From: Pantoea rwandensis
GTDB lineage: Bacteria > Pseudomonadota > Gammaproteobacteria > Enterobacterales > Enterobacteriaceae
Assembly: GCF_000759475.1 (NCBI RefSeq)
Contig: NZ_CP009454.1
Span: 1,612,001-1,676,000, forward strand
Direction of reading: 5' to 3'
Length of the DNA: 64,000 bases
The notes below the pieces were generated by a model, which was given only the letters and a program-made list of their open reading frames with translations, ran no database searches and had not been told where the DNA came from. Below, in pieces: positions 1 to 64,000 of this stretch (position 1 is its first letter; each line of letters opens with the position of its first letter). The position numbers were made by a program, and so were the translations under genes.

Positions 1-244
1 CGTAGATCACGCGTGACAATAAATCGCGGCCAAAGCCATCGGTACCGAACCAATGCAGCGCAGAAGGGGCTTGTAAGCGTTGGGCGATCACCTGGGCGTT
101 AGGATCAAACGGTGCCAGCAGTGGGGCGAACAGTGCCATTGCCACCACGATCACCACCAGCGTCAGGCCGATGGTCAGTGAAGTCACGCGCGCACGGCGG
201 CGGCGCGGACGAACTGTCTCCAGTTCAGAGAGTTGTTGAGTCAT
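1..244 (-). CDS. ABC transporter permease, OppC/DppC type (N-terminal part, runs off the window)
   Basis: This is the inner-membrane permease partner of the importer encoded just downstream in coordinate. Only the first 81 codons are in the window. After a short basic cytoplasmic start (MTQQLSELETVRPRRRRAR) comes one hydrophobic segment (about residues 26-44), then a stretch matching the periplasmic start of OppC/DppC proteins (LLAPFDPNAQV, then HWFGTDGFGRDLLSRV, which is the conserved 'GTDxxGRD' signature). Its ATG overlaps the TGA of the preceding permease gene (ATGA), so the two are probably translationally coupled. The substrate cannot be read from this fragment. Confidence 0.9.
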   Translation of the reverse strand, partial: MTQQLSELETVRPRRRRARVTSLTIGLTLVVIVVAMALFAPLLAPFDPNAQVIAQRLQAPSALHWFGTDGFGRDLLSRVIY

Positions 245-1293
245 CGGGTTCTCGGATCGGTTAACCAGGTGAGGGCATCGGCCACGGCGTTGAGCAGAAT
301 AAAGCAGCTGCCTATCAGCAGGGTCGAGCCGAGAATCGCTGGTGTATCAGAGGAAAATAGCGCGTTGGTCATATAACGTCCGACACCTGGCCAGGCGAAG
401 ACCGTTTCCGTTAACACCGAGCCTTCCAGCAGGGTGGCGTAGGAGAGGGCGATGACCGTGATCAGCGTCCCCAGCACGTTGGGGAAGATATGACGCAGCA
501 GGATGCGAGTCCGCCCTGCGCCTTTGGCGCGCGCCAGAATCACATACTCTTTGCTGCTCTCTTCTAACAGCGCGGCACGCAATAAGCGTGTAATACCGGC
601 CATCGCTAACAGGCCAAGAATCACCACCGGCAGCCACAGGTGAGCAATCGCATTGCGGAACATCTCCGGGTCGCCTGACAGCCAGCTATCAATCAGCACA
701 AAGCCGGTTTTCGGCTCCAGCGTGTAGATCCAGATATCATCCAACTGTCCCGGCCCGGCAGACCAGTGCAGCACGGCGTAAAACAGCAGCAGACCGAGCA
801 GGCCCAGCCAGAATACCGGAACGGAATAGCCGAGCAGCGAGATAAAGCGCGCCACGTTATCGATCACGCTGCCCGGCTTCCACGCGGCCAGCAAGGCTAA
901 TGTGATGCCAAACACGGCAGCAAAGATCATTGCGCAGGTGGCGAGTTCAATGGTGGCGGGGAAGGTGCGCATCAAATCCGCACTGACGGGCTGATTGGTC
1001 AGATGCGAGAGTCCTAAATTACCCTGCGCCAGATGGCTGATATAACGCCAGAACTGGACTAAGACGGGCTGGTCGAGTCCGAGGTCGTGGCGCACCTGAG
1101 CGTAAGTTGCCTCGCTGGCATGGTCACCGGCGATTTGCTGCACCGGATCAACCGGTGACAGGTGCGACAACATGAAAGTGAACGCTAACAAACCGATCAG
1201 CGTCACCAGCAGCGATAACAGGCTGGTGACCAGACGGCTAAAACGTTGCCAGAGTGGCCGGGCGAACCCGGCCTGTGAAGCAGACACTGCCAT
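241..1293 (-). CDS. ABC transporter permease, OppB/DppB type
   Basis: A 350-residue inner-membrane permease of a peptide/nickel-class ABC importer. It begins with a membrane segment near residues 27-46, followed by the OppB/DppB signature region (HLSPVDPVQQIAGDHAS, then the LGLDQPVLVQFWRY segment). Several further hydrophobic spans follow. The EAA-type loop that contacts the ATPase is visible near residues 250-270 (EYVILARAKGAGRTRILLRHI). The start ATG shares one base with the stop of the binding-protein gene (TAATG), and the stop overlaps the next permease gene, so the operon order is binding protein, permease B, permease C. The family is clear; the substrate is unknown. Confidence 0.93.
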   Translation of the reverse strand: MAVSASQAGFARPLWQRFSRLVTSLLSLLVTLIGLLAFTFMLSHLSPVDPVQQIAGDHASEATYAQVRHDLGLDQPVLVQFWRYISHLAQGNLGLSHLTNQPVSADLMRTFPATIELATCAMIFAAVFGITLALLAAWKPGSVIDNVARFISLLGYSVPVFWLGLLGLLLFYAVLHWSAGPGQLDDIWIYTLEPKTGFVLIDSWLSGDPEMFRNAIAHLWLPVVILGLLAMAGITRLLRAALLEESSKEYVILARAKGAGRTRILLRHIFPNVLGTLITVIALSYATLLEGSVLTETVFAWPGVGRYMTNALFSSDTPAILGSTLLIGSCFILLNAVADALTWLTDPRTR

Positions 1294-2861
1294 TACTTAG
1301 AAACCTGCGAGTAATACACCATGTCTGGGTTAATCCCCTGTACATAGCCTTTCAGGTTATCGCGCAGCGCAATCAGGTTGCGGGCCTGCAAGCCGATCAC
1401 GTATGGCGAGTTCTTCAGTACTTCACGCTGCATCGCCTGGTACAGTTCAACACGCTTGTTACTGTCCGCTTCGGCGGTGGCGGCCAGCGTCTGTTTGCTC
1501 AGCTCTGGAATATGCCAGTCTGAACGGTAAGCAATGGTTTTACTGCCATCTTCAGGGTTATAAGCAAAGGAGGCGGCGTTGGTATTCGGATCGAAGTAGT
1601 CCGCGCCCCAGGCGTTCAGCGTGGCTTCGTACTGATGCGCTTTCACGCGGGTAGAGACTTCAGAACTCAGACCCGGCTGCACTTCTACCTTCACGCCACC
1701 TTTAGCAAAGCTGCCCTGCAAGGCTTGCGCGATGTCGAGATACGGCGGTTGGTTGCTGGTGGAGAGTTTAAAGCTGACGTTGTTCAGGCCGGCTTTCTTC
1801 AGAATCGCTTTGGCTTTTTCCGGATCGTAGCTGTACGGCGTGTCATTCAACGCGCCGAGGAAACCTTTTGGCAGGAAGGTCTGGTGCACTTCGAACTGGC
1901 CTTTCAGCAGGTCGTTGGCAATACCTTTATAGTCGAACAGGTAACGAGCGGCTTCCCACAGGGCTGGATTCTTCAGCACCGGATTTTCACCCACGTTGAA
2001 CTGGATGTAGTAGAGCGAGGCCATCGGAATCGCTTCGGTCTTCACGCCTGCTTTGCCTTTTAGCGCTGCGATTTGGTCAGCACCGAGGTTACGTGCGATA
2101 TCCACATCGCCCTGCTCCAGCAGCAGACGACGGGCAGCTGGCTCCGGCACGTTCTTGATCAGAATGTTTTTCAGCTTCGGAGCGCCAGCCGGTGACGTTG
2201 GGTTGGCGGTCAGCAGCACCACCTCATGCAGCACCACTTTACGGATCTGATACGGGCCGCTACCGGCTGAGTTAGTGCCTAACCATGCATGGCCGAAGTC
2301 ACCATTTTTGGCATTCGCCTGCGCGGTTTTCTCATCCACAATCGAAGAGACCGGCGCAGACAGCAGGCTCAGCACATAGGCCGGGCTGACGTTGGCGCTC
2401 CAGCTGATCTGTACGTGGTTGTCATCGACTTTCTTCAGGAAGGTATCGACGTTGTCTTTATTCCAGCCGAGCTGCGTCAGAATAAAGGAAGGATCGAGAT
2501 TCAGTTTCACCACACGGCCCAGAGAGAAGATCACATCTTCCGGACGCAGCGGGTTGCCGCTAGCGAATTGCGAGCCTTTACGCAGTTCAAAAGTCAGACT
2601 GCGATTGTCACTGCCTGGCGTCCATGAGGTTGCCAGCGTTGGCTTCAAATCGGTGGGATTGGTCGGGTCTGACTGGACCAGACGTTGATAGATGTTAGTA
2701 AACGCTTGCACCGTGGTGAGTTCAAAGCCCTGCGCCGGATCAAAGCTATCAGCATCATCAGTCGACTGCGCAATCACCAGCGTATCTTTTGGTGTTGCGG
2801 CCTGAGAGGAGAAGGCGGCTACCAGCGATAACGCCAGCAGTGAGGGAATGATTTTTTTCAT
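1293..2861 (-). CDS. Periplasmic substrate-binding protein, SBP family 5 (DppA/OppA-like)
   Basis: A 522-residue solute receptor that should deliver a peptide-like or similar substrate to the two permeases that follow it. A Sec signal peptide is obvious (MKKIIPSLLALSLVAAFSSQAA, cleaved about residue 21). The body has the family-5 features: a DSFDPAQ segment, the LTFELRKGSQFASG region and a GSGPYQI motif in mid-protein. There is no lipobox, so it is a soluble periplasmic protein. The start at 2861 is supported by an AAGGAAAC ribosome site nine bases upstream. It is the promoter-proximal gene of the operon. Specificity cannot be assigned; dipeptide, oligopeptide and nickel receptors share this fold. 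Confidence 0.92.
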   Translation of the reverse strand: MKKIIPSLLALSLVAAFSSQAATPKDTLVIAQSTDDADSFDPAQGFELTTVQAFTNIYQRLVQSDPTNPTDLKPTLATSWTPGSDNRSLTFELRKGSQFASGNPLRPEDVIFSLGRVVKLNLDPSFILTQLGWNKDNVDTFLKKVDDNHVQISWSANVSPAYVLSLLSAPVSSIVDEKTAQANAKNGDFGHAWLGTNSAGSGPYQIRKVVLHEVVLLTANPTSPAGAPKLKNILIKNVPEPAARRLLLEQGDVDIARNLGADQIAALKGKAGVKTEAIPMASLYYIQFNVGENPVLKNPALWEAARYLFDYKGIANDLLKGQFEVHQTFLPKGFLGALNDTPYSYDPEKAKAILKKAGLNNVSFKLSTSNQPPYLDIAQALQGSFAKGGVKVEVQPGLSSEVSTRVKAHQYEATLNAWGADYFDPNTNAASFAYNPEDGSKTIAYRSDWHIPELSKQTLAATAEADSNKRVELYQAMQREVLKNSPYVIGLQARNLIALRDNLKGYVQGINPDMVYYSQVSK

Positions 2862-3098
2862 GTTGTTTCCTTGCCTTAAAAAAGTAATGCGAGTTTACGA
2901 GAGCGCCGTAATGAAGAATAGTCAATTTATGGCTATGCATATGCTTTACGGTTCTAAGCGCGGCGGATTGGTTATAAGCCTGTTAAATATACTATTATTG
3001 TTATCGTGCCGCGCAGTGCTACAGACTCGCTAATTTTTGTCCTTTCATCAACCAAATCACAACGGAATTTAAACTCGTTGCTGAACGGAAATAATTAA
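2862..3098. other. Intergenic region between divergent importer operon and mgtA
   Basis: No gene is supported here. The region is AT-rich and must hold the promoter of the importer operon (minus strand) and upstream control of mgtA (plus strand). I looked for a PhoP box (two GTTTA-type half-sites 11 bases apart); the nearest pair, around 3070-3086, is spaced 12 and I do not claim it. Confidence 0.4.
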
Positions 3099-3127
3099 CT
3101 TTACTTCGAAGTCTTCAGGAATATAAT
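3099..3127 (+). promoter_or_regulatory. Probable mgtA promoter
   Basis: A perfect TATAAT at 3122-3127 is preceded at 17 bases by a poor -35 (CTTTAC, 3099-3104). A good -10 with a weak -35 is typical of activator-dependent promoters, as for PhoP-activated mgtA in enterics. Transcription from here would give a leader of about 530 nt before mgtA. Confidence 0.5.
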
Positions 3128-3313
3128 GGCGCCAACTTCAAACAGGAGAATTCAGTTGGACAGTCACCCTTTTAGATGGCAACACAAGGCAAGCTGACGC
3201 GCGAATTCTTTTGTCGCTGCTTGCCAACACGGCGGGCAGCAATCCTCTCTCCTTTCTGATGATTGTTCCCTTTTAAACGATAGTAGCGGATAGATATCCG
3301 TGGGGATTTCATC

Positions 3314-3364
3314 ATGCACATGATTTTAAACGCACTTTTTCCTCCGCCTCGATGCGCGCGCTGA
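3314..3364 (+). CDS. Candidate mgtA leader peptide with Pro-Pro-Pro
   Basis: A 16-codon ORF inside the mgtA leader, reading MHMILNALFPPPRCAR. A GGGGA ribosome site (3302-3306) lies seven bases before the ATG. Codons 10-12 are three prolines in a row (CCT CCG CCT, 3341-3349), a sequence known to stall ribosomes and to need EF-P. In E. coli and Salmonella the mgtA leader encodes the proline-containing peptide MgtL, whose translation speed sets whether the leader RNA folds into a terminating form. This ORF has no sequence match to MgtL but sits in the same place. Its stop codon overlaps the 5' arm of the long stem at 3363-3453, so a ribosome at the end of the ORF would block that stem. The peptide assignment is inference. 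Confidence 0.55.
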   Translation: MHMILNALFPPPRCAR

Positions 3365-3453
3365 TCTTCAGCGTGCAGAATTAACCGCTGTTATGGCGCG
3401 TTTCAGCACGTCCATAGTCAGGCTAACTGGCAAATCTGGACTGACTGAAGATC
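3363..3453 (+). promoter_or_regulatory. mgtA leader RNA: mutually exclusive stems after the leader ORF
   Basis: GATCTTCAG (3363-3371) is perfectly complementary to CTGAAGATC (3445-3453). An alternative hairpin pairs AGTCAG (3416-3421) with CTGACT (3441-3446), with GTCCA/TGGAC (3410-3414 / 3437-3441) competing for the same bases. The two folds share bases 3445-3446 and cannot both form completely. A second 7-bp hairpin (CTCGTTA/TAACGAG, 3491-3507) follows. The arrangement looks like attenuation controlled by translation of the upstream ORF; an upstream 7-bp stem (3188-3194 with 3219-3225) is also present. Confidence 0.45.
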
Positions 3454-3541
3454 GCTCTCTGCGGCATCATTGACATCGTCATCGCTATTTCTCGTTATTT
3501 TAACGAGCGAATTTCTTCGTCTTTTATTTACGGGAGGTAAT

Positions 3542-3577
3542 ATGGAAATTCCCGATAGGTTATTTTTAATCATCTAA
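3542..3577 (+). CDS. Second possible short leader ORF upstream of mgtA
   Basis: ATG at 3542 opens an 11-codon frame, MEIPDRLFLII, directly after a very strong ribosome site (GGGAGG, spacing 5). The acidic/proline start (E, P, D within five codons) recalls the Glu-Pro-Asp start of E. coli MgtL, where such residues destabilise ribosomes at low Mg2+. It ends 86 bases before mgtA. Evidence is only the ribosome site, position and composition. Confidence 0.35.
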   Translation: MEIPDRLFLII

Positions 3578-3663
3578 CGCATCGTCGTTAATTTAATTTA
3601 TCCCCGTTAATGTGCTCCCCGCACAGGGACTGTTATTGCCGTAATAAATAGAGGAATGTCATC

Positions 3664-6387
3664 ATGACTGACATGAAACTCAACCAGGAAAAAAAATCCT
3701 GGAGCAACGCACGCCCGCAGCGTCAGAAAACGCCGCGCTATCTGATTGAAGATGAAGCCGGTTTCACCGCCGATGAAACCCTGGTTCGCCTGCGCAGTGA
3801 TGCGCTGGGCCTGAGCGAACGCGAAGCCGAAGCGCGTCTGGAAGTCTATGGCCGTAATCAGGTGGCGCATGATAAAGCGCCGCACGCGCTGATTCAGCTG
3901 ATCCAGGCATTCAATAACCCGTTCATCTACGTATTAATGGCGCTGGCAGCGGTGAGTTTTTTCACTGACTACCTGCTGCCATTACGTAAAGGCGAGGAGA
4001 CCGACCTGACCGGTGTCATCATCATTGTGACGATGGTAACGCTCAGCGGTTTGCTGCGCTTCTGGCAGGAGTTCCGCACCAATAAAGCCGCGCAGGCGTT
4101 GAAATCCATGGTGCGCACCACTGCCACCGTGCTGCGTCGGGAATCTGCCCAACAGCCCCCGGCTAAACAGGAAGTGGATATTGCCACTTTAGTCCCCGGA
4201 GACATTATCTATCTGTCTGCTGGCGATCTGGTGCCTGCCGACGTCCGTTTGCTGGATTCGCGTGACCTGTTTATCAGCCAGGCGATCCTGACCGGTGAAT
4301 CACTGCCCGTTGAGAAATATGACGTTACGGGCCACGTCACCAGCAAAGGCGCGGGAGCGAGCGATCACGGGGCTTCACTGCTGGAACTCGGCAGCGTGTG
4401 TCTGATGGGCACCAATGTCTCCAGCGGTAGCGCCAAAGCCGTGGTAGTAGCAACCGGCGGCGAAACCTACTTTGGCAGCCTGGCGAAATCGATTGTCGGT
4501 AATCGCTCGCAAACTGCTTTTGATCGTGGCGTGAACAGCGTCAGCTGGCTGCTGATTCGCTTTATGCTGGTGATGGTACCGGTCGTGCTGTTGATCAACG
4601 GGTTAACCAAAGGTGACTGGCTGGATGCCTCGCTGTTTGCGCTGGCAGTGGCGGTGGGTCTGACCCCGGAAATGCTGCCGATGATTGTCAGTTCCAACCT
4701 GGCAAAAGGTGCGATTGCCATGTCGCGCCGCAAAGTGATTGTTAAACGGCTGAACGCGATTCAAAACCTCGGCGCGATGGACATCCTGTGTACCGATAAA
4801 ACCGGCACGCTGACCCAGGACAACATCATTCTTGAGCATCATCTGGATTGCGCTGGAGTGGAAAATTCGCGCGTACTGATGCTGAGCTGGCTCAACAGCC
4901 ACTATCAGAGCAGCACGCCGAATCTGATGGATCGCGCCATTCTGCGCTACGGCAAAGATCGTGTGACGGCGGACATGGGTGACTATTACGCCAAAGTGGA
5001 TGAGCTGCCGTTTGATTTTGTGCGTCGCCGTGTATCGGTTGTGGTTCGCGATCGCCGGCTCAATCAACAGATGCTGATCTGCAAAGGTGCCGTAGAAGAG
5101 ATGCTGAGCATCGCTACGGCTGAGCGTGAAGGAAAACTGATTCAGCCGCTCGACGAAAAACGCCGCGCTGAATTGTTAGCACTGGCCCATCAATACAACG
5201 AGCAAGGATTCCGTGTATTGCTGGTGGCGAGTCGTGTACTGGAGGAGCCGGGCTTGCAGCAGGCGCTGAGCGTCGCAGATGAGCAAGGGTTAACCGTGGA
5301 AGGGCTGCTGACCTTCCTCGATCCGCCTAAAGAGAGTGCCGCCAAAGCCATTACCGCGCTGCGTGACAATGGCGTGAGCGTCAAAGTGCTGACCGGCGAT
5401 AACCCGGTGGTCACTGCACGGATTTGCCAGCAGGTGGGCATTGATAGCGGCGAGATCGTGACAGGCGATCAGATTGCGATGATGAGTGACGAACAATTGG
5501 CGGAGGCGGCAGCACACAGCGCGGTGTTCGCCAAACTGACACCGCTGCAGAAATCTCGCATCTTGCGTGCATTGCAGCAGCAAGGACACACCGTCGGTTT
5601 CCTCGGCGATGGGATTAATGATGCGCCAGCTCTGCGTGATGCCGATGTCGGGATTTCAGTGGATAGCGCAGCGGACATCGCCAAAGAGTCTTCTGACATC
5701 ATCCTGCTGGAAAAGGATCTGATGGTGCTGGAAGAGGGGGTGATGAAAGGGCGTGAGACCTTCGGCAACATCATCAAGTATTTGAACATGACGGCCAGTT
5801 CCAACTTCGGCAATGTGTTCTCTGTGCTGGTAGCGAGCGCCTTTATTCCGTTCCTGCCGATGCTGGCGATTCATCTGCTGATTCAGAACCTGATGTATGA
5901 CCTGTCTCAGCTGGCATTGCCATGGGACAAAATGGATCGTGAGTTCCTGCGCAAACCGCGCAAATGGGACGCGCGCAATATCAAACGCTTTATGCTGTGG
6001 ATTGGGCCAACATCATCAATCTTTGATATCACGACGTTTGCTGTGATGTGGTACGTATTTGCCGCGAATACGCCGGAAATGCAGTCACTGTTCCAGTCCG
6101 GTTGGTTTGTAGAAGGATTGCTGTCACAGACGCTGGTGGTGCATATGCTGCGCACCCAGAAAATTCCTTTCATCCAGAGCCGCGCCGCGTTACCGGTACT
6201 GCTGACCACGGCATGTGTGATGATTGCAGGCATCCTGCTGCCATTCTCCCCATTGGGGCACATGGTGGGATTGACGCCGTTGCCGTGGGCTTATTTCCCA
6301 TGGCTGGTTGCGACGTTGTTAGGTTACTGCGTGGTCGCGCAGGGCATGAAAATGCTCTACATCAAACGCTTCGGCCAGTGGTTCTGA
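3664..6387 (+). CDS. mgtA: P-type Mg2+-importing ATPase MgtA
   Basis: A 907-residue P3-type ATPase that moves Mg2+ into the cytoplasm at the expense of ATP. Visible family features: actuator-domain TGES (LTGESLPVEK), the membrane motif LTPEMLPMIV, the phosphorylation motif DKTGTLT with Asp378, the nucleotide-domain KGA (CKGAVEEM), TGDNP and the hinge GDGINDAP, then a C-terminal block of membrane helices. Length is close to E. coli MgtA (898). The N-terminal 30 residues are basic and polar as in MgtA/MgtB. The start has a GAGGAA ribosome site at about nine bases. It stands alone behind a 530-nt leader that probably controls it, and is followed 15 bases later by a tiny membrane-protein ORF. Confidence 0.96.
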   Translation: MTDMKLNQEKKSWSNARPQRQKTPRYLIEDEAGFTADETLVRLRSDALGLSEREAEARLEVYGRNQVAHDKAPHALIQLIQAFNNPFIYVLMALAAVSFFTDYLLPLRKGEETDLTGVIIIVTMVTLSGLLRFWQEFRTNKAAQALKSMVRTTATVLRRESAQQPPAKQEVDIATLVPGDIIYLSAGDLVPADVRLLDSRDLFISQAILTGESLPVEKYDVTGHVTSKGAGASDHGASLLELGSVCLMGTNVSSGSAKAVVVATGGETYFGSLAKSIVGNRSQTAFDRGVNSVSWLLIRFMLVMVPVVLLINGLTKGDWLDASLFALAVAVGLTPEMLPMIVSSNLAKGAIAMSRRKVIVKRLNAIQNLGAMDILCTDKTGTLTQDNIILEHHLDCAGVENSRVLMLSWLNSHYQSSTPNLMDRAILRYGKDRVTADMGDYYAKVDELPFDFVRRRVSVVVRDRRLNQQMLICKGAVEEMLSIATAEREGKLIQPLDEKRRAELLALAHQYNEQGFRVLLVASRVLEEPGLQQALSVADEQGLTVEGLLTFLDPPKESAAKAITALRDNGVSVKVLTGDNPVVTARICQQVGIDSGEIVTGDQIAMMSDEQLAEAAAHSAVFAKLTPLQKSRILRALQQQGHTVGFLGDGINDAPALRDADVGISVDSAADIAKESSDIILLEKDLMVLEEGVMKGRETFGNIIKYLNMTASSNFGNVFSVLVASAFIPFLPMLAIHLLIQNLMYDLSQLALPWDKMDREFLRKPRKWDARNIKRFMLWIGPTSSIFDITTFAVMWYVFAANTPEMQSLFQSGWFVEGLLSQTLVVHMLRTQKIPFIQSRAALPVLLTTACVMIAGILLPFSPLGHMVGLTPLPWAYFPWLVATLLGYCVVAQGMKMLYIKRFGQWF

Positions 6388-6402
6388 CCCCATGGAGGCG
6401 CT

Positions 6403-6489
6403 ATGCGGAATCGGAATCTTAATAAAGTGGTGTGCCATCTGCTGATCATGATGGTGGTCATCGTCGTGCTAACGTTGCTGTTTCGTTAG
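6403..6489 (+). CDS. 28-residue single-span membrane microprotein downstream of mgtA (MgtR/MgtS-like by context)
   Basis: A short ORF starting 15 bases after mgtA with a GGAGG ribosome site five bases before its ATG. The product starts MRNRNLNKVVCHLL, with five polar or basic residues, then a run of Ile, Met, Val and Leu to residue 27 and a terminal Arg: a single membrane helix with a positive cytoplasmic start. A rho-independent terminator follows directly, so it is the last gene of the mgtA transcript. Salmonella MgtR (30 residues) and E. coli MgtS (31 residues) are small membrane proteins tied to Mg2+ transporters; I infer a similar role from place and shape, not from sequence identity. 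It is too short for routine gene callers. Confidence 0.6.
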   Translation: MRNRNLNKVVCHLLIMMVVIVVLTLLFR

Positions 6490-6496
6490 TCAACCA

Positions 6497-6520
6497 GGGG
6501 CAGGTTATCCTGCCCTTTTC
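6497..6520 (+). terminator. Terminator of the mgtA operon
   Basis: Stem GGGCAGG / CCTGCCC with a TTAT loop followed by TTTT, 8 bases after the microprotein stop. Confidence 0.8.
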
Positions 6521-6545
6521 GTCTTTAAACTGCGGGAAGGGACAA

Positions 6546-7223
6546 ATGAGCTATTCAAAACGTGCGTTAATTATCGGTGCTTCAAAGGGGATTGGATTAG
6601 CCGTCGTGCAGCAACTGCTTGCTGACGGTTGGGACGTCACCGCCACCTATCGCAGCACTGCCGTTTCGTATCAGCATGAAAAGCTGCGTTGGCTACCATT
6701 GGATATTACCGTTGCCACTCAGCGTGAACAGCTACTCTCGCAACTCAAGGGTGAGCAGTTTGATCGGGCGCTGATCAATGCGGGTATTCTCGGCCCAGAT
6801 TCGATGGAGTTGATTGCCACCAGTGATGAAGAGTTAATGCAACTGTTTATGACCAACAGTGTTGCACCGGTGCGTATGGCTGAAGGCCTGTTACCCTTGC
6901 TGTCGGAAAAACAGGGCGTGCTTGGCATCACGACATCGCGTCTCGGCAGCCTGACGGAAAATGCCGAAGCGATTCGACCCTATTACTCTGCCAGTAAAGT
7001 CGCGTTGAATATGCTCAGCCGCGCTCTGGTTCAGCAGATGTCTACGCGGGGCACAACTTTGCTCTCATTGCATCCGGGCTGGGTCAAAACCGATATGGGC
7101 GGGGATGATGCGGATATTACGGCGGTCGAAAGTGCTCAAGGGTTAGTGGCGCAACTGGATCGCTTTGTCGGGCAGGGCGGGCACCACTATGTCGATTACA
7201 GCGGCAAGCAGTTAGCCTGGTGA
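6546..7223 (+). CDS. Short-chain dehydrogenase/reductase
   Basis: A 225-residue NAD(P)-dependent oxidoreductase of the classical SDR fold. The N-terminal nucleotide-binding glycine motif is GASKGIG (about residues 10-16), the structural NAG motif is present (LINAGIL), and the catalytic Tyr-x-x-x-Lys is YSASK (RPYYSASKVAL). The start at 6546 is chosen because a GGGAAGGG ribosome site precedes it and the product then begins directly with the Rossmann strand; an upstream in-frame start at 6432 would lie inside the preceding microprotein ORF and terminator. The substrate is not predictable. It is transcribed alone and converges on queH. Confidence 0.88.
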   Translation: MSYSKRALIIGASKGIGLAVVQQLLADGWDVTATYRSTAVSYQHEKLRWLPLDITVATQREQLLSQLKGEQFDRALINAGILGPDSMELIATSDEELMQLFMTNSVAPVRMAEGLLPLLSEKQGVLGITTSRLGSLTENAEAIRPYYSASKVALNMLSRALVQQMSTRGTTLLSLHPGWVKTDMGGDDADITAVESAQGLVAQLDRFVGQGGHHYVDYSGKQLAW

Positions 7224-7230
7224 TAGTAAG

Positions 7231-7256
7231 CGCCTGCTGACCGCTGCCAGCAGGCG
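7231..7256 (+). terminator. Hairpin between the converging SDR gene and queH
   Basis: A perfect 9-bp stem CGCCTGCTG / CAGCAGGCG with an 8-base loop, starting 8 bases after the SDR stop. The T-run is weak (ACTTCTTT), so it may act in either direction or only partly. Confidence 0.6.
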
Positions 7257-7262
7257 ACTTCT

Positions 7263-7919
7263 TTACTCGTCGGGTTGGTAGTACTGCACACCAATCTCGA
7301 TACGTTCACGCCCACTGGCTACGCGATGTCGGTTGCTGTCGCGCAGCGAGTAGATGCAGCCGCAATACTCCTGCTGATAGAAACGCTCGCGCTTGCTGAT
7401 CTCGATCATGCGTGATGATCCACCGCCTTTACGCCAGTTAAACTCCCAATACAGCATGTCGGGATAGTGCGCTGCCGCACGCACGCCGCAGTCATTAATC
7501 TGCTTCATATCCTTCCAGCGCGAAATGCCCAGGGAACTGGTGATCACCGGGAAGCCATGTTCATGGGCATACAGCGCAGTGCGTTCAAAGCGCATGTCGA
7601 AACACATGGTGCAACGGATGCCTCGCTCCGGTTCCCACTCCATGCCGCGAGCTCGATCAAACCAGTTATCTTTATCGTAATCGGCATCCACGAAAGGCAC
7701 ACCGAACTGCTCAGCAAAGCGGATATTCTCCTCTTTACGCAGTTCGTACTCTTTCAGCGGATGAATATTTGGGTTGTAAAAGAAGATGGTGTAATCGATA
7801 CCGGAAGCCAGCATCGCTTCCATCACCTCACCCGAGCAAGGGGCGCAGCAGGAGTGCAACAGCACTTTGTTGTGACCGTTGGGTAAAGGCAAGGGCTGGC
7901 GTTTGAAGGTGTCAGACAT
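7263..7919 (-). CDS. queH: Epoxyqueuosine reductase QueH
   Basis: A 218-residue enzyme (formerly DUF208) that performs the last step of queuosine tRNA modification, reducing epoxyqueuosine to queuosine; it is a non-homologous replacement of QueG. The diagnostic cysteines are present: HSCCAPCSG near residue 23, CTMCFDMR in the middle and the [13 protein letters not shown] motif near the C-terminus, which together bind an Fe-S cluster. Length is normal. The gene is alone between a convergent SDR gene and a small exported protein. Confidence 0.92.
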
Positions 7920-7981
7920 AAGTGAAAATGGTTAATGAGTGTTGGGCGAAGTGTAAGTCGATATCGAGCCGGACGCAAAGC

Positions 7982-8015
7982 GGCAAAAACGAAAAAGGCC
8001 GCAATCGCGGCCTTT
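7982..8015 (-). terminator. Terminator of the exported repeat-protein gene
   Basis: Perfect 9-bp stem AAAGGCCGC / GCGGCCTTT with a 4-base loop; on the minus strand it continues into TTTTTCGTTTTTG, a good termination tract, 20 bases beyond the gene at 8036-8392. Confidence 0.8.
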
Positions 8016-8035
8016 CGGGACTTTGTCAGAAGAAG

Positions 8036-8392
8036 TTATTCGGTCACTTTCTTCTTCAGATCGCTGGCACCTTCTTTGGTTTTATTCCAGCCTTTAGTCG
8101 CACCTTCTTTGGTAGCATCCCACCCTTTTTCAGTGCCTTCTTTGGTTTTGTTCCAGCCTTTCTGTGCGCCTTCGCTCACTTTGCTGCTGGTGCTGTCGCT
8201 CTTACCTTCAACAGCATGCTTGGCTTTCAGCTTCTGCTCTTCGCCCTGATGCTGCGCCTGATGCAGCTTCTCTTTGGCGGTGTTTGCGCCCGCTTGTGCG
8301 TTCGCGACGGTGTCGTCAGTTGCATGTGTGGTAGCGGCAAACGCCGAAGAAGCCAGCAGCAGGGCAGATACAGCAATAATTGTCTTTTTCAT
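8036..8392 (-). CDS. Exported protein with 11-residue amphipathic repeats, function unknown
   Basis: A 118-residue protein with a clear signal peptide (MKKTIIAVSALLLASSAFA, cleaved about residue 19) and a charged Ala/Lys/Glu/Gln-rich mature part. The C-terminal half has at least three near-perfect 11-residue repeats of the form KGWNKTKEGTE (also KGWDATKEGAT and KGWNKTKEGAS), with a degenerate first copy before them. The repeat period of 11 and the composition resemble LEA/apolipoprotein-like amphipathic helices, which bind membranes or protect against stress; this is inference. The start at 8392 is preferred over an upstream one because it puts the signal peptide at the N-terminus. It has its own terminator. 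Confidence 0.75.
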   Translation of the reverse strand: MKKTIIAVSALLLASSAFAATTHATDDTVANAQAGANTAKEKLHQAQHQGEEQKLKAKHAVEGKSDSTSSKVSEGAQKGWNKTKEGTEKGWDATKEGATKGWNKTKEGASDLKKKVTE

Positions 8393-8679
8393 GAATATTC
8401 CCTCATCAATCGCTCTGTGAGTTATGAGCGTAGTTAACAATGGCACGCTCTGCCAGAATTGGCTCCAGGAATAACCTTAATTGAATCATCGGGTTTGGAG
8501 GATGGGGAAATTGTGTACTTCAGTTCATGTCACCTTACGCATGCCTAAAAGCTGTTCTGGGTGCTAAATGTTGTGACTCACCCCAGATAAAGAGACGCAA
8601 CACTTTACCTACGAGAGTTAAATGGGAGATTTTAGGTCCATATTAAGTTAAGAAAAATTCTCAAGGAGATGAGGTAAAA
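8393..8679. other. Intergenic region
   Basis: I see no gene or conserved site. It contains the upstream regions of the exported repeat protein (minus strand) and of the broken gene at 8680 (plus strand). Confidence 0.4.
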
Positions 8680-9031
8680 GTGAAGACTGTTGAAATCCTG
8701 CAATACCGATTGAAAGCGGGTACTGGTGAGTCCTTCCATTAAATCATGTGTAATACCAGCGTTCCCCTTCACAACCGGCAGGGCATTCGTATTATCGCTT
8801 TTGGTTGTTCTCGCCATGATGCCGATAGTTACTTTCTGATGCGCGCTTTTGAAAATGAAGAACAGTTGAAATCTGTGCTTGAGGATTTTTACGCCAGCGA
8901 AGCATGGCGAAGCATGGCGAATGGGGCCACGAGAGGAGATCATTGAGCGGATTGAGGTTAGTCTTAAATCTGTGCTTTTGCTTTCGGAAAGTGCGATAGC
9001 TGAGATAAGAAAAAGCTTCGAATCGGTATAA
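8680..9031 (+). pseudogene. NIPSNAP-like protein gene, broken by a nonsense codon and a 10-bp duplication
   Basis: Read with two repairs this is a 113-residue protein starting VKTVEILQYRLKAGTGESFH, a small dimeric alpha-beta barrel protein resembling the NIPSNAP family. Codon 21 is TAA (8740-8742), most simply a C-to-T change in CAA. Further on, the 10-base unit AGCATGGCGA is duplicated in tandem (8901-8910 and 8911-8920); removing one copy restores a frame that runs through WRMGPREEIIERIEVSLKSV to a stop at 9029-9031. GTG at 8680 with GAGG five bases before is the likely original start. Both lesions are visible directly. The 66-codon frame from 8746 is only a remnant between them. Confidence 0.78.
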
Positions 9032-9121
9032 GGGAATTGCCGCTCATATTGAGTTGCAGTACAGCTTAAACGATTGTTGCAGGTTTACACTCAGTGATTA
9101 GCCAGCCGCATGCTGGCTTTA

Positions 9122-9976
9122 TCACTCTTCATCCCGTTCTTTAGCGGCACGCTGGCGGTCGTAATACTCATCTTCAGCAGAGATAATTTCGTCCAGCAAT
9201 GAATCCATATCCACAGCATGAACTTCTTCTACAAACAGACCGGTTAAAACGGTTTCAGGCGTCAACTTGCCGTCTTCGAACAGCTGCCAGATCTCTTTGG
9301 CATAGCGCGTTTCCAGAATCTGTGGCGCAAACTGACCGTAATAGGCGGTGATGTTGTTCACATCGCGCTCAAACATCGATTCGGCGTGGTTATTGGCCGC
9401 GGCATCCACTGCTTGAGGCAGATCGATGATCACAGGACCGTGCTCATCCTGGAGTACGTTAAATTCCGATAGATCGCCATGCACAATCCCGGCACATAAC
9501 ATACGTACGATATTGCGAATCATCGTCGCAAAATCAGTCAGTGCTTCCTGTTCCGATAAAATCACGTCACTGAGACGGGGTGCCACGGCGCCTTCAGCAT
9601 CCGTAACCAGTTCCATCAGCAGCACGCCGTCGAGACACATATAAGGCTCAGGTACGCGAACGCCAGCTTTGGCAAGACGGAAAAGCGCGTCGACTTCTGC
9701 GGTATGCCAGACTTCCTCTTGCTGCTTGCGGCCGAATTTGGAGCCTTTCTGCATCGCACGCGTACTGCGGGAGTTGCGAACTTTACGCCCTTCCTGATAC
9801 TGCACGGCTTGTTTAAAGCTGCGTTGCGAAGCCTCTTTGTACACTTTGGCGCATTGGACTTTGTCACCGCACATCACAGTGTAAACGTCAGCTTCTTTGC
9901 CGCTTTTCAGACGCTGCAGCACGTTGTCGATCAGGCCATCATCGACCAACGGTTGGATTCGGTTTGGAATTTTCAT
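9122..9976 (-). CDS. RIO1-type atypical protein kinase
   Basis: A 284-residue kinase-fold protein of the RIO1-like family found in gamma-proteobacteria. A GKEADVY phosphate-binding loop (about residues 25-31) is followed by the nucleotide-binding lysine region AKVYK, the catalytic loop VHGDLSEFNVL (Asp and Asn) and the metal-binding IIDLPQAVD. The 60-residue basic insert after AKVYK is usual for the group. The acidic C-terminus (EIISAEDEYYDRQRAAKERDEE) is probably surface-exposed. Substrates are not established. Its promoter must lie in the stretch up to the satellite's left end. Confidence 0.88.
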   Translation of the reverse strand: MKIPNRIQPLVDDGLIDNVLQRLKSGKEADVYTVMCGDKVQCAKVYKEASQRSFKQAVQYQEGRKVRNSRSTRAMQKGSKFGRKQQEEVWHTAEVDALFRLAKAGVRVPEPYMCLDGVLLMELVTDAEGAVAPRLSDVILSEQEALTDFATMIRNIVRMLCAGIVHGDLSEFNVLQDEHGPVIIDLPQAVDAAANNHAESMFERDVNNITAYYGQFAPQILETRYAKEIWQLFEDGKLTPETVLTGLFVEEVHAVDMDSLLDEIISAEDEYYDRQRAAKERDEE

Positions 9977-10101
9977 GCGGCTTTATACCTTATTTATTAG
10001 GCTTTCCGCATCAAGAACATGGTGAGTTGCATGGGAAAAACCAAACAAGCATCGATAGTTGCAGAAGCCAGTTACATCATCCCATAAAACCACTGGCACA
10101 A

Positions 10102-10135
10102 AAAAGCCCGTAAGGCTTTCACCTTACGGGCTTTT
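10102..10135 (-). terminator. Displaced copy of the ssrA terminator
   Basis: A 14-bp stem (AAAAGCCCGTAAGG / CCTTACGGGCTTTT). The sequence from here to 10190 matches the stretch 21583-21680 next to the tmRNA 3' end (same terminator position, AGGACTT, CGGATGACTCTGG and ATTTTGGTGG). I read it as the host's original ssrA tail pushed away when the satellite integrated. Confidence 0.7.
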
Positions 10136-10173
10136 AGGACTTCATCGGATGACTCTGGTGTCACCGATGGAGA

Positions 10174-10200
10174 ATTTTGGTGGGCTGGCGGAGTCTGAAT
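10174..10200. mobile_element. attL of the satellite (degenerate ssrA 3' end)
   Basis: ATTTTGGTGGGCTGGCGG at 10174-10191 matches the tmRNA acceptor end at 21656-21675 except for single-base gaps, then similarity ends. On the minus strand it reads as the last bases of tmRNA including CCACCA. It marks the left junction of the element. Confidence 0.7.
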
Positions 10201-10253
10201 AAGTTTCGCAAGCTCATGAAATTAAGTGTTTTTCGCCAATTCAACTTTGTTCC

Positions 10254-10278
10254 GTGTACCTAAACGTGTACCAATTAT
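10254..10278. repeat. Left copy of the GTGTACC integrase arm-type repeat
   Basis: Two direct GTGTACC units 12 bases apart followed by AATTAT. The 25-base block is identical to 21518-21542 beside int. Placement near both ends of the element fits arm-type binding sites for the integrase; this is inference. Confidence 0.6.
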
Positions 10279-10731
10279 TGGATCTCATACCCCGGAACGG
10301 CTTCGTTAGGATACCGAGTGCTTGGCGCTAAATCCAAAATAAAATGATTTAAGGGAAAAGTGTTCACACTGTTCACTTTTGTTTTTTATTCATCAAATTC
10401 ATTTGGTTAGGTGGTGAAGGGTTTGAGGCAGGATGTACACGAGTGTGCATTAAAATGATAATTTTCACCTGAATTATTGGCAATCAGGCTAAACCTGTTT
10501 AAATCGATTATATTCAGTGTTCATGTTGGCTGCTAAAAGGCTTCAATGTTCCTTTAAGCAATCTCGCAGCGGTATTATGGTTTTTTATAAGCGGCCAATA
10601 AATCAGAATTGCTTTGCAACCTAAAATAGATTGCATGCAAAATGTTCGATGGATGAATGAGCGGTATAAATTCCGCTCATTATTAACAACCAAGTTTTAG
10701 TCTGTAAAATAGATGAGGTTCTGTTCGTAAG
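10279..10731. other. Left non-coding end of the satellite, with two iteron-like repeats
   Basis: No gene is supported in this AT-rich stretch. It holds TGTTCACAC and TGTTCACTT in tandem (10361-10378), i.e. AGTGAACA-type units like those at 15931-16034. In P4 the alpha protein binds GGTGAACAG-type iterons at ori and at a second region, crr; this pair could be a crr remnant. Nothing else was recognised. Confidence 0.4.
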
Positions 10732-11382
10732 TTAAATCATCTTATTATTACGAAGTTCATTAAGGATTGAAAGATATCCATCACACATAAAATCAATAGC
10801 CACTTCAATATCGAGGACAGGAAAGTTACATTGTTTTCCAAAAACGGATTCAAATATAGTTCCAAGGCTACGCCCATGAGTATCAAAACTAGTGATTCTG
10901 TAAAGTGGATATAAATAAGCTAAGCTATTGTTTTGAGGATTCTTCAATTTTCCCAGCAAGCTTTTTACGTCAGGAAGTGTACTCGGTTTAGACGATTGCG
11001 GGTTTACGGTTTCTAACTGATTGCCGTATTTTTGCATGAAATTACTCCAAGCAGGATCTTGAAGATCATTGATTAACTTTCGGTACTGCTCCGAAAAAGT
11101 ATTTTTCTGCTCTTCATATCGAATAGCCATCTGTGACAAATCATCGAAGATATAGAGGTTGATAAAGAAAGGTTCTAACAATGAGCGAGATAAAACGTGT
11201 GTTAAGTATCTTTCATCAACAGTACAGCTTGTTGATAGATTGATGTTGATATTGAACATAGTACCAGTCAAAGAATAGAAGCGAAGGAGTTCTTGAATGA
11301 AGAAACCAGTCGCATCCGTTTTTTGAGTTAATGTTTTAATGTAAGTAATTTCAGATTTAAATGTGTTAAAACTTGCGCCCAT
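10732..11382 (-). CDS. Satellite cargo protein of unknown function, 216 residues
   Basis: An AT-rich gene at the left end of the satellite with a good ribosome site (AAGGAAAAATC before ATG). The product is soluble and mostly helical, with no signal peptide or membrane span. A central segment LSRSLLEPFFINLYIF and a later YRITSFDTHGRSLG recall the arginine/histidine pattern of DUF5677-type proteins, but this is a weak impression. Its base composition matches the nuclease/OLD pair rather than the alpha operon, so it is cargo. Satellite ends often carry phage-defence genes; no function is claimed. Confidence 0.6.
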   Translation of the reverse strand: MGASFNTFKSEITYIKTLTQKTDATGFFIQELLRFYSLTGTMFNININLSTSCTVDERYLTHVLSRSLLEPFFINLYIFDDLSQMAIRYEEQKNTFSEQYRKLINDLQDPAWSNFMQKYGNQLETVNPQSSKPSTLPDVKSLLGKLKNPQNNSLAYLYPLYRITSFDTHGRSLGTIFESVFGKQCNFPVLDIEVAIDFMCDGYLSILNELRNNKMI

Positions 11383-11637
11383 GATTTTTCCTTAAAGTGC
11401 TATTTATGTTTTATAAATAATCGGTTTACAAGTGGATTAGAGAGTTGAATTGGCCTTATCTCAATCATCACTTAAAAACTTTAACCTAACATATCAGAAA
11501 GTTGATGAAGAAATGATGATATTACAGCTTGTATGATGAGGGAATAAATAATTGCTAAGAACCGAAATGCCTCTCTTTACTGGTATTAGGTCTGACTACT
11601 GTGAGTAATCATATCAGTTTTATGCGACATCAAATAT

Positions 11638-11661
11638 AAAAACCGGTCTGAGCCGGTTTTT
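11638..11661 (-). terminator. Terminator after the alpha gene
   Basis: Stem AAAAACCGG / CCGGTTTTT with a 6-base loop, 12 bases beyond the alpha stop; symmetric, so it may act on both strands. Confidence 0.8.
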
Positions 11662-11673
11662 ATATAGTGGGAA

Positions 11674-13989
11674 TTACCGATTACACACTGGCAACCAATC
11701 TGCCTCGCTGTCCTCATGTAACGTCAGGTTGGTTTGTATGCCGTTATTCGTCCGACGTTTGAGCAGCGCTCGCTCATACTCTTTAAGCGTCTGCGGCACC
11801 GCTTGGCCGAAAGCCGTCAGACTGAGCGGGTGTTGATGCCCTCGCGATTCCATAAACGACAAGTACGCATGATAGAGATAGCGCTTCGGGTTAATCGGGC
11901 GAATATTGGCGTTACCGATAAACAGCCCGTTCGGCGTGCTCAACGGCATCAGGTAGCCACAGAAATCAACCAGTGGATCGGCCTGACGTTTTATCTCCAA
12001 CGCTTCGCCGGATGTTTGCTGCGCCTGTAACAGCTCGCGCGCTTCGTCAGGTGACGCGAAGCGCTGCATCAGATGACGAACAATGACGGCCAGCTCGTTG
12101 CTAATTTTATCCAGTAGCTGCGGATCGCGCTCTTTTGCCGGTATCACCTCCGGGAAGGTTAGGATTACCCGGCGACGCGACACGCCGCCGCTGCGATCGC
12201 TGAAACGCATTGGATTATTGTTCACCGCCAGAATCACCGCCGGGATTTGAGTTGAGTACGGATCGCGATACTTGGGATCGATAGCGACAGCATCGCCGCC
12301 GGTGATTGCCTTAATGCCGGCGCCGTCACCGCTCCATTTCTCCTGATCGGGCAGAATAATCAGCGAGAATCCGACCACGCTGGCGCGTTCCCGCGATGAT
12401 TCCAGTGTGTCGATGGTGGCTGACGTGGTGTTATCGCGGCCAGCGAGCAGAGTGGCGATCGACGCTAAAACGCTTTTTCCGCTTCCACCTGGACCAGTTA
12501 CCTCCAGGAACATCTGCCAGTCGTAGCGGTTTGCCAGCACCATAAATAACGCCGCGAGGATGCGCTCCTGCTTGTCGTGATTGTGTCCGGCAGCCCGCGT
12601 TAACCAGCGGTAAAAGTGAGGCGCGTGGTCTGCGAGATTTTCGCCAGGACGCGGCGCGGAGTAGTTCACGCTGTTGACCGTGCGCAGCCAGTTCTCGCGG
12701 CGGTGCGGGCTGAATGTGCCGTTAGTCGTATCAAATACCCCATTACGAAAACCAATCAGGCGGCGCGCCGGTTCGCCCATCTGCGGCACCATCAGCTTTA
12801 GCGTATCGAGTACGCTACCAATCCCGGCTGCTGAAAACGGTGCGCGCACCTTCTGAAACAGCGCTGCGATTTCGCGGCGCAGCATCTGCACCGGCATCAC
12901 CTGCCACGCGCCGTTCTCGTAACGGCAAATTTCCTCCCCGACGGGTGGAACGGCCAGTGCCTGCCCGTAGTGATCGACCAGCAGCTCCGCCTTTTCGCTG
13001 GCGCTCATAGCTTTGAGGTCTGCCTCGCTTACTGACTCAAACGGGCTTGGTTTATGAGGCTGAGTGAAGGAGGCGAGAAGAGCCTGCGTCGTGATGTCGC
13101 CCTGAGCCTGCCAGACGTCGTTCCAGTCGCCGGTTTTTGGCGGTAAAGCAGCCTTGCCTTTGCACGCCTTCGCGGCTTCATCTGCCTTTAGTTGACCAGT
13201 GCCGTTTTCATCGCGATCGGCGGCAATCAGCATCAGCGCATCTGGATTGGCTTTACGCAGCTGTGCAGCAAGTGACGGCAGATTATTCGCGCTGAGCGCA
13301 ATATAAACCGGCTGCCCTGTTAGGCGCTGTACCGTCAGGCCGGTTGCGTAACCTTCTGTGAGCCACAGCGTTTTGCTGTCAGGTTCGCCCGCAAAGTGAT
13401 AAGCGCCTTTCACCTGTCCGCCGGGCAGGGTGCGCTTGTCGCCATCGGCGCTGATAAGCTGGACGTTAACGGCGTTGCCGGTTTCGTCGGTCAGCGGCAC
13501 AAGCAGATCGCCAGTCGCAAAGCTGATACCACCACAGCGCAGACCGGCAGCCAGCGTCAGTGCCTGCGTGCCGTGCAGCCCTTTTGACAGTAAGTAGGCG
13601 TTGTCCGTGCGTCTGACGGCAGCGGCGATCAGTTTCTGCGCCCGTGCGGCGGCATCGGATTGCGCTCCGGCATTTGTTTCTGTTTTCACCGGCACAACTT
13701 TTGATGCCGGTGGCAGAGCGCCGAGCATATCGGCGATTTTTAGTGCTGCCTCTTTAGCGCTGACGTCGAGCGCCTTTTCTACCAGATTCAGGCCGTCACC
13801 GGCTCCGCACTGATTACAGTGCCACGTCCCGCGCCCATCCTGATTATCAAAACGAAAACGATCTTTACCGCCGCACACCGGGCATGCGCCGTGTCTGCCG
13901 CTGGCATGAATGCTTATGCCAAGCGCGGGCAGCAGTTGCGGCCAGAATCCGGCGGCCGCTTTTACCGTGTCAGAGACAATGTGTTTCAT
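11674..13989 (-). CDS. P4 alpha-type primase-helicase
   Basis: A 771-residue replication protein combining primase and helicase as in phage P4 gpAlpha. The N-terminal zinc-binding domain is CPVCGGKDRFRF ... CNQC (about residues 37-70). A TOPRIM-like primase domain occupies the next 200 residues (LWLTEGYATGLTVQ, LIAADRDENGTGQ). A superfamily-3 helicase follows, with Walker A GPGGSGKS near residue 505 and Walker B-like LIILPDQEKW. The C-terminal domain should bind the origin iterons. It is the last gene of the leftward operon running from 15638. A GGGAG ribosome site precedes the ATG. Confidence 0.93.
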   Translation of the reverse strand: MKHIVSDTVKAAAGFWPQLLPALGISIHASGRHGACPVCGGKDRFRFDNQDGRGTWHCNQCGAGDGLNLVEKALDVSAKEAALKIADMLGALPPASKVVPVKTETNAGAQSDAAARAQKLIAAAVRRTDNAYLLSKGLHGTQALTLAAGLRCGGISFATGDLLVPLTDETGNAVNVQLISADGDKRTLPGGQVKGAYHFAGEPDSKTLWLTEGYATGLTVQRLTGQPVYIALSANNLPSLAAQLRKANPDALMLIAADRDENGTGQLKADEAAKACKGKAALPPKTGDWNDVWQAQGDITTQALLASFTQPHKPSPFESVSEADLKAMSASEKAELLVDHYGQALAVPPVGEEICRYENGAWQVMPVQMLRREIAALFQKVRAPFSAAGIGSVLDTLKLMVPQMGEPARRLIGFRNGVFDTTNGTFSPHRRENWLRTVNSVNYSAPRPGENLADHAPHFYRWLTRAAGHNHDKQERILAALFMVLANRYDWQMFLEVTGPGGSGKSVLASIATLLAGRDNTTSATIDTLESSRERASVVGFSLIILPDQEKWSGDGAGIKAITGGDAVAIDPKYRDPYSTQIPAVILAVNNNPMRFSDRSGGVSRRRVILTFPEVIPAKERDPQLLDKISNELAVIVRHLMQRFASPDEARELLQAQQTSGEALEIKRQADPLVDFCGYLMPLSTPNGLFIGNANIRPINPKRYLYHAYLSFMESRGHQHPLSLTAFGQAVPQTLKEYERALLKRRTNNGIQTNLTLHEDSEADWLPVCNR

Positions 13990-14003
13990 CTGCTCGATCT
14001 CCC

Positions 14004-14345
14004 TTAATGCAACGTGGCGCGGCGGGTTGCGGCAAGCTGGCTACAGAACAGCTCATCCATCATGGTTGCGCCAAGGCGAGTCAGGCGCGGTGGCGCGGTC
14101 AACAAATCAGGCTCAACCATATCGCCGAGAATCGTGCAGGCCATTTCCATTCCGGCTTCCGCCCCGTGGCGGCGCACATAAAACCCTTCCAGCTCAAGCG
14201 CGATGGTCATCTGTAGCTCGTCGAGCGTTGCTGTAACGGTAATGCCCAGCGTTTTGCAGGCATTGAGATAACCCTGTGCCAGCGCACGGCGGTAAACGGC
14301 GGTGCGGACTTCAACGGGTAAGCAGGAATTATTAGCGGTCATCAT
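14004..14345 (-). CDS. Conserved small protein of P4-type satellites, function unknown
   Basis: A 113-residue soluble protein in the satellite early operon, 14 bases upstream of alpha. I prefer the ATG at 14345 because GGAGG lies six bases before it; a start 18 bases further upstream lacks this. The start overlaps the end of the preceding gene by 14 bases, suggesting coupled translation. No catalytic motif is visible; the sequence is Ala/Leu-rich with repeated R and E. P4 relatives carry similar small ORFs here with unassigned roles. Confidence 0.7.
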   Translation of the reverse strand: MMTANNSCLPVEVRTAVYRRALAQGYLNACKTLGITVTATLDELQMTIALELEGFYVRRHGAEAGMEMACTILGDMVEPDLLTAPPRLTRLGATMMDELFCSQLAATRRATLH

Positions 14346-14598
14346 GGCGAGCCTCCGTGGCAAGAATCAGGGAATCACAGGTTTCAACAACTTTACCGAG
14401 CTGATCGGTCAGAAGGGCAACGACAGAGGCCAACGCGGCGCTGTCCGGTACGCAACTTGGGGCGCTGAGGCAATTAACCGAATCGAACATGTCGAGTACG
14501 GTCACGCCAACCGAGTGAGCGTGCAGCAGGCGCAAATAGTCGGCATGAAGAATTGAATAGGTGCTGCGGCTGTTGGTGAGTTCAGCAAGCGTATTCAT
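14332..14598 (-). CDS. Small satellite early-operon protein, function unknown
   Basis: An 88-residue product beginning MNTLAELTNSRSTYSIL. Its ATG overlaps the TGA of the preceding gene (ATGA at 14595-14598), so translation is probably coupled. The sequence is helical, without signal peptide or known motif. P4 has small ORFs of this size between its kil/immunity region and alpha; I cannot assign one. Confidence 0.65.
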   Translation of the reverse strand: MNTLAELTNSRSTYSILHADYLRLLHAHSVGVTVLDMFDSVNCLSAPSCVPDSAALASVVALLTDQLGKVVETCDSLILATEARHDDR

Positions 14599-14789
14599 GC
14601 TGCCACCGCCTGTACCGGCACTCGGCCAGCAAAACACAGGACATAGTCGCGAATGAAGTTAGCGCGGGCAGTGCGCTCGTCTTTTGCAGCAAAGCGCAGC
14701 ATGCAGGGACGGGCAGCGCGATCGGTGCGGCGCACAGCGGCAAAAATAAAGGTGAATTCAGGGTGAGGGGCATTAAGAACCATAGTCAT
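14595..14789 (-). CDS. Icd/Kil-like small protein, first ORF after the CI-RNA region
   Basis: A 64-residue ORF starting MTMVLNAPHPEFTFIFAAVR with GGAG ten bases before the ATG. It matches the C-terminal part of proteins listed as 'host cell division inhibitor Icd-like' or 'Ash family' in P4-type elements; P4 Kil lies in the same place and inhibits cell division. A longer in-frame ORF reaches to 15122, but that extension reads through the CI-RNA stem and both complementary sites, so I treat it as non-coding. In P4, the CI-RNA silences exactly this gene and those after it. Confidence 0.6.
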   Translation of the reverse strand: MTMVLNAPHPEFTFIFAAVRRTDRAARPCMLRFAAKDERTARANFIRDYVLCFAGRVPVQAVAA

Positions 14790-14800
14790 GATGACTATCT

Positions 14801-14839
14801 CCAATAAGTAGCTATCACAGCTACCACCAGAGTTCCTAC
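14801..14839 (-). promoter_or_regulatory. seqC-like target of the CI-type RNA
   Basis: On the minus strand GTAGGAA (14833-14839) and CTTATTGG (14801-14808) flank a small hairpin GTAGCT/AGCTAC. Both blocks are complementary to the CI-type RNA loop (14866-14887). This is the downstream partner site, just before the Kil/Icd-like ORF. Confidence 0.65.
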
Positions 14840-14849
14840 GCTCAAGGGT

Positions 14850-14925
14850 GGTAGCCCAGACGGGGGTAGGAATACCGGCCTTATTGGAAACCGGCCAGCC
14901 CGAAGGCTGCCCCGCCTGAGCCACC
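14850..14925 (-). ncRNA. P4 CI-type immunity RNA
   Basis: The 76 bases form a closed structure on the minus strand: GGTGGCTCAGGCGGGG (14910-14925) pairs over 16 positions, with a few G-U pairs, with CCCCGTCTGGGCTACC (14850-14865). Inside is a CAGCC-TTCG-GGCTG tetraloop hairpin (14896-14909). The remaining loop (14866-14887) carries CCAATAAG and TTCCTAC, complementary to matching blocks on both sides (seqA 15023-15046, seqC 14801-14839). P4 CI RNA is a 69-nt processed RNA with this layout; its pairing to the nascent leader causes early transcription termination and keeps the satellite silent. Confidence 0.75.
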
Positions 14926-15022
14926 ATTATTTTGACGGCACAACGGCATAAGAACCGCTGCGCTAAAAAATGGCGCACTAAGGCAACGACGTAAAAAAAC
15001 ACGCATGGCGCGTGTTGTGTCG

Positions 15023-15046
15023 CCAATAAGTAACTCGGGTTCCTAC
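15023..15046 (-). promoter_or_regulatory. seqA-like target of the CI-type RNA
   Basis: On the minus strand GTAGGAA (15040-15046) then CTTATTGG (15023-15030), complementary to the CI RNA loop. It is the upstream partner site. A possible -10 (TATACA) lies shortly upstream at about 15077-15083, but no clear -35 was found. Confidence 0.65.
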
Positions 15047-15135
15047 GCCCGGCTGCCGATTTTGCGGCAGCGCGAAAACTGTATAACGACCGCTCGCCAG
15101 AGAAAAGGCTTTTTTCGTTCATTACAGCGTTTTCC

Positions 15136-15384
15136 TTAGCAATCGGTTAGGACTTGATCGGACTGCTGCGGATTTGATCGGAGTTTGCTGTTAGTTCTGT
15201 TTCTACCTCGTTTAGCAGAGTCGGCTTTATTACCAAGTACCGAAATATGGCCGTGCATTCCACTGTTAAAGGCCGGTAATGCTGCAGGCTTATTACTGAC
15301 CGCGCTTATGAGGCTTTCGGCGATGTAGGCCGCTTCATCTTTGGTTAGAGGGAATGAGTTAATGCCAAAGTTTAAGGTGATCAT
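15136..15384 (-). CDS. Small hypothetical satellite protein
   Basis: An 82-residue product starting MITLNFGINSFPLTKDEAAY, with a basic, Ser/Asn-rich tail. Its ATG overlaps the TGA of the AlpA-like gene (ATGA at 15381-15384), so it is probably translated by coupling. No domain recognised. It lies between the regulator and the CI-RNA leader. Confidence 0.6.
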   Translation of the reverse strand: MITLNFGINSFPLTKDEAAYIAESLISAVSNKPAALPAFNSGMHGHISVLGNKADSAKRGRNRTNSKLRSNPQQSDQVLTDC

Positions 15385-15638
15385 GCAGCACCTCCGGCGC
15401 GTTGTGCGATGCGCGACTGCATCCAGCCATCAATTTCAGATGCCAGCCAGGCAACGTTTTTACCACCGAGGGAAATCTGCGACGGAAACTGCTCACGGCT
15501 GATTAGGTCATAAATAGTTGAGCGGGACAGGCCGCAGGTGTTGATCACTTCCGGCAGGCGCATAAAGCGATCGCGTGGATAAGAAACCTCGCCAGCAAAA
15601 GGCATCATTGGGGTTGAAGCGGATGAAACTGCGTGCAT
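15381..15638 (-). CDS. AlpA-family regulator (P4 Vis-like)
   Basis: An 85-residue DNA-binding protein with the AlpA/MerR-like helix-turn-helix: RFMRLPEVINTCGLSRSTIY followed by FPSQISLGGKNVAWLASEID and a W-MQSRI end, about residues 24-78. In P4 the homologue Vis represses late genes and acts as excisionase; E. coli AlpA activates the integrase of the ssrA-linked island CP4-57. A GAGG ribosome site lies seven bases before the ATG at 15638. First gene of the leftward early operon. Confidence 0.88.
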   Translation of the reverse strand: MHAVSSASTPMMPFAGEVSYPRDRFMRLPEVINTCGLSRSTIYDLISREQFPSQISLGGKNVAWLASEIDGWMQSRIAQRAGGAA

Positions 15639-16177
15639 GGTGTTACCTCATAATGAGTCCGGCCGGTGCTGCCCGGTTCCGGGTGTGTCTTTGGGTAACT
15701 CCCTATTTTGAGAATATTTTACCTAATGTAAACAACCCCTTGCACGGTGGTGCTTGGCTGAGATATGAACAATAAATCTTCAGTTGGTTAATATAGGTAT
15801 ATATAGGTTTATGTAGGTATTTGGGCGTTTGCCGTGTGAGGTTTGATAACCAAAATCAATTGATTATCTCTAATCAACAAGAAAAAACTGTAGATTGGCT
15901 TGCCAGAAAAAGGCTGATTTTTTTTAGAGCAGTGAAGACTAGTGAACACTGAGTGAAGACTTAATCTATAACTGTTCACTGCTTTACTTACTGTATTTAC
16001 TATCTTTTTTATCTTAGTGAACAGTAGTGAATAGTTATATAAGAACTAAAAGTCGTTAAAGCATAAGTTAGGCAAGATTTCGGGTTTGTTTGCTGAGCGA
16101 CAGGCAGAAAGCAATGAAATGATTCGTCCGTTGGTACACGACAGAATGTGCTCATCCTTTACAGACGATGCGAGACA
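15639..16177. other. Satellite divergent control region and candidate replication origin
   Basis: A gene-free AT-rich stretch between the leftward early operon and the rightward psu-ogr operon. It holds three ATAGGT/GTAGGT direct repeats (15799-15824) and six AGTGAA-type units: 15931-15939, 15941-15949, 15952-15960, inverted at 15972-15980, 16016-16024 and 16026-16034. These resemble the GGTGAACAG iterons bound by P4 alpha protein. A TGT-N10-ACA dyad at 16087-16102 could be a late-activator site for the psu promoter, but the known P2/P4 spacing is 12, so this is tentative. Confidence 0.55.
15931..16034. repeat. Iteron-like AGTGAACA repeats (candidate ori)
   Basis: Six copies of AGTGAA(C/G/T)A(C/G), five direct and one inverted, within 104 bases, with a matching pair at 10361-10378. 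Alpha-type initiators recognise GGTGAACAG-like iterons. Confidence 0.55.
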
Positions 16178-16897
16178 ATGATGAGCACTACAGAAAATAA
16201 ACCTGCGTCACTGATTCGATTTGAAAAAGCGCGCGCCGAGCACACGGCAAAAATGACGACGTATAACACTGTCGCTGCTGACATCACCCGTTGCGAAAAA
16301 GAACGTCAGGAAGCTATTGAGGCGGGTAAAGAAGCTGAGAGCAACTGGCGTACTAATTTCCGAAAACTGCGCGGTAATCTCACTGAGGAACTTCGATCCG
16401 AACATTCGCAACGCATCGCCAGCCGCGAGTTGGCCGATGAATTTGCGGGATTGCTGAAAGAACTGCAATTGGATAAGCAGTCTGCCATGTTGAGCTGCTG
16501 CACCAGTGGTAAAGAGTACGTAGATTCACACAGCACTGCCTTCACTGAATTTGCGGATACACACTGGCAATCGGCGATGCGTAACGTAAGCCCTTCGTTG
16601 CTATGGGCGATCAAACTGCGCATCCAGCGTGAAAAAATTTCCTCAACCTTTGTCGGAGACGATCGCGACACTATTCGCGACATCGCCGCGCTTGTAGGGG
16701 AAGCTTTAACGCGGGCAGCGGCTGAATTACCTGAAAGTATTCTTCATGAAGCTCCATTACTGGAGTCCATCGGTGTTAGCCGTCCGGCGCTAACTGGCGT
16801 TGATATGGAACTGTATAGTTCACCTTCAAGCCGCAAAAGACTTTGTGCATCAATTCGTGAACAGCGTGCAAAACTGCAAGAGGGCAATCAGCCATGA
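16178..16897 (+). CDS. psu: Psu-like protein (phage polarity suppression family)
   Basis: A 239-residue, helix-rich protein (long charged helices at residues 10-90). Its end, SIGVSRPALTGVDMELYSSP then SRKRLCASIREQRAKLQ, aligns in kind with the end of P4 Psu (an IGFRP segment, then FSRKSAQLASRQ). P4 Psu decorates the small capsid and also inhibits the Rho factor. The protein is about 50 residues longer than P4 Psu (190). ATG at 16178 or 16181 fits; an in-frame GTG at 16148 is less likely. The stop overlaps the ogr start (ATGA), matching the paired psu/delta late genes of P4. Confidence 0.7.
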   Translation: MMSTTENKPASLIRFEKARAEHTAKMTTYNTVAADITRCEKERQEAIEAGKEAESNWRTNFRKLRGNLTEELRSEHSQRIASRELADEFAGLLKELQLDKQSAMLSCCTSGKEYVDSHSTAFTEFADTHWQSAMRNVSPSLLWAIKLRIQREKISSTFVGDDRDTIRDIAALVGEALTRAAAELPESILHEAPLLESIGVSRPALTGVDMELYSSPSSRKRLCASIREQRAKLQEGNQP

Positions 16898-17142
16898 TGC
16901 ATTGCCCTTACTGCAAAAGCCCGGCGCATGCAAAATCCAGCCGCTACATGTCCGAACAGGTAAAAGAGCGCTATCACCAATGCACTAATCTGGATTGCTC
17001 CTGCACTTTCAAGACGAATGAGAGCATTACTAGAGTCATCACCGCGCCACCGCCGGAACCCGTTGAGGAAGTCGTGCCGGTGCCGATTAAGGAACGGCAG
17101 ACGTTAGGCCGATACGGCTCAGCATTTCGTAATACTCATTAG
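16894..17142 (+). CDS. ogr: Ogr/Delta-family zinc-finger late activator
   Basis: An 82-residue activator with the P2 Ogr / P4 Delta signature: MHCPYCKSPAHAKSSRY then TKERYHQC-like KERYHQCTNLDCSCTF, giving the Cys-x2-Cys ... Cys-x4-Cys zinc site. These proteins bind TGT/ACA dyads about 55 bases upstream of P2/P4 late promoters and contact RNA polymerase alpha. Having one implies the satellite can turn on helper late genes and its own. Two ATGs are adjacent (16894, 16897); Ogr homologues start one residue before HCP. A terminator follows at once. Confidence 0.92.
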   Translation: MMHCPYCKSPAHAKSSRYMSEQVKERYHQCTNLDCSCTFKTNESITRVITAPPPEPVEEVVPVPIKERQTLGRYGSAFRNTH

Positions 17143-17150
17143 CCTTACAG

Positions 17151-17175
17151 CCGCTGCCCCGACAGCGGTTTTTTT
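17151..17175 (+). terminator. Terminator of the psu-ogr operon
   Basis: Stem CCGCTG / CAGCGG with loop CCCCGA, then seven Ts. Confidence 0.85.
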
Positions 17176-17508
17176 GTATCTGCAGTTCGCCGTTTGAAAG
17201 CCTTTTTTCTGGCAAGCCGGTTTGTAAAGAGCCATGCATGCATAGAGTGCATGGATTCGCATGCAAAATAATGCGTTAGTGGGATAGGTTCAAGCCATAC
17301 AGGGCGCGGCTTAGATGGCTTTATGCACCTGCATGAAAAGCGATGCATAAAGCGGGCAGGCGTGGCGGGGATAGCATTGCGCGCGATGAGGTTTTCAAGG
17401 TTTGAAACACCTTTACTAAGGTTCACTACAAATATGTGTATTTGAACTGCTATTGAAAAATTCTAAACATAAGTGTAATTAATCCTAATCAATACAAGGG
17501 AGATGGGA
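17176..17508. other. Gene-free region with cos and the promoter of the defence-like operon
   Basis: Dyads built on GCATGC/ATGCAT recur at 17233-17267 and 17325-17347, just before cos, as expected for terminase-binding (cosB-like) sequence. From about 17400 the sequence becomes AT-rich and leads into the cargo operon. No convincing -35/-10 pair was found. Confidence 0.4.
17359..17377 (+). other. P2/P4-type cos (cohesive end) site
   Basis: GGCGTGGCGGGGATAGCAT matches the P2/P4 19-base cohesive end as I remember it (GGCGAGGCGGGGAAAGCAC) at 16 of 19 positions, and the following TGCGCGC also agrees. Its place just after psu-ogr is as in P4. It is the site where a P2-type helper terminase would cut and package the element. 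Confidence 0.75.
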
Positions 17509-18579
17509 ATGGAAGAAGAAAGCGATTTAGATCGGCTAAACACTGAGTGGGTCACTGTAAATGCAATCCGAGGCATGGTGAAGCTAGCCACTAATAGTGA
17601 TATGGCTAAATCAACATATTCGAATATTTTGGACTTGGGGGGAGTTCTTTATCCGGAGTTGTTAGGGCCAGAAACAAGCATCTTAAGAAGAGAGTTTGAA
17701 AGTGATCTATGTAAGGAATATAGACAGAAATCACAGCTTTTGTCCCTTAGAAGAAACATTGAAGTTCCAGCAATAGATATTGTTAATACTGATATAGAAG
17801 AATTAAGAGGGTTACTTAGTCTAGCAACTAATAGTAGTAGGGTAGATCAATTAAAAAAACGGTTAATCCAACTCAATAATGTGAAAGATGAGTTAATTAT
17901 AAAGCCCCACACTGAGACGCAGCTTATTTTTAGAGATGCCTATAATGTGGACCGAGGAATAAAAAGTTTAGCTAGCAGTCAAGCAGCAAAAGACTTCCGC
18001 TTAACGGATGATAAAGCATTAAGATTGCGCGTTCTGCATCCAGAGCGACCAGAGCACATTACAGGGGCCGATATTATATATGAAAGGCATGATATAAAAA
18101 ATGAAAGAATAAGCATAGTTGCTGTTCAATATAAAATATGGGAGAACAGGAAATTACCTTTTACGGATGAACGAATGCTATCCCAAATTGATAAAATGAA
18201 AAAATTCCTTTGCGATAAAGATGCCTGCTGTGCAGGAGGTGGAGACCAACGCTACAGATTCCCTTTTTGTTCAGCATTCATTCGGCCAACCGATAAACTG
18301 CAAAAAGCAGACCAAAAGCTTATATCTTATGGTGAACATCTCCCGATATGTAGCATTCAGGACTGTTTAACATTAGGGCCAAAAGGTGGTGTTTTACTCG
18401 AATATGATTCATTTAAAGATGTTTCGTTGTCGAGTGAAATGTTTGAAGTTCTTTTTAATAGAGGAAAGATAGGCTCAAGATCGTTTAGCTATAATGAGAT
18501 TGAATTAATGTATGAGCAGGTGAAAGTTACCGACTATGGAGATCGTGTAATAATTTACGCGCAAGAAATAAATAATTGA
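17509..18579 (+). CDS. Putative nuclease (PD-(D/E)XK-like, QxK motif), partner of the OLD protein
   Basis: A 356-residue protein of no recognised family, first gene of the cargo operon. In the second half, GADIIYE (Asp188) is followed 18 residues later by VAVQYKIW (Gln207, Lys209) in predicted beta strands: the D-(x)n-QxK arrangement of Mrr-like restriction endonuclease folds. The first half is helical with a likely coiled coil (about residues 65-140). A Cys-rich patch (KDACCAGGGD) follows the motif. ATG at 17509 is chosen over 17503 because AAGGGAG then lies six bases upstream. Only 12 bases separate it from the OLD gene. The motif reading is inference; AT-rich codon use marks recent transfer. 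Confidence 0.6.
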   Translation: MEEESDLDRLNTEWVTVNAIRGMVKLATNSDMAKSTYSNILDLGGVLYPELLGPETSILRREFESDLCKEYRQKSQLLSLRRNIEVPAIDIVNTDIEELRGLLSLATNSSRVDQLKKRLIQLNNVKDELIIKPHTETQLIFRDAYNVDRGIKSLASSQAAKDFRLTDDKALRLRVLHPERPEHITGADIIYERHDIKNERISIVAVQYKIWENRKLPFTDERMLSQIDKMKKFLCDKDACCAGGGDQRYRFPFCSAFIRPTDKLQKADQKLISYGEHLPICSIQDCLTLGPKGGVLLEYDSFKDVSLSSEMFEVLFNRGKIGSRSFSYNEIELMYEQVKVTDYGDRVIIYAQEINN

Positions 18580-18591
18580 AAAGGAGTTGTT

Positions 18592-20247
18592 ATGAAACTT
18601 AATTCTCTAATTGTTAAGAACTTTAAGGGTATATCCTCAGAGACGAAAATATTAATTGATAATGTTGTAATCTTAATAGGTAGAAATAATTGCTGTAAGT
18701 CCACTATTTTAGATGCTTATGAAGCTTATCATTCAATTGGATCGGCAAGAAGTATTGATGATTTTCATAATCGTGATGAGAGTATCCCTATCGAAATTAC
18801 AGGCGTTTTTGTCGATATTACTCAGGATGATATCGATACGATTGGTAGAGAATGGCATATTGCGAATGATCCTGATTTTGGAGAATGTGCAAAATTCAAA
18901 ATTGTATGGAATAAAGCAGATGAATCAGGGAAAAAGTTTAGTTTTAGTAATAAAATTAACGATTGGAAGGAAGGGGGAGCCGGAGGGTGGAATACAATGC
19001 TGGCAAGTAGGCTACCAACTCCAATCAGAATAAATCCAAACGACTCACCTTCAACACTTGAACAGATTGTAAAAGACCTAATAGCATCAAACGCTCTAAA
19101 AAAAATAAAAGCCGATAAGTCTAAAGTCTCAAAGATATTAGGTGAAATACAGGCTTTAGCAAAAGAAATAGAAGTTGAGCTCGACGATAGTATTAAAGAA
19201 ATAAGTCAAGGTATTGAAGATAATGTTGAGCTAATGTTTAATGGTTTAAAAGTTAGGTTTGAAACTGGGGTGGGTAAATTTGAACCTGAAAAAGCTATAA
19301 AAGAAGGAAGCCGATTTTATTTTGAGACTAATGGAAATGGCTCACCTTTAACGCATCAAGGCTCAGGCGTTCAGCGCGCGTTTTTATGGGCGTCCATTAA
19401 AACGTTAAGTTCGCGTGGTATGCTAAAAAAAGGCAAGACTGCAATTTCATCTGAAAAGCCTAAAATACTTTTAATTGATGAGCCCGAAATGAATATGCAT
19501 CCATCTGTAATAAGATCGGTTAGTGAAGCTATTTATTCACTGTCAGAACTGCCAGAGTGGCAAATTTTATGCACTACACACTCGCCTATTTTTATCGATC
19601 TCACAAACCCGCACACCACACTTATTCGGGTCAGTAATGAAAATAATAAACTTGGTTATTTTCAAACTGATAAGGTTAGTTTTAGTGAGGTTGAAAAGGA
19701 TAATATAAAAACCTTGGTGAAATGCTGCCCTACCGTTAATGAGTTCTTCTTTTACGAGAATGCGTTTCTTGTCGAAGGAGATACTGAATTTTTAGCTTAT
19801 CAGCATTTGATTTCAGCTGAAAAATTGAATCACAAGTATTGTGTTATTAATTGTAGAGGTAAGGCAAACATACCAACTTTTATTAAAATATTTAATCAGT
19901 TTGAAGGTCGGGCAATAGCGGTACATGACTTAGATGAAAAATTTAATGATGGTGGTAAAAAGAACGCAATGTGGTCAATAAATTATAGTATACGTAAAGC
20001 CGCAGATGATACAAGTATGAGAGTTAAAACCTTAGTTCATTACCCTGACTTTGAGGGGTTTTATTTTGGCGAAAAACCAACAAAGGATAAGCCATATAAT
20101 CTTTTCAAACACATTACTAATAAGGACTATGATGTTGATGTAAAGTATGATTTATTCAGGAATTCTTTAAAAAGAATTGAAGATGGTACCCATTCAGGGC
20201 TTTATGATTCCGAAATGGACTTTAAAAAAAGATGGGATGATATTTAA
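18592..20247 (+). CDS. OLD-family ATPase-TOPRIM nuclease
   Basis: A 551-residue protein with an ABC/SMC-like ATPase and a C-terminal TOPRIM nuclease domain, the architecture of P2 Old and GajA. Seen in order: Walker A GRNNCCKST (residues 30-38), signature-like QGSGVQR (256-262), Walker B ILLIDEPEMN (Asp296, Glu297), switch histidine TTHSP (His330), TOPRIM VEGDTE (Glu395, Glu399) and the metal-binding DLD (Asp446, Asp448). Cys35 stands where a glycine normally precedes the Walker lysine. AAGGAG lies five bases before the ATG. The pair lies between cos and int, where P4-type satellites keep anti-phage genes, so a defence role is likely; no GajB-type helicase is beside it. Confidence 0.85.
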   Translation: MKLNSLIVKNFKGISSETKILIDNVVILIGRNNCCKSTILDAYEAYHSIGSARSIDDFHNRDESIPIEITGVFVDITQDDIDTIGREWHIANDPDFGECAKFKIVWNKADESGKKFSFSNKINDWKEGGAGGWNTMLASRLPTPIRINPNDSPSTLEQIVKDLIASNALKKIKADKSKVSKILGEIQALAKEIEVELDDSIKEISQGIEDNVELMFNGLKVRFETGVGKFEPEKAIKEGSRFYFETNGNGSPLTHQGSGVQRAFLWASIKTLSSRGMLKKGKTAISSEKPKILLIDEPEMNMHPSVIRSVSEAIYSLSELPEWQILCTTHSPIFIDLTNPHTTLIRVSNENNKLGYFQTDKVSFSEVEKDNIKTLVKCCPTVNEFFFYENAFLVEGDTEFLAYQHLISAEKLNHKYCVINCRGKANIPTFIKIFNQFEGRAIAVHDLDEKFNDGGKKNAMWSINYSIRKAADDTSMRVKTLVHYPDFEGFYFGEKPTKDKPYNLFKHITNKDYDVDVKYDLFRNSLKRIEDGTHSGLYDSEMDFKKRWDDI

Positions 20248-20273
20248 TCTCCCACCACGTAAATATTAGGGGG

Positions 20274-21467
20274 TTAAGGTTTGTTATATACTTTATTCCC
20301 CCACCACTCCATGAGTTCTTTTCTTTGATCTAAATATGTTGAGCGGTTATAAGCTCTGCGAACTTCATTTTTATCACTATGGGCTAATGCTGCTTCAATA
20401 ACATCAGGGTTGAAACCCGCCTCATTTAATGCGGTACTTGCAATCGACCGTAAGCCATGAGCAACAAGTTTTCCGCCGTAACCAATGCGCTTTAAGGCCG
20501 CATTTGCAGTTTGGCTATTCATTGGTTGCTTAGGATCGTTTCTGCTTGGAAAAACGTACTGTCGGTTAGCACTTATAGGACGCATAACCTCAAGAATCTC
20601 CAGAGCTTGTTTCGACAATGGAACGACATGTTCTCGCTTGGCCTTCATGCGATCAGCTGGAATAACCCAAAGTTTCATATCGAAGTCGATTTCCGCCCAT
20701 TGTGTGCCGGAGGCTTCTGCTGGTCTTACTAAGGTAAGAAGCTGCCACTCGATTAAACAGCGAGTGGCGACTGAGAGATTGGACATCACTAATGAGCGCA
20801 TCAGCTTGGGCAGTTCTTCCGGGCGTAATGTTGGCATGTTTTGTTTTTTTGGCTTTTCGAAAGCCATCCCGACACCAGAAGCTGGGTTTGCATCAATCAA
20901 ACCGGTGTTAACCGCATAAATCATGATCTCGTTGATGCGCTGCACTAAGCGGCGAACTGTCTCAAGCGCCCCGCGAGCTTTAATCGGCTCCAGTGCTTCA
21001 ACGATCGTTCTGGCTTTGAGTGTTTGAACAGGAATCTCACCAATAGAAGGGAATATGTCTTTCTCCAGCGATCGCCAAATATCCTTGGCGTAATCCTCAG
21101 TGACGCTTTTGCTTTTAAGCAGGAACCACCTCCCGGCCACAACCGAAAAAATGCTATCCAGCTCGATTTGGCGTTGCTCAGAAACTTCCTCTTGCTGCTT
21201 CTGCGGGTCGATCCCTTGTGCAAGCAGCGTCAAATATTGGTCACGCATTTGGCGTGCGACAGCGAGCGTTAGGGCAGGGTATGAACCAAGGCTGAGGTTT
21301 GTACGACTGCCGCTTTCTGGCCGCTGGTAGCGAAAACGCCACAGTTTTTTACCGGATGTTTTTACGAGCATGAAAAGCCCGTCGCCATCGTGCAGCGTGA
21401 AGTCCTTTTCTTGAGGCTTAGCTTTGAGGATTTCGTTGTTGGTGAGGGGGCGTGTCATCCGCGCCAT
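20274..21467 (-). CDS. P4-type tyrosine integrase
   Basis: A 397-residue site-specific recombinase. The N-terminal arm-binding domain of the P4/CP4-57 group is evident (KDFTLHDGDGLFMLVKTSGKKLWRFRY), then a core-binding helix bundle and the catalytic domain with Arg248 (LVRPAE), the His337-x-x-Arg340 box (HGLRS), LAHSDKNEVR and the AYNR tyrosine. It lies beside ssrA, its target. ATG at 21467 gives the usual N-terminus (MARMTRPL); an in-frame GTG at 21509 falls inside the repeats upstream and is not used. The gene points away from ssrA, and its promoter region carries the arm-type repeats, allowing autoregulation. Confidence 0.95.
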   Translation of the reverse strand: MARMTRPLTNNEILKAKPQEKDFTLHDGDGLFMLVKTSGKKLWRFRYQRPESGSRTNLSLGSYPALTLAVARQMRDQYLTLLAQGIDPQKQQEEVSEQRQIELDSIFSVVAGRWFLLKSKSVTEDYAKDIWRSLEKDIFPSIGEIPVQTLKARTIVEALEPIKARGALETVRRLVQRINEIMIYAVNTGLIDANPASGVGMAFEKPKKQNMPTLRPEELPKLMRSLVMSNLSVATRCLIEWQLLTLVRPAEASGTQWAEIDFDMKLWVIPADRMKAKREHVVPLSKQALEILEVMRPISANRQYVFPSRNDPKQPMNSQTANAALKRIGYGGKLVAHGLRSIASTALNEAGFNPDVIEAALAHSDKNEVRRAYNRSTYLDQRKELMEWWGNKVYNKP

Positions 21468-21485
21468 GACTGGTTTCCGTCCATA

Positions 21486-21542
21486 ATTGGTACACGTTTT
21501 TAGGTACACATTATAGCGTGTACCTAAACGTGTACCAATTAT
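21486..21542. repeat. Right arm-type repeats in the int promoter region
   Basis: Four GTGTACC units: two inverted (GGTACAC at 21489-21495 and 21503-21509) and two direct (21518-21524, 21530-21536). The direct block of 25 bases is identical to 10254-10278. Probable integrase arm sites overlapping the int promoter. Confidence 0.6.
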
Positions 21543-21582
21543 CTCTGGATTCAGGCGGATCGTCTCGGAAGATTACAGACAC

Positions 21583-21616
21583 AAAAAAGCCCGCAGGGCT
21601 TGTGCCGTGCGGGCTT
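21583..21616 (-). terminator. Terminator of ssrA
   Basis: Stem AGCCCGCAGGGC / GCCGTGCGGGCT (one mismatch) with a 4-base loop; on the minus strand followed by TTTTTT. The copy displaced by the satellite is at 10102-10135. Confidence 0.8.
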
Positions 21617-21655
21617 CTAGGACTTCTACGGATGACTCTGGAATCATCTTCGAAG

Positions 21656-21685
21656 GATTTTGGTGGAGCTGGCGGGAGTTGAACC
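21656..21685. mobile_element. attR of the satellite, inside the ssrA 3' end
   Basis: The tmRNA acceptor/T-arm end (TTTTGGTGGAGCTGGCGGG ...) restored by the element; matches attL at 10174-10191 apart from single-base gaps. The gene stays functional because the element supplies an intact 3' end. Confidence 0.7.
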
Positions 21686-22022
21686 CGCGTCCGAAATTAC
21701 TACACCGTCGGTACTACATGCTTAGTCAGTCTTTACATTCGCCGGCCAGCTGCGGACAGACACGCCACTGACAAACTAGCCTGATTAGATTTAGTGCTTC
21801 AACCCCAGGCAAGGCATCCACACGATCTCTTTTGGGTTTGACCTCTCTTGATCCCCGTCTTAAGAGCGGAAGCTAGGGAGAGAGGGCTCTTGGCAGGTTA
21901 TTAAGCTGCTAAAGCGTAGTTTTCGTCGTTTGCGACTATTTTTTTGCGGCTTTTAACGAGGCAAACCGCCCCTCGACATGCACCTAAGGCTTCACAATCC
22001 CGTCGAGTCCAGAATCAGCCCC
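21661..22022 (-). ncRNA. ssrA: tmRNA (ssrA)
   Basis: A 362-nt transfer-messenger RNA on the minus strand. The 5' end GGGGCTGATTCTGGACTCGA pairs with the 3' end ending in CCACCA to form the tRNA-like domain. The tag reading frame is visible about 90 bases in: after the resume codon GCA it encodes ANDENYALAA and stops, as in E. coli. With SmpB it rescues stalled ribosomes and tags the product for degradation. Its 3' end is the integration target of the satellite. Confidence 0.97.
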
Positions 22023-22030
22023 AAGAACTT

Positions 22031-22058
22031 CTTATACTACAGAAAAGTGACGGTTGAA
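22031..22058 (-). promoter_or_regulatory. Probable ssrA promoter
   Basis: On the minus strand TTCAAC (22053-22058), 16 bases, TATAAG (22031-22036), ending 8 bases before the tmRNA 5' end. Confidence 0.55.
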
Positions 22059-22066
22059 TCCAGTGC

Positions 22067-22549
22067 TTAACGCTTTGAATTCTTCATAATACGTGCTTTA
22101 TCCATCTGCCATTCGCGATCTTTCACATCGTTACGCTTGTCGTGTTCTTTCTTACCGCGCGCCACGCCGATCTTCAGCTTGGCCCAGGCGTTTTTCCAGT
22201 ACATCGACAGTGCAACCACGGTGAAACCTTCGCGGTTCACACGACCGTAAAGCGAATCGAGTTCGCGCTGCTTCAGTAAAAGCTTGCGACTACGCGTGGG
22301 ATCACACACCACGTGTGTAGAGGCAACGGCCAGCGGCTGGAAGGTGGAACCGAACAGATAGGCTTCGCCATCGCGCAGCAAAATGTAGCTGTCGCTGATG
22401 TTGGCTTTACCGGCGCGGAGTGATTTAACTTCCCATCCCTGTAGCGACATCCCTGCCTCGAACTCTTCTTCAATGAAGTATTCGTGGCGAGCGCGTTTGT
22501 TGAGGGCAATAGTGGCTGAACCGGGTTTGTGAGCTTTTTTCTTTGTCAT
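22067..22549 (-). CDS. smpB: SsrA-binding protein SmpB
   Basis: A 160-residue partner of tmRNA that delivers it to stalled ribosomes and mimics the missing codon-anticodon pair. The family core is present: [36 protein letters not shown] and [11 protein letters not shown], followed by the basic C-terminal tail [16 protein letters not shown] that enters the mRNA channel. Length equals E. coli SmpB. It is encoded immediately upstream of ssrA on the same strand and is divergent from ratA. Confidence 0.98.
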
Positions 22550-22707
22550 AGTGCGGCGTAGTCTACATCACTCAGTCTGTGGGCGCATCCCCCTGTCCTG
22601 GGGGCGGTAAAAAACACTCTATTTTAGCACAGCTGGCAAACCCGTGAATTTTGTTTGGTGTCCGAAAATGGTATTATTCAACGGTTTTGTGATGAACAGG
22701 AACCATT

Positions 22708-23142
22708 ATGGCCCAGATTAGCCGTTCGGCGTTGGTCCCCTATAGCGCTGAGCAGATGTACCAACTCGTGAATGATGTGGACGCTTATCCTCAGTTTCTT
22801 CCGGGCTGCACCGGCAGCCGTGTATTGGATAATAGCGGAAATCAGATGACGGCAGCGGTAGATGTCTCTAAAGCAGGCATCAGTAAAACCTTTACTACCC
22901 GCAACACGTTGATCAGCAATCAGAGCATTTTAATGCAGCTGGTTGATGGCCCTTTTCGTAAGCTGACCGGTGGGTGGCACTTCACGTCTTTAGGTGATGA
23001 TGCCTGCAAAGTTGAGCTGAGCCTCGACTTCGAATTCACCAATATGTTGGTGGAGATGGCGTTCGGTCGTATTTTCAAAGAACTGGCCAACAGTATGGTG
23101 CAAGCGTTCAGTCAGCGCGCGAAAGAGGTTTACCGTGCCTGA
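22708..23142 (+). CDS. ratA: RatA, START/COQ10-domain protein
   Basis: A 144-residue single-domain protein of the START/polyketide-cyclase fold ([20 protein letters not shown], then [11 protein letters not shown]). It was described in E. coli as a toxin blocking ribosome subunit joining; its eukaryotic relative Coq10 binds coenzyme Q, and a lipid or quinone role is equally possible. An AGGAACC ribosome site precedes ATG. Its end overlaps rnfH by 8 bases, the usual ratA-ratB pair. Confidence 0.93.
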
Positions 23143-23425
23143 TATCACCGTTGAGGTAGTTTATGCGCTGCCCAACAAGCAGTACCTGCGTTCGGTAACG
23201 CTGGAAGAGGGCGCGACCGTCGAGCAGGCGATTAAAGCCTCGGGCTTGTTATCACTGCGCAAAGACATCGATCTGGCAAGCAATAAGGTGGGCATTTTTA
23301 GCCGGCCGGTAAAGCTAGGTGATGGCGTTCAGGATGGTGACCGCGTGGAGATTTATCGTCCACTGATTGCGGATCCCAAAGAGATGCGTCGCCAGCGAGC
23401 AGAACGTTCGGCGAGCAATAAGTAG
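23135..23425 (+). CDS. rnfH: RnfH/RatB family ubiquitin-like protein
   Basis: A 96-residue beta-grasp protein of the RnfH family ([40 protein letters not shown]). The role in enterics is uncertain; it was proposed as antitoxin to RatA and, elsewhere, as linked to the Rnf electron-transfer complex. The GTG start lies within the last codons of ratA, so expression is coupled. A strong terminator follows. Confidence 0.93.
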
Positions 23426-23441
23426 CGGAATTACAGACACA

Positions 23442-23467
23442 AAAAAAGGCGCTTAAGCGCCTTTTTT
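23442..23467. terminator. Bidirectional terminator between rnfH and bamE
   Basis: A perfect 26-base palindrome, AAAAAAGGCGCTT and its complement, serving both converging genes. Confidence 0.88.
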
Positions 23468-23479
23468 GTTGCCGTTCAC

Positions 23480-23827
23480 TTAGCCTTCACTGCCAGTGAG
23501 TTTCGGTTTGTTATCAATGTTGGTCAGCGTACCGTTGCTGTCAAAGGTCAGCGTCAGGGTTTGCTGCTTCACGCCTTCATGGCCCGGTTCCTGACGGAAC
23601 ACGTAATACCAGACATTGCTGCCAAACGGATCGTGCATCATCGGTGTGCCGAGAGTGTAGGCAACCTGCTGCTGCGTCATGCCGGTGTGAATCTTCGAAA
23701 CATCGTTGGCGACCAGGTAATTGCCCTGATTGATATCCGGACGATATACAACGCGCTCAAGGGTGGAACATCCGGCGGTCATCATCAACATTACCACTGC
23801 CGCGGCAGTCAGCGTTTTACAGCGCAT
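23480..23827 (-). CDS. bamE: Outer-membrane assembly lipoprotein BamE
   Basis: A 115-residue lipoprotein subunit of the BAM complex that inserts beta-barrel proteins. Lipobox TAGC with Cys20 (signal [19 protein letters not shown]), then the SmpA/OmlA fold with [20 protein letters not shown] and the [13 protein letters not shown] segment. Length and position next to recN are as in E. coli. Confidence 0.97.
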
Positions 23828-24011
23828 CTATACATTCCTTTTCTGGGGCCAAACGCCTTTTGTCAGGCTGTTTTGTTGCCATCAAATTCTGAACTCTGCT
23901 TACGGCAGGCTTTATTATGGCGATATAACTGCCGATGATAATAAACCTTTGTCCTATTGGAAACCTCTACAGAGCAAGCATATGACCACCGGGCCAGAAA
24001 AAAGTGCGAAA

Positions 24012-25673
24012 TCAGGCTGCTAAAAGTTCTTTTGCATTGGCCAGCGTATTGCGCGTGACTTCGCTACCGCCTAACAAACGAGCCAGTTCCTGCAGGCGGG
24101 CTCGTTTATCCAGCGGCTGCATATGGGTTTCGGTCATCTCGCCATCGGTCTCTTTGCTGACGTAGAAGTGCTGATGTCCGCAACCGGCAACCTGTGGCAA
24201 GTGCGTCACACACATCACCTGCGTGGATTCACCAAGTTGACGCAGCATCTGACCGACGACCGCTGCGGTTGGGCCGCTGATACCGACATCCACTTCATCA
24301 AAGATCATGGCCGGCGTTTCCATTTTCTGAGCGGTAATCACCTGAATCGCCAGCGCAATACGCGAAAGCTCACCACCCGAGGCCACTTTGCCCAGCGGTT
24401 GTAACGGCTGGCCAGGGTTGGTGGTCACACGGAAATCAATTCGTGTGGCGCCATCCGCCGTGAGTTGATCGGCTTTGAACTCCAGCTCAATGGCAAACTG
24501 ACCGTGCGGCATCGACAGGGTACGCATGCTTTGGGTGATCAGCTGGCTGAGTTCATGCGCAGCCTGCTGACGCAGTTGATGCAGTTTTTCCGCGCAGGCG
24601 ACGGCCGCCAGATGGTGTGAACCGACTTCGTTTTGCAACGTTTCTTGATCGCTCTCTTGTTGTGAGAGCTGTTCTGCTTCGTCCAGCAACTGCTGATACA
24701 GCACCGGCAACGTCTCTGGCGACACATGATGTTTACGAGAGAGGGCAATCTGGCGTGACAGACGTTGTTCCAGTTCATGCAGACGGTTGGGATCGAGATC
24801 CAGACGTTCGCAATAGTGGCGCAACTCATCGCTGGCTTCGCTCAGTTGAATCGCTGCCTCTTCCAGCAAATTGAACACGCCGCTCACTTTGTCATCCAGC
24901 GACACGAGTTCGCCCAGCATATTGCGCGCGCTATACAGCAAGCTTTGCAGGTTGGTGTCATCGCTATCGGCGAGAATTTGCAGTGCCTGCTGACTGGTAG
25001 AGAGCAGTTGTCCGCTGTTGGCGAGGCGTTTGTACTCTTCATCAATCTGCTCAAATTCGCCCGGCTGCGGGGCAAATTCATTAAGTTCTTTCAGCTGATA
25101 TTGCAGCAGTTCACGGCGTGCTTCACGCTCCTGCGACAGCTGTTGATGCTGAGCCAGCGCACGACAGCTTTGATGCCAGCGCTGGTAGTGCTGACGCATC
25201 TCATCAAGCAGGTCATCATGGGCCGCGTAAGCATCCAGCAGATGTTTTTGGTGATCCGGCTTAAGCAGCAGCTGGTGGGCATGCTGGCCGTGGATTTGAA
25301 TCAGCAGCTGACCCAGCTCACGCAGTTGTGACAGCGGCACCGAAGTGCCATTGATGAAGCCACGGGAACGGCCATCGGCGCTGATCACGCGGCGCAGCAG
25401 GCATTCGTTGCCCTCATCGAGCTGATTGTCCACCAGCCAGCGCTGGGCGGAGGGTGAAGCTTTGAGCTGGAAACGCGCGCAGATATCGGCACGACTGGCA
25501 CCCTGACGCACCATATCTGCTTCAGAGCGGCCGCCCAGGCACAGGCCCAGCGCATCAATTGCGATGGATTTACCTGCGCCGGTTTCCCCCGTGATCGCTG
25601 TCATCCCACGATGAAAGTCGATCTCCAGTTCACGAACGATAGCAAAGTTACTGATGGTCAGTTGTGCCAGCAT
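24012..25673 (-). CDS. recN: DNA repair protein RecN
   Basis: A 553-residue SMC-like ATPase for double-strand break repair. Walker A GETGAGKS near residue 30, a central coiled-coil region (about 160-360) and the C-terminal ABC signature [14 protein letters not shown] with Walker [13 protein letters not shown]. It tethers DNA ends and assists RecA. The promoter holds LexA boxes, so it is induced in the SOS response. Length is as in E. coli. Confidence 0.97.
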
Positions 25674-25681
25674 GAAATCAC

Positions 25682-25737
25682 CTGTATGTAAAAACAGATA
25701 TGGTTTTTCATACAGTATAAACTGGTTTTTTATACAG
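25682..25737 (-). promoter_or_regulatory. LexA (SOS) boxes upstream of recN
   Basis: A perfect CTGT-N8-ACAG at 25682-25697, a near-perfect CTGG-N8-ACAG at 25722-25737 and a weak third, ATGG-N8-ACAG, at 25700-25715. E. coli recN also has several boxes, giving tight repression. Confidence 0.88.
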
Positions 25738-25758
25738 TAAAGTGGCTGGCGGTGATTT

Positions 25759-26637
25759 TCAGAACAATTTTTTTGACCAGCCGAGTTTCGAGCTTAAGGT
25801 ATTAAAATAATTGTAATTTTTAGGATGGATTAGGTTGAGATGATGCGCGCTGCGGCGAATCAACACATCTTCCCCTTCCTGGATAGGCAGCGCAATCTGG
25901 CTATCGCAGCTGATTTCCAGATCGCTGCGCAACGATGAAAAACGCAGACGAATGGTGCTGCTGCTGTTGATTACCAGCGGACGTGCGGAAAGCGTGTGCG
26001 GGAACATGGGCACAATGGCGATGGCATCCAGCGATGGCGTCAGTATCGGGCCACCCGCAGAGAGGGAATAGGCGGTTGAGCCGGTAGGCGTGGAGATGAT
26101 TAACCCATCCGAACGCTGGGAAAAGGCAAAAACCTCATCGATATACACTTCAAATTCAATCATGTGGGCGACTTTGCCCGGGTGCAGTACCACTTCATTG
26201 ATGGCGCTTCCAATCCTTGGCGAGCACGCTTCTTTGCACACCTGCGCCTCCAGCAGGAAACGGCTTTCAACAAAGTATTCGCCCTGCAGCACATCATCCA
26301 GCTGTTGCTGTGCGTTATCGGGATCGAGATCGGTGAGAAAACCGAGATTACCGCGGTTAATCCCAATCACTTTGATGTCATAACGTGCCAGCACGCGTGC
26401 GGCGCCCAGCATATTGCCGTCACCGCCCACTACCACGGCTAAATCGGCACGTTGGCCGATTTCCGCCAGGCTGCCGGTTTCCACATCTTTCAAGTTCAGT
26501 TCGCGCGCAATCTGCTGCTCGACGATCACCTCATAGCCTTTTGCTGTCAGCCAGCGCCAGAGCATTTCATGGGTGGTTAACGCAGTAGGATGGCGCGGAT
26601 GGCCGACAATCCCAATGCAGTTAAAGTGTTTGTTCAT
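25759..26637 (-). CDS. nadK: NAD kinase
   Basis: A 292-residue cytosolic enzyme phosphorylating NAD to NADP. The GGDGNML motif (about residues 72-78), NEVVLH and the glycine-rich [13 protein letters not shown] region are all present. Length matches E. coli NadK. It is transcribed divergently from grpE and stops just upstream of the recN control region. Confidence 0.97.
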
Positions 26638-26688
26638 TTAGCGCGTGTTCCTCATAAGCCAAAACGGCCAGGCAATGTGATGGGTTCA

Positions 26689-26716
26689 CTTGAAACCGTC
26701 AAACTGATCCCCATAA
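26689..26716 (+). promoter_or_regulatory. Sigma32 heat-shock promoter of grpE
   Basis: CTTGAAA (26689-26695), 13 bases, CCCCATAA (26709-26716): an excellent match to the sigma32 consensus, 44 bases before the start codon. Confidence 0.88.
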
Positions 26717-26759
26717 TAAGCCAACCAGCGAGATGAATGTGCAAAACGCGGAGAAATTC

Positions 26760-27338
26760 ATGAGTAGTAAAGAACAGAACACCCCTAACGAGCAAGTCTC
26801 AGACGAAATTCAACAGGATCAGCAGCACGTGGACGCAGAGACGGCAACTGAGGTGGATCCGCGTGATGAGCGTATCGCGCAACTGGAAGCGGAATTAGCC
26901 CAGTCGCAAGGCGGCGTGCGTGAAGCACAGCTGCGCGCTCAGGCGGAGATTGAAAACATCCGTCGCCGTACCGAAATGGATGTGGAAAAAGCGCACAAGT
27001 TTGCGCTGGAAAAATTTGCCAACGAACTGCTGCCGGTGATTGATAGCCTCGAGCGCGCGCTGGAAGTGGCTGATAAAGAGAACACCGAACTGGCTTCGAT
27101 GATTGAAGGCATCGAACTGACGCTGAAATCCCTGCTGGGTGCCGTGCGTAAGTATGGTGTTGAAGTGGTCGGTGAAACCAACGTGCCATTCAACCCGGAT
27201 GTGCATCAGGCGATGTCGATGATTGAATCAGAAGACATGGCACCGAACCATGTACTGATGGTAATGCAGCGTGGTTATACCCTCAATGGTCGCCTGTTGC
27301 GTCCAGCGATGGTGGCAGTAACCAAAGCCAAAGGCTAA
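26760..27338 (+). CDS. grpE: Nucleotide exchange factor GrpE
   Basis: A 192-residue co-chaperone that releases ADP from DnaK. An acidic, disordered N-terminus precedes the long dimerising helix ([15 protein letters not shown] ... [12 protein letters not shown]) and the beta-domain end ([28 protein letters not shown]). The start at 26760 ([12 protein letters not shown]) agrees with E. coli GrpE; an in-frame ATG 27 bases upstream would lengthen it. A sigma32 promoter lies directly upstream. Confidence 0.97.
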
Positions 27339-27354
27339 TTACCCTGCTGAATAC

Positions 27355-27383
27355 AAAAACGGCCGCTGATTGCGGCCGTTTTT
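27355..27383. terminator. Bidirectional terminator between grpE and ung
   Basis: Stem AAAAACGGCCGC / GCGGCCGTTTTT with loop TGATT. Confidence 0.88.
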
Positions 27384-27387
27384 ATTT

Positions 27388-28065
27388 TTAAGGCAGAACG
27401 GGCATCCAGTCGATAGGCGTCTGGCCGGACTGGCTTAACAGCGCGTTCGCCTGCGAGAAGTGCTTACTGCCAAAAAAGCCGCGATGGGCCGAAAGCGGCG
27501 AGGGGTGCGGCGCTTTTAAAACATGGTGACGTTGCGTATCGATAATGCTGCCTTTCTTCTGCGCATGCGAACCCCACAGCAAGAAAATCACGCCTTCCCG
27601 ATGTTGATTGATCGCGCTAATCACATTGTCCGTAAAGGTTTCCCAGCCGAACCGCGCGTGGGAATGCGCTTTACTGGCTTCTACCGTTAGCACCGTGTTC
27701 AGCAGCATCACACCTTGTGTGGCCCAGCTTTCGAGGAAGCCGTGCTGTGGGCGCGTAAAGCCCGCAATATCCTTCTCCAGTTCTTTATACATATTTAGCA
27801 GCGAAGGAGGAGTGGGCACGCCGGGAAGCACAGAGAACGCCAGACCGTGCGCCTGATTAGGGCCGTGATAAGGATCCTGACCCAGAATCACCACTTTAAT
27901 GTCGCCCAGCTCAGTCAGACGGAAGGCATTGAACACGTCTTTTTGCGGTGGATAAACGGTCACTCCAGCTGCGCGTTCGTTGGCTACCGCTTTTAAGGTT
28001 TCGACGAAGTAAGGTTTTTCTTTCTCTTCAGCCAGCACGTCGTGCCAGGTCAGCTTCTCAGCCAT
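27388..28065 (-). CDS. ung: Uracil-DNA glycosylase
   Basis: A 225-residue base-excision repair enzyme removing uracil from DNA. Catalytic water-activating loop GQDPYHGP near residue 61 and the DNA-intercalating loop [11 protein letters not shown] near residue 187. The start at 28065 ([11 protein letters not shown]) matches E. coli; a longer frame from 28110 has no support. Confidence 0.97.
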
Positions 28066-28220
28066 CTTTAACTCCCTGCAAAAATTTGCGCCTAGCTTAA
28101 CGTGTCGCACGCGGCAGCAGAAGGGTAAAAATAATTTGAAAAATTGCAGAGAAAGTTTTTGAGCGGAATGGTTTTAAATCAATTTGTTAGCGATGAGGTG
28201 AGTTTTGCCTGGCAGCATAA

Positions 28221-28277
28221 TTGATACAGGTCAAAACGGCCCCAAAGCCCCGGTGATATATCAATGTGTCAGATCAA
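28221..28277 (+). promoter_or_regulatory. FNR sites upstream of grcA
   Basis: TTGATACAGGTCAA (28221-28234) matches the FNR consensus TTGAT-N4-ATCAA in 9 of 10 positions; a second, weaker one (ATGTGTCAGATCAA, 28264-28277) keeps one half-site. E. coli yfiD (grcA) likewise has two FNR sites. Confidence 0.7.
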
Positions 28278-28329
28278 TGGATTCACCGCGTGATATCAAA
28301 TATCGCGCACTAAAGCCCTGGAGGTCACT

Positions 28330-28713
28330 ATGATTACCGGTATTCAAATTACTCAGGCCAATAACCCACAATTGCTGAACTCATTCTGGTTGCTGGATGA
28401 TGAGAAAGCGGAAGCCCGTTGCCTGTGCGCAAAAGGCGATTTCACGGAAGATCAGATCGTTGCTATTAGCGATCTGGGCGACATTGCTTACCGTGAAATC
28501 CCGCTGGAGCAGAAACCCGAGGTGCGTATTGAGGGTGGCCAGCACCTGAACGTCAACGTGCTGCGTCGCGAAACCTTAGAAGATGCGGTAAAGCATCCGG
28601 AAAAATATCCGCAGCTGACCATTCGAGTGTCTGGTTATGCGGTGCGCTTTAATGCGCTTACGCCCGAACAGCAGCGCGATGTGATTACCCGTACTTTCAC
28701 TGAAAGTCTGTAA
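28330..28713 (+). CDS. grcA: Autonomous glycyl radical cofactor GrcA (YfiD)
   Basis: A 127-residue stand-alone copy of the C-terminal domain of pyruvate formate-lyase. The radical site is Gly102 within [10 protein letters not shown], followed by [14 protein letters not shown]. It replaces the damaged end of PFL after oxygen exposure and is strongly induced by low oxygen; two FNR-like sites precede it. A terminator follows. Confidence 0.97.
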
Positions 28714-28748
28714 TTGATCGGCTGACGAAAAGTCACACAGCAATCCAG

Positions 28749-28780
28749 GCCGCGCCGATACCTTTCGGTGCGGCTTTTTT
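28749..28780 (+). terminator. Terminator of grcA
   Basis: Stem GCCGCGCCG / CGGTGCGGC followed by six Ts. Confidence 0.85.
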
Positions 28781-28863
28781 GTTTTTATCGATCCTGAAAG
28801 GGACTGCTGGATGGGCGATTGACAGAAAAAATATAACCGAAGCGCTATTTTGGCAGGCTAAAA

Positions 28864-28890
28864 GATAAAAAAAACGCCTCATCAGAGGCG
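28864..28890 (-). terminator. Terminator of srmB
   Basis: Stem CGCCTC / GAGGCG with loop ATCA; on the minus strand followed by eight Ts. Confidence 0.85.
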
Positions 28891-28911
28891 CTTTGTTGAA
28901 TGCGTGCTGAT

Positions 28912-30240
28912 TTATTCTGCACCGCTCTCTGGTGTGCTGCTGCCGCTTGCCTGACGACGTTTACCGACATTTTTGGTGTCGCGATGACGTTGCTTAACAC
29001 GCGGTTTTTCAGCCTCTTTCTCTTTGCGCTCTTTACGCTTAGCAAGGGCTTTTTTCGACGGTTTACCCGTGACTTTAGCACTCGGTGCACGTGATTCCGG
29101 ACGCAACTCTTCGATGATGCGCGCTTTAATCGGCTCGTTGATATAACGGGTAATTTTACCCAGCAGCACATGGTCATGTGCCTCAACCAACGAAATCGCC
29201 GTGCCTTTACGTCCAGCACGTGCCGTACGACCAATGCGGTGCAAGTAGATATCGGCAGTGAGTGGCAGGTCATAGTTGATGACGTGAGTGACGTCATCAA
29301 TGTCGATTCCGCGTGCCGCAACATCGGTCGCAATCATTACGTTGACGCGATTTTCGTTGATACGCTTAATCGCTTCATTGCGGTTTACCTGCACCATCTC
29401 ACCTTCAAGATAGCTGGTACGAATACCGGCTTCGTGCAGCCAGGTCACCAGTTCATGCAGACGTTCGCGTTTACGCACAAACACAACCACGCGCTTGGCC
29501 TCAGGCTGTTTTAACAGATGCACCAACAGCTTGGTTTTGTGCTCAAGGTTGTCAGCACGATAAAACCATTGTTGAATCTTTTTACGTTCGCTTTTGCTGG
29601 GATCGGCTTCGATTGATACCGGATCGTTCAGCAGGCGCTCGGCGAAGTCTTTGATATTTTCGCCTTCCAGCGTGGCGGAGAACAGCAGCGTCTGTTTGCG
29701 CCAGCGGGTTTCTGCTGCGATGGTTTCAATATCCTGCGCGAAGCCCATGTCGACCATGCGGTCGGCTTCATCCAGAATCAGAGTTTCAACCGCGCGGCAG
29801 TCAAAGTTTTCTTCTTTGATGTACTGCAGCAAGCGACCGGTGGTGGCCACCACGATGTCCTGGTTTTCGCTGAATACTTCGGCGTGGTTCATATAAGCCA
29901 CACCACCGGTGATGGTGGCGATATCCAGGTGCGTGTGTTTAGCCAACTCACGTGCGTGATCGGCAACCTGCATCGCCAGTTCGCGGGTTGGCGTGAGGAT
30001 CAGAATACGTGGCGGGCCCGATTTTTTGCGTGGGAAGTCGAGCAGATGCTGTAAAGCGGGCAGCAGAAAAGCAGCGGTTTTCCCCGTTCCGGTTGGCGCC
30101 GAACCCAGAACGTCACGGCCTTCCAGCGCGGCAGGAATGGTCTCAGCCTGAATGGCAGTGGGGCGCGTGAAGCCTTTTTCCTGCAGCGCTTGCAGCAGGC
30201 TTTCGTCAAGTTCGAGTTCGGAGAATGTGGTTACGGTCAT
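28912..30240 (-). CDS. srmB: DEAD-box RNA helicase SrmB
   Basis: A 442-residue ATP-dependent RNA helicase acting early in 50S subunit assembly. Q motif region GFTRPTAIQAETIP, Walker A APTGTGKT, DEAD (LDEADRMVDMG), SAT, and the C-terminal ARGIDIDDV and HRIGRTARAG motifs are all present. The tail is basic (KKALAKRKERKEKEAEKP), as usual for SrmB. It is divergent from trmN6. Confidence 0.96.
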   Translation of the reverse strand: MTVTTFSELELDESLLQALQEKGFTRPTAIQAETIPAALEGRDVLGSAPTGTGKTAAFLLPALQHLLDFPRKKSGPPRILILTPTRELAMQVADHARELAKHTHLDIATITGGVAYMNHAEVFSENQDIVVATTGRLLQYIKEENFDCRAVETLILDEADRMVDMGFAQDIETIAAETRWRKQTLLFSATLEGENIKDFAERLLNDPVSIEADPSKSERKKIQQWFYRADNLEHKTKLLVHLLKQPEAKRVVVFVRKRERLHELVTWLHEAGIRTSYLEGEMVQVNRNEAIKRINENRVNVMIATDVAARGIDIDDVTHVINYDLPLTADIYLHRIGRTARAGRKGTAISLVEAHDHVLLGKITRYINEPIKARIIEELRPESRAPSAKVTGKPSKKALAKRKERKEKEAEKPRVKQRHRDTKNVGKRRQASGSSTPESGAE

Positions 30241-30377
30241 GGTCTACCTCAGTTTGGGGCGCTGATTATAGACAGAACAGACATAATCTTCATCTGTTTG
30301 TGTGCAGCAGGTGAAGGTGAATTCCCCTCACGACCACGTTACACTCCCCGCAGTAGATAATTCAACGGTAGTGAAGT

Positions 30378-31127
30378 ATGTCTCAGGACCAGCCGCAGAC
30401 GCGGGCAATGTTAAGAAAAGATGGTTTTACCTTTAAGCAATTTTTCGTGGCGCATGACCGCTGTGCGATGAAAGTCGGCACCGATGGCGTGTTACTGGGT
30501 GCCTGGGCGCCGGTGGCCGGCGCGCGACGAATTCTGGATATTGGCTGCGGCAGCGGATTGATTGCGCTGATGCTGGCACAGCGTACGCCACAACAGGTGA
30601 TGCTGGATGCGGTCGAGTTGGATGCCAGTGCGGCCAACCAGGCTGAAGAAAATGTGCAGGCTTCTCCCTGGGCCGATCGCATCACGGTGCATCAACAAAA
30701 CATCGTCAGCTGGAGCGAGCAAGCGGAAAAACGTTATTCCCTGATTGTCAGTAACCCGCCTTTTTTTTCACCGGGAACCGCGTCAGCCAGCGCGGAGCGT
30801 GATAACGCGCGCAGTACCACCACGCTGGACCATCCCACATTATTACGCTGTGCTGCTCAGTTAATTGAAGAAGAAGGTCTCTTTTGCGTGGTGCTGCCCG
30901 AGGATGCCGGAGAGAATCTCATTCAGCTGGCGCTGGCCGAAGGCTGGCATCTGCGGTATCGCTACGATGTGGCGGCTTATGCACAACGTCCGCCGAATCG
31001 TCTGGTGTTAGGTTTCTCGCCAACAGCAGGCGAAACGTTGCTGGAGCGTCTCGCCATTCGTGATGAGGATAAGAGCTACTCGGCTGACTGGCTGAGCCTG
31101 GTGAGTGATTTTTATCTGTTCCGATAA
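30378..31127 (+). CDS. trmN6: tRNA1(Val) m6A37 methyltransferase TrmN6 (YfiC)
   Basis: A 249-residue SAM-dependent enzyme methylating adenine 37 of tRNA-Val. SAM motif [13 protein letters not shown] near residue 55 and the catalytic NPPF (SNPPFFSPG) near residue 129. It overlaps the convergent nadB gene by 16 bases at the 3' end, as in E. coli where the pair is adjacent. Confidence 0.95.
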
Positions 31128-32731
31128 TGCTCTGGCTGGAGCTGAGTCGGTAAAGCCTCAGAGAGTTGATCGGGATAATCAGGCGTATAGTGCAGGCCAC
31201 GGCTCTCTTTGCGTTCCAGCGCACAGCGCACCATCAACTCCGCCACCTGCACCAGGTTGCGTAACTCCAGCAGGTTGTTGGATAGACGGAAATGCGCGTA
31301 GTACTCATCAATTTCCTGCTGCAGTAAATTAATCCTGCGCAGTGCGCGCTCAAGCCTTTTGGTGGTGCGCACAATTCCCATGTAATCCCACATGAACAGG
31401 CGCAGTTCATGCCAATTGTGCTGAATAACGACGCGTTCGTCCGCGTCATCGACCCGGCTTTCATCCCAGGCCGGCAGTTGCTCGACGGCGGCAACATCCG
31501 GCAAGCGGCGAATCATGTCCTCCGCCGCAGACCAGCCATACACCAGACACTCCAGCAAAGAATTCGATGCCATACGATTGGCACCGTGCAGGCCGGTATA
31601 GCTCACCTCGCCAATGGCATACAGCCCATCGACATCGGTACGGCCCTGCTGATCCACCATCACGCCGCCGCAGGTGTAGTGCGCGGCAGGAACAATGGGA
31701 ATGGGCTGTTTGGTCAGATCCAGTCCGAAGGTCAGCAGTTTCTCGTAGATCATCGGGAAGTGCGCGCGGACAAAACTCTCTGGCTGGTGGCTGATATCCA
31801 GATACATGCAATCGACACCCAAACGCTTCATTTCATGATCGATAGCGCGCGCTACGATATCGCGCGGGGCCAGTTCAGCGCGCTCGTCAAAATCAGGCAT
31901 AAAACGAGTACCATCCGGGCGCAGCAACCATGCGCCTTCGCCGCGTAACGCTTCCGTGAGCAAAAAGTTCTGTGCCTGAGGATGGAATAAACAGGTGGGG
32001 TGGAACTGATTGAATTCCAGATTGGCGACACGGCACCCAGCACGCCATGCCATCGCAATACCATCACCAGAGGCCACATCCGGGTTGGTGGTGTACTGAT
32101 ATACTTTTGCTGCACCGCCAGTGGCCAATACCACCGCGCGAGCACGGCAGGTTTCCATCTGTTCGCGATTGCGGTTCCAGATCCACGCACCCACTACCCG
32201 ACGCTTACCGGGCAGCCCCAGTTTATCGGAAAGAATTAAATCAACGGCGTTAGTGCGTTCAATAATGCGGATGTTGGGATGGCTCAGCGCCTGGCTCACC
32301 AGCGTGGTTTCAACCGCGCGGCCAGTGGCATCGGCGCTGTGCAGAATTCGACGATGGCTGTGCCCACCTTCGCGCGTCAGATGGTAACGCGCTTCGCCGT
32401 CACTCTGCGGTTCCTTGTCGAAGGCCACGCCGTTATCAATCAACCACTGCACGCAATGGCGCGCATTGCTGGCAATAAAACTAACGGTTTCACGTTCACA
32501 CAAGCCAGCACCGGCGATCAAGGTGTCTTCGACGTGAGATTCAATGCTGTCTGTTTCATCAAACACCGCGGCGATACCGCCCTGGGCATACAGCGTCGAA
32601 CCTTCGTTCACCTGTGCTTTGCTTAACACGGTCACCTGGTAATAGGGTGCCAGTCGCAGCGCCAGAGACAGGCCTGCAGCACCGCTACCCACAATTAACA
32701 CATCACATTGGTAATCAGGATTCGACGTCAT
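31112..32731 (-). CDS. nadB: L-aspartate oxidase NadB
   Basis: A 539-residue FAD enzyme making iminoaspartate, the first step of NAD synthesis. FAD-binding [14 protein letters not shown] near the N-terminus, the [11 protein letters not shown] segment ([13 protein letters not shown]), the HSHRRIL active-site loop and [20 protein letters not shown]. The start at 32731 ([12 protein letters not shown]) matches E. coli NadB; a TTG 21 bases upstream is possible. No clear ribosome site supports either. Confidence 0.95.
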
Positions 32732-33066
32732 GGTGTTTAATTTACTAAACAAAAGGTTTCCCGAGCATAAGCCTGGAAGCCGGGCCTGTGAAGTATTTTG
32801 AACAAATTACGCGGTAAAATTATCCAGAGCAGCGACATAATCACGCGATTTCAGTAAGTTATGTCCGAAAATAGGCACATCGTGTTTTTTATACCAAACA
32901 CTCTGAAAATTCAGGTAATAAAGATGAAAATTAGGGCGTCATAGGGTACTCTCCCAGCGATTATCGGTGCCGCAAATGACGCCAACGGCGTAGCAAGTCG
33001 CTACACTGAAAGACAATCAACAACAATGATGTCGTGGTTCCGATACGGAAAATATCTGGTCGTGGT
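32732..33066. other. Intergenic region nadB-rpoE
   Basis: Gene-free region holding the nadB promoter and distal rpoE promoters. I see no conserved element I can name apart from the sigmaE promoter that follows. Confidence 0.4.
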
Positions 33067-33145
33067 GAACTTCAGGCCAACATATGACTCTAAGCGCATG
33101 CTTGCTCAGAACAATGAGATGTGCTGGCAGTTCACTTACGCATAA
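33026..33145 (+). CDS. Possible 39-residue leader ORF upstream of rpoE
   Basis: ATG ATG at 33026 opens a frame to TAA at 33143-33145, 28 bases before rpoE (product begins MMSWFRYGKYLVVVNFRP). E. coli rpoE is preceded by a leader ORF, rseD, coupled to rpoE; I cannot confirm this is the same. No ribosome site is evident, and the sigmaE promoter lies inside it, so only longer transcripts could carry it. Confidence 0.25.
   Translation: MMSWFRYGKYLVVVNFRPTYDSKRMLAQNNEMCWQFTYA
33067..33093 (+). promoter_or_regulatory. SigmaE-dependent promoter of rpoE
   Basis: GAACTT (33067-33072), 16 bases, TCTAA (33089-33093): the sigmaE consensus, giving autoregulation of the operon. Confidence 0.85.
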
Positions 33146-33173
33146 AAAGAGATTTGGGGAGACATTACCTCGG

Positions 33174-33752
33174 ATGAGCGAGCAGTTAACGGATCAGGTT
33201 CTCGTTGAGCGGGTTCAGAAGGGAGATCAAAAGTCATTTAATTTACTGGTTATTCGATACCAGCATAAAGTGGCGAGCCTGGTTTCACGTTATGTCCCTT
33301 CAGGCGATGTGCCTGATGTGGTTCAGGAATCCTTTATTAAAGCGTATCGCGCACTGGAATCTTTCCGTGGCGATAGCGCCTTTTATACATGGCTGTACCG
33401 CATTGCGGTGAATACAGCAAAAAACTATTTAGTGGCTCAGGGGCGTCGTCCGCCATCCAGCGATGTGGATGCGATCGATGCAGAAAATTTCGAAAGTGCG
33501 GGTGCATTAAAAGAAATTTCGAACCCTGAGAACTTAATGTTGTCAGAGGAACTGAAACAAATTGTTTTTCGGACCATTGAGGCGCTTCCCGAAGATCTGC
33601 GTATGGCCATCACCCTCAGGGAGTTGGATGGTTTAAGTTACGAAGAGATTGCCGCCATCATGGATTGCCCGGTGGGTACCGTTCGTTCGCGTATCTTCCG
33701 TGCCCGAGAGGCCATTGATAATAAAGTTCAACCGCTTATCCAACGTCAGTGA
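33174..33752 (+). CDS. rpoE: RNA polymerase sigma factor RpoE (sigmaE)
   Basis: A 192-residue ECF sigma factor controlling the envelope stress response. Region 2 (NLLVIRYQHKVASLVSRYVP ... DVVQESFIKAYRAL) and region 4 (LDGLSYEEIAAIMDCPVGTV) are nearly identical to E. coli. The start at 33174 (MSEQLTDQ) is fixed by that identity. It heads the rpoE-rseA-rseB-rseC operon behind its own sigmaE promoter. Confidence 0.98.
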   Translation: MSEQLTDQVLVERVQKGDQKSFNLLVIRYQHKVASLVSRYVPSGDVPDVVQESFIKAYRALESFRGDSAFYTWLYRIAVNTAKNYLVAQGRRPPSSDVDAIDAENFESAGALKEISNPENLMLSEELKQIVFRTIEALPEDLRMAITLRELDGLSYEEIAAIMDCPVGTVRSRIFRAREAIDNKVQPLIQRQ

Positions 33753-33779
33753 TAACGGCTACTGGAAGGGTACCAAAGC

Positions 33780-34439
33780 ATGCAGAAAGAAAAACTTTCC
33801 GCTTTAATGGATGGTGAAACTCTCGATAACGAGCTGTTGGCGTCGTTGTCGAAGGATGCAGATCTTCAAAAAAGCTGGGAGAGCTACCATCTAATCCGCG
33901 ACACCTTACGAGGTGATGTCGGTGAAGTGCTGCATTTTGATATCTCCGCACGCGTTGCAGCGGCCATTGAAAATGAGCCATTGCGCAAAGTGACTCCGCT
34001 GATTCCTGAAGCGCAGCCTGAGCCATCACGCTGGGAGAAAATGCCGTTCTGGCGCCGTGGCGGCACCTGGACTGCACAACTGGCGCAGATTGGTGTGGCT
34101 GCCTGTGTCTCGCTGGCAGTGATTGTAGGTGTTCAGCACTACAATACTCAGCCTGGCAGCAGCGCAACGGAAACCTCAGATTCTCCAGCGTTTAATACGC
34201 TGCCGATGATGGGTAAAGCTTCTCCTGTTAGTCTTGGCGTCCCTTCTGACGCGTTTGACACCAATAGCTCTAACCAGCAGGTGCAGGAACAGCGTCGTCG
34301 TGTGAATGCCATGCTGCAGGACTATGAACTGCAACGCCGTCTGCATGCTGATCAGGTCCAGTTCGATCAAAAGAATGATCCACAGCAGGCGCAAGCTAAC
34401 GTTCCCGGAAATCAGTCGTTAGGAACTCAACAGCAGTAA
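33780..34439 (+). CDS. rseA: Anti-sigmaE factor RseA
   Basis: A 219-residue inner-membrane protein. The cytoplasmic domain that holds sigmaE begins MQKEKLSALMDGETLDN; a membrane span lies at about residues 100-120 (LAQIGVAACVSLAVIVGVQ); the periplasmic part binds RseB and is cut by DegS then RseP under stress. The stop shares a base with the rseB start (TAATG). Confidence 0.96.
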   Translation: MQKEKLSALMDGETLDNELLASLSKDADLQKSWESYHLIRDTLRGDVGEVLHFDISARVAAAIENEPLRKVTPLIPEAQPEPSRWEKMPFWRRGGTWTAQLAQIGVAACVSLAVIVGVQHYNTQPGSSATETSDSPAFNTLPMMGKASPVSLGVPSDAFDTNSSNQQVQEQRRRVNAMLQDYELQRRLHADQVQFDQKNDPQQAQANVPGNQSLGTQQQ

Positions 34440-35395
34440 TGAAGCAACTTTGGTGTGCCGTTAGCCTGCTGGCAGGCAGCCTGCTTTGGTCCTCCACCGC
34501 CCCGGCGCAGACATCTGCTTCCGGGGCGTTGTTACAGCAGATGGAGCAGGCAAGCCAGAACCTCAACTACGAATTCGCCTACATCAATGTCTCTCGTCTT
34601 GGCATTGAATCTCTGCGTTATCGTCATGCAGTTATCGATAATCGTATCTTTGCCCAACTGTTGCAGATGGATGGGCCGCGTCGTGAAGTGATTCAGCGTG
34701 GCAATGACATCAGCTACTTCGAGCCAGGGCTTGATCCCTTCTCGCTACCGGGCAATCACATTATTGATGCGCTGCCTGCATTGATGTTTGCTGATTTCTC
34801 CCGCCTTGGTGATGCCTACGATTTTATTCCGGTAGGACGTTCGCGTATGGCCGATCAAATGTGCGAAGTGGTGCGCATCGTGTCGCGTGATGGCACGCGT
34901 TACAGCTATGTCGTGTGGCTGGATGTTGATACTAAATTGCCGCTACGCATCGATTTGCTGGATCGCGATGGTGAAACGCTGGAGCAGTTCCGTGTCATCA
35001 GCTTTGCGGTGGATGAAGGCGTGCGTAATCTGATGCAGGGGCTGGAAAAAGCCAATCTGCCGCCAACGCTGTCATTACCGGCGGGCGATAAAGTGCAGCT
35101 CAGCTGGCAGCCAGGCTGGTTGCCTGCGGGTATGACACTGATTTCGCAGAGTCGCCGCGATATGCCAGCCATGAATAAAACCGTAGAATCTCGTCTGTAC
35201 AGCGATGGCTTATTCAGCTTTGCTATCAACATTACGCCTGCCGATAAAAGCAGTGTGCCGCAGTCATTGCGCACTGGGCGTCGTACGGTGCAGACAGAAG
35301 TGCGCGATAATCGTGAAATCACCGTGGTGGGCGAATTACCGCCTGCAACGGCCAAACGTATCGCGGACAGCATAGATTCAGGTGCACAAAAATGA
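34439..35395 (+). CDS. rseB: SigmaE regulator RseB
   Basis: A 318-residue periplasmic protein with signal peptide (MKQLWCAVSLLAGSLLWSST, mature from about residue 24). It binds the periplasmic domain of RseA, shielding it from DegS, and lets go when it senses mislocalised lipopolysaccharide or lipoproteins. The MucB/RseB fold is recognisable from LQQMEQASQNLNYEFAYINV to the C-terminal domain. Its stop overlaps the start of rseC (ATGA). Confidence 0.96.
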   Translation: MKQLWCAVSLLAGSLLWSSTAPAQTSASGALLQQMEQASQNLNYEFAYINVSRLGIESLRYRHAVIDNRIFAQLLQMDGPRREVIQRGNDISYFEPGLDPFSLPGNHIIDALPALMFADFSRLGDAYDFIPVGRSRMADQMCEVVRIVSRDGTRYSYVVWLDVDTKLPLRIDLLDRDGETLEQFRVISFAVDEGVRNLMQGLEKANLPPTLSLPAGDKVQLSWQPGWLPAGMTLISQSRRDMPAMNKTVESRLYSDGLFSFAINITPADKSSVPQSLRTGRRTVQTEVRDNREITVVGELPPATAKRIADSIDSGAQK

Positions 35396-35856
35396 TGAGA
35401 GAATGGGCCACCGTGGTGGCGTGGGAAAAAGGCATTGCCACGCTGCACTCGGAAGCGAAAACCTCCTGTAACAGCTGTTCAGCCCGCAAAGGCTGCGGCA
35501 GCCACGCGCTCAATCAACTTGGGCCGAAAAATGCTCATGTCATGACCATTGCCAGCCCGGAGCCTTTACAGCCCGGACAGCGCATTGAATTGGGTATCCG
35601 TGAAAGCAGTCTGCTGGGTTCAGCGCTGCTGGTTTACATGACGCCGCTGTTTGGCCTGTTTTTAGTCGCAGGTCTGTTTCAGATGCTGTTCCACAGTGAT
35701 CTGGCGGCGGCCTGCGGTGCGCTGTTAGGCGGCATTGGTGGCTTTATTGTGGCTAAAGGGGTTTCCAGCGTGTTCGGTCATCGGGAAGCCTTTCAGCCGA
35801 TCATCCTCAGCGTTGCGTTACCGCCCGATGCCATACGCGTAGAAAATGAAGGTTGA
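35392..35856 (+). CDS. rseC: SigmaE modulator RseC
   Basis: A 154-residue inner-membrane protein with a cytoplasmic cysteine cluster (TSCNSCSARKGCGSH: Cys-x2-Cys-x5-Cys) and two membrane spans (about residues 80-100 and 103-123). It is a weak positive modulator of sigmaE and relates to RsxC/SoxR-reducing components; the cysteines probably bind an Fe-S cluster. Last gene of the operon before a terminator. Confidence 0.95.
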   Translation: MMREWATVVAWEKGIATLHSEAKTSCNSCSARKGCGSHALNQLGPKNAHVMTIASPEPLQPGQRIELGIRESSLLGSALLVYMTPLFGLFLVAGLFQMLFHSDLAAACGALLGGIGGFIVAKGVSSVFGHREAFQPIILSVALPPDAIRVENEG

Positions 35857-35867
35857 TCCCTGCCAGG

Positions 35868-35889
35868 GCCGCGCAACGCGCGGCTTTTT
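35868..35889 (+). terminator. Terminator of the rpoE-rseABC operon
   Basis: Stem GCCGCGC / GCGCGGC with loop AAC and five Ts, 11 bases after rseC. Confidence 0.85.
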
Positions 35890-36074
35890 CATTTAGGCTT
35901 ACCCGCTGAAATCTGTTGCGATTCCCCACAGTTCCATTCTTTAACGCGCGGCGTTAACAGTGTAATATGCGTCGTCATTAATGAGGCTGACAGGATTCCG
36001 GGTAAAGCTCACTTTCCTGAATGTGTCTGTGCTCAAGTTTTCCACTGATTTTTTACGTGAAGATATTCATATAA

Positions 36075-37874
36075 ATGAAGCACATACGAAATTTCTCCAT
36101 CATCGCACACATCGACCACGGCAAATCAACGCTCTCTGACCGCTTGATTCAGATTTGTGGTGGCCTCAGCGATCGTGAGATGGCGGCGCAGGTTCTGGAT
36201 TCTATGGATCTGGAGCGCGAGCGCGGCATTACCATCAAAGCGCAAAGCGTAACGCTCGATTACAAAGCGCTGAACGGTGAAACTTACCAGCTCAATTTTA
36301 TCGATACTCCCGGCCACGTTGACTTCTCCTATGAAGTTTCCCGCTCGTTAGCGGCTTGTGAAGGGGCATTGCTGGTGGTCGATGCAGGTCAGGGCGTTGA
36401 AGCACAGACGCTGGCGAACTGCTACACCGCAATGGAAATGGATCTGGAAGTGGTACCGGTTTTGAACAAAATCGACTTGCCTGCGGCCGATCCTGAGCGC
36501 GTGGCGGAAGAGATTGAAGATATCGTTGGTATTGATGCGGCTGATGCCGTGCGCTGCTCGGCAAAAACCGGCGTTGGCGTTCCGGATGTGCTTGAGCGTC
36601 TGGTGCGTGATATCCCACCACCGGAAGGTGATCCGGAAGGCCCACTGCAGGCGCTGATCATCGACTCATGGTTCGATAACTACCTGGGCGTTGTGTCACT
36701 GATTCGTATCAAGAACGGTACGCTGCGCAAAGGCGACAAAGTGAAGGTGATGAGCACCGGTCAGACCTATAACGCTGATCGCTTAGGCATCTTTACACCG
36801 AAACAGGTTGACCGTAATGAACTCAATTGCGGTGAAGTGGGCTGGTTGGTGTGTGCAATCAAAGACATCCTCGGCGCGCCAGTAGGCGATACCTTAACGC
36901 TGCAGCGTAATCCTGCTGACAAAGTGTTGCCAGGCTTTAAAAAAGTGAAGCCACAGGTTTATGCCGGTCTGTTCCCGATCAGCTCTGATGACTATGAAGC
37001 ATTCCGTGATGCGCTGGGCAAATTGAGCCTGAACGATGCCTCACTGTTCTACGAACCAGAGAGTTCAACGGCGCTGGGCTTTGGCTTCCGCATCGGCTTC
37101 CTTGGCCTGCTGCACATGGAGATCATTCAGGAACGTCTGGAGCGTGAATACGATCTCGACCTGATCACCACTGCGCCGACGGTTGTCTATGAAGTGCTGA
37201 CGACCGATGGTCAAACTGTCTATGTCGATAGCCCATCCAAGCTGCCGCCGCTGAACAATATTGAAGAACTGCGCGAACCGATCGCCGAGTGTCACATGCT
37301 GCTGCCGCAGGAGTTCCTCGGCAACGTGATCACCCTGTGTATTGAGAAACGCGGTGTGCAGACCAACATGGTTTACCACGGTAAACAGGTTGCGCTGACC
37401 TATGAAATCCCGATGGCAGAAGTGGTACTCGACTTCTTCGACCGTCTGAAATCAACGTCTCGCGGCTATGCATCGCTGGACTATAACTTTAAACGTTTCC
37501 AGGCCTCTGACATGGTGCGTGTCGACGTGATGATTAACTCAGAACGTGTAGATGCGCTGGCGCTGATTACCCACCGTGATAACTCTCAGTATCGTGGCCG
37601 CGACCTCGTGGAGAAGATGAAAGATCTGATCCCACGTCAGCAGTTCGATATTGCGATTCAGGCGGCAATCGGCAACCACATTATCGCTCGCTCAACGGTC
37701 AAGCAGCTGCGTAAAAACGTTCTGGCGAAATGCTATGGCGGTGACGTGAGCCGTAAGAAGAAACTGTTGCAGAAGCAGAAAGACGGTAAGAAGCGAATGA
37801 AGCAGGTCGGCAACGTTGAGCTGCCGCAGGAAGCATTCCTTGCCATTCTGCATGTCGGTAAAGACAGCAAATAA
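36075..37874 (+). CDS. lepA: Elongation factor 4 (LepA)
   Basis: A 599-residue translational GTPase that acts in ribosome biogenesis and translation initiation under stress. G motifs AHIDHGKST (G1), the effector RGITIK, DTPGH (G3) and NKID (G4) are intact; the LepA C-terminal domain follows ([19 protein letters not shown]). Length equals E. coli LepA. First gene of the lepA-lepB-rnc-era-recO-pdxJ-acpS run. Confidence 0.98.
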
Positions 37875-37883
37875 GGAACTTTA

Positions 37884-38855
37884 ATGGCTAATATGTTCGC
37901 CCTGATTCTGGTGATCGCCACGCTAATAACCGGTGTTATCTGGTGTATCGATCGCTTTAAATGGGCTCCGGCGCGTCGTGCTAAGCAGGCAGCTGCACAA
38001 GCGCAGGCAGGTAACGCATTGGACGGCAAAACGCTGGCCAAAGTGGCGGCTCAGCCAGGCTGGGTAGAAACGGCGGCATCGGTGTTCCCGGTGCTGGCGG
38101 TGGTACTGATCGTTCGCTCATTTATTTTTGAGCCGTTCCAGATCCCATCAGGTTCCATGATGCCGACGTTGCTGATTGGTGATTTTATTCTGGTGGAGAA
38201 GTTTGCTTACGGAATCAAAGATCCGATTACTCAAACCACGCTGATCCCAACGGGTCATCCGCAGCGCGGTGATGTGGCGGTGTTTAAATACCCGAAAGAT
38301 CCGAGCGTCGATTACATTAAACGTGTTATCGGTCTGCCGGGCGACAAAGTGGTGTTTGATCCTTACAGCAAAACGCTGACGGTTAACCCGGGTTGTGGCA
38401 CAGGCAAATGCGATACTGCGTTGCCGATCACCTATACCAACGTGGAGCCAAGCCGCTTCATTCAAACCTTCAGCGGCTTTGATGGCAATGAAGCCGGCAA
38501 CGGCTTCTTTGAAGCACCACAGGGCGAAACCATGAAGGGCGGCCTGCGTCTGGGAACACGTAAAGAGACGCTGGGCACGGTGACGCACGATATCCTGTTA
38601 GTAAACGAAGCGCAGAGCCAGGCAAGCATGTATTATCAGCAGCCGGGTCAGCCGCAATCCACGTGGATCGTGCCGGAAGGGCAATATTTCATGATGGGTG
38701 ATAACCGCGATAACAGCGCCGACAGCCGCTACTGGGGCTTTGTGCCTGAGAAGAATCTGGTCGGTAAAGCGGTGGCTATCTGGATGAGCTTTGAGAAACA
38801 AGAAGGACAGTGGCCTACGGGCGTGCGCTTAAGTCGCATCGGCGGAATCCACTAA
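37884..38855 (+). CDS. lepB: Signal peptidase I (LepB)
   Basis: A 323-residue inner-membrane serine protease that removes signal peptides from exported proteins. Two N-terminal membrane spans (about residues 3-22 and 60-76) are followed by the catalytic domain: Ser91 in SGSMMPTLL and Lys146 in YIKRVIGLPGDKV, then GDNRDNSADSRYWG. It lies nine bases after lepA with an AAGGAAC ribosome site. Confidence 0.98.
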   Translation: MANMFALILVIATLITGVIWCIDRFKWAPARRAKQAAAQAQAGNALDGKTLAKVAAQPGWVETAASVFPVLAVVLIVRSFIFEPFQIPSGSMMPTLLIGDFILVEKFAYGIKDPITQTTLIPTGHPQRGDVAVFKYPKDPSVDYIKRVIGLPGDKVVFDPYSKTLTVNPGCGTGKCDTALPITYTNVEPSRFIQTFSGFDGNEAGNGFFEAPQGETMKGGLRLGTRKETLGTVTHDILLVNEAQSQASMYYQQPGQPQSTWIVPEGQYFMMGDNRDNSADSRYWGFVPEKNLVGKAVAIWMSFEKQEGQWPTGVRLSRIGGIH

Positions 38856-39668
<813 letters not shown>

Positions 39669-39684
39669 AATACATAGTCATATC

Positions 39685-39706
39685 GCAGCGTCGACAGCGA
39701 CGCTGC
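39685..39706 (+). promoter_or_regulatory. Hairpin between rnc and era
   Basis: Perfect 9-bp stem GCAGCGTCG / CGACGCTGC with loop ACAG and no T-run. An intra-operon mRNA structure; processing site or stabiliser cannot be decided. Confidence 0.5.
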
Positions 39707-39722
39707 CCAAGTCAGGACTCGA

Positions 39723-40625
39723 ATGAGCGAAATCGAAACACACAGCGGCTTTATCGCGATTGTCGGCCGACCTAACGTCGGCAAATCCACCTTACTGAAC
39801 CAGTTATTGGGGCAGAAAGTGTCGATCACCTCGCGTAAACCGCAAACCACGCGTCACCGCATCATGGGCATTCACACCGAAGGCGCTTATCAGGCGATCT
39901 ACGTGGATACCCCAGGGCTGCACATGGAAGAGAAGCGGGCGATTAACCGCCTGATGAACCGTGCTGCCAGCAGCTCAATTGGTGATGTGGAGCTGGTGAT
40001 TTTTGTTGTTGAAGGCACCCGCTGGACGCCGGACGATGAAATGGTCTTGAACAAGCTGCGCGACGGCAAAGTGCCGGTGGTGCTGGCCGTTAACAAGGTC
40101 GACAATATTCAGGATAAAACTATTCTGCTGCCGCATCTGCAGTTCCTGAGCCAGCAGATGAACTTCCTTGAGATCGTGCCGATCTCGGCGGAAAGCGGTA
40201 AAAACGTCGATGCGATTGCCGCTATCGCGCGTAAATGCCTGCCGAAATCTGACCATCACTTCCCGGAAGATTACATCACCGATCGCTCACAGCGCTTTAT
40301 GGCGTCTGAGATCATCCGTGAAAAACTGATGCGCTTCCTCGGTGCCGAACTGCCTTACTCAGTGACCGTGGAAATCGAACAATTCGTCTCTAACGATCGT
40401 GGTGGCTATGACATCAACGGTCTGATCCTCGTCGAGCGCGAAGGGCAGAAGAAGATGGTGATTGGCAACAAAGGCGCCAAGATTAAAACCATCGGTATTG
40501 AAGCGCGTAAAGACATGGAAGAGATGTTTGAAGCTAAAGTGCATCTCGAACTGTGGGTTAAAGTGAAATCGGGTTGGGCGGATGACGAACGTGCACTGCG
40601 CAGCCTGGGCTATACAGACGAATAA
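39723..40625 (+). CDS. era: GTPase Era
   Basis: A 300-residue essential GTPase that binds 16S rRNA and assists 30S maturation. G motifs GRPNVGKST, the switch segment [12 protein letters not shown] and NKVD are intact, and a C-terminal KH domain carries the GxxG loop ([13 protein letters not shown]). Length as in E. coli. Confidence 0.98.
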
Positions 40626-40628
40626 TTG

Positions 40629-41357
40629 ATGGAAGGCTGGCAACGCGCCTTTGTGCTGCATAGTCGCCCTTACAGCGAAACCAGCCTCCTGCTCGATCTG
40701 TTCAGCGAAAGCGAAGGGCGCGTCCGCGTCCTCGCCAAAGGCGCACGCTCGCGCCGTTCCCAACTCAAAGGTGCACTCCAACCCTTCACGCCGCTGTTGG
40801 TGCGTTGGGGCGGGCGTGGCGAAGTCAAAACGCTGCGCAGCGCCGAAGCGGTGTCGCTGGCATTACCGCTCAGTGGCATCACGCTCTATTGCGGGCTGTA
40901 CGTTAACGAACTGCTGTCCCGCGTGCTTGAGCAGGAAATTCCTTTCTCCGATCTTTTCTTTGATTATCTCCATTGCATCCAGATGCTGGCCGCAGGCAGC
41001 GGCACGCCTGAACCGGCGCTGCGTCGCTTTGAACTGGCGCTGCTGGGCCATCTGGGTTACGGCGTGGATTTCCTGCACTGTGCGGGCAGTGGTGAAGAGA
41101 TCGATGACGGCATGACGTACAGCTACCGTGAAGAGAAGGGCTTTATCGCCAGCCTGGTGGTGAACCAACGCAGTTTCACCGGTCGCCAGCTGCGTGCGCT
41201 GTGGGCACGTGAGTTTCCTGATGCCGACAGCCTGCGTGCTGCCAAGCGGTTCACGCGTATGGCGCTTAAGCCTTATCTGGGCGGAAAACCGCTGAAGAGC
41301 CAGGAATTGTTTCGCCAGTTTGTGCCAAAAAAGAAGCCCGATGTGGCAAACGACTAG
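40629..41357 (+). CDS. recO: Recombination mediator RecO
   Basis: A 242-residue protein that with RecR loads RecA onto SSB-coated single-stranded DNA. N-terminal OB fold ([20 protein letters not shown]) and helical C-terminal part are nearly identical to E. coli. The ATG at 40629 follows the era stop by three bases; a TTG at 40626 is directly upstream but less likely. Confidence 0.97.
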
Positions 41358-41427
41358 CGCTGGTCGTACCGCCTGATATGCTCAGCACGGTACACTGCAA
41401 ACACACTGAACCTATTTAAGGATTGTC

Positions 41428-42159
41428 ATGGCTGAGTTGCTGTTAGGGGTCAACATTGACCATATCGCCACCGTACGTAACGCACGTGGCACGAATTATC
41501 CCGATCCAGTCCAGGCTGCGTTTGTTTCTGAACAGGCGGGCGCAGATGGCATCACTGTGCACCTGCGTGAAGATCGTCGTCATATCACCGATCGCGATGT
41601 GCGTATTCTGCGCGACACCATCCAGACGCGCATGAATCTGGAGATGGCGGTGACCGATGAGATGATCGACATTGCCTGCGACATCAAGCCGCACTTCGTG
41701 TGTCTGGTGCCAGAAAAGCGCCAGGAAGTGACCACCGAAGGCGGATTAGATGTGGCGGGTCAGCAGGACAAAATCAACGCAGCGGTTCGCCTGCTGAGCG
41801 AAGCGGGTATCCTGGTGTCGCTGTTTATCGATGCCGATCATCGCCAGATTGAAGCGGCCGTTGCCAGCGGCGCACCTTACATTGAGATCCACACCGGCGC
41901 CTACGCGGAAGCACCGGAAGGGCTGGAGCGTGAAGCCGAGCTGTCTCGCATTCGCAAAGCGGCCACGTTTGCAGCCAGCCTGGGCTTGAAGGTTAATGCC
42001 GGTCACGGTCTGACGTATCACAATGTGCAACCGATCGCGGAACTGCCGGAGATGCACGAGCTTAACATTGGTCACGCTATCATTGGCCGTGCGCTGTTCA
42101 GTGGCCTGGCGGATGCGGTGTCAGAGATGAAGCAGTTGATGCGGGAAGCGCGTCGCTAA
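41428..42159 (+). CDS. pdxJ: Pyridoxine 5'-phosphate synthase PdxJ
   Basis: A 243-residue TIM-barrel enzyme closing the pyridoxine ring in vitamin B6 synthesis, from 1-deoxyxylulose 5-phosphate and aminoacetone phosphate. Features: [17 protein letters not shown], the HLREDRRHI loop, [12 protein letters not shown] and GHGLTYHNV. Its TAA shares a base with the acpS ATG (TAATG), so the two are coupled as in E. coli. Confidence 0.98.
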
Positions 42160-42539
42160 TGGCGATTCTTGGACTCGGCAGTGACATCGTTGAAATTGAA
42201 CGTATTGCCGGTGTGATTGAGCGATCCGGCGATCGTCTGGCGCGTCGCGTCTTAAGCGAAGCCGAGTGGCAACAGTATCAGGCGCACCAGCAGCCGGTGC
42301 GTTTTCTTGCCAAACGTTTTGCGGTGAAAGAAGCGGCGGCCAAAGCCTTTGGTACCGGAATTCGCGGTGGCCTGGCCTTTAATCAATTCGAAGTGTACAA
42401 CGATGCGCTTGGCAAACCGGGCTTACGCTTTTTCGAACAGGCAAAAGTGATTGCCAGCCAGTTGGGCGTGAAACATGTGCATGTTACCCTGGCCGATGAG
42501 CGCCACTACGCCTGCGCAACGGTGATCATCGAAGACTAA
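42159..42539 (+). CDS. acpS: Holo-[acyl-carrier-protein] synthase AcpS
   Basis: A 126-residue enzyme that attaches 4'-phosphopantetheine to acyl carrier protein. Metal-binding [13 protein letters not shown] (Asp in GSD) and [10 protein letters not shown] (Glu) are intact. Its stop overlaps the convergent yfhL stop by three bases. Confidence 0.97.
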
Positions 42540-42784
42540 GGGTGCAACACGACAAATTTCTCCCACAGCGCCTCGCGGGTTTCCGGGTGCTGTGGGTCAG
42601 AAATAATGGTGTTATCAATCGGGCAGACGCTTTGGCAGGTCGGCACATCATAATGACCTACGCACTCGGTGCAGCGGTCGACATCAATCTCATAGATCAT
42701 CTCACCTAAGCTGATAGCCTGGTTCGGGCATTCAGGTTCGCACATATCGCAATTGATGCATTTCGCCGTAATGAGTAAAGCCAT
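42536..42784 (-). CDS. yfhL: YfhL-type 4Fe-4S ferredoxin
   Basis: An 82-residue ferredoxin with two clusters: [12 protein letters not shown] and, after an Allochromatium-type insertion, [18 protein letters not shown]. Electron carrier; partners in enterics are not well known. The start at 42784 ([13 protein letters not shown]) is usual for the family. Confidence 0.95.
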
Positions 42785-42987
42785 GATCGCCGTTAGCCTG
42801 AGAAAGAAGGCGCGCACCTTATCATAAAATCGGCTTCTGCAGGCGCAGGGTTTGTTGTGCTGGATCAAACAAAGCGGGAATTAAGCTCACTGAAGCAGAA
42901 TTCGCTATAAGTCAGCCAGGCATCAGGAAAACTCTGAGTTATCATTTTGTGCTGAAATTATCAGTGTGAACGCTTGTCGTAAGTACT

Positions 42988-43182
42988 ATGAAAAAAATTA
43001 ACGCGTTGAAAGACATGTTTTTAAAGCAGCAATGTATTCATTGCGGTGTTGCGCGAGGTTGGCTGGCGCGTTGGATGTCAGATGATGCCTCTTTATGCGA
43101 TGACTGCCTGCATAACCTGCAGCATGCGAGCCGCCAGGCCTGCCGTCACGATCCCACCACGCAAAGCAAAAAGGCCGAATAG
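42988..43182 (+). CDS. Small zinc-ribbon-like protein, unknown function
   Basis: A 64-residue protein with two Cys-x2-Cys knuckles, Cys16/Cys19 (CIHCG) and Cys37/Cys40 (CDDC), plus several histidines, separated by a short helix (GWLARWMSDDASL). This pattern fits a small zinc ribbon. No transport signal or other domain. Its stop codon is inside the stem-loop of the following terminator. It is a single gene, divergent from yfhL. Confidence 0.72.
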   Translation: MKKINALKDMFLKQQCIHCGVARGWLARWMSDDASLCDDCLHNLQHASRQACRHDPTTQSKKAE

Positions 43183-43192
43183 CGGCCTTTTT
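43168..43192. terminator. Bidirectional terminator overlapping the zinc-ribbon gene end
   Basis: Stem AAAAAGGCCG / CGGCCTTTTT with loop AATAG, which contains the stop codon; shared with the converging regulator gene. Confidence 0.85.
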
Positions 43193-43196
43193 CATC

Positions 43197-44036
43197 TCAC
43201 ACCAATTTTTTTACCAACTCTTCACTATGCCGTATGTGGCTGGAAGCGCGCTCTGGATCGTTTTGTACCAACGCCATAAACAGCAGGTCGGTCAGCGCCA
43301 GTTGTGCACTGGTGGATGAGATTGCGGCACTGCGCGTACTTTGCTCCTCGGCAACGGTGTACAGGCAAATTGTCGCGCACTGTTGCAGTGAGTTGGGAGT
43401 AAAGCCGGTAAACGCCAGCACGTCGACTCCCAACTGCGCGGCTTCCTGCGCCGCAAGGTTAATTTCACGCCGCTCACCGGTATAGGAAATCGCCAGCAGC
43501 ACATCTCCCGGTGCCATCGCCTGCACGCTCGCCAGTAAAGCATGCATATCCTGCTCAGCGACCGCGTTGATGCCAATCTTCATCAGCTTCCATGAGAAAT
43601 CTTTCGCCACTAACCCCGACGCACCGATGCCCACTAACAAAATGCGGTTGGCGTTTTTCAGCAATTGCAGGGTTTGCAGCAGTTTCTCTTCGCTGTTGAT
43701 ATCCAGCGTGGCGCGGATAGCGGAAATTTTCTCAGTCAGTAATTTTTCGCCGACCACTTTGAGGGGATCGTCGCTGAGAATATGATTGTGCACGGTGATG
43801 GCGTCACGATCCGCCAGCGACTCACTCAGTGCCAGTTTCAGCGCAGGAAATCCCTTATAGCCCAATTTTTGGGCAAACTTCACCACGCTCGACTGGCTGA
43901 CGCCTGATTCCTCAGCCAGTTTTTGTGAACTCAGATGCCGTGCCCGATCCGGCTGCGACAGCAAAAAATCCGCCAGCCGACGCTCATTTAGCGCCAGTCG
44001 AGGGTAGAGCTGGCGAATTCGCAGCAATGAACTCAT
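43197..44036 (-). CDS. yfhH: MurR/RpiR-family regulator (YfhH)
   Basis: A 279-residue transcription factor with an N-terminal RpiR helix-turn-helix (ARHLSSQKLAEESGVSQSSV, about residues 32-52) and a C-terminal SIS sugar-phosphate-binding domain (ILLVGIGASGLVAKDF ... DVLLAISYTGERRE). Regulators of this type respond to phosphosugars; the ligand and targets of YfhH are unknown. The location between yfhL and pgpC is as in E. coli. Confidence 0.92.
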   Translation of the reverse strand: MSSLLRIRQLYPRLALNERRLADFLLSQPDRARHLSSQKLAEESGVSQSSVVKFAQKLGYKGFPALKLALSESLADRDAITVHNHILSDDPLKVVGEKLLTEKISAIRATLDINSEEKLLQTLQLLKNANRILLVGIGASGLVAKDFSWKLMKIGINAVAEQDMHALLASVQAMAPGDVLLAISYTGERREINLAAQEAAQLGVDVLAFTGFTPNSLQQCATICLYTVAEEQSTRSAAISSTSAQLALTDLLFMALVQNDPERASSHIRHSEELVKKLV

Positions 44037-44240
44037 GTTCGATCCTTAATCCATCTAATCCCGCTTGAGCTTAGTCTCTTTTCGCACCGTCAGGTTTTAA
44101 TGACAGCACGCCGACACAAAGAATAAACTATTCAGCTGGCATTGTGGTCATTGGAATTAAAAATGACTGCTTTCGCTCCCGCCGTTGAAGCTGGCTACAC
44201 TGTAGGGCAAGCCGTAGAAAGGAAAGATAAGGAGTGGAGT

Positions 44241-44879
44241 TTGACAAAGGGTACGCAACGCCGCGTGGTGTTTTTCGATCTCGATGGCACGCTGCATCAG
44301 CAGGACATGTTTGGCACCTTTATGCGTTATCTGCTGCGACGTCAGCCGATCAACCTGTTGCTGGTGGTGCCGCTGTTGCCGGTGATTGGTCTGGGAATGC
44401 TGTTTAAAGGGCGCGCTGCGCGCTGGCCAATGAGCTTGCTGCTGTGGGCCATTACCTTCGGCCACAGTGAGCTGCGCCTGCGTCAGCGTGAGGCCGCGTT
44501 CGCGACATGGTTCCGCCAGCGCGTCACCGCTTTTCCGGTGGTGCAACAACGTCTGACGGATTATCTCAGCAGCGATGATGCGGATGTGTGGCTGATCACC
44601 GGTTCGCCACAATCACTGGTGGAGCAGGTCTATTTCGATTCGGCCTTTCTGCCGCGCGTTCAACTGATTGCCAGCCAGATGCAACCCGGTTTAGGGGGGC
44701 GCGTATTAGCCATGCGTTGCCTCGGGCATGAGAAGGTTGCTCAACTCGAAGAGAAGATTGGTACACCATTGCAACTCTACAGCGGTTACAGCGACAGTAA
44801 ACAGGATAACCCGCTGCTGTTCTTCTGCCAGCATCGCTGGCGGGTAACATCACGCGGTGAGCTGCAACAGCTGGAGTGA
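44241..44879 (+). CDS. pgpC: Phosphatidylglycerophosphatase C (YfhB)
   Basis: A 212-residue HAD-superfamily phosphatase that dephosphorylates phosphatidylglycerol phosphate in the inner membrane. Catalytic DLDGT (VVFFDLDGTLHQQD) is at the N-terminus; a hydrophobic segment (PINLLLVVPLLPVIGLGMLF) anchors it; SGYSDSKQDNPLL is the last HAD motif. I use the TTG at 44241 because AAGGAG lies seven bases upstream and the product then aligns with E. coli; an ATG at 44163 would add 26 unrelated residues. Confidence 0.9.
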   Translation: MTKGTQRRVVFFDLDGTLHQQDMFGTFMRYLLRRQPINLLLVVPLLPVIGLGMLFKGRAARWPMSLLLWAITFGHSELRLRQREAAFATWFRQRVTAFPVVQQRLTDYLSSDDADVWLITGSPQSLVEQVYFDSAFLPRVQLIASQMQPGLGGRVLAMRCLGHEKVAQLEEKIGTPLQLYSGYSDSKQDNPLLFFCQHRWRVTSRGELQQLE

Positions 44880-44917
44880 ATCATGCGGCGATTCCGTCTA
44901 TAATGCGCCGCCTTTAA

Positions 44918-46884
<1,967 letters not shown>

Positions 46885-47049
46885 ATAGTTGTCTCGTAAT
46901 GGCTCACAGGCCTCTGTCTTTTAAAAGGCAGTATTTATGTTGTTTTCACTCCCAGAGCGATGGGCATTTTGCGCAACAAAGCGCAGCAGGGCAACTTATA
47001 TAGCAAGAATTGTGCAAAATTCAGCCAAATGCTGAGTGCCAGATTTTAT

Positions 47050-47065
47050 GCGCAAACGGTTTCGT
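47050..47065 (+). promoter_or_regulatory. PurR operator upstream of purL
   Basis: GCGCAAACGGTTTCGT matches the PurR consensus ACGCAAACG-TTTTCGT at all but about two positions, about 90 bases before purL; a -10-like TATAAT (47082-47087) lies after it. Confidence 0.8.
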
Positions 47066-47155
47066 AACCCGTGCTGTTTCTCTATAATACCGCCCGTTTT
47101 CCCCTGTTGCGCCCAATGAAGCGTCGCCCGGCGCTTCGAAGACGAGAGATCTTTG

Positions 47156-50100
47156 ATGATGGAAATTCTGCGTGGTTCGCCCGCTCTGTCGGCATTTCGT
47201 GTAAACAAACTGCTGACCCGCTTTCAGGACGCTCACCTGCCAGTGAGTGATATTTACGCCGAGTACGTCCATTTTGCCGATGTCAGTGCACCGCTCAGTG
47301 CGGATGAACATGCCCGCCTGCAACGTCTGCTGAAATACGGTCCTTCTCTCGCCGAGCACGCGCCACAAGGGCGTCTGTTACTGGTGACGCCGCGTCCCGG
47401 CACCATTTCTCCGTGGTCATCAAAAGCCACCGATATCGCGCACAACTGCGATCTGCCCCAGGTTATCCGCCTCGAACGCGGCATGGCCTTCTATGTGCAG
47501 GCACCGCAGCTGACGGAAGCGCAATGGCAACAGCTGGCTAGCCTGCTACATGACCGCATGATGGAGACCGTGTTCGGTGACCTGAATGAAGCACAGCAGC
47601 TGTTCGCGCATCATGAACCACAGCCGCTGAAAAGCGTTGATGTGCTGGGTGCCGGTCGCATTGCACTGGAACAGGCCAACACCACGCTGGGCCTGGCGCT
47701 GGCCGATGACGAAATCGACTATTTGCTGAATGCCTTCACCAAACTGGGCCGTAATCCGAACGACATCGAGCTCTATATGTTTGCTCAGGCAAACTCCGAG
47801 CACTGCCGTCATAAAATCTTCAACGCCGACTGGATTATCGACGGTGAAAAACAGCCGAAGTCGCTGTTTAAAATGATTAAAAACACCTTTGAGCATAATC
47901 CTGAGCACGTGCTGTCTGCTTATAAAGACAACGCCGCGGTGATGGAAGGTTCAAAAGTGGGCCGCTTCTACGCCGATGCGCAGAAGGGCGAATACACCTT
48001 CCATCAGGAAGAGGCGCATATCCTGATGAAGGTGGAAACCCATAACCACCCCACCGCGATTTCGCCGTGGCCAGGTGCTGCGACCGGTTCCGGCGGTGAA
48101 ATCCGTGATGAAGGCGCAACGGGACGTGGCGCGAAGCCAAAAGCGGGCCTGGTCGGTTTCTCCGTCTCTAACCTGCGTATTCCTGGTTTTGAACAGCCGT
48201 GGGAAGAAGATTTTGGTAAGCCGGAGCGTATTGTTACCGCGCTGGATATCATGACTGAAGGCCCACTGGGCGGCGCAGCGTTCAACAACGAATTTGGCCG
48301 TCCTGCACTGAACGGTTACTTCCGTACTTATGAAGAGCGCGTGAACAGCCATAATGGCTCAGAACTGCGTGGCTACCATAAGCCGATCATGCTGGCGGGC
48401 GGTATTGGTAACATCCGAGCTGACCACGTGCAGAAGGGTGAGATCGTCGTTGGCGCGAAACTGATCGTGCTCGGCGGGCCTGCGATGAACATTGGGCTCG
48501 GCGGCGGAGCAGCCTCTTCAATGGCGTCTGGTCAGTCTGATGCGGATCTGGATTTTGCATCAGTCCAGCGCGACAACCCAGAAATGGAGCGTCGCTGCCA
48601 GGAAGTGATCGATCGTTGCTGGCAGCTGGGCGAAGCCAACCCGATTCTGTTCATCCACGATGTGGGTGCAGGCGGTCTGTCGAACGCCATGCCAGAGCTG
48701 GTGAGCGATGGCGGCCGTGGTGGTAACTTCAACCTGCGCGACATTCTCAACGATGAGCCAGGCATGAGCCCGCTGGAAGTGTGGTGTAACGAATCCCAGG
48801 AACGTTATGTGCTGGCAGTGGCACCGGCTCAGCTGGCGTTGTTTGACGAGCTGTGTAAGCGTGAGCGTGCGCCATATGCGGTGATCGGTGAAGCCACCGA
48901 AGAGCTGCACCTGAACCTGGCGGATAGCCACTTCGATAACAACCCTATCGACATGCCGTTGGACGTGCTGTTGGGCAAAACGCCGAAGATGACGCGTGAT
49001 GTTGCCACTCAGCAGGCCAAAGGCGATGCGCTGGTGCGTGACGGAATTACCGTGGCTGACGCCGTTAATCGCGTACTGCATCTGCCAACTGTGGCAGAGA
49101 AAACCTTCCTGATTACCATCGGTGACCGTTCGGTAACTGGTATGGTGGCGCGTGACCAGATGGTCGGCCCATGGCAGATCCCGGTAGCGAACTGTGCAGT
49201 GACCACCGCCAGCCTGGATAGCTATCACGGCGAAGCCTTCTCACTGGGCGAACGCGCTCCAGTCGCCTTGCTGGACTTCGCTGCATCTGGCCGTTTAGCG
49301 GTCGGTGAAGCGCTGACCAACCTGGCGGCCACTGCGATTGGTTCACTGCAGCGTGTGAAGCTGTCTGCGAACTGGATGGCGGCAGCGGGTCACCCGGGTG
49401 AAGATGCCGGTTTATATGCGGCAGTGAAAGCGGTCGGTGAAGAACTTTGTCCGGCGCTGGGCATCACGATTCCAGTGGGCAAAGACTCAATGTCGATGAA
49501 AACCCGCTGGCAGCAGGGTACCGAAGAGCGTGAGATGACCTCGCCGCTGTCGCTGGTGATCACCGCCTTTGCGCGTGTAGAAGACGTGCGCCGCACCGTA
49601 ACGCCTCAACTGCAAGCTGCCCATGATAACCTGCTGATGCTGATTGATCTGGGCAACGGCGCAAACACCCTGGGTGCTACTGCACTGTCACAGGTTTACC
49701 GTCAGTTAGGCGATAAGCCAGCCGACGTGCGTGATGCATCGCAGCTGGCAGGCTTCTTCAACGCCATTCAGGCGCTGGTGGCCGAGCAGAAGCTGCTGGC
49801 TTACCATGACCGTTCTGATGGCGGCCTTCTGGTCACGCTGGCTGAAATGGCCTTCACCGGTCACTGCGGTATCGAAGCCGATATCGCCGCGCTGGGTAAC
49901 GATGCGCTGGCAGCACTGTTCACCGAAGAGTTGGGTGCAGTGATCCAGATTAATGCCGCTGATCGTGCAGCCGTTGAGAAAGTGTTTGCCGACCATGGTC
50001 TGAGCAGCAATGTGCATGTGATCGGTCAGGCACTGCCGGGCGATCGCTTTGTCATCCGTTCTGGCGACAGCGCGGTGTACAGCGAAAGCCGTACCACGCT

Positions 50101-51046
50101 GCGTACCTGGTGGGCAGAAACCACCTGGCAGATGCAGCGTCTGCGTGACAACCCTGCCTGTGCCGATCAGGAGCACGAAGCGAAGAAAGACGACAACGAT
50201 CCTGGCCTGAACGTCCATCTGACCTTCAAGCCAGAAGAAGATGTTGCGGCGCCGATGATCGCCACAGGTGCGCGTCCTCGTGTTGCCGTGCTGCGTGAGC
50301 AGGGCGTGAACTCCCACGTTGAGATGGCGGCTGCCTTCCACCGCGCTGGTTTCACCGCAGTCGATGTGCACATGAGCGATCTGCTGGCGGGCCGCCGCGG
50401 CCTGGAAGAGTTCCAGGCGCTGGTCGCGTGCGGTGGCTTCTCTTACGGTGACGTATTGGGGGCAGGTGAAGGTTGGGCGAAATCGATTCTGTTCAACGGC
50501 CGTGTGCGTGATGAGTTCGAAAACTTCTTCCACCGTCCACAGACGCTGGCGCTGGGCGTATGTAACGGCTGCCAGATGATGTCGAATCTGCGTGAGCTGA
50601 TTCCGGGCAGCGAACTGTGGCCACGCTTTGTACGTAACCAGTCAGAGCGGTTTGAAGCACGTTTCAGCCTGGTCGAAGTGGCTGCGAGTCCATCGTTGCT
50701 GCTGGACGGCATGGCCGGTTCTCATATGCCAATTGCCGTGTCGCACGGTGAAGGTTTCGTGGAAGTGCGTGACGGTGCACATCTGGCCCAGCTGGAAAGC
50801 AAAGGTCTGGTGGCGCTGCGCTTCGTAGACAACTTCGGTAAAGTGACCGAAAATTACCCAGCCAACCCGAACGGCTCGCCGAACGGTATCACTGCGGTAA
50901 CCAACGAAAGCGGTCGCGTCACTATTATGATGCCGCACCCAGAGCGCGTGTTCCGCACCGTGAGCAACTCCTGGCACCCAGCAGAGTGGGGCGAAGACAG
51001 CCCGTGGATGCGTATCTTCCGCAACGCACGCAAGCAGCTGGGCTAA
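47156..51046 (+). CDS. purL: Phosphoribosylformylglycinamidine synthase PurL
   Basis: A 1296-residue cytosolic enzyme for step 4 of purine synthesis, turning FGAR and glutamine into FGAM. N-terminal PurS-like part, two AIRS-type synthetase halves ([32 protein letters not shown]) and a C-terminal glutamine amidotransferase with Cys in [12 protein letters not shown] and the HGEGF and HPERV motifs. The start MMEILRGSP at 47156 matches E. coli. A PurR operator lies upstream. Confidence 0.98.
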
Positions 51047-51064
51047 TTTAGCCAGCAGCATCAG

Positions 51065-51092
51065 AGGCCGCCGCAAGGCGGCCTTTCTTTTG
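51065..51092 (+). terminator. Terminator of purL
   Basis: Stem GGCCGCC / GGCGGCC with loop GCAA and a T-rich tail. Confidence 0.85.
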
Positions 51093-51102
51093 CCCGTCAG
51101 GC

Positions 51103-51161
51103 CTCACTCACTCACTCACTCACTCACTCACTCACTCACTCACTCACTCACTCACTCACTC
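51103..51161 (+). repeat. (CTCA)14 tetranucleotide microsatellite
   Basis: Fourteen perfect CTCA units plus CTC, 59 bases, with no interruption. It lies 10 bases after the purL terminator and 38 bases before the first GlrR site of glmY. Long tetranucleotide arrays are rare in enterics and change length by replication slippage. Confidence 0.97.
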
Positions 51162-51198
51162 CATTACGCCATGACTGACTATGGCTGGCTTGCAAAAC

Positions 51199-51312
51199 TG
51201 TCTGAAATTGGCGACAAACACGAAAGTGAGCTGTCGCTAAATGGTGACATTTAACTTATTGATTTATATTGACTCAATTTTTCATCCTTTAACTCGTTGC
51301 TGATCAGCGACA
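51199..51312 (+). promoter_or_regulatory. GlrR binding sites upstream of glmY
   Basis: Two perfect TGTC-N10-GACA palindromes (51199-51216 and 51232-51249) and a third that keeps only the GACA half (51295-51312). This is the GlrR recognition pattern; E. coli glmY also has three sites about 100-200 bases upstream. Confidence 0.85.
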
Positions 51313-51396
51313 CTTTCGTCAGACCAGCCGGTCCGCTTTTTCATAAAATAGTGCGTCACACCTCGCATTACTCTGATAATCAATGCTATTTCATTT

Positions 51397-51418
51397 CTGG
51401 CACGATAGTTGCTATACT
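51397..51418 (+). promoter_or_regulatory. Overlapping sigma54/sigma70 promoter of glmY
   Basis: CTGGCACGATAGTTGCT fits the sigma54 -24/-12 consensus (GG at 51399, GC at 51411). TATACT (51413-51418) could serve as a sigma70 -10 for the same start, as in E. coli glmY. Confidence 0.88.
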
Positions 51419-51421
51419 CAC

Positions 51422-51638
51422 AGCGTTGCTCATTCTCCTGTCTATGATTGCCCCGCACTGCGGTTGAGCTCATAAAATTCGAATGACGCACCAAACGGAG
51501 CCTGCCGTCCACCCAACCGATAATCGCTTGCTTTGCAACGTTATCAAGCATCGGACGCAACGTTGAGTTAGGCTCCACCTATTTTGCAAGCGATGCTGAG
51601 GCGTCGCTCTCACGGCAGCCCAAAAGGGCTGCCGTTTT
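51422..51638 (+). ncRNA. glmY: Small RNA GlmY
   Basis: An sRNA gene between purL and glrK, the conserved place of glmY. The 5' part (AGCGTTGCTCATTC) resembles the GCTCATTC start of E. coli GlmY and can fold in the same way; the 3' end is a terminator with stem ACGGCAGCC / GGCTGCCGT (51612-51635) and TTTT. GlmY sequesters the adaptor RapZ, sparing GlmZ and so raising glucosamine-6-phosphate synthase (GlmS). At about 215 nt the primary form is slightly longer than in E. coli (184). It is activated by GlrR, encoded downstream. Confidence 0.85.
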
Positions 51639-51709
51639 CCTTTCTGTACTTTCTTCCCTATTAATACTTCGTTAGCATGCCAGCAGCTCACATTGAAGGA
51701 TGCGCGGTA

Positions 51710-53137
51710 GTGAAGAGATGGCGTCTGTTTCCCCGATCCCTGCGGCAGTTAGTCTTGATGGCTTTTTTGCTGGTCCTGCTACCATTGCTGGTGCTGGCGT
51801 GGCAAGCCTGGGAAAGTTTGTCTGCGCTCAGTAATCAGGCTGCAGATACCAATCGCAATACCTTTACCGACGTACGCCGCAGCGAAGCGATGGCGCGTAC
51901 TGCGCTCGAACTGGAACGCAGTTATCGTCAATATTGCGTATTGGGTGATGCCACCTTGCAAAAGCTTTATCAAACGCAGTGGACGCGTTATGGCCAGATG
52001 CTCACCAGCCATGCGGATAGCCTGCCAGAGCTTCCATCATTCAAAGCGCTGCAGGAAACTTTGCCGCAGCTCGCCAGTGTGCAGTGTGACAACGGTAACC
52101 CAGTGGCAAAAGCCACCACGGCCCTCGAACATTTTTCTGATGCCAATGCGCAAATGGTGCAGGAGACGCGTGAAGTGGTGTTTTCGCGTGGCTTGCAGCT
52201 CCAGCGCGAAATCGCCGACCGTGGTCAGTTCTTCGGCTGGCAGGCGCTGATTCTGTTTCTGATTAGTCTGGCGCTGGTGTTGCTGTTTACCGGCATGATT
52301 ATCGGCCCGGTAAAACGCGTAGAACGGATGATTAACCGACTTGGGCAAGGCAAAGCGCTCGGCGACAGCGTGAGTTTTCGCGGCCCTCGTGAAATCCGTT
52401 CACTCGGTCAGCGCATCGTGTGGCTGAGCGAGCGCTTAAGCTGGCTGGAAGAGCAGCGACATGAGTTTCTGCGTCATCTCTCACATGAACTGAAAACCCC
52501 GCTTGCCAGCTTACGAGAGGGCACGGAATTATTGGCCGATCAGGTGGCTGGGCCGCTGAATGCGGAACAGCAGGAAGTGGTGGCGATCCTTGACACCAGC
52601 AGCCGCCATTTGCAGCGTCTCATCGAACAACTTTTGGATTACAACCGCAAACTGGCGGATGGCCCCATGGCGCTGGAGCCGGTCGCAATCAATGACATCG
52701 TTGATGCGGTCGTTAAAATCCATTCATTGCCCGCCGGTGCGCGTCAGATCACCACCCATGTTGATCTTCAGGTGGCGCACTGTCTGGCAGAGGCAACATT
52801 GCTGCAAAGGGTCATCGATAACCTCTATTCGAATGCCGTGAACTACGGCAGCGAATCCGGTAACATCTGGCTGCAGAGCCAACAGAAAGGCAACCAGGTG
52901 TGGATTGAGGTGGCGAACACCGGCACACCCATTCCGGCTGAAGAGCAGGCGATGATTTTTGAGCCCTTTTTTCAGGGCAGCCAGCAGCGCAAAGGGCCGG
53001 TTAAAGGCAGCGGGCTGGGGTTAAGCATCGCCAAAGATTGCCTGCGCAGGATGCAAGGTGATTTGCAATTGGTAACGCGCAAGGATGCGGATGTCTGTTT
53101 TCGAATCATTTTGACGACCAGCGCCGGGAATGCCTGA
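51710..53137 (+). CDS. glrK: Sensor histidine kinase GlrK (QseE)
   Basis: A 475-residue inner-membrane kinase partnered with GlrR. Two membrane spans (about residues 15-35 and 173-193) enclose a periplasmic sensor; a HAMP-like linker follows; the phosphoacceptor is in HLSHELKTPLAS; N box DNLYSNAVNYG and G box GSGLGLSIAKD bind ATP. The GTG at 51710 (VKRW) is the start, with AAGGA nine bases upstream, giving exactly the E. coli length. Confidence 0.95.
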   Translation: MKRWRLFPRSLRQLVLMAFLLVLLPLLVLAWQAWESLSALSNQAADTNRNTFTDVRRSEAMARTALELERSYRQYCVLGDATLQKLYQTQWTRYGQMLTSHADSLPELPSFKALQETLPQLASVQCDNGNPVAKATTALEHFSDANAQMVQETREVVFSRGLQLQREIADRGQFFGWQALILFLISLALVLLFTGMIIGPVKRVERMINRLGQGKALGDSVSFRGPREIRSLGQRIVWLSERLSWLEEQRHEFLRHLSHELKTPLASLREGTELLADQVAGPLNAEQQEVVAILDTSSRHLQRLIEQLLDYNRKLADGPMALEPVAINDIVDAVVKIHSLPAGARQITTHVDLQVAHCLAEATLLQRVIDNLYSNAVNYGSESGNIWLQSQQKGNQVWIEVANTGTPIPAEEQAMIFEPFFQGSQQRKGPVKGSGLGLSIAKDCLRRMQGDLQLVTRKDADVCFRIILTTSAGNA

Positions 53138-53140
53138 TTA

Positions 53141-53812
53141 ATGAAACACACCCTGATTAAACTTTTTAGCTGCGCGTTGGTGGCATTTGGCTTGAGTGCC
53201 TGCCAGACACCGTCCACGGGCAGCGCGTTACACGATGGCACCAATCTTCCTGAGCCAGAAGTGCGGTTGCCTGATTATCTGGCCACCGATTGTCAAAATG
53301 TGTGGAAGATTGAAACGCCAGCAGCAATGAGCAACCCCCTTTACTGGCAGCGTGCTATCGACTGTGGTGAGCGTTTATCCCCAGCGGAAGCGCGGGCTGA
53401 GGCACGACGCTGGCCAGTACAAGGCTGGTCGCGTGCTTTTAAACAAGGCATTCTGCTGGCAAATGGCAATGTGACGCCCTTTGAGCGCCGCCAGTTCGTC
53501 GATACGCTAGACGGTTACAGCGCTTCCTATCCAGCCTCCGTGCGCCCGTTATTGATGTTGTGGCGTAGCAATCAGGCGGCGCAGTTGGCGTTAAGCGGTG
53601 AACGCAGCCGCTATGCTGCACTCCAGCAAAGCCACGATACTGAGCTGGATAGCCTGCGCCAGCAGCAAACCAAACTGCGTCAATCACTGGACGAGACTCA
53701 GCGTAAGCTTGAGCGCTTAACTGACATCGAACGTCAGTTGTCGTCCCGTAAACCGGCGGACAGCAGCGATACATCGCACGGTGCCAGTGATGCACAAAGT
53801 GAGGATCAGTGA
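53141..53812 (+). CDS. qseG: Outer-membrane lipoprotein QseG
   Basis: A 223-residue lipoprotein; signal MKHTLIKLFSCALVAFGLSA then lipobox Cys21. The C-terminal part is a coiled coil (about residues 160-205; LRQQQTKLRQSLDETQRKLE). QseG interacts with the kinase GlrK in E. coli and in pathogens is needed for effector translocation. It sits between glrK and glrR, overlapping the latter's upstream region. Confidence 0.93.
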   Translation: MKHTLIKLFSCALVAFGLSACQTPSTGSALHDGTNLPEPEVRLPDYLATDCQNVWKIETPAAMSNPLYWQRAIDCGERLSPAEARAEARRWPVQGWSRAFKQGILLANGNVTPFERRQFVDTLDGYSASYPASVRPLLMLWRSNQAAQLALSGERSRYAALQQSHDTELDSLRQQQTKLRQSLDETQRKLERLTDIERQLSSRKPADSSDTSHGASDAQSEDQ

Positions 53813-53814
53813 CC

Positions 53815-55146
53815 ATGAAACAGTCTGCACGTTTACTGCTGGTGGATGACGATCCCGGCCTGCTTAAACTGCTTGGCATGCGCTTAAGCAGTGAAGGCTA
53901 TCAGGTGACCACCGCCGCGAGTGGCCCGGATGCGCTGCGCCAGTTGCAGAAAGAGAAAGTTGATTTGGTGATCAGCGACCTGCGTATGGATGAAATGGAC
54001 GGGCTGGCGTTATTTGGCGAAATCCAGAAACGCCATGCGGGTTTACCGGTGATCATTCTTACGGCGCACGGCTCGATTCCCGAAGCGGTTTCCGCTACGC
54101 AGCAGGGGGTGTTCAGTTTCCTGACGAAGCCAGTGGATCGTGACGCGCTGTACAAAGCCATTGATGAAGCGCTGGCACAGCGCGCGCCAGTCAGCGATGA
54201 CACCTGGCGTGAGGCCGTGGTAACGCGCAATCCATTGATGCTGCGTTTGCTGGATCAGGCGCACATGGTGGCGCAATCCGACGTTAGCGTGTTGATTAAC
54301 GGCCAGAGCGGTACTGGCAAAGAGGTGCTGGCTCAGGCGATTCACGCCGCCAGCCCGCGTGCAAACAAGCCGTTTATTGCCATTAACTGTGGGGCGCTAC
54401 CGGAGCAACTGCTGGAGTCAGAGCTATTTGGTCATGCCAAAGGGGCTTTCACCGGAGCCGTGAGTGCGCGTGAAGGGCTGTTTCAGGCGGCGGAGAGTGG
54501 CACGCTGTTTCTTGATGAAATTGGTGATATGCCACAGGCGTTGCAGGTCAAACTACTGCGCGTCTTGCAGGAGCGAAAAGTGCGTCCGCTTGGCAGTAAT
54601 CGGGATGTCGATATCAACGTGCGCATCATCTCGGCCACGCATCGCGATCTGCCTAAAGCGATGGAGAAAAAGAGTTTCCGCGAGGATCTCTACTATCGCC
54701 TCAATGTGGTGAATCTGAAGATTCCGGCGCTGCATGAACGTGCAGAAGATATTCCGCTGCTGGCGAACCATCTGTTGCGCCAGTCGGCCGAACGCCATAA
54801 ACCCTTTGTGCGCAGCTTCTCTGTGGATGCGATGAAACGTTTAGTGGGGGCCAGCTGGCCTGGCAACGTGCGGCAGCTGGTCAACGTGATTGAGCAGTGT
54901 GTCGCGCTGAGCACATCACCCGTGATCAGTGATGCGCTGGTTGAGCAGGCGTTAGCAGGTGAAAATACGGCGCTGCCGACTTTTGTTGAGGCACGTAATC
55001 AATTTGAGCTCAACTATCTGCGCAAATTGCTGCAAATGACCAAAGGAAATGTCACCAACGCTGCGCGTCTGGCTGGACGTAACCGTACAGAATTCTATAA
55101 GCTGCTGTCACGCCATGAGCTGGACGCCAGTGAATTTAAAGAGTAG
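53815..55146 (+). CDS. glrR: Sigma54-dependent response regulator GlrR (QseF)
   Basis: A 443-residue NtrC-type activator: receiver domain with DD (LLLVDDDPG) and phosphoacceptor Asp in ISDLRMDEMDG; AAA+ domain with GQSGTGKE, the GAFTGA loop that contacts sigma54 and LFLDEIGDMP; C-terminal Fis-type helix-turn-helix (GNVTNAARLAGRNRTEFYKL). It activates glmY. ATG at 53815 has GAGG ten bases upstream; a GTG at 53809 is too near it. Confidence 0.96.
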   Translation: MKQSARLLLVDDDPGLLKLLGMRLSSEGYQVTTAASGPDALRQLQKEKVDLVISDLRMDEMDGLALFGEIQKRHAGLPVIILTAHGSIPEAVSATQQGVFSFLTKPVDRDALYKAIDEALAQRAPVSDDTWREAVVTRNPLMLRLLDQAHMVAQSDVSVLINGQSGTGKEVLAQAIHAASPRANKPFIAINCGALPEQLLESELFGHAKGAFTGAVSAREGLFQAAESGTLFLDEIGDMPQALQVKLLRVLQERKVRPLGSNRDVDINVRIISATHRDLPKAMEKKSFREDLYYRLNVVNLKIPALHERAEDIPLLANHLLRQSAERHKPFVRSFSVDAMKRLVGASWPGNVRQLVNVIEQCVALSTSPVISDALVEQALAGENTALPTFVEARNQFELNYLRKLLQMTKGNVTNAARLAGRNRTEFYKLLSRHELDASEFKE

Positions 55147-55178
55147 CTTGCTGCGGCATATTGATTCATCCATTGACT

Positions 55179-55690
<512 letters not shown>

Positions 55691-55710
55691 GCCCCTTCGT
55701 TAGCCTGTTA

Positions 55711-55737
55711 AAAAGCCTGCATGATGCAGGCTTTTTT
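55711..55737. terminator. Bidirectional terminator between glnB and hmp
   Basis: Stem AAAAGCCTGC / GCAGGCTTTT with loop ATGAT and further Ts. Confidence 0.85.
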
Positions 55738-55740
55738 TGT

Positions 55741-56925
55741 TTACAGCACTTTGTGCGGGCCAAAAACTTCATAATGGATACGATCGGCACTGATACCGGC
55801 ATCGACCAGCTGCCGCGCGACAAACTGCATAAATGGCAGGGGGCCACAGAGCCAGAACTGGCGGTCGGCCTGATTCAATTGGCTGGAGATGCCTGCGAGA
55901 TCCATTAATCCCTGCGCATCAAAACGGCCACTGTCCACGCTTTCCGGCTCGCGATACCAGATATGGCTGGCGAAATGTGGCAGGCGAGCACCTATGGCTT
56001 GAACTTCATCCGCAAAAGCATGCTGTGTACCGCATTCGGCCGCATGCAACCAGTTAACCGCGCCTGCATACTGTTGCTCGGCCAGGCTGGCTAACATCGC
56101 CAGCATTGGGGTTTGGCCGACACCGGCAGAAATCAGCGTGACCGGCGCGGTTCCTGTCGTTTGCAGATAGAAATCACCTGCTGGAGCCGCACATTGCACA
56201 ATATCACCGACCTTGGCATGGGTGTGCAGCCAACCGGAAACGCTGCCGTGTTCCTCGCGCTTCACGGCGATACGATAGGATTTGCCGTTAGGTAGATGGG
56301 TGAGTGAATACTGGCGATGCTGGATATTTTCGCTTCCTTCAGGTCGCAGACTAACGGCCAGATATTGTCCGGGCAGAAAATCAGCGACGGGCTGACCATC
56401 GTTAGGTACCAGCTCAAAACTTTTAATCACGGAGCTTTCAGTATTGATGGTGCGAATACGGAAGTCACGCGCGCCACGCCAGCCGCCGACTTTCTCTTCT
56501 GAGGCGCAATAAATCGCTTCTTCACGCTGGATAAACACATCCGCCAGCACGCCGTAAGCTTTGCCCCATGCCTGCAAGACGTCATCGCCGGGATTGAGCA
56601 ACTCTTCGATGGTGGCCAGCAACGTTTCACCGACTACCGCATATTGCGCGGGCTGAATATTCAGGCTGGTGTGCTTCTGCGCAATCTTCTCTACCGCCGG
56701 CAGCAGCACTGCCAGATTCTCCAGGTTACTGCCGTAGGCGACAATGGCATTAAACAGCGCCTCACGCTGATTGCCGCTGCGCTGATTATTCATGTTGAAA
56801 ACGTTCTTCAGTTCCGGGTGTTGCGTTAACAAACGCTGATAGAAGTGGCCAGTGAGTTGCGGGCCAAGCTGAGCAATAGCGGGCAGGGAAGACTTAACGG
56901 TAGCGATAGTTTGTGCATCTAGCAT
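55741..56925 (-). CDS. hmp: Flavohaemoprotein Hmp (nitric oxide dioxygenase)
   Basis: A 394-residue enzyme oxidising NO to nitrate with O2 and NAD(P)H. N-terminal globin ([20 protein letters not shown]; haem-pocket region [14 protein letters not shown] with the proximal His in [10 protein letters not shown] upstream), then FAD ([10 protein letters not shown]) and NAD domains ([25 protein letters not shown]). An NsrR operator stands in its promoter. Confidence 0.97.
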
Positions 56926-56949
56926 GGTGAAGGCCTCGCAGTGATTTTA

Positions 56950-56972
56950 AACATGTATTTTAAATGCATCTT
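56950..56972 (-). promoter_or_regulatory. NsrR operator of hmp
   Basis: On the minus strand AAGATGCATTT-A-AAATACATGTT, an almost perfect 11-1-11 palindrome matching the NsrR consensus. NO inactivates NsrR and releases hmp. Confidence 0.88.
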
Positions 56973-57050
56973 ATGATCGTTCATCTTGCCTGTAAATCCC
57001 CCGCTTTGTTTGCGGGTTAAGTGCCGAAGCTGGAAGCTGGCCCACAAACC

Positions 57051-57148
57051 TGAAAAATATTCCCCTTCAGCGTGAGCAAATATCGTGATTTACAAGCTTG
57101 CAAAAATGCGTAAAAAACCCGTTCCAGCGCCGTGCCAATCGTTTGCGT
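57051..57148 (+). promoter_or_regulatory. MetR and PurR sites upstream of glyA
   Basis: TGAAAAATATTCC (57051-57063) is one base from the MetR consensus TGAA-N5-TTCA at its end; TGCCAATCGTTTGCGT (57133-57148) resembles the known E. coli glyA PurR operator (ending ATCGTTTGCGT). They tie serine-glycine conversion to methionine and purine demand. Confidence 0.65.
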
Positions 57149-57263
57149 AAAAAGAGGGGATTGGCGCTACCGTCACCTGACAAAACCGTTTACACTGTTG
57201 GCCTTCGCCCCTTGCCGGGGCCTAAACTGCCGTTAAAAAAGTTAGCTAGTCAGGAGATGCCGG

Positions 57264-58517
57264 ATGTTAAAGCGTGATATGAACATTGCCGATTATGATG
57301 CCGAGTTGTGGCAGGCTATGGAGCAAGAGAAGGTGCGTCAGGAAGAGCACATCGAACTGATTGCTTCTGAAAACTACACCAGCCCACGCGTTATGCAGGC
57401 GCAAGGTTCACAGCTCACCAACAAATATGCTGAAGGGTATCCGGGCAAACGCTACTACGGCGGATGTGAATACGTTGATATCGTTGAGCAGCTGGCGATC
57501 AATCGCGCGAAAGCGCTGTTTGGCGCAGACTTTGCCAACGTACAGCCGCACTCTGGCTCACAGGCTAACTTCGCGGTTTACACTGCGCTGTTGCAGCCGG
57601 GCGACACCATCCTCGGTATGAACCTGGCGCACGGTGGTCACCTGACGCACGGTTCACCAGTGAACCTGTCAGGCAAGCTGTATAACGTCATCCCTTACGG
57701 CATCGACGAAACCGGCAAAATCAACTACGACGAACTGGCTGAGCTGGCTAAAACGCATAAGCCAAAAATGATCGTCGGTGGTTTCTCTGCATACTCTGGC
57801 GTGTGCGACTGGGCAAAAATGCGCGAAATCGCAGATAGCGTGGGCGCTTACCTGTTCGTTGACATGGCTCACGTTGCCGGTCTGATCGCCGCTGATGTGT
57901 ACCCGAACCCGGTTCCACATGCGCACATCGTGACCTCAACCACCCACAAGACCCTGGCGGGTCCACGTGGTGGCCTGATTCTGGCGAAAAACGGTGACGA
58001 AGACCTGTACAAAAAACTGAACTCTGCGGTATTCCCGGGTGGTCAGGGCGGCCCGCTGATGCACGTGATCGCGGGTAAAGCGGTGGCGTTCAAAGAAGCA
58101 ATGGAGCCAGAGTTCAAATCTTACCAGCAGCAAGTGGCTAAAAACGCCAAAGCAATGGTTGAGGTTCTGTTGGAGCGTGGCTACAACATCGTTTCAGGCG
58201 GGACTTATAACCACCTGTTCCTGATCGATCTGGTGAGCAAAAACCTGACTGGTAAAGAAGCTGATGCCGCGCTGGGCCGTGCTAACATCACTGTGAACAA
58301 AAACAGCGTACCTAACGATCCGAAGAGTCCATTTGTGACCTCCGGTGTGCGTATTGGTACTCCAGCGGTTACTCGTCGTGGCTTCAAAGAAGCAGATGTG
58401 CGCGAGCTGGCTGGCTGGATCGCTGACGTGCTGGACAACATCAACGACGAAGCGACCATTGAGCGCACCAAGCAGAAGGTACTGGATATCTGTGCGCGTC
58501 TGCCTGTGTATGCCTGA
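57264..58517 (+). CDS. glyA: Serine hydroxymethyltransferase
   Basis: A 417-residue PLP enzyme interconverting serine and glycine and charging tetrahydrofolate with one-carbon units. The PLP lysine is Lys229 in [13 protein letters not shown]. The start [16 protein letters not shown] and the whole length match E. coli GlyA. Divergent from hmp; its promoter carries MetR- and PurR-like sites. Confidence 0.98.
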
Positions 58518-58540
58518 TTTGGCACCATGTTGATGTGATT

Positions 58541-58569
58541 AAAAAGGATGGCGCTGGCCATCCTTTTTT
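58541..58569 (+). terminator. Terminator of glyA
   Basis: Stem AAAAAGGATGGC / GCCATCCTTTTT with loop GCTG. Confidence 0.88.
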
Positions 58570-58600
58570 ATGCACGCGACCCGTGCTGAATAGAGTTGAC

Positions 58601-58627
58601 ACACCGCACACACCGCATACACCGCAC
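58601..58627 (+). repeat. Three-copy 9-bp tandem repeat
   Basis: ACACCGCAC, ACACCGCAT, ACACCGCAC in tandem between the glyA terminator and hcaT. No function seen. Confidence 0.8.
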
Positions 58628-58800
58628 ATGAAGCATTCGCGCAGACCTTGTTATTACGGTGCCTGAGGTATGATTTCCGATGCGAAGCCTGTCGCAGAAA
58701 AGACGATTCTCCGACCTTTCATTTCACTTTTGTTCAAGCCTCTGACAAAGTAGCGGCCCAATGGGCTGCGGGCGCAGCTGACATGCCTGTGGGAGGCAAA

Positions 58801-59937
58801 ATGACCATCGGATCGGCCAGATGGCTGGGACTCAGCTACTTCACCTACTTCTTCTGTTACGGCATCTACTTACCTTTCTGGAGCGTCTGGCTCAAAGGCA
58901 TAGGCCTGGATGCTGAAAAAATCGGCTTACTGCTCGGTTGCGGCATGGTGGCGCGATTTGTCGGTAGCCTGCTAATCGCCTCGCAGGTTAAAAATCCCTC
59001 TCAGCTGATTCTGGCGTTGCGGCTGCTGGCATTGATGACGTGCCTGTTTGCGTTAGGTTTCTGGTTTGGCGGCCAATGGTTATGGCTGTTACTGGTCATG
59101 GTGGGCTTCAACCTGTTTTTCTCGCCGTTGGTGCCGCTCAGCGATGCGCTGGCAGCGACCTGGACGCAGCAAATTGGCCTGGCTTATGGCCCGGTGCGGC
59201 TATGGGGTTCGCTGGCGTTTGTGATTAGCTCTGCGCTGACGGGGATGCTGGTGAGTGCCTGGTCATCACAGGCGATTCTGGCACTGCTGAGTGTGGGCTT
59301 GCTGGCAATGCTTAGCGGCATGATGTTAGTTCCTAAAACCCGGCCACAAGGTGATGCGCGGCAGGGGGCAAGCGGCGGTTGGGCGGCGTGGCGCGGTATG
59401 CTACGAGAGAACGCGGTCTGGCGTTTTATGTTATGCGTGACGCTAATGCAGGGGGCACATGCAGCTTATTACAGCTTCAGTGCCATCTGGTGGCAGGAAG
59501 CAGGCTATTCCGCATCGGTGATTGGCTATCTATGGTCGTTGGGCGTGGTGGCGGAAATCGTCATATTTGCGCTGAGCAATCGTCTGTTTCGCCGTTGGAG
59601 TGCCCGTGACCTGTTGCTACTTTCATGCTGTTGCGCGTTAGTGCGCTGGGTGATGCTGGGATCCAGCACCGCGCTGCCGCTGTTAATTGCTGCTCAGATT
59701 TTGCATTGTGGCAGCTTCACCGTATGTCACCTGGCGGCAATGCGCTTTATAGCCGCACGTCAGGGCGCCGAAGTGATTCGGTTGCAATCGCTTTATTCTG
59801 CACTGGCGATGGGGGGCGGGATTGCAGTGATGACAATGATCAGCGGCGTGCTGTTTACCCATTTACAGGGACATCTGTTCTGGGTGATGGCACTGGTGGC
59901 GCTTCCTGCATTGTTCCTGCGTCCGCGCGCCGCTTAA
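58801..59937 (+). CDS. hcaT: HcaT-type MFS transporter
   Basis: A 378-residue inner-membrane major-facilitator transporter, 12 predicted spans. E. coli HcaT is a putative 3-phenylpropionate permease; here no hca catabolic genes are adjacent, so the substrate is open. Conserved stretches are FTYFFCYGIYLPFWSVWLKG, ILHCGSFTVCHLAAMRFIAA and GAEVIRLQSLYSALAMGG. The start at 58801 has GGGAGG just upstream; a longer frame from 58648 has no support. The stop overlaps csiE by three bases. Confidence 0.9.
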   Translation: MTIGSARWLGLSYFTYFFCYGIYLPFWSVWLKGIGLDAEKIGLLLGCGMVARFVGSLLIASQVKNPSQLILALRLLALMTCLFALGFWFGGQWLWLLLVMVGFNLFFSPLVPLSDALAATWTQQIGLAYGPVRLWGSLAFVISSALTGMLVSAWSSQAILALLSVGLLAMLSGMMLVPKTRPQGDARQGASGGWAAWRGMLRENAVWRFMLCVTLMQGAHAAYYSFSAIWWQEAGYSASVIGYLWSLGVVAEIVIFALSNRLFRRWSARDLLLLSCCCALVRWVMLGSSTALPLLIAAQILHCGSFTVCHLAAMRFIAARQGAEVIRLQSLYSALAMGGGIAVMTMISGVLFTHLQGHLFWVMALVALPALFLRPRAA

Positions 59938-61202
59938 GCTTCCAGCAGTTGACGAATGCGCTGCTGCTGATGATAGCTTAGCGGCAGCTCGGCATGGATC
60001 AGTGGGGGGGAGAACAGCGGTAACGATGTGGCGTAAGGTGTGATCACCAGCGCTACGTCACGCGGTGCACCTTCTCGCTGAAAGTGCAGCATATCCTGAT
60101 AAGTGATGTTGATGGGCAGCAGCGTTATCTCGCGGATTTGCTGCTCCAGTAATTGTTCCATTGCCGCATCCGCGCCGGTCAACAGCAGTACCTGCTTCTC
60201 CTGCAGTGCGCTATCCTGCATCAGCCAGGCCCCGAACAACACTGCCACCAGACTGACTTCTTCCGCGCTGAATTCCGTGCCGAAATCAGTGCTGAAGTGG
60301 TAGAGCGCGCGTTCGGTGGTGCGCAGTAAACGTGGATAAAGACGCGCCACGTCCAATGCCACACTGTTATCGATCCCAATGGCAAAGTGACTGCGATCCA
60401 GCGCTTGCGCCAGATGCGTGAATAATTGCAATTTCAGCTCGTGCTGATTTTTGACGCGAGTCTGCGCCAGCTGTTCAAAACGGGCGATTAACGCTTCTAC
60501 GGCCAGCATGAGCTGCTGCGCCTGGTGGTCTTCAAGCTGATTCCCATCCGGCGCATGAATCAAACTGAAAAGCAGCGTCCAGAAGTCGGTTTCGCTAACG
60601 TCCGGCGCTAAATGGCAGCGTTTCTGCCAGTGGTGAATCACATCATCTGCGGCAACACGCTCGATTTTTGCTGCCAGCCATGCCCGCTGTTTTTCATTAA
60701 ACAGTGCATTTTGCCGTTGGCACAGCCCGTATTTCATAAAGATTTGCAGGAACAGGCGATCGCGCGGCGTGAAATCGCGGCTCAGTCGCAGGCTACAATG
60801 TTGAATTAACGCCTGCAGATTGGTTTCATCCCACAGCGCCTTTTCGATATTGAGGACTTTAAGGCGCTGACGCAGCACGGGAGCAAAATGTTCGCAGACG
60901 AAATCCTGCGACAGGCGCAGCGCGCGTCGCAGCCAATGGAGCAGGCAGAGCCGCCTGTCCAGTTCCGTCCCATGTATGCGGAAGCTGCCATCCACCATCT
61001 GGTGTAACTCCAGTTGATGGAAGCGCTGTATCTCATCACCGACATCCGCGATATCCTGTCGGGCAACGGCAGGATCAACACCATTTAACTGGCAGAGCTT
61101 TTCAAGCGTTAGCGCGGGAGCAGGCAGAAACAGTAGCAATAGCAGATGACAACGACGCTGGGCACGGCTGAAGAGTGGTGCAGATGAAGGTGCAGAACTC
61201 AT
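59934..61202 (-). CDS. csiE: Stationary-phase protein CsiE (PRD-containing)
   Basis: A 422-residue protein close in length to E. coli CsiE. It has an N-terminal helix-turn-helix-like part (LEKLCQLNGVDPAVARQDIA) and PTS-regulation-like (PRD) domains, but its function is unknown; in E. coli it is induced in stationary phase by CRP and RpoS. ATG at 61202 is used; a TTG one codon upstream is in frame. Confidence 0.88.
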   Translation of the reverse strand: MSSAPSSAPLFSRAQRRCHLLLLLFLPAPALTLEKLCQLNGVDPAVARQDIADVGDEIQRFHQLELHQMVDGSFRIHGTELDRRLCLLHWLRRALRLSQDFVCEHFAPVLRQRLKVLNIEKALWDETNLQALIQHCSLRLSRDFTPRDRLFLQIFMKYGLCQRQNALFNEKQRAWLAAKIERVAADDVIHHWQKRCHLAPDVSETDFWTLLFSLIHAPDGNQLEDHQAQQLMLAVEALIARFEQLAQTRVKNQHELKLQLFTHLAQALDRSHFAIGIDNSVALDVARLYPRLLRTTERALYHFSTDFGTEFSAEEVSLVAVLFGAWLMQDSALQEKQVLLLTGADAAMEQLLEQQIREITLLPINITYQDMLHFQREGAPRDVALVITPYATSLPLFSPPLIHAELPLSYHQQQRIRQLLEA

Positions 61203-61322
61203 CAATAGTATTATCCGCGGGTCATTTTTGAGCTAAGAATAGCTAACTCCACGCGGTAACCCTGCACTTTGTCGTGACTTTTGCTCAGAGCTTTTAGGCG
61301 GGTCACAGTTTTTCTGGACCAG

Positions 61323-61357
61323 TATAATCTTCACTTGAGAATTGTTACTTTATAACA
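61323..61357 (+). promoter_or_regulatory. zevA promoter with Zur-type operator
   Basis: TATAAT at 61323-61328; downstream TGTTACTTTATAACA (61343-61357), 13 of 15 matches to the Zur core TGTTATA-N-TATAACA, with the right half perfect. A repressor here would sit over the transcription start and the start codon. Confidence 0.6.
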
Positions 61358-61358
61358 C

Positions 61359-61985
61359 ATGAAAATTGCGCTTATTACTTTTACGCTGTTGTTCAGCGCA
61401 GCGGCCTGGTCACATCCGCACAGCTTTATCGATATGAAAACCGAGTTCGTTAGCGACAAAGATCATCTGACGGGGATGAAAATGGTGTGGACAATGGATG
61501 AAATCACCTCGGCCGATCTGCTCTACGATGCAGGCAAGGCGAAACCGGGCGATGTGGTATGGAAAAAGCTGGCGGCTCAGGTGATGGCGAACGTATTGGG
61601 CCAGCACTATTTCTCTGAAGTCTGGCAGGATAAAACGCGGGTGAAGTTCCTGAATTTACCTAAGGAGTACAATTTGTCGCGCAATGGCAATAAAGCGGTG
61701 CTGGAATTCATCGTCCCATTTGGTGAACCCCAGTCGTTGAGCGCAAAACAGTATCGCATTCAGACCTTTGACCCAAGCTACTTTGTTGATATGTATTACG
61801 ATAACCCACAGGCATTAACCATGGACGACAGCGTCAAAGCACACTGCCAGATTGACCTGCATACCCCTAAACCGGATGACTCGCTCAAGCAATACGCGCT
61901 GTCGCTGGATAAAGCCGATGCGCCGCCAGAAGACATGGATCTTGGTCAGCAATTCGCGCAAACGGTAACCCTGACATGTCATTGA
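61359..61985 (+). CDS. zevA: ZevA-like periplasmic protein (DUF1007)
   Basis: A 208-residue exported protein: signal MKIALITFTLLFSAAAWS, mature start HPHSFIDMKTEF with a His-x-His that could bind metal. DUF1007 family; in Haemophilus the zevA-zevB pair (DUF1007 plus NicO-type permease) supports zinc uptake. The gene overlaps the permease by 10 bases. No ribosome site is obvious, so translation may depend on a very short leader. Confidence 0.85.
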   Translation: MKIALITFTLLFSAAAWSHPHSFIDMKTEFVSDKDHLTGMKMVWTMDEITSADLLYDAGKAKPGDVVWKKLAAQVMANVLGQHYFSEVWQDKTRVKFLNLPKEYNLSRNGNKAVLEFIVPFGEPQSLSAKQYRIQTFDPSYFVDMYYDNPQALTMDDSVKAHCQIDLHTPKPDDSLKQYALSLDKADAPPEDMDLGQQFAQTVTLTCH

Positions 61986-62959
61986 TTTCACTGCCTTCTC
62001 GATCACGCCGTTTGTGGCCGCTGTGGTTGCTGGCCGTAGTGATGCTGGCTGCCGGATTTACCTTGTGGCAGCACTGGTCGCAAATTTTGCTGCAAAGCGT
62101 GTTGTGGCAGAAAATCCTGAATCGAGAGATGACCCAACTCCTGCAGCAAGTCGCTGAACAGCCTCAGCAGGCGGGCGTGACCTTGATGCTCTTCAGTCTG
62201 GCTTATGGCGTGCTGCACGCATTGGGCCCAGGGCACGGCAAAGTGGTCATCAGCACCTTTCTGGCAACGCATCCCGCGAAGCTGAAAACCAGCATGAAAC
62301 TGACGTTATTGGCCGCACTCTTACAAGGTGGTGTGGCGATTGGTTTGGTAACAGTGATGCTGGTGGTATTGCAAACCTCATCGCGGCAGATGCATCTCGG
62401 CAGTTACTGGCTGGAGAAGGGTAGCTACCTGCTGGTAATGGCATTGGGCGTCTGGGTCGGTTGGCGCGCTTTGCGCGCTCTTTACCAGGGAATGCGCCCT
62501 GCGCCGCAAAAAATGCAGATCCGCGCCATTCGCCCGCATCATCAGCATGATGAACATTGCGGTTGCGGTCACGCCCATTTACCCAGTGCGGAACAGATGG
62601 AGCAGGCTGTGAGTGGCAAAACTCAGGCGCTGGTGGTGCTATCCATGGGCATGCGTCCCTGTTCTGGTGCCATCATGATGCTGCTGTTTGCCAAGGTGAT
62701 TGGCGTTTATGCGTGGGGCGTGGCTTCTGCCATTGCGATGGCCATCGGTACCGCCGTGACCGTCTCTGCATTGGGGTTGTTAGTTCAGCGGTCGCGTCGC
62801 CTGGCCGAGAGGTTGGGCGCGGCAAACGGCGATTCGCAACGGGCGAAAGTCGTTATGTCTGCACTGGCGTTAACGGGCGGGGTAGTGCTGATGTTAGCGG
62901 GGTGGTTACTGTGGCAAAGTGCACAGCCGATGATGAGTAGCGGGTTGCGTCCGTTTTAA
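61976..62959 (+). CDS. zevB: ZevB-like NicO-family metal permease
   Basis: A 327-residue inner-membrane transporter of the NicO/RcnA group. Signatures: HALGPGHGKVVISTFL (second span) and SMGMRPCSGAIMML; a cytoplasmic His-rich loop (HHQHDEHCGCGHAH) near residue 190 would bind metal. Nickel, cobalt and zinc are possible; the partner ZevA and the Zur-type operator favour zinc. Confidence 0.88.
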   Translation: MSLISLPSRSRRLWPLWLLAVVMLAAGFTLWQHWSQILLQSVLWQKILNREMTQLLQQVAEQPQQAGVTLMLFSLAYGVLHALGPGHGKVVISTFLATHPAKLKTSMKLTLLAALLQGGVAIGLVTVMLVVLQTSSRQMHLGSYWLEKGSYLLVMALGVWVGWRALRALYQGMRPAPQKMQIRAIRPHHQHDEHCGCGHAHLPSAEQMEQAVSGKTQALVVLSMGMRPCSGAIMMLLFAKVIGVYAWGVASAIAMAIGTAVTVSALGLLVQRSRRLAERLGAANGDSQRAKVVMSALALTGGVVLMLAGWLLWQSAQPMMSSGLRPF

Positions 62960-62965
62960 CGACAA

Positions 62966-62996
62966 AAAAAAGGCGGATGTGATATCCGCCTTTTTT
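62966..62996. terminator. Bidirectional terminator between zevB and suhB
   Basis: Stem AAAAAAGGCGGAT / ATCCGCCTTTTTT with loop GTGAT. Confidence 0.88.
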
Positions 62997-63000
62997 GTGC

Positions 63001-63804
63001 TTAGCGCTTCAGCGCTTCGCTCAGTTCTTCACGCATGGTCGCCAGCATGGCTTTCACAACGCGTGGGTTACCTGCAACGATGTTACCTGACATCATGTAA
63101 CCGTGGTTGCCGGTGAAATCTGTCACCAGGCCGCCCGCTTCGCGCACCAGCAGTTCTCCTGCGGCGAAATCCCATGGCTTCAGGCCGATCTCGAAGAAAC
63201 CGTCCACTCGGCCAGCGGCCACGTAAGCCAGATCCAGCGCAGCAGAACCGGTGCGACGGAAATCTGCACACTGGGTAAACAGTTTGCCGACGATGTTGAT
63301 GTAAGGGGTAGCGTGCTGCTTCAGCTTGAACGGGAAGCCGGTCGCGAGGATGGTGCCATCCAGATCGCGCGCGGTGCTGCCACGCAGACGGTAGCCGTTC
63401 AGCTGTGCGCCCTGGCCGCGTACAGCGGTGAACAGTTCGTTACGCATTGGATCGTAAACCACAGCCACTTCGGTGCGGCCTTTGATGCGCACTGCGATTG
63501 AAACTGAGAAGTGGGGTAAACGTTTAATGAAGTTGGTGGTGCCATCCAGCGGATCGATTACCCATTGAATGTCCTGATCGTCACCCGCCAGTTCACCGCT
63601 TTCTTCGGTGATAATGGAGTGCTGCGGGTAGGATTTGCGAATCACTTCGACAATCAGACGTTCTGCGTCGCGGTCAACATTGGTAACGAAGTCGTTGCTG
63701 CCTTTCTGGCTGGCTTCGACAGCGTCCGGGGTTTCATAATTCTTGGCAATTAAATTTCCGGCCTTGCGCGCTGCGCGCACGGCGATGTTGAGCATCGGAT
63801 GCAT
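63001..63804 (-). CDS. suhB: Inositol-1-monophosphatase / antitermination factor SuhB
   Basis: A 267-residue Mg-dependent phosphatase-fold protein. Motifs EESGE (metal), DPLDGTTNF and WDFAAGELLVREAGG are intact. In E. coli its vital role is as part of the rRNA transcription antitermination complex with NusA/B/E/G. Length as in E. coli; divergent from trmJ, the usual arrangement. Confidence 0.97.
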   Translation of the reverse strand: MHPMLNIAVRAARKAGNLIAKNYETPDAVEASQKGSNDFVTNVDRDAERLIVEVIRKSYPQHSIITEESGELAGDDQDIQWVIDPLDGTTNFIKRLPHFSVSIAVRIKGRTEVAVVYDPMRNELFTAVRGQGAQLNGYRLRGSTARDLDGTILATGFPFKLKQHATPYINIVGKLFTQCADFRRTGSAALDLAYVAAGRVDGFFEIGLKPWDFAAGELLVREAGGLVTDFTGNHGYMMSGNIVAGNPRVVKAMLATMREELSEALKR

Positions 63805-63925
63805 CGGTATCTCTCGCTGGATGTTAAAGAACGGGTGAAAACGGCGCGGAGTATATCAGGGTGTTCAGCAAATGTCCTGCTTTTATGCTAGGCTACGCGC
63901 CATCATTTTCTCACCGCTCACTATT

Positions 63926-64000
63926 ATGCTGCAAAATATCCGAATCGTACTGGTAGAAACCTCGCACACTGGCAACATGGGCTCTGTCGCTCGCGCCATG
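63926..64000 (+). CDS. trmJ: tRNA Cm32/Um32 methyltransferase TrmJ (first 25 codons)
   Basis: The start [20 protein letters not shown] and following VARAM are identical to the start of E. coli TrmJ, a SPOUT-class 2'-O-methyltransferase for tRNA position 32. The gene runs off the window. Confidence 0.95.

Follow-up and report, generated by a model that had tools for sequence, protein, structure and literature searches.

Among the systems described to date, class 1 OLD proteins such as P2 Old and T. scotoductus OLD consist of an N-terminal ABC ATPase and a C-terminal TOPRIM domain in about 550 aa, and the class was defined in PMC10568477 as a single gene without helicase or retron partner. YbjD/OldB of Escherichia coli, an isolated OLD gene, was reported with anti-phage phenotypes (PMC13261556). 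In WonAB/PD-T4-4, an OLD-type ABC ATPase and a separate PD-(D/E)xK nuclease gene were both required; WonB has a size of 16.1 kDa, and the structure and domain composition of WonA are described as setting it apart from OLD, Gabija, PARIS and Septu (PMC12137116). Mrr-type (type IV) nucleases show a D ... QxK active-site pattern (PMC12707154), and 13 of 31 validated systems of E. coli in the DefensePredictor study had PD-(D/E)XK domains (PMC13092281).

The locus analysed here lies in a window of 64,000 nucleotides from Pantoea rwandensis (contig NZ_CP009454.1, positions 1,612,001 to 1,676,000), and all positions below refer to this window. Two adjacent genes, A and B, were found in the cos-integrase slot of a P4-type satellite. 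They are probably two separate anti-phage cargo genes in tandem, and probably co-transcribed, with A best read as an undescribed family of single-gene nucleases.

Organisation of the satellite element

The satellite is approximately 11.6 kb long, is sited at the 3' end of the tmRNA gene (21661-22022, minus strand) and has direct repeats at both ends. The distal attachment-end repeats (10076..10278, plus strand) share two stretches, one of 108 nt (75%) and one of 35 nt (89%), with the integrase-side repeats (21508..21666, plus strand), which extend to the tmRNA 3' end. An alpha-type primase-helicase (11674..13989, minus strand) was identified by eye from its length, motifs and synteny with an annotated E. 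coli satellite, which had an equal relative gene order. It was followed by several small ORFs, a gene at 16148-16897, an Ogr/Delta-like zinc-finger activator of the satellite identified with Pfam (16894..17142, plus strand) and, 3' of the Ogr/Delta gene and upstream of genes A and B, a terminator-like hairpin (17149..17170, plus strand). A cos-like site of P2/P4 type (17359..17377, plus strand) had 3 mismatches over 19 bases to a P2/P4-type pattern; 0.01 such matches were expected by chance and 1 of 100 shuffles matched. The tyrosine integrase of the satellite was identified with Pfam at 20274..21509 (minus strand).

Gene A (17503..18579, plus strand) and gene B (18592..20247, plus strand) are separated by 12 bases (18580..18591, plus strand) that include a putative ribosome-binding site for B, AAAGGAG. 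The GC content over both genes was 0.32-0.38 in profile windows compared to 0.42-0.61 for most other satellite stretches, the region at approximately 10.3-11.7 kb being equally AT-rich. The first-pass annotation, made from the sequence alone, had described such an AT-rich pair at the cos-to-integrase cargo site of a P4-type satellite, and both the composition and the bounding features bore this out. This cargo site is the location described in PMC9122126. In addition, an AT-rich gene for a 216-aa protein of unrecognised family (10732-11382, minus strand) separates the alpha primase from the distal attachment repeat, at the position where gene A sits in other satellites; family scans with its product gave no useful match.

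Gene B

Gene B encodes a 551-aa OLD-family protein, an ABC ATPase with a C-terminal TOPRIM domain, as determined by Pfam, PADLOC and alignment. The Pfam matches were AAA_15 with 105.5 bits and OLD-like_TOPRIM (PF20469) with 47.9 bits against a cut-off of 23.2, and the best PADLOC model was Old with 258.6 bits, the best GajA model scoring 70.7 bits. A weak match of 27.7 bits was obtained with DUF2813, the YbjD family. Residues K36, E297 and H330 of the ATPase (Walker A, Walker B and H-loop set) and E395, E399, D446 and D448 of the TOPRIM domain (EGxxE, DxD) were invariant in 18 of 18 aligned sequences, in agreement with the earlier statement that B has all main OLD motifs. Of 7995 scored candidates, 428 were homologues of B at E ≤ 0.001; the closest relative among the matches listed was in a Cedecea record (best identity 95%), and P2 Old was 25.4% identical to B over 81%. 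The second glycine of the P-loop (residues 30-37) is a cysteine in B, and Cys, Ser or Arg occupied this position in 114 of the 115 listed homologues with the motif, no motif being found in 5 further listed ones. ATP handling in the B subfamily may therefore differ from that of other OLD proteins.

The neighbours of B, gene A located 12 bases upstream and the integrase, had no helicase or reverse transcriptase match. By gene content B is class 1-like in the scheme of PMC10568477, and it shares with class 1 OLD the domain order and approximate length, while differing in its operon-like pairing with A and in the replaced P-loop glycine of its subfamily. The resemblance to YbjD/OldB, one of description and not of sequence, lies in the isolated type of OLD gene and the weak DUF2813 match. 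B is also a relative of GajA, but an adjoining UvrD-type helicase is absent, and membership of Gabija was rejected because no GajB helicase was present. PARIS membership was likewise rejected, as there was no AriB and neither A, B nor the integrase matched DUF4435 at E ≤ 1. The absence of both known OLD partners was therefore correctly noted at first pass; the general design of an OLD-type ATPase with a separate restriction-fold nuclease has been published as WonAB (PMC12137116). Compared with WonA by description and not by sequence, B retains a TOPRIM domain.

At E ≤ 1e-60, B was found in 2 of 394 genomes of the order and 1 of 369 genomes of the class, the window's own genome being included in these counts. 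A search of viral contigs found no B. The phage and plasmid collections contained relatives of B; for two of these, one on a Rahnella plasmid and one from a Rhizobium phage, gene A was absent from the surrounding sequence. In the Rhizobium phage relative (L039:4001-5699; 38% identical), the ATPase and TOPRIM parts fall on two ORFs with separate annotations.

Gene A

The ORF of gene A encodes 358 aa from position 17503 and 356 aa from the ATG at 17509. A putative ribosome-binding site read from the sequence, AAGGGAG (17496..17502, plus strand), is better spaced for the ATG at 17509, which is thus the likelier start. The D-x18-QxK pattern pointed out in the first-pass annotation corresponds to D190 ... 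Q209-x-K211 in the 358-aa numbering (D188 and K209 in the 356-aa numbering). E138, D190, Q209 and K211 were invariant in all 50 aligned A sequences, with identity down to 31%, and in all 121 rows of a second alignment, which ruled out a chance pattern. The conserved D ... (D/E/Q)xK signature of the PD-(D/E)XK superfamily is therefore present, and A is probably a PD-(D/E)XK-type nuclease of an unclassified family.

A total of 335 homologues were found at E ≤ 0.001. No Pfam family matched at E ≤ 1, Mrr_cat (PF04471) included, and no useful model match was obtained in Pfam, NCBIfam or PADLOC, consistent with the earlier remark that A fits no recognised family. Among the sequences of solved structures, A and its profile together gave a single match, at E 0.43, and viral-protein structures gave nothing at E ≤ 0.001. 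The models suggest a helical N-terminal domain (approximately residues 1-135) and, after it, a PD-(D/E)XK-like domain whose predicted active site is of Mrr type, E138 ... D190 ... Q209-x-K211. A cysteine cluster (C237, C242, C256 and C283, near H279) probably holds a structural zinc; C237, C256 and C283 were invariant in the alignments. Gene A resembles Mrr-type nucleases in being a single gene, in the D ... QxK pattern and in its occurrence with restriction systems, but it lacks a Pfam Mrr_cat match and a recognised winged helix, carries the cysteine cluster within its nuclease half and has a different N-terminal domain. Single PD-(D/E)XK systems of the DefensePredictor set are similar by description, and both these and A occur in E. 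coli.

A large uncharacterised family, mostly of 427-470 aa and with 756 homologues, was also encountered (members L034:1132-2475 and L033:913-2226; no Pfam listed). It has an E/GxD/VQYK core and a C-terminal part in common with A, lacks the cysteine cluster, and in L034 is located near an AbiEii-like gene identified by eye.

Distribution of gene A

No match to gene A was found in the phage or plasmid collections (tblastn, E ≤ 1e-5). Among 5426 E. coli genomes, 5 contained A-related DNA (blastn), and megablast found the A+B pair in none of the E. coli genomes. In the class, 3 of 369 genomes had a match to A at E ≤ 0.001; one is the window's own genome, and in the other two (L033 and L034) the match is weak and covers part of a longer protein. 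In the satellite of E. coli 63-2 (L036), gene A (L036:11968-13041) lies 285 bases past the alpha primase and within the distal repeat; this satellite has no OLD gene, and its psu-int slot is occupied by an AAA ATPase and an HNH gene. In L031, a viral contig of Edwardsiella type, A is at the contig end after what appear by eye to be pieces of the alpha gene, again with no OLD gene. These positions beyond the alpha primase indicate that A travels as its own unit and has a second cargo place at its disposal, where surveys restricted to the psu-int slot, such as that in PMC9122126, would presumably miss it. The copy in an Edwardsiella chromosome (L021:6601-8873) is interrupted by an opposite-strand ORF, an intact copy being present in L031. 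Literature searches covering OLD proteins, the cargo of P4, the prediction of defence systems and nuclease pairing gave no title or abstract describing the A family, and no mentions were found of three A-homologue accessions and one neighbour accession.

Genomic neighbourhoods of gene A

A total of 31 A loci were counted, comprising 27 of 29 initial loci, the window (L030), L031, L036 and L037. L021 was excluded for its interrupted gene and its satellite type, the same as L031, L022 as the second contig of the L017 genome and L038 as the same satellite as L036; H17 and H19 were not in the count. The automatic neighbour set held 37 proteins (ORFs of at least 60 aa within approximately 200 bases), and the upstream HsdS gene of L037, where the A match is partial, was added manually to give 38.

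A TOPRIM-bearing OLD gene directly adjoined A in 2 of the 31 loci, the window and L011, in opposite gene orders; in L011 the OLD gene precedes A and is 11 bases from its ATG. In L015 the adjoining gene encodes an AriA/OLD-like ATPase without Pfam TOPRIM match, in L023 a GajAB pair precedes A, and in L020 PtuAB precedes it. Overall, 5 of 31 loci had a same-strand system of the OLD, AriA, GajAB or PtuAB type immediately next to A, with gaps of 11 to approximately 121 bases. L007 had a SIR2 gene as neighbour, L028 and L037 type I restriction genes, and L014 Mrr_cat; farther away, at more than 200 bases, were AIPR/AbiU in L003 and an NB-ARC-type ATPase in L025. Eleven loci (L003, L006, L009, L010, L012, L016, L025, L027, L029, L031 and L036) had no same-strand ORF of at least 100 aa within 200 bases, the contig ending upstream of A in L012 and downstream in L031. 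Two unrelated loci had a 5'-nucleotidase gene next to A, which in Photobacterium is upstream (L002:6866-7858) and in E. coli A30 downstream (L037:12437-13402).

The first-pass proposal that A and B form a new defence system had listed conserved co-occurrence of the two genes among its tests. Such co-occurrence was not found, the ATPase-adjacent cases being scattered over the A tree (30 rows, without L019, whose copy runs into a contig end), and the two-gene-system reading is therefore unsupported. The ATPase-adjacent rows needed five changes on the tree against a mean of 4.8 for shuffled labels, although the strongly supported branches by themselves force only two.

Alternative explanations

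One possible but unlikely explanation is that A is a facultative add-on nuclease, which an ABC-ATPase (OLD, AriA-like, GajAB or PtuAB) senses infection for and switches on, giving two nuclease sites. The five adjoining same-strand systems are consistent with it, and WonAB is a precedent for control of a separate PD-(D/E)xK nuclease by an OLD-type ATPase (PMC12137116). No such system was found beside 30 control loci, the best Mrr_cat matches given as loci, among the 25 of 41 neighbour families listed. The resulting excess beside A is suggestive (p 0.053) over a poorly matched control, its neighbours being cut at 1.5 kb and drawn from one class only. However, the partners belong to four different system types, and the order varies, with A first in the window and the ATPase system first in the other four. 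Moreover, the sister copy L016, beside L015 on the tree, has no partner, and the unpaired copy of L036 retains all 12 key residues checked. An obligate pair of the WonAB/PD-T4-4 type was rejected, as A is unpaired at many loci; A, for which its length gives approximately 41 kDa and which often occurs unpaired, also differs from WonB, a comparison by description and not by sequence.

A more speculative version, to which we give rather little weight, regards A as a PD-QxK nuclease with bound zinc that acts solo but is also a mobile plug-in effector, repeatedly recruited beside unrelated ABC-ATPase sensors. In this version the OLD, AriA-like, Gabija and Septu sensors would be joined in either order, with A as a second nuclease added to systems that already bear one.

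It is improbable that A serves maintenance of the satellite or island, e.g. junction resolution, instead of acting as a defence nuclease. The top structural rows in the fold comparison of AF2 models of A were Holliday-junction resolvases (Hjc, RecU), but a fold in common is no proof of function, and varied defence genes adjoin A in loci of unrelated bacteria. Finally, a dedicated new two-gene system of A and B is highly improbable and largely refuted: the pair does have a common AT-rich block, the 12-base gap and the terminator-like hairpin upstream of both genes, but the A-then-OLD order occurs only in the window among the 31 A loci, tblastn with B (E ≤ 1e-4) gave no more than two relatives in L001-L029, both distant at 22-23% identity, and B has relatives in phage and plasmid records where A has no match.

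Proposed mode of action and significance

For two separate cargo genes, the following course may be proposed. A would most likely stay idle until infection and could be activated via its helical domain or via a feature of phage nucleic acid. Once activated, it might cut nucleic acid, by analogy with type IV (Mrr-like) enzymes or abortive-infection nucleases. B may be a class 1-like OLD nuclease acting alone, by analogy with P2 Old.

The idea of a new two-gene system is hereby corrected and becomes one of whether lone nucleases can borrow adjoining ATPase sensors. The A family has hundreds of homologues, no useful Pfam, NCBIfam or PADLOC model and an unvarying predicted active site, and A, currently annotated as hypothetical, is a clear candidate for a single-gene defence. 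In satellites, its presence marks a second cargo place past the alpha primase, besides the psu-int hotspot.
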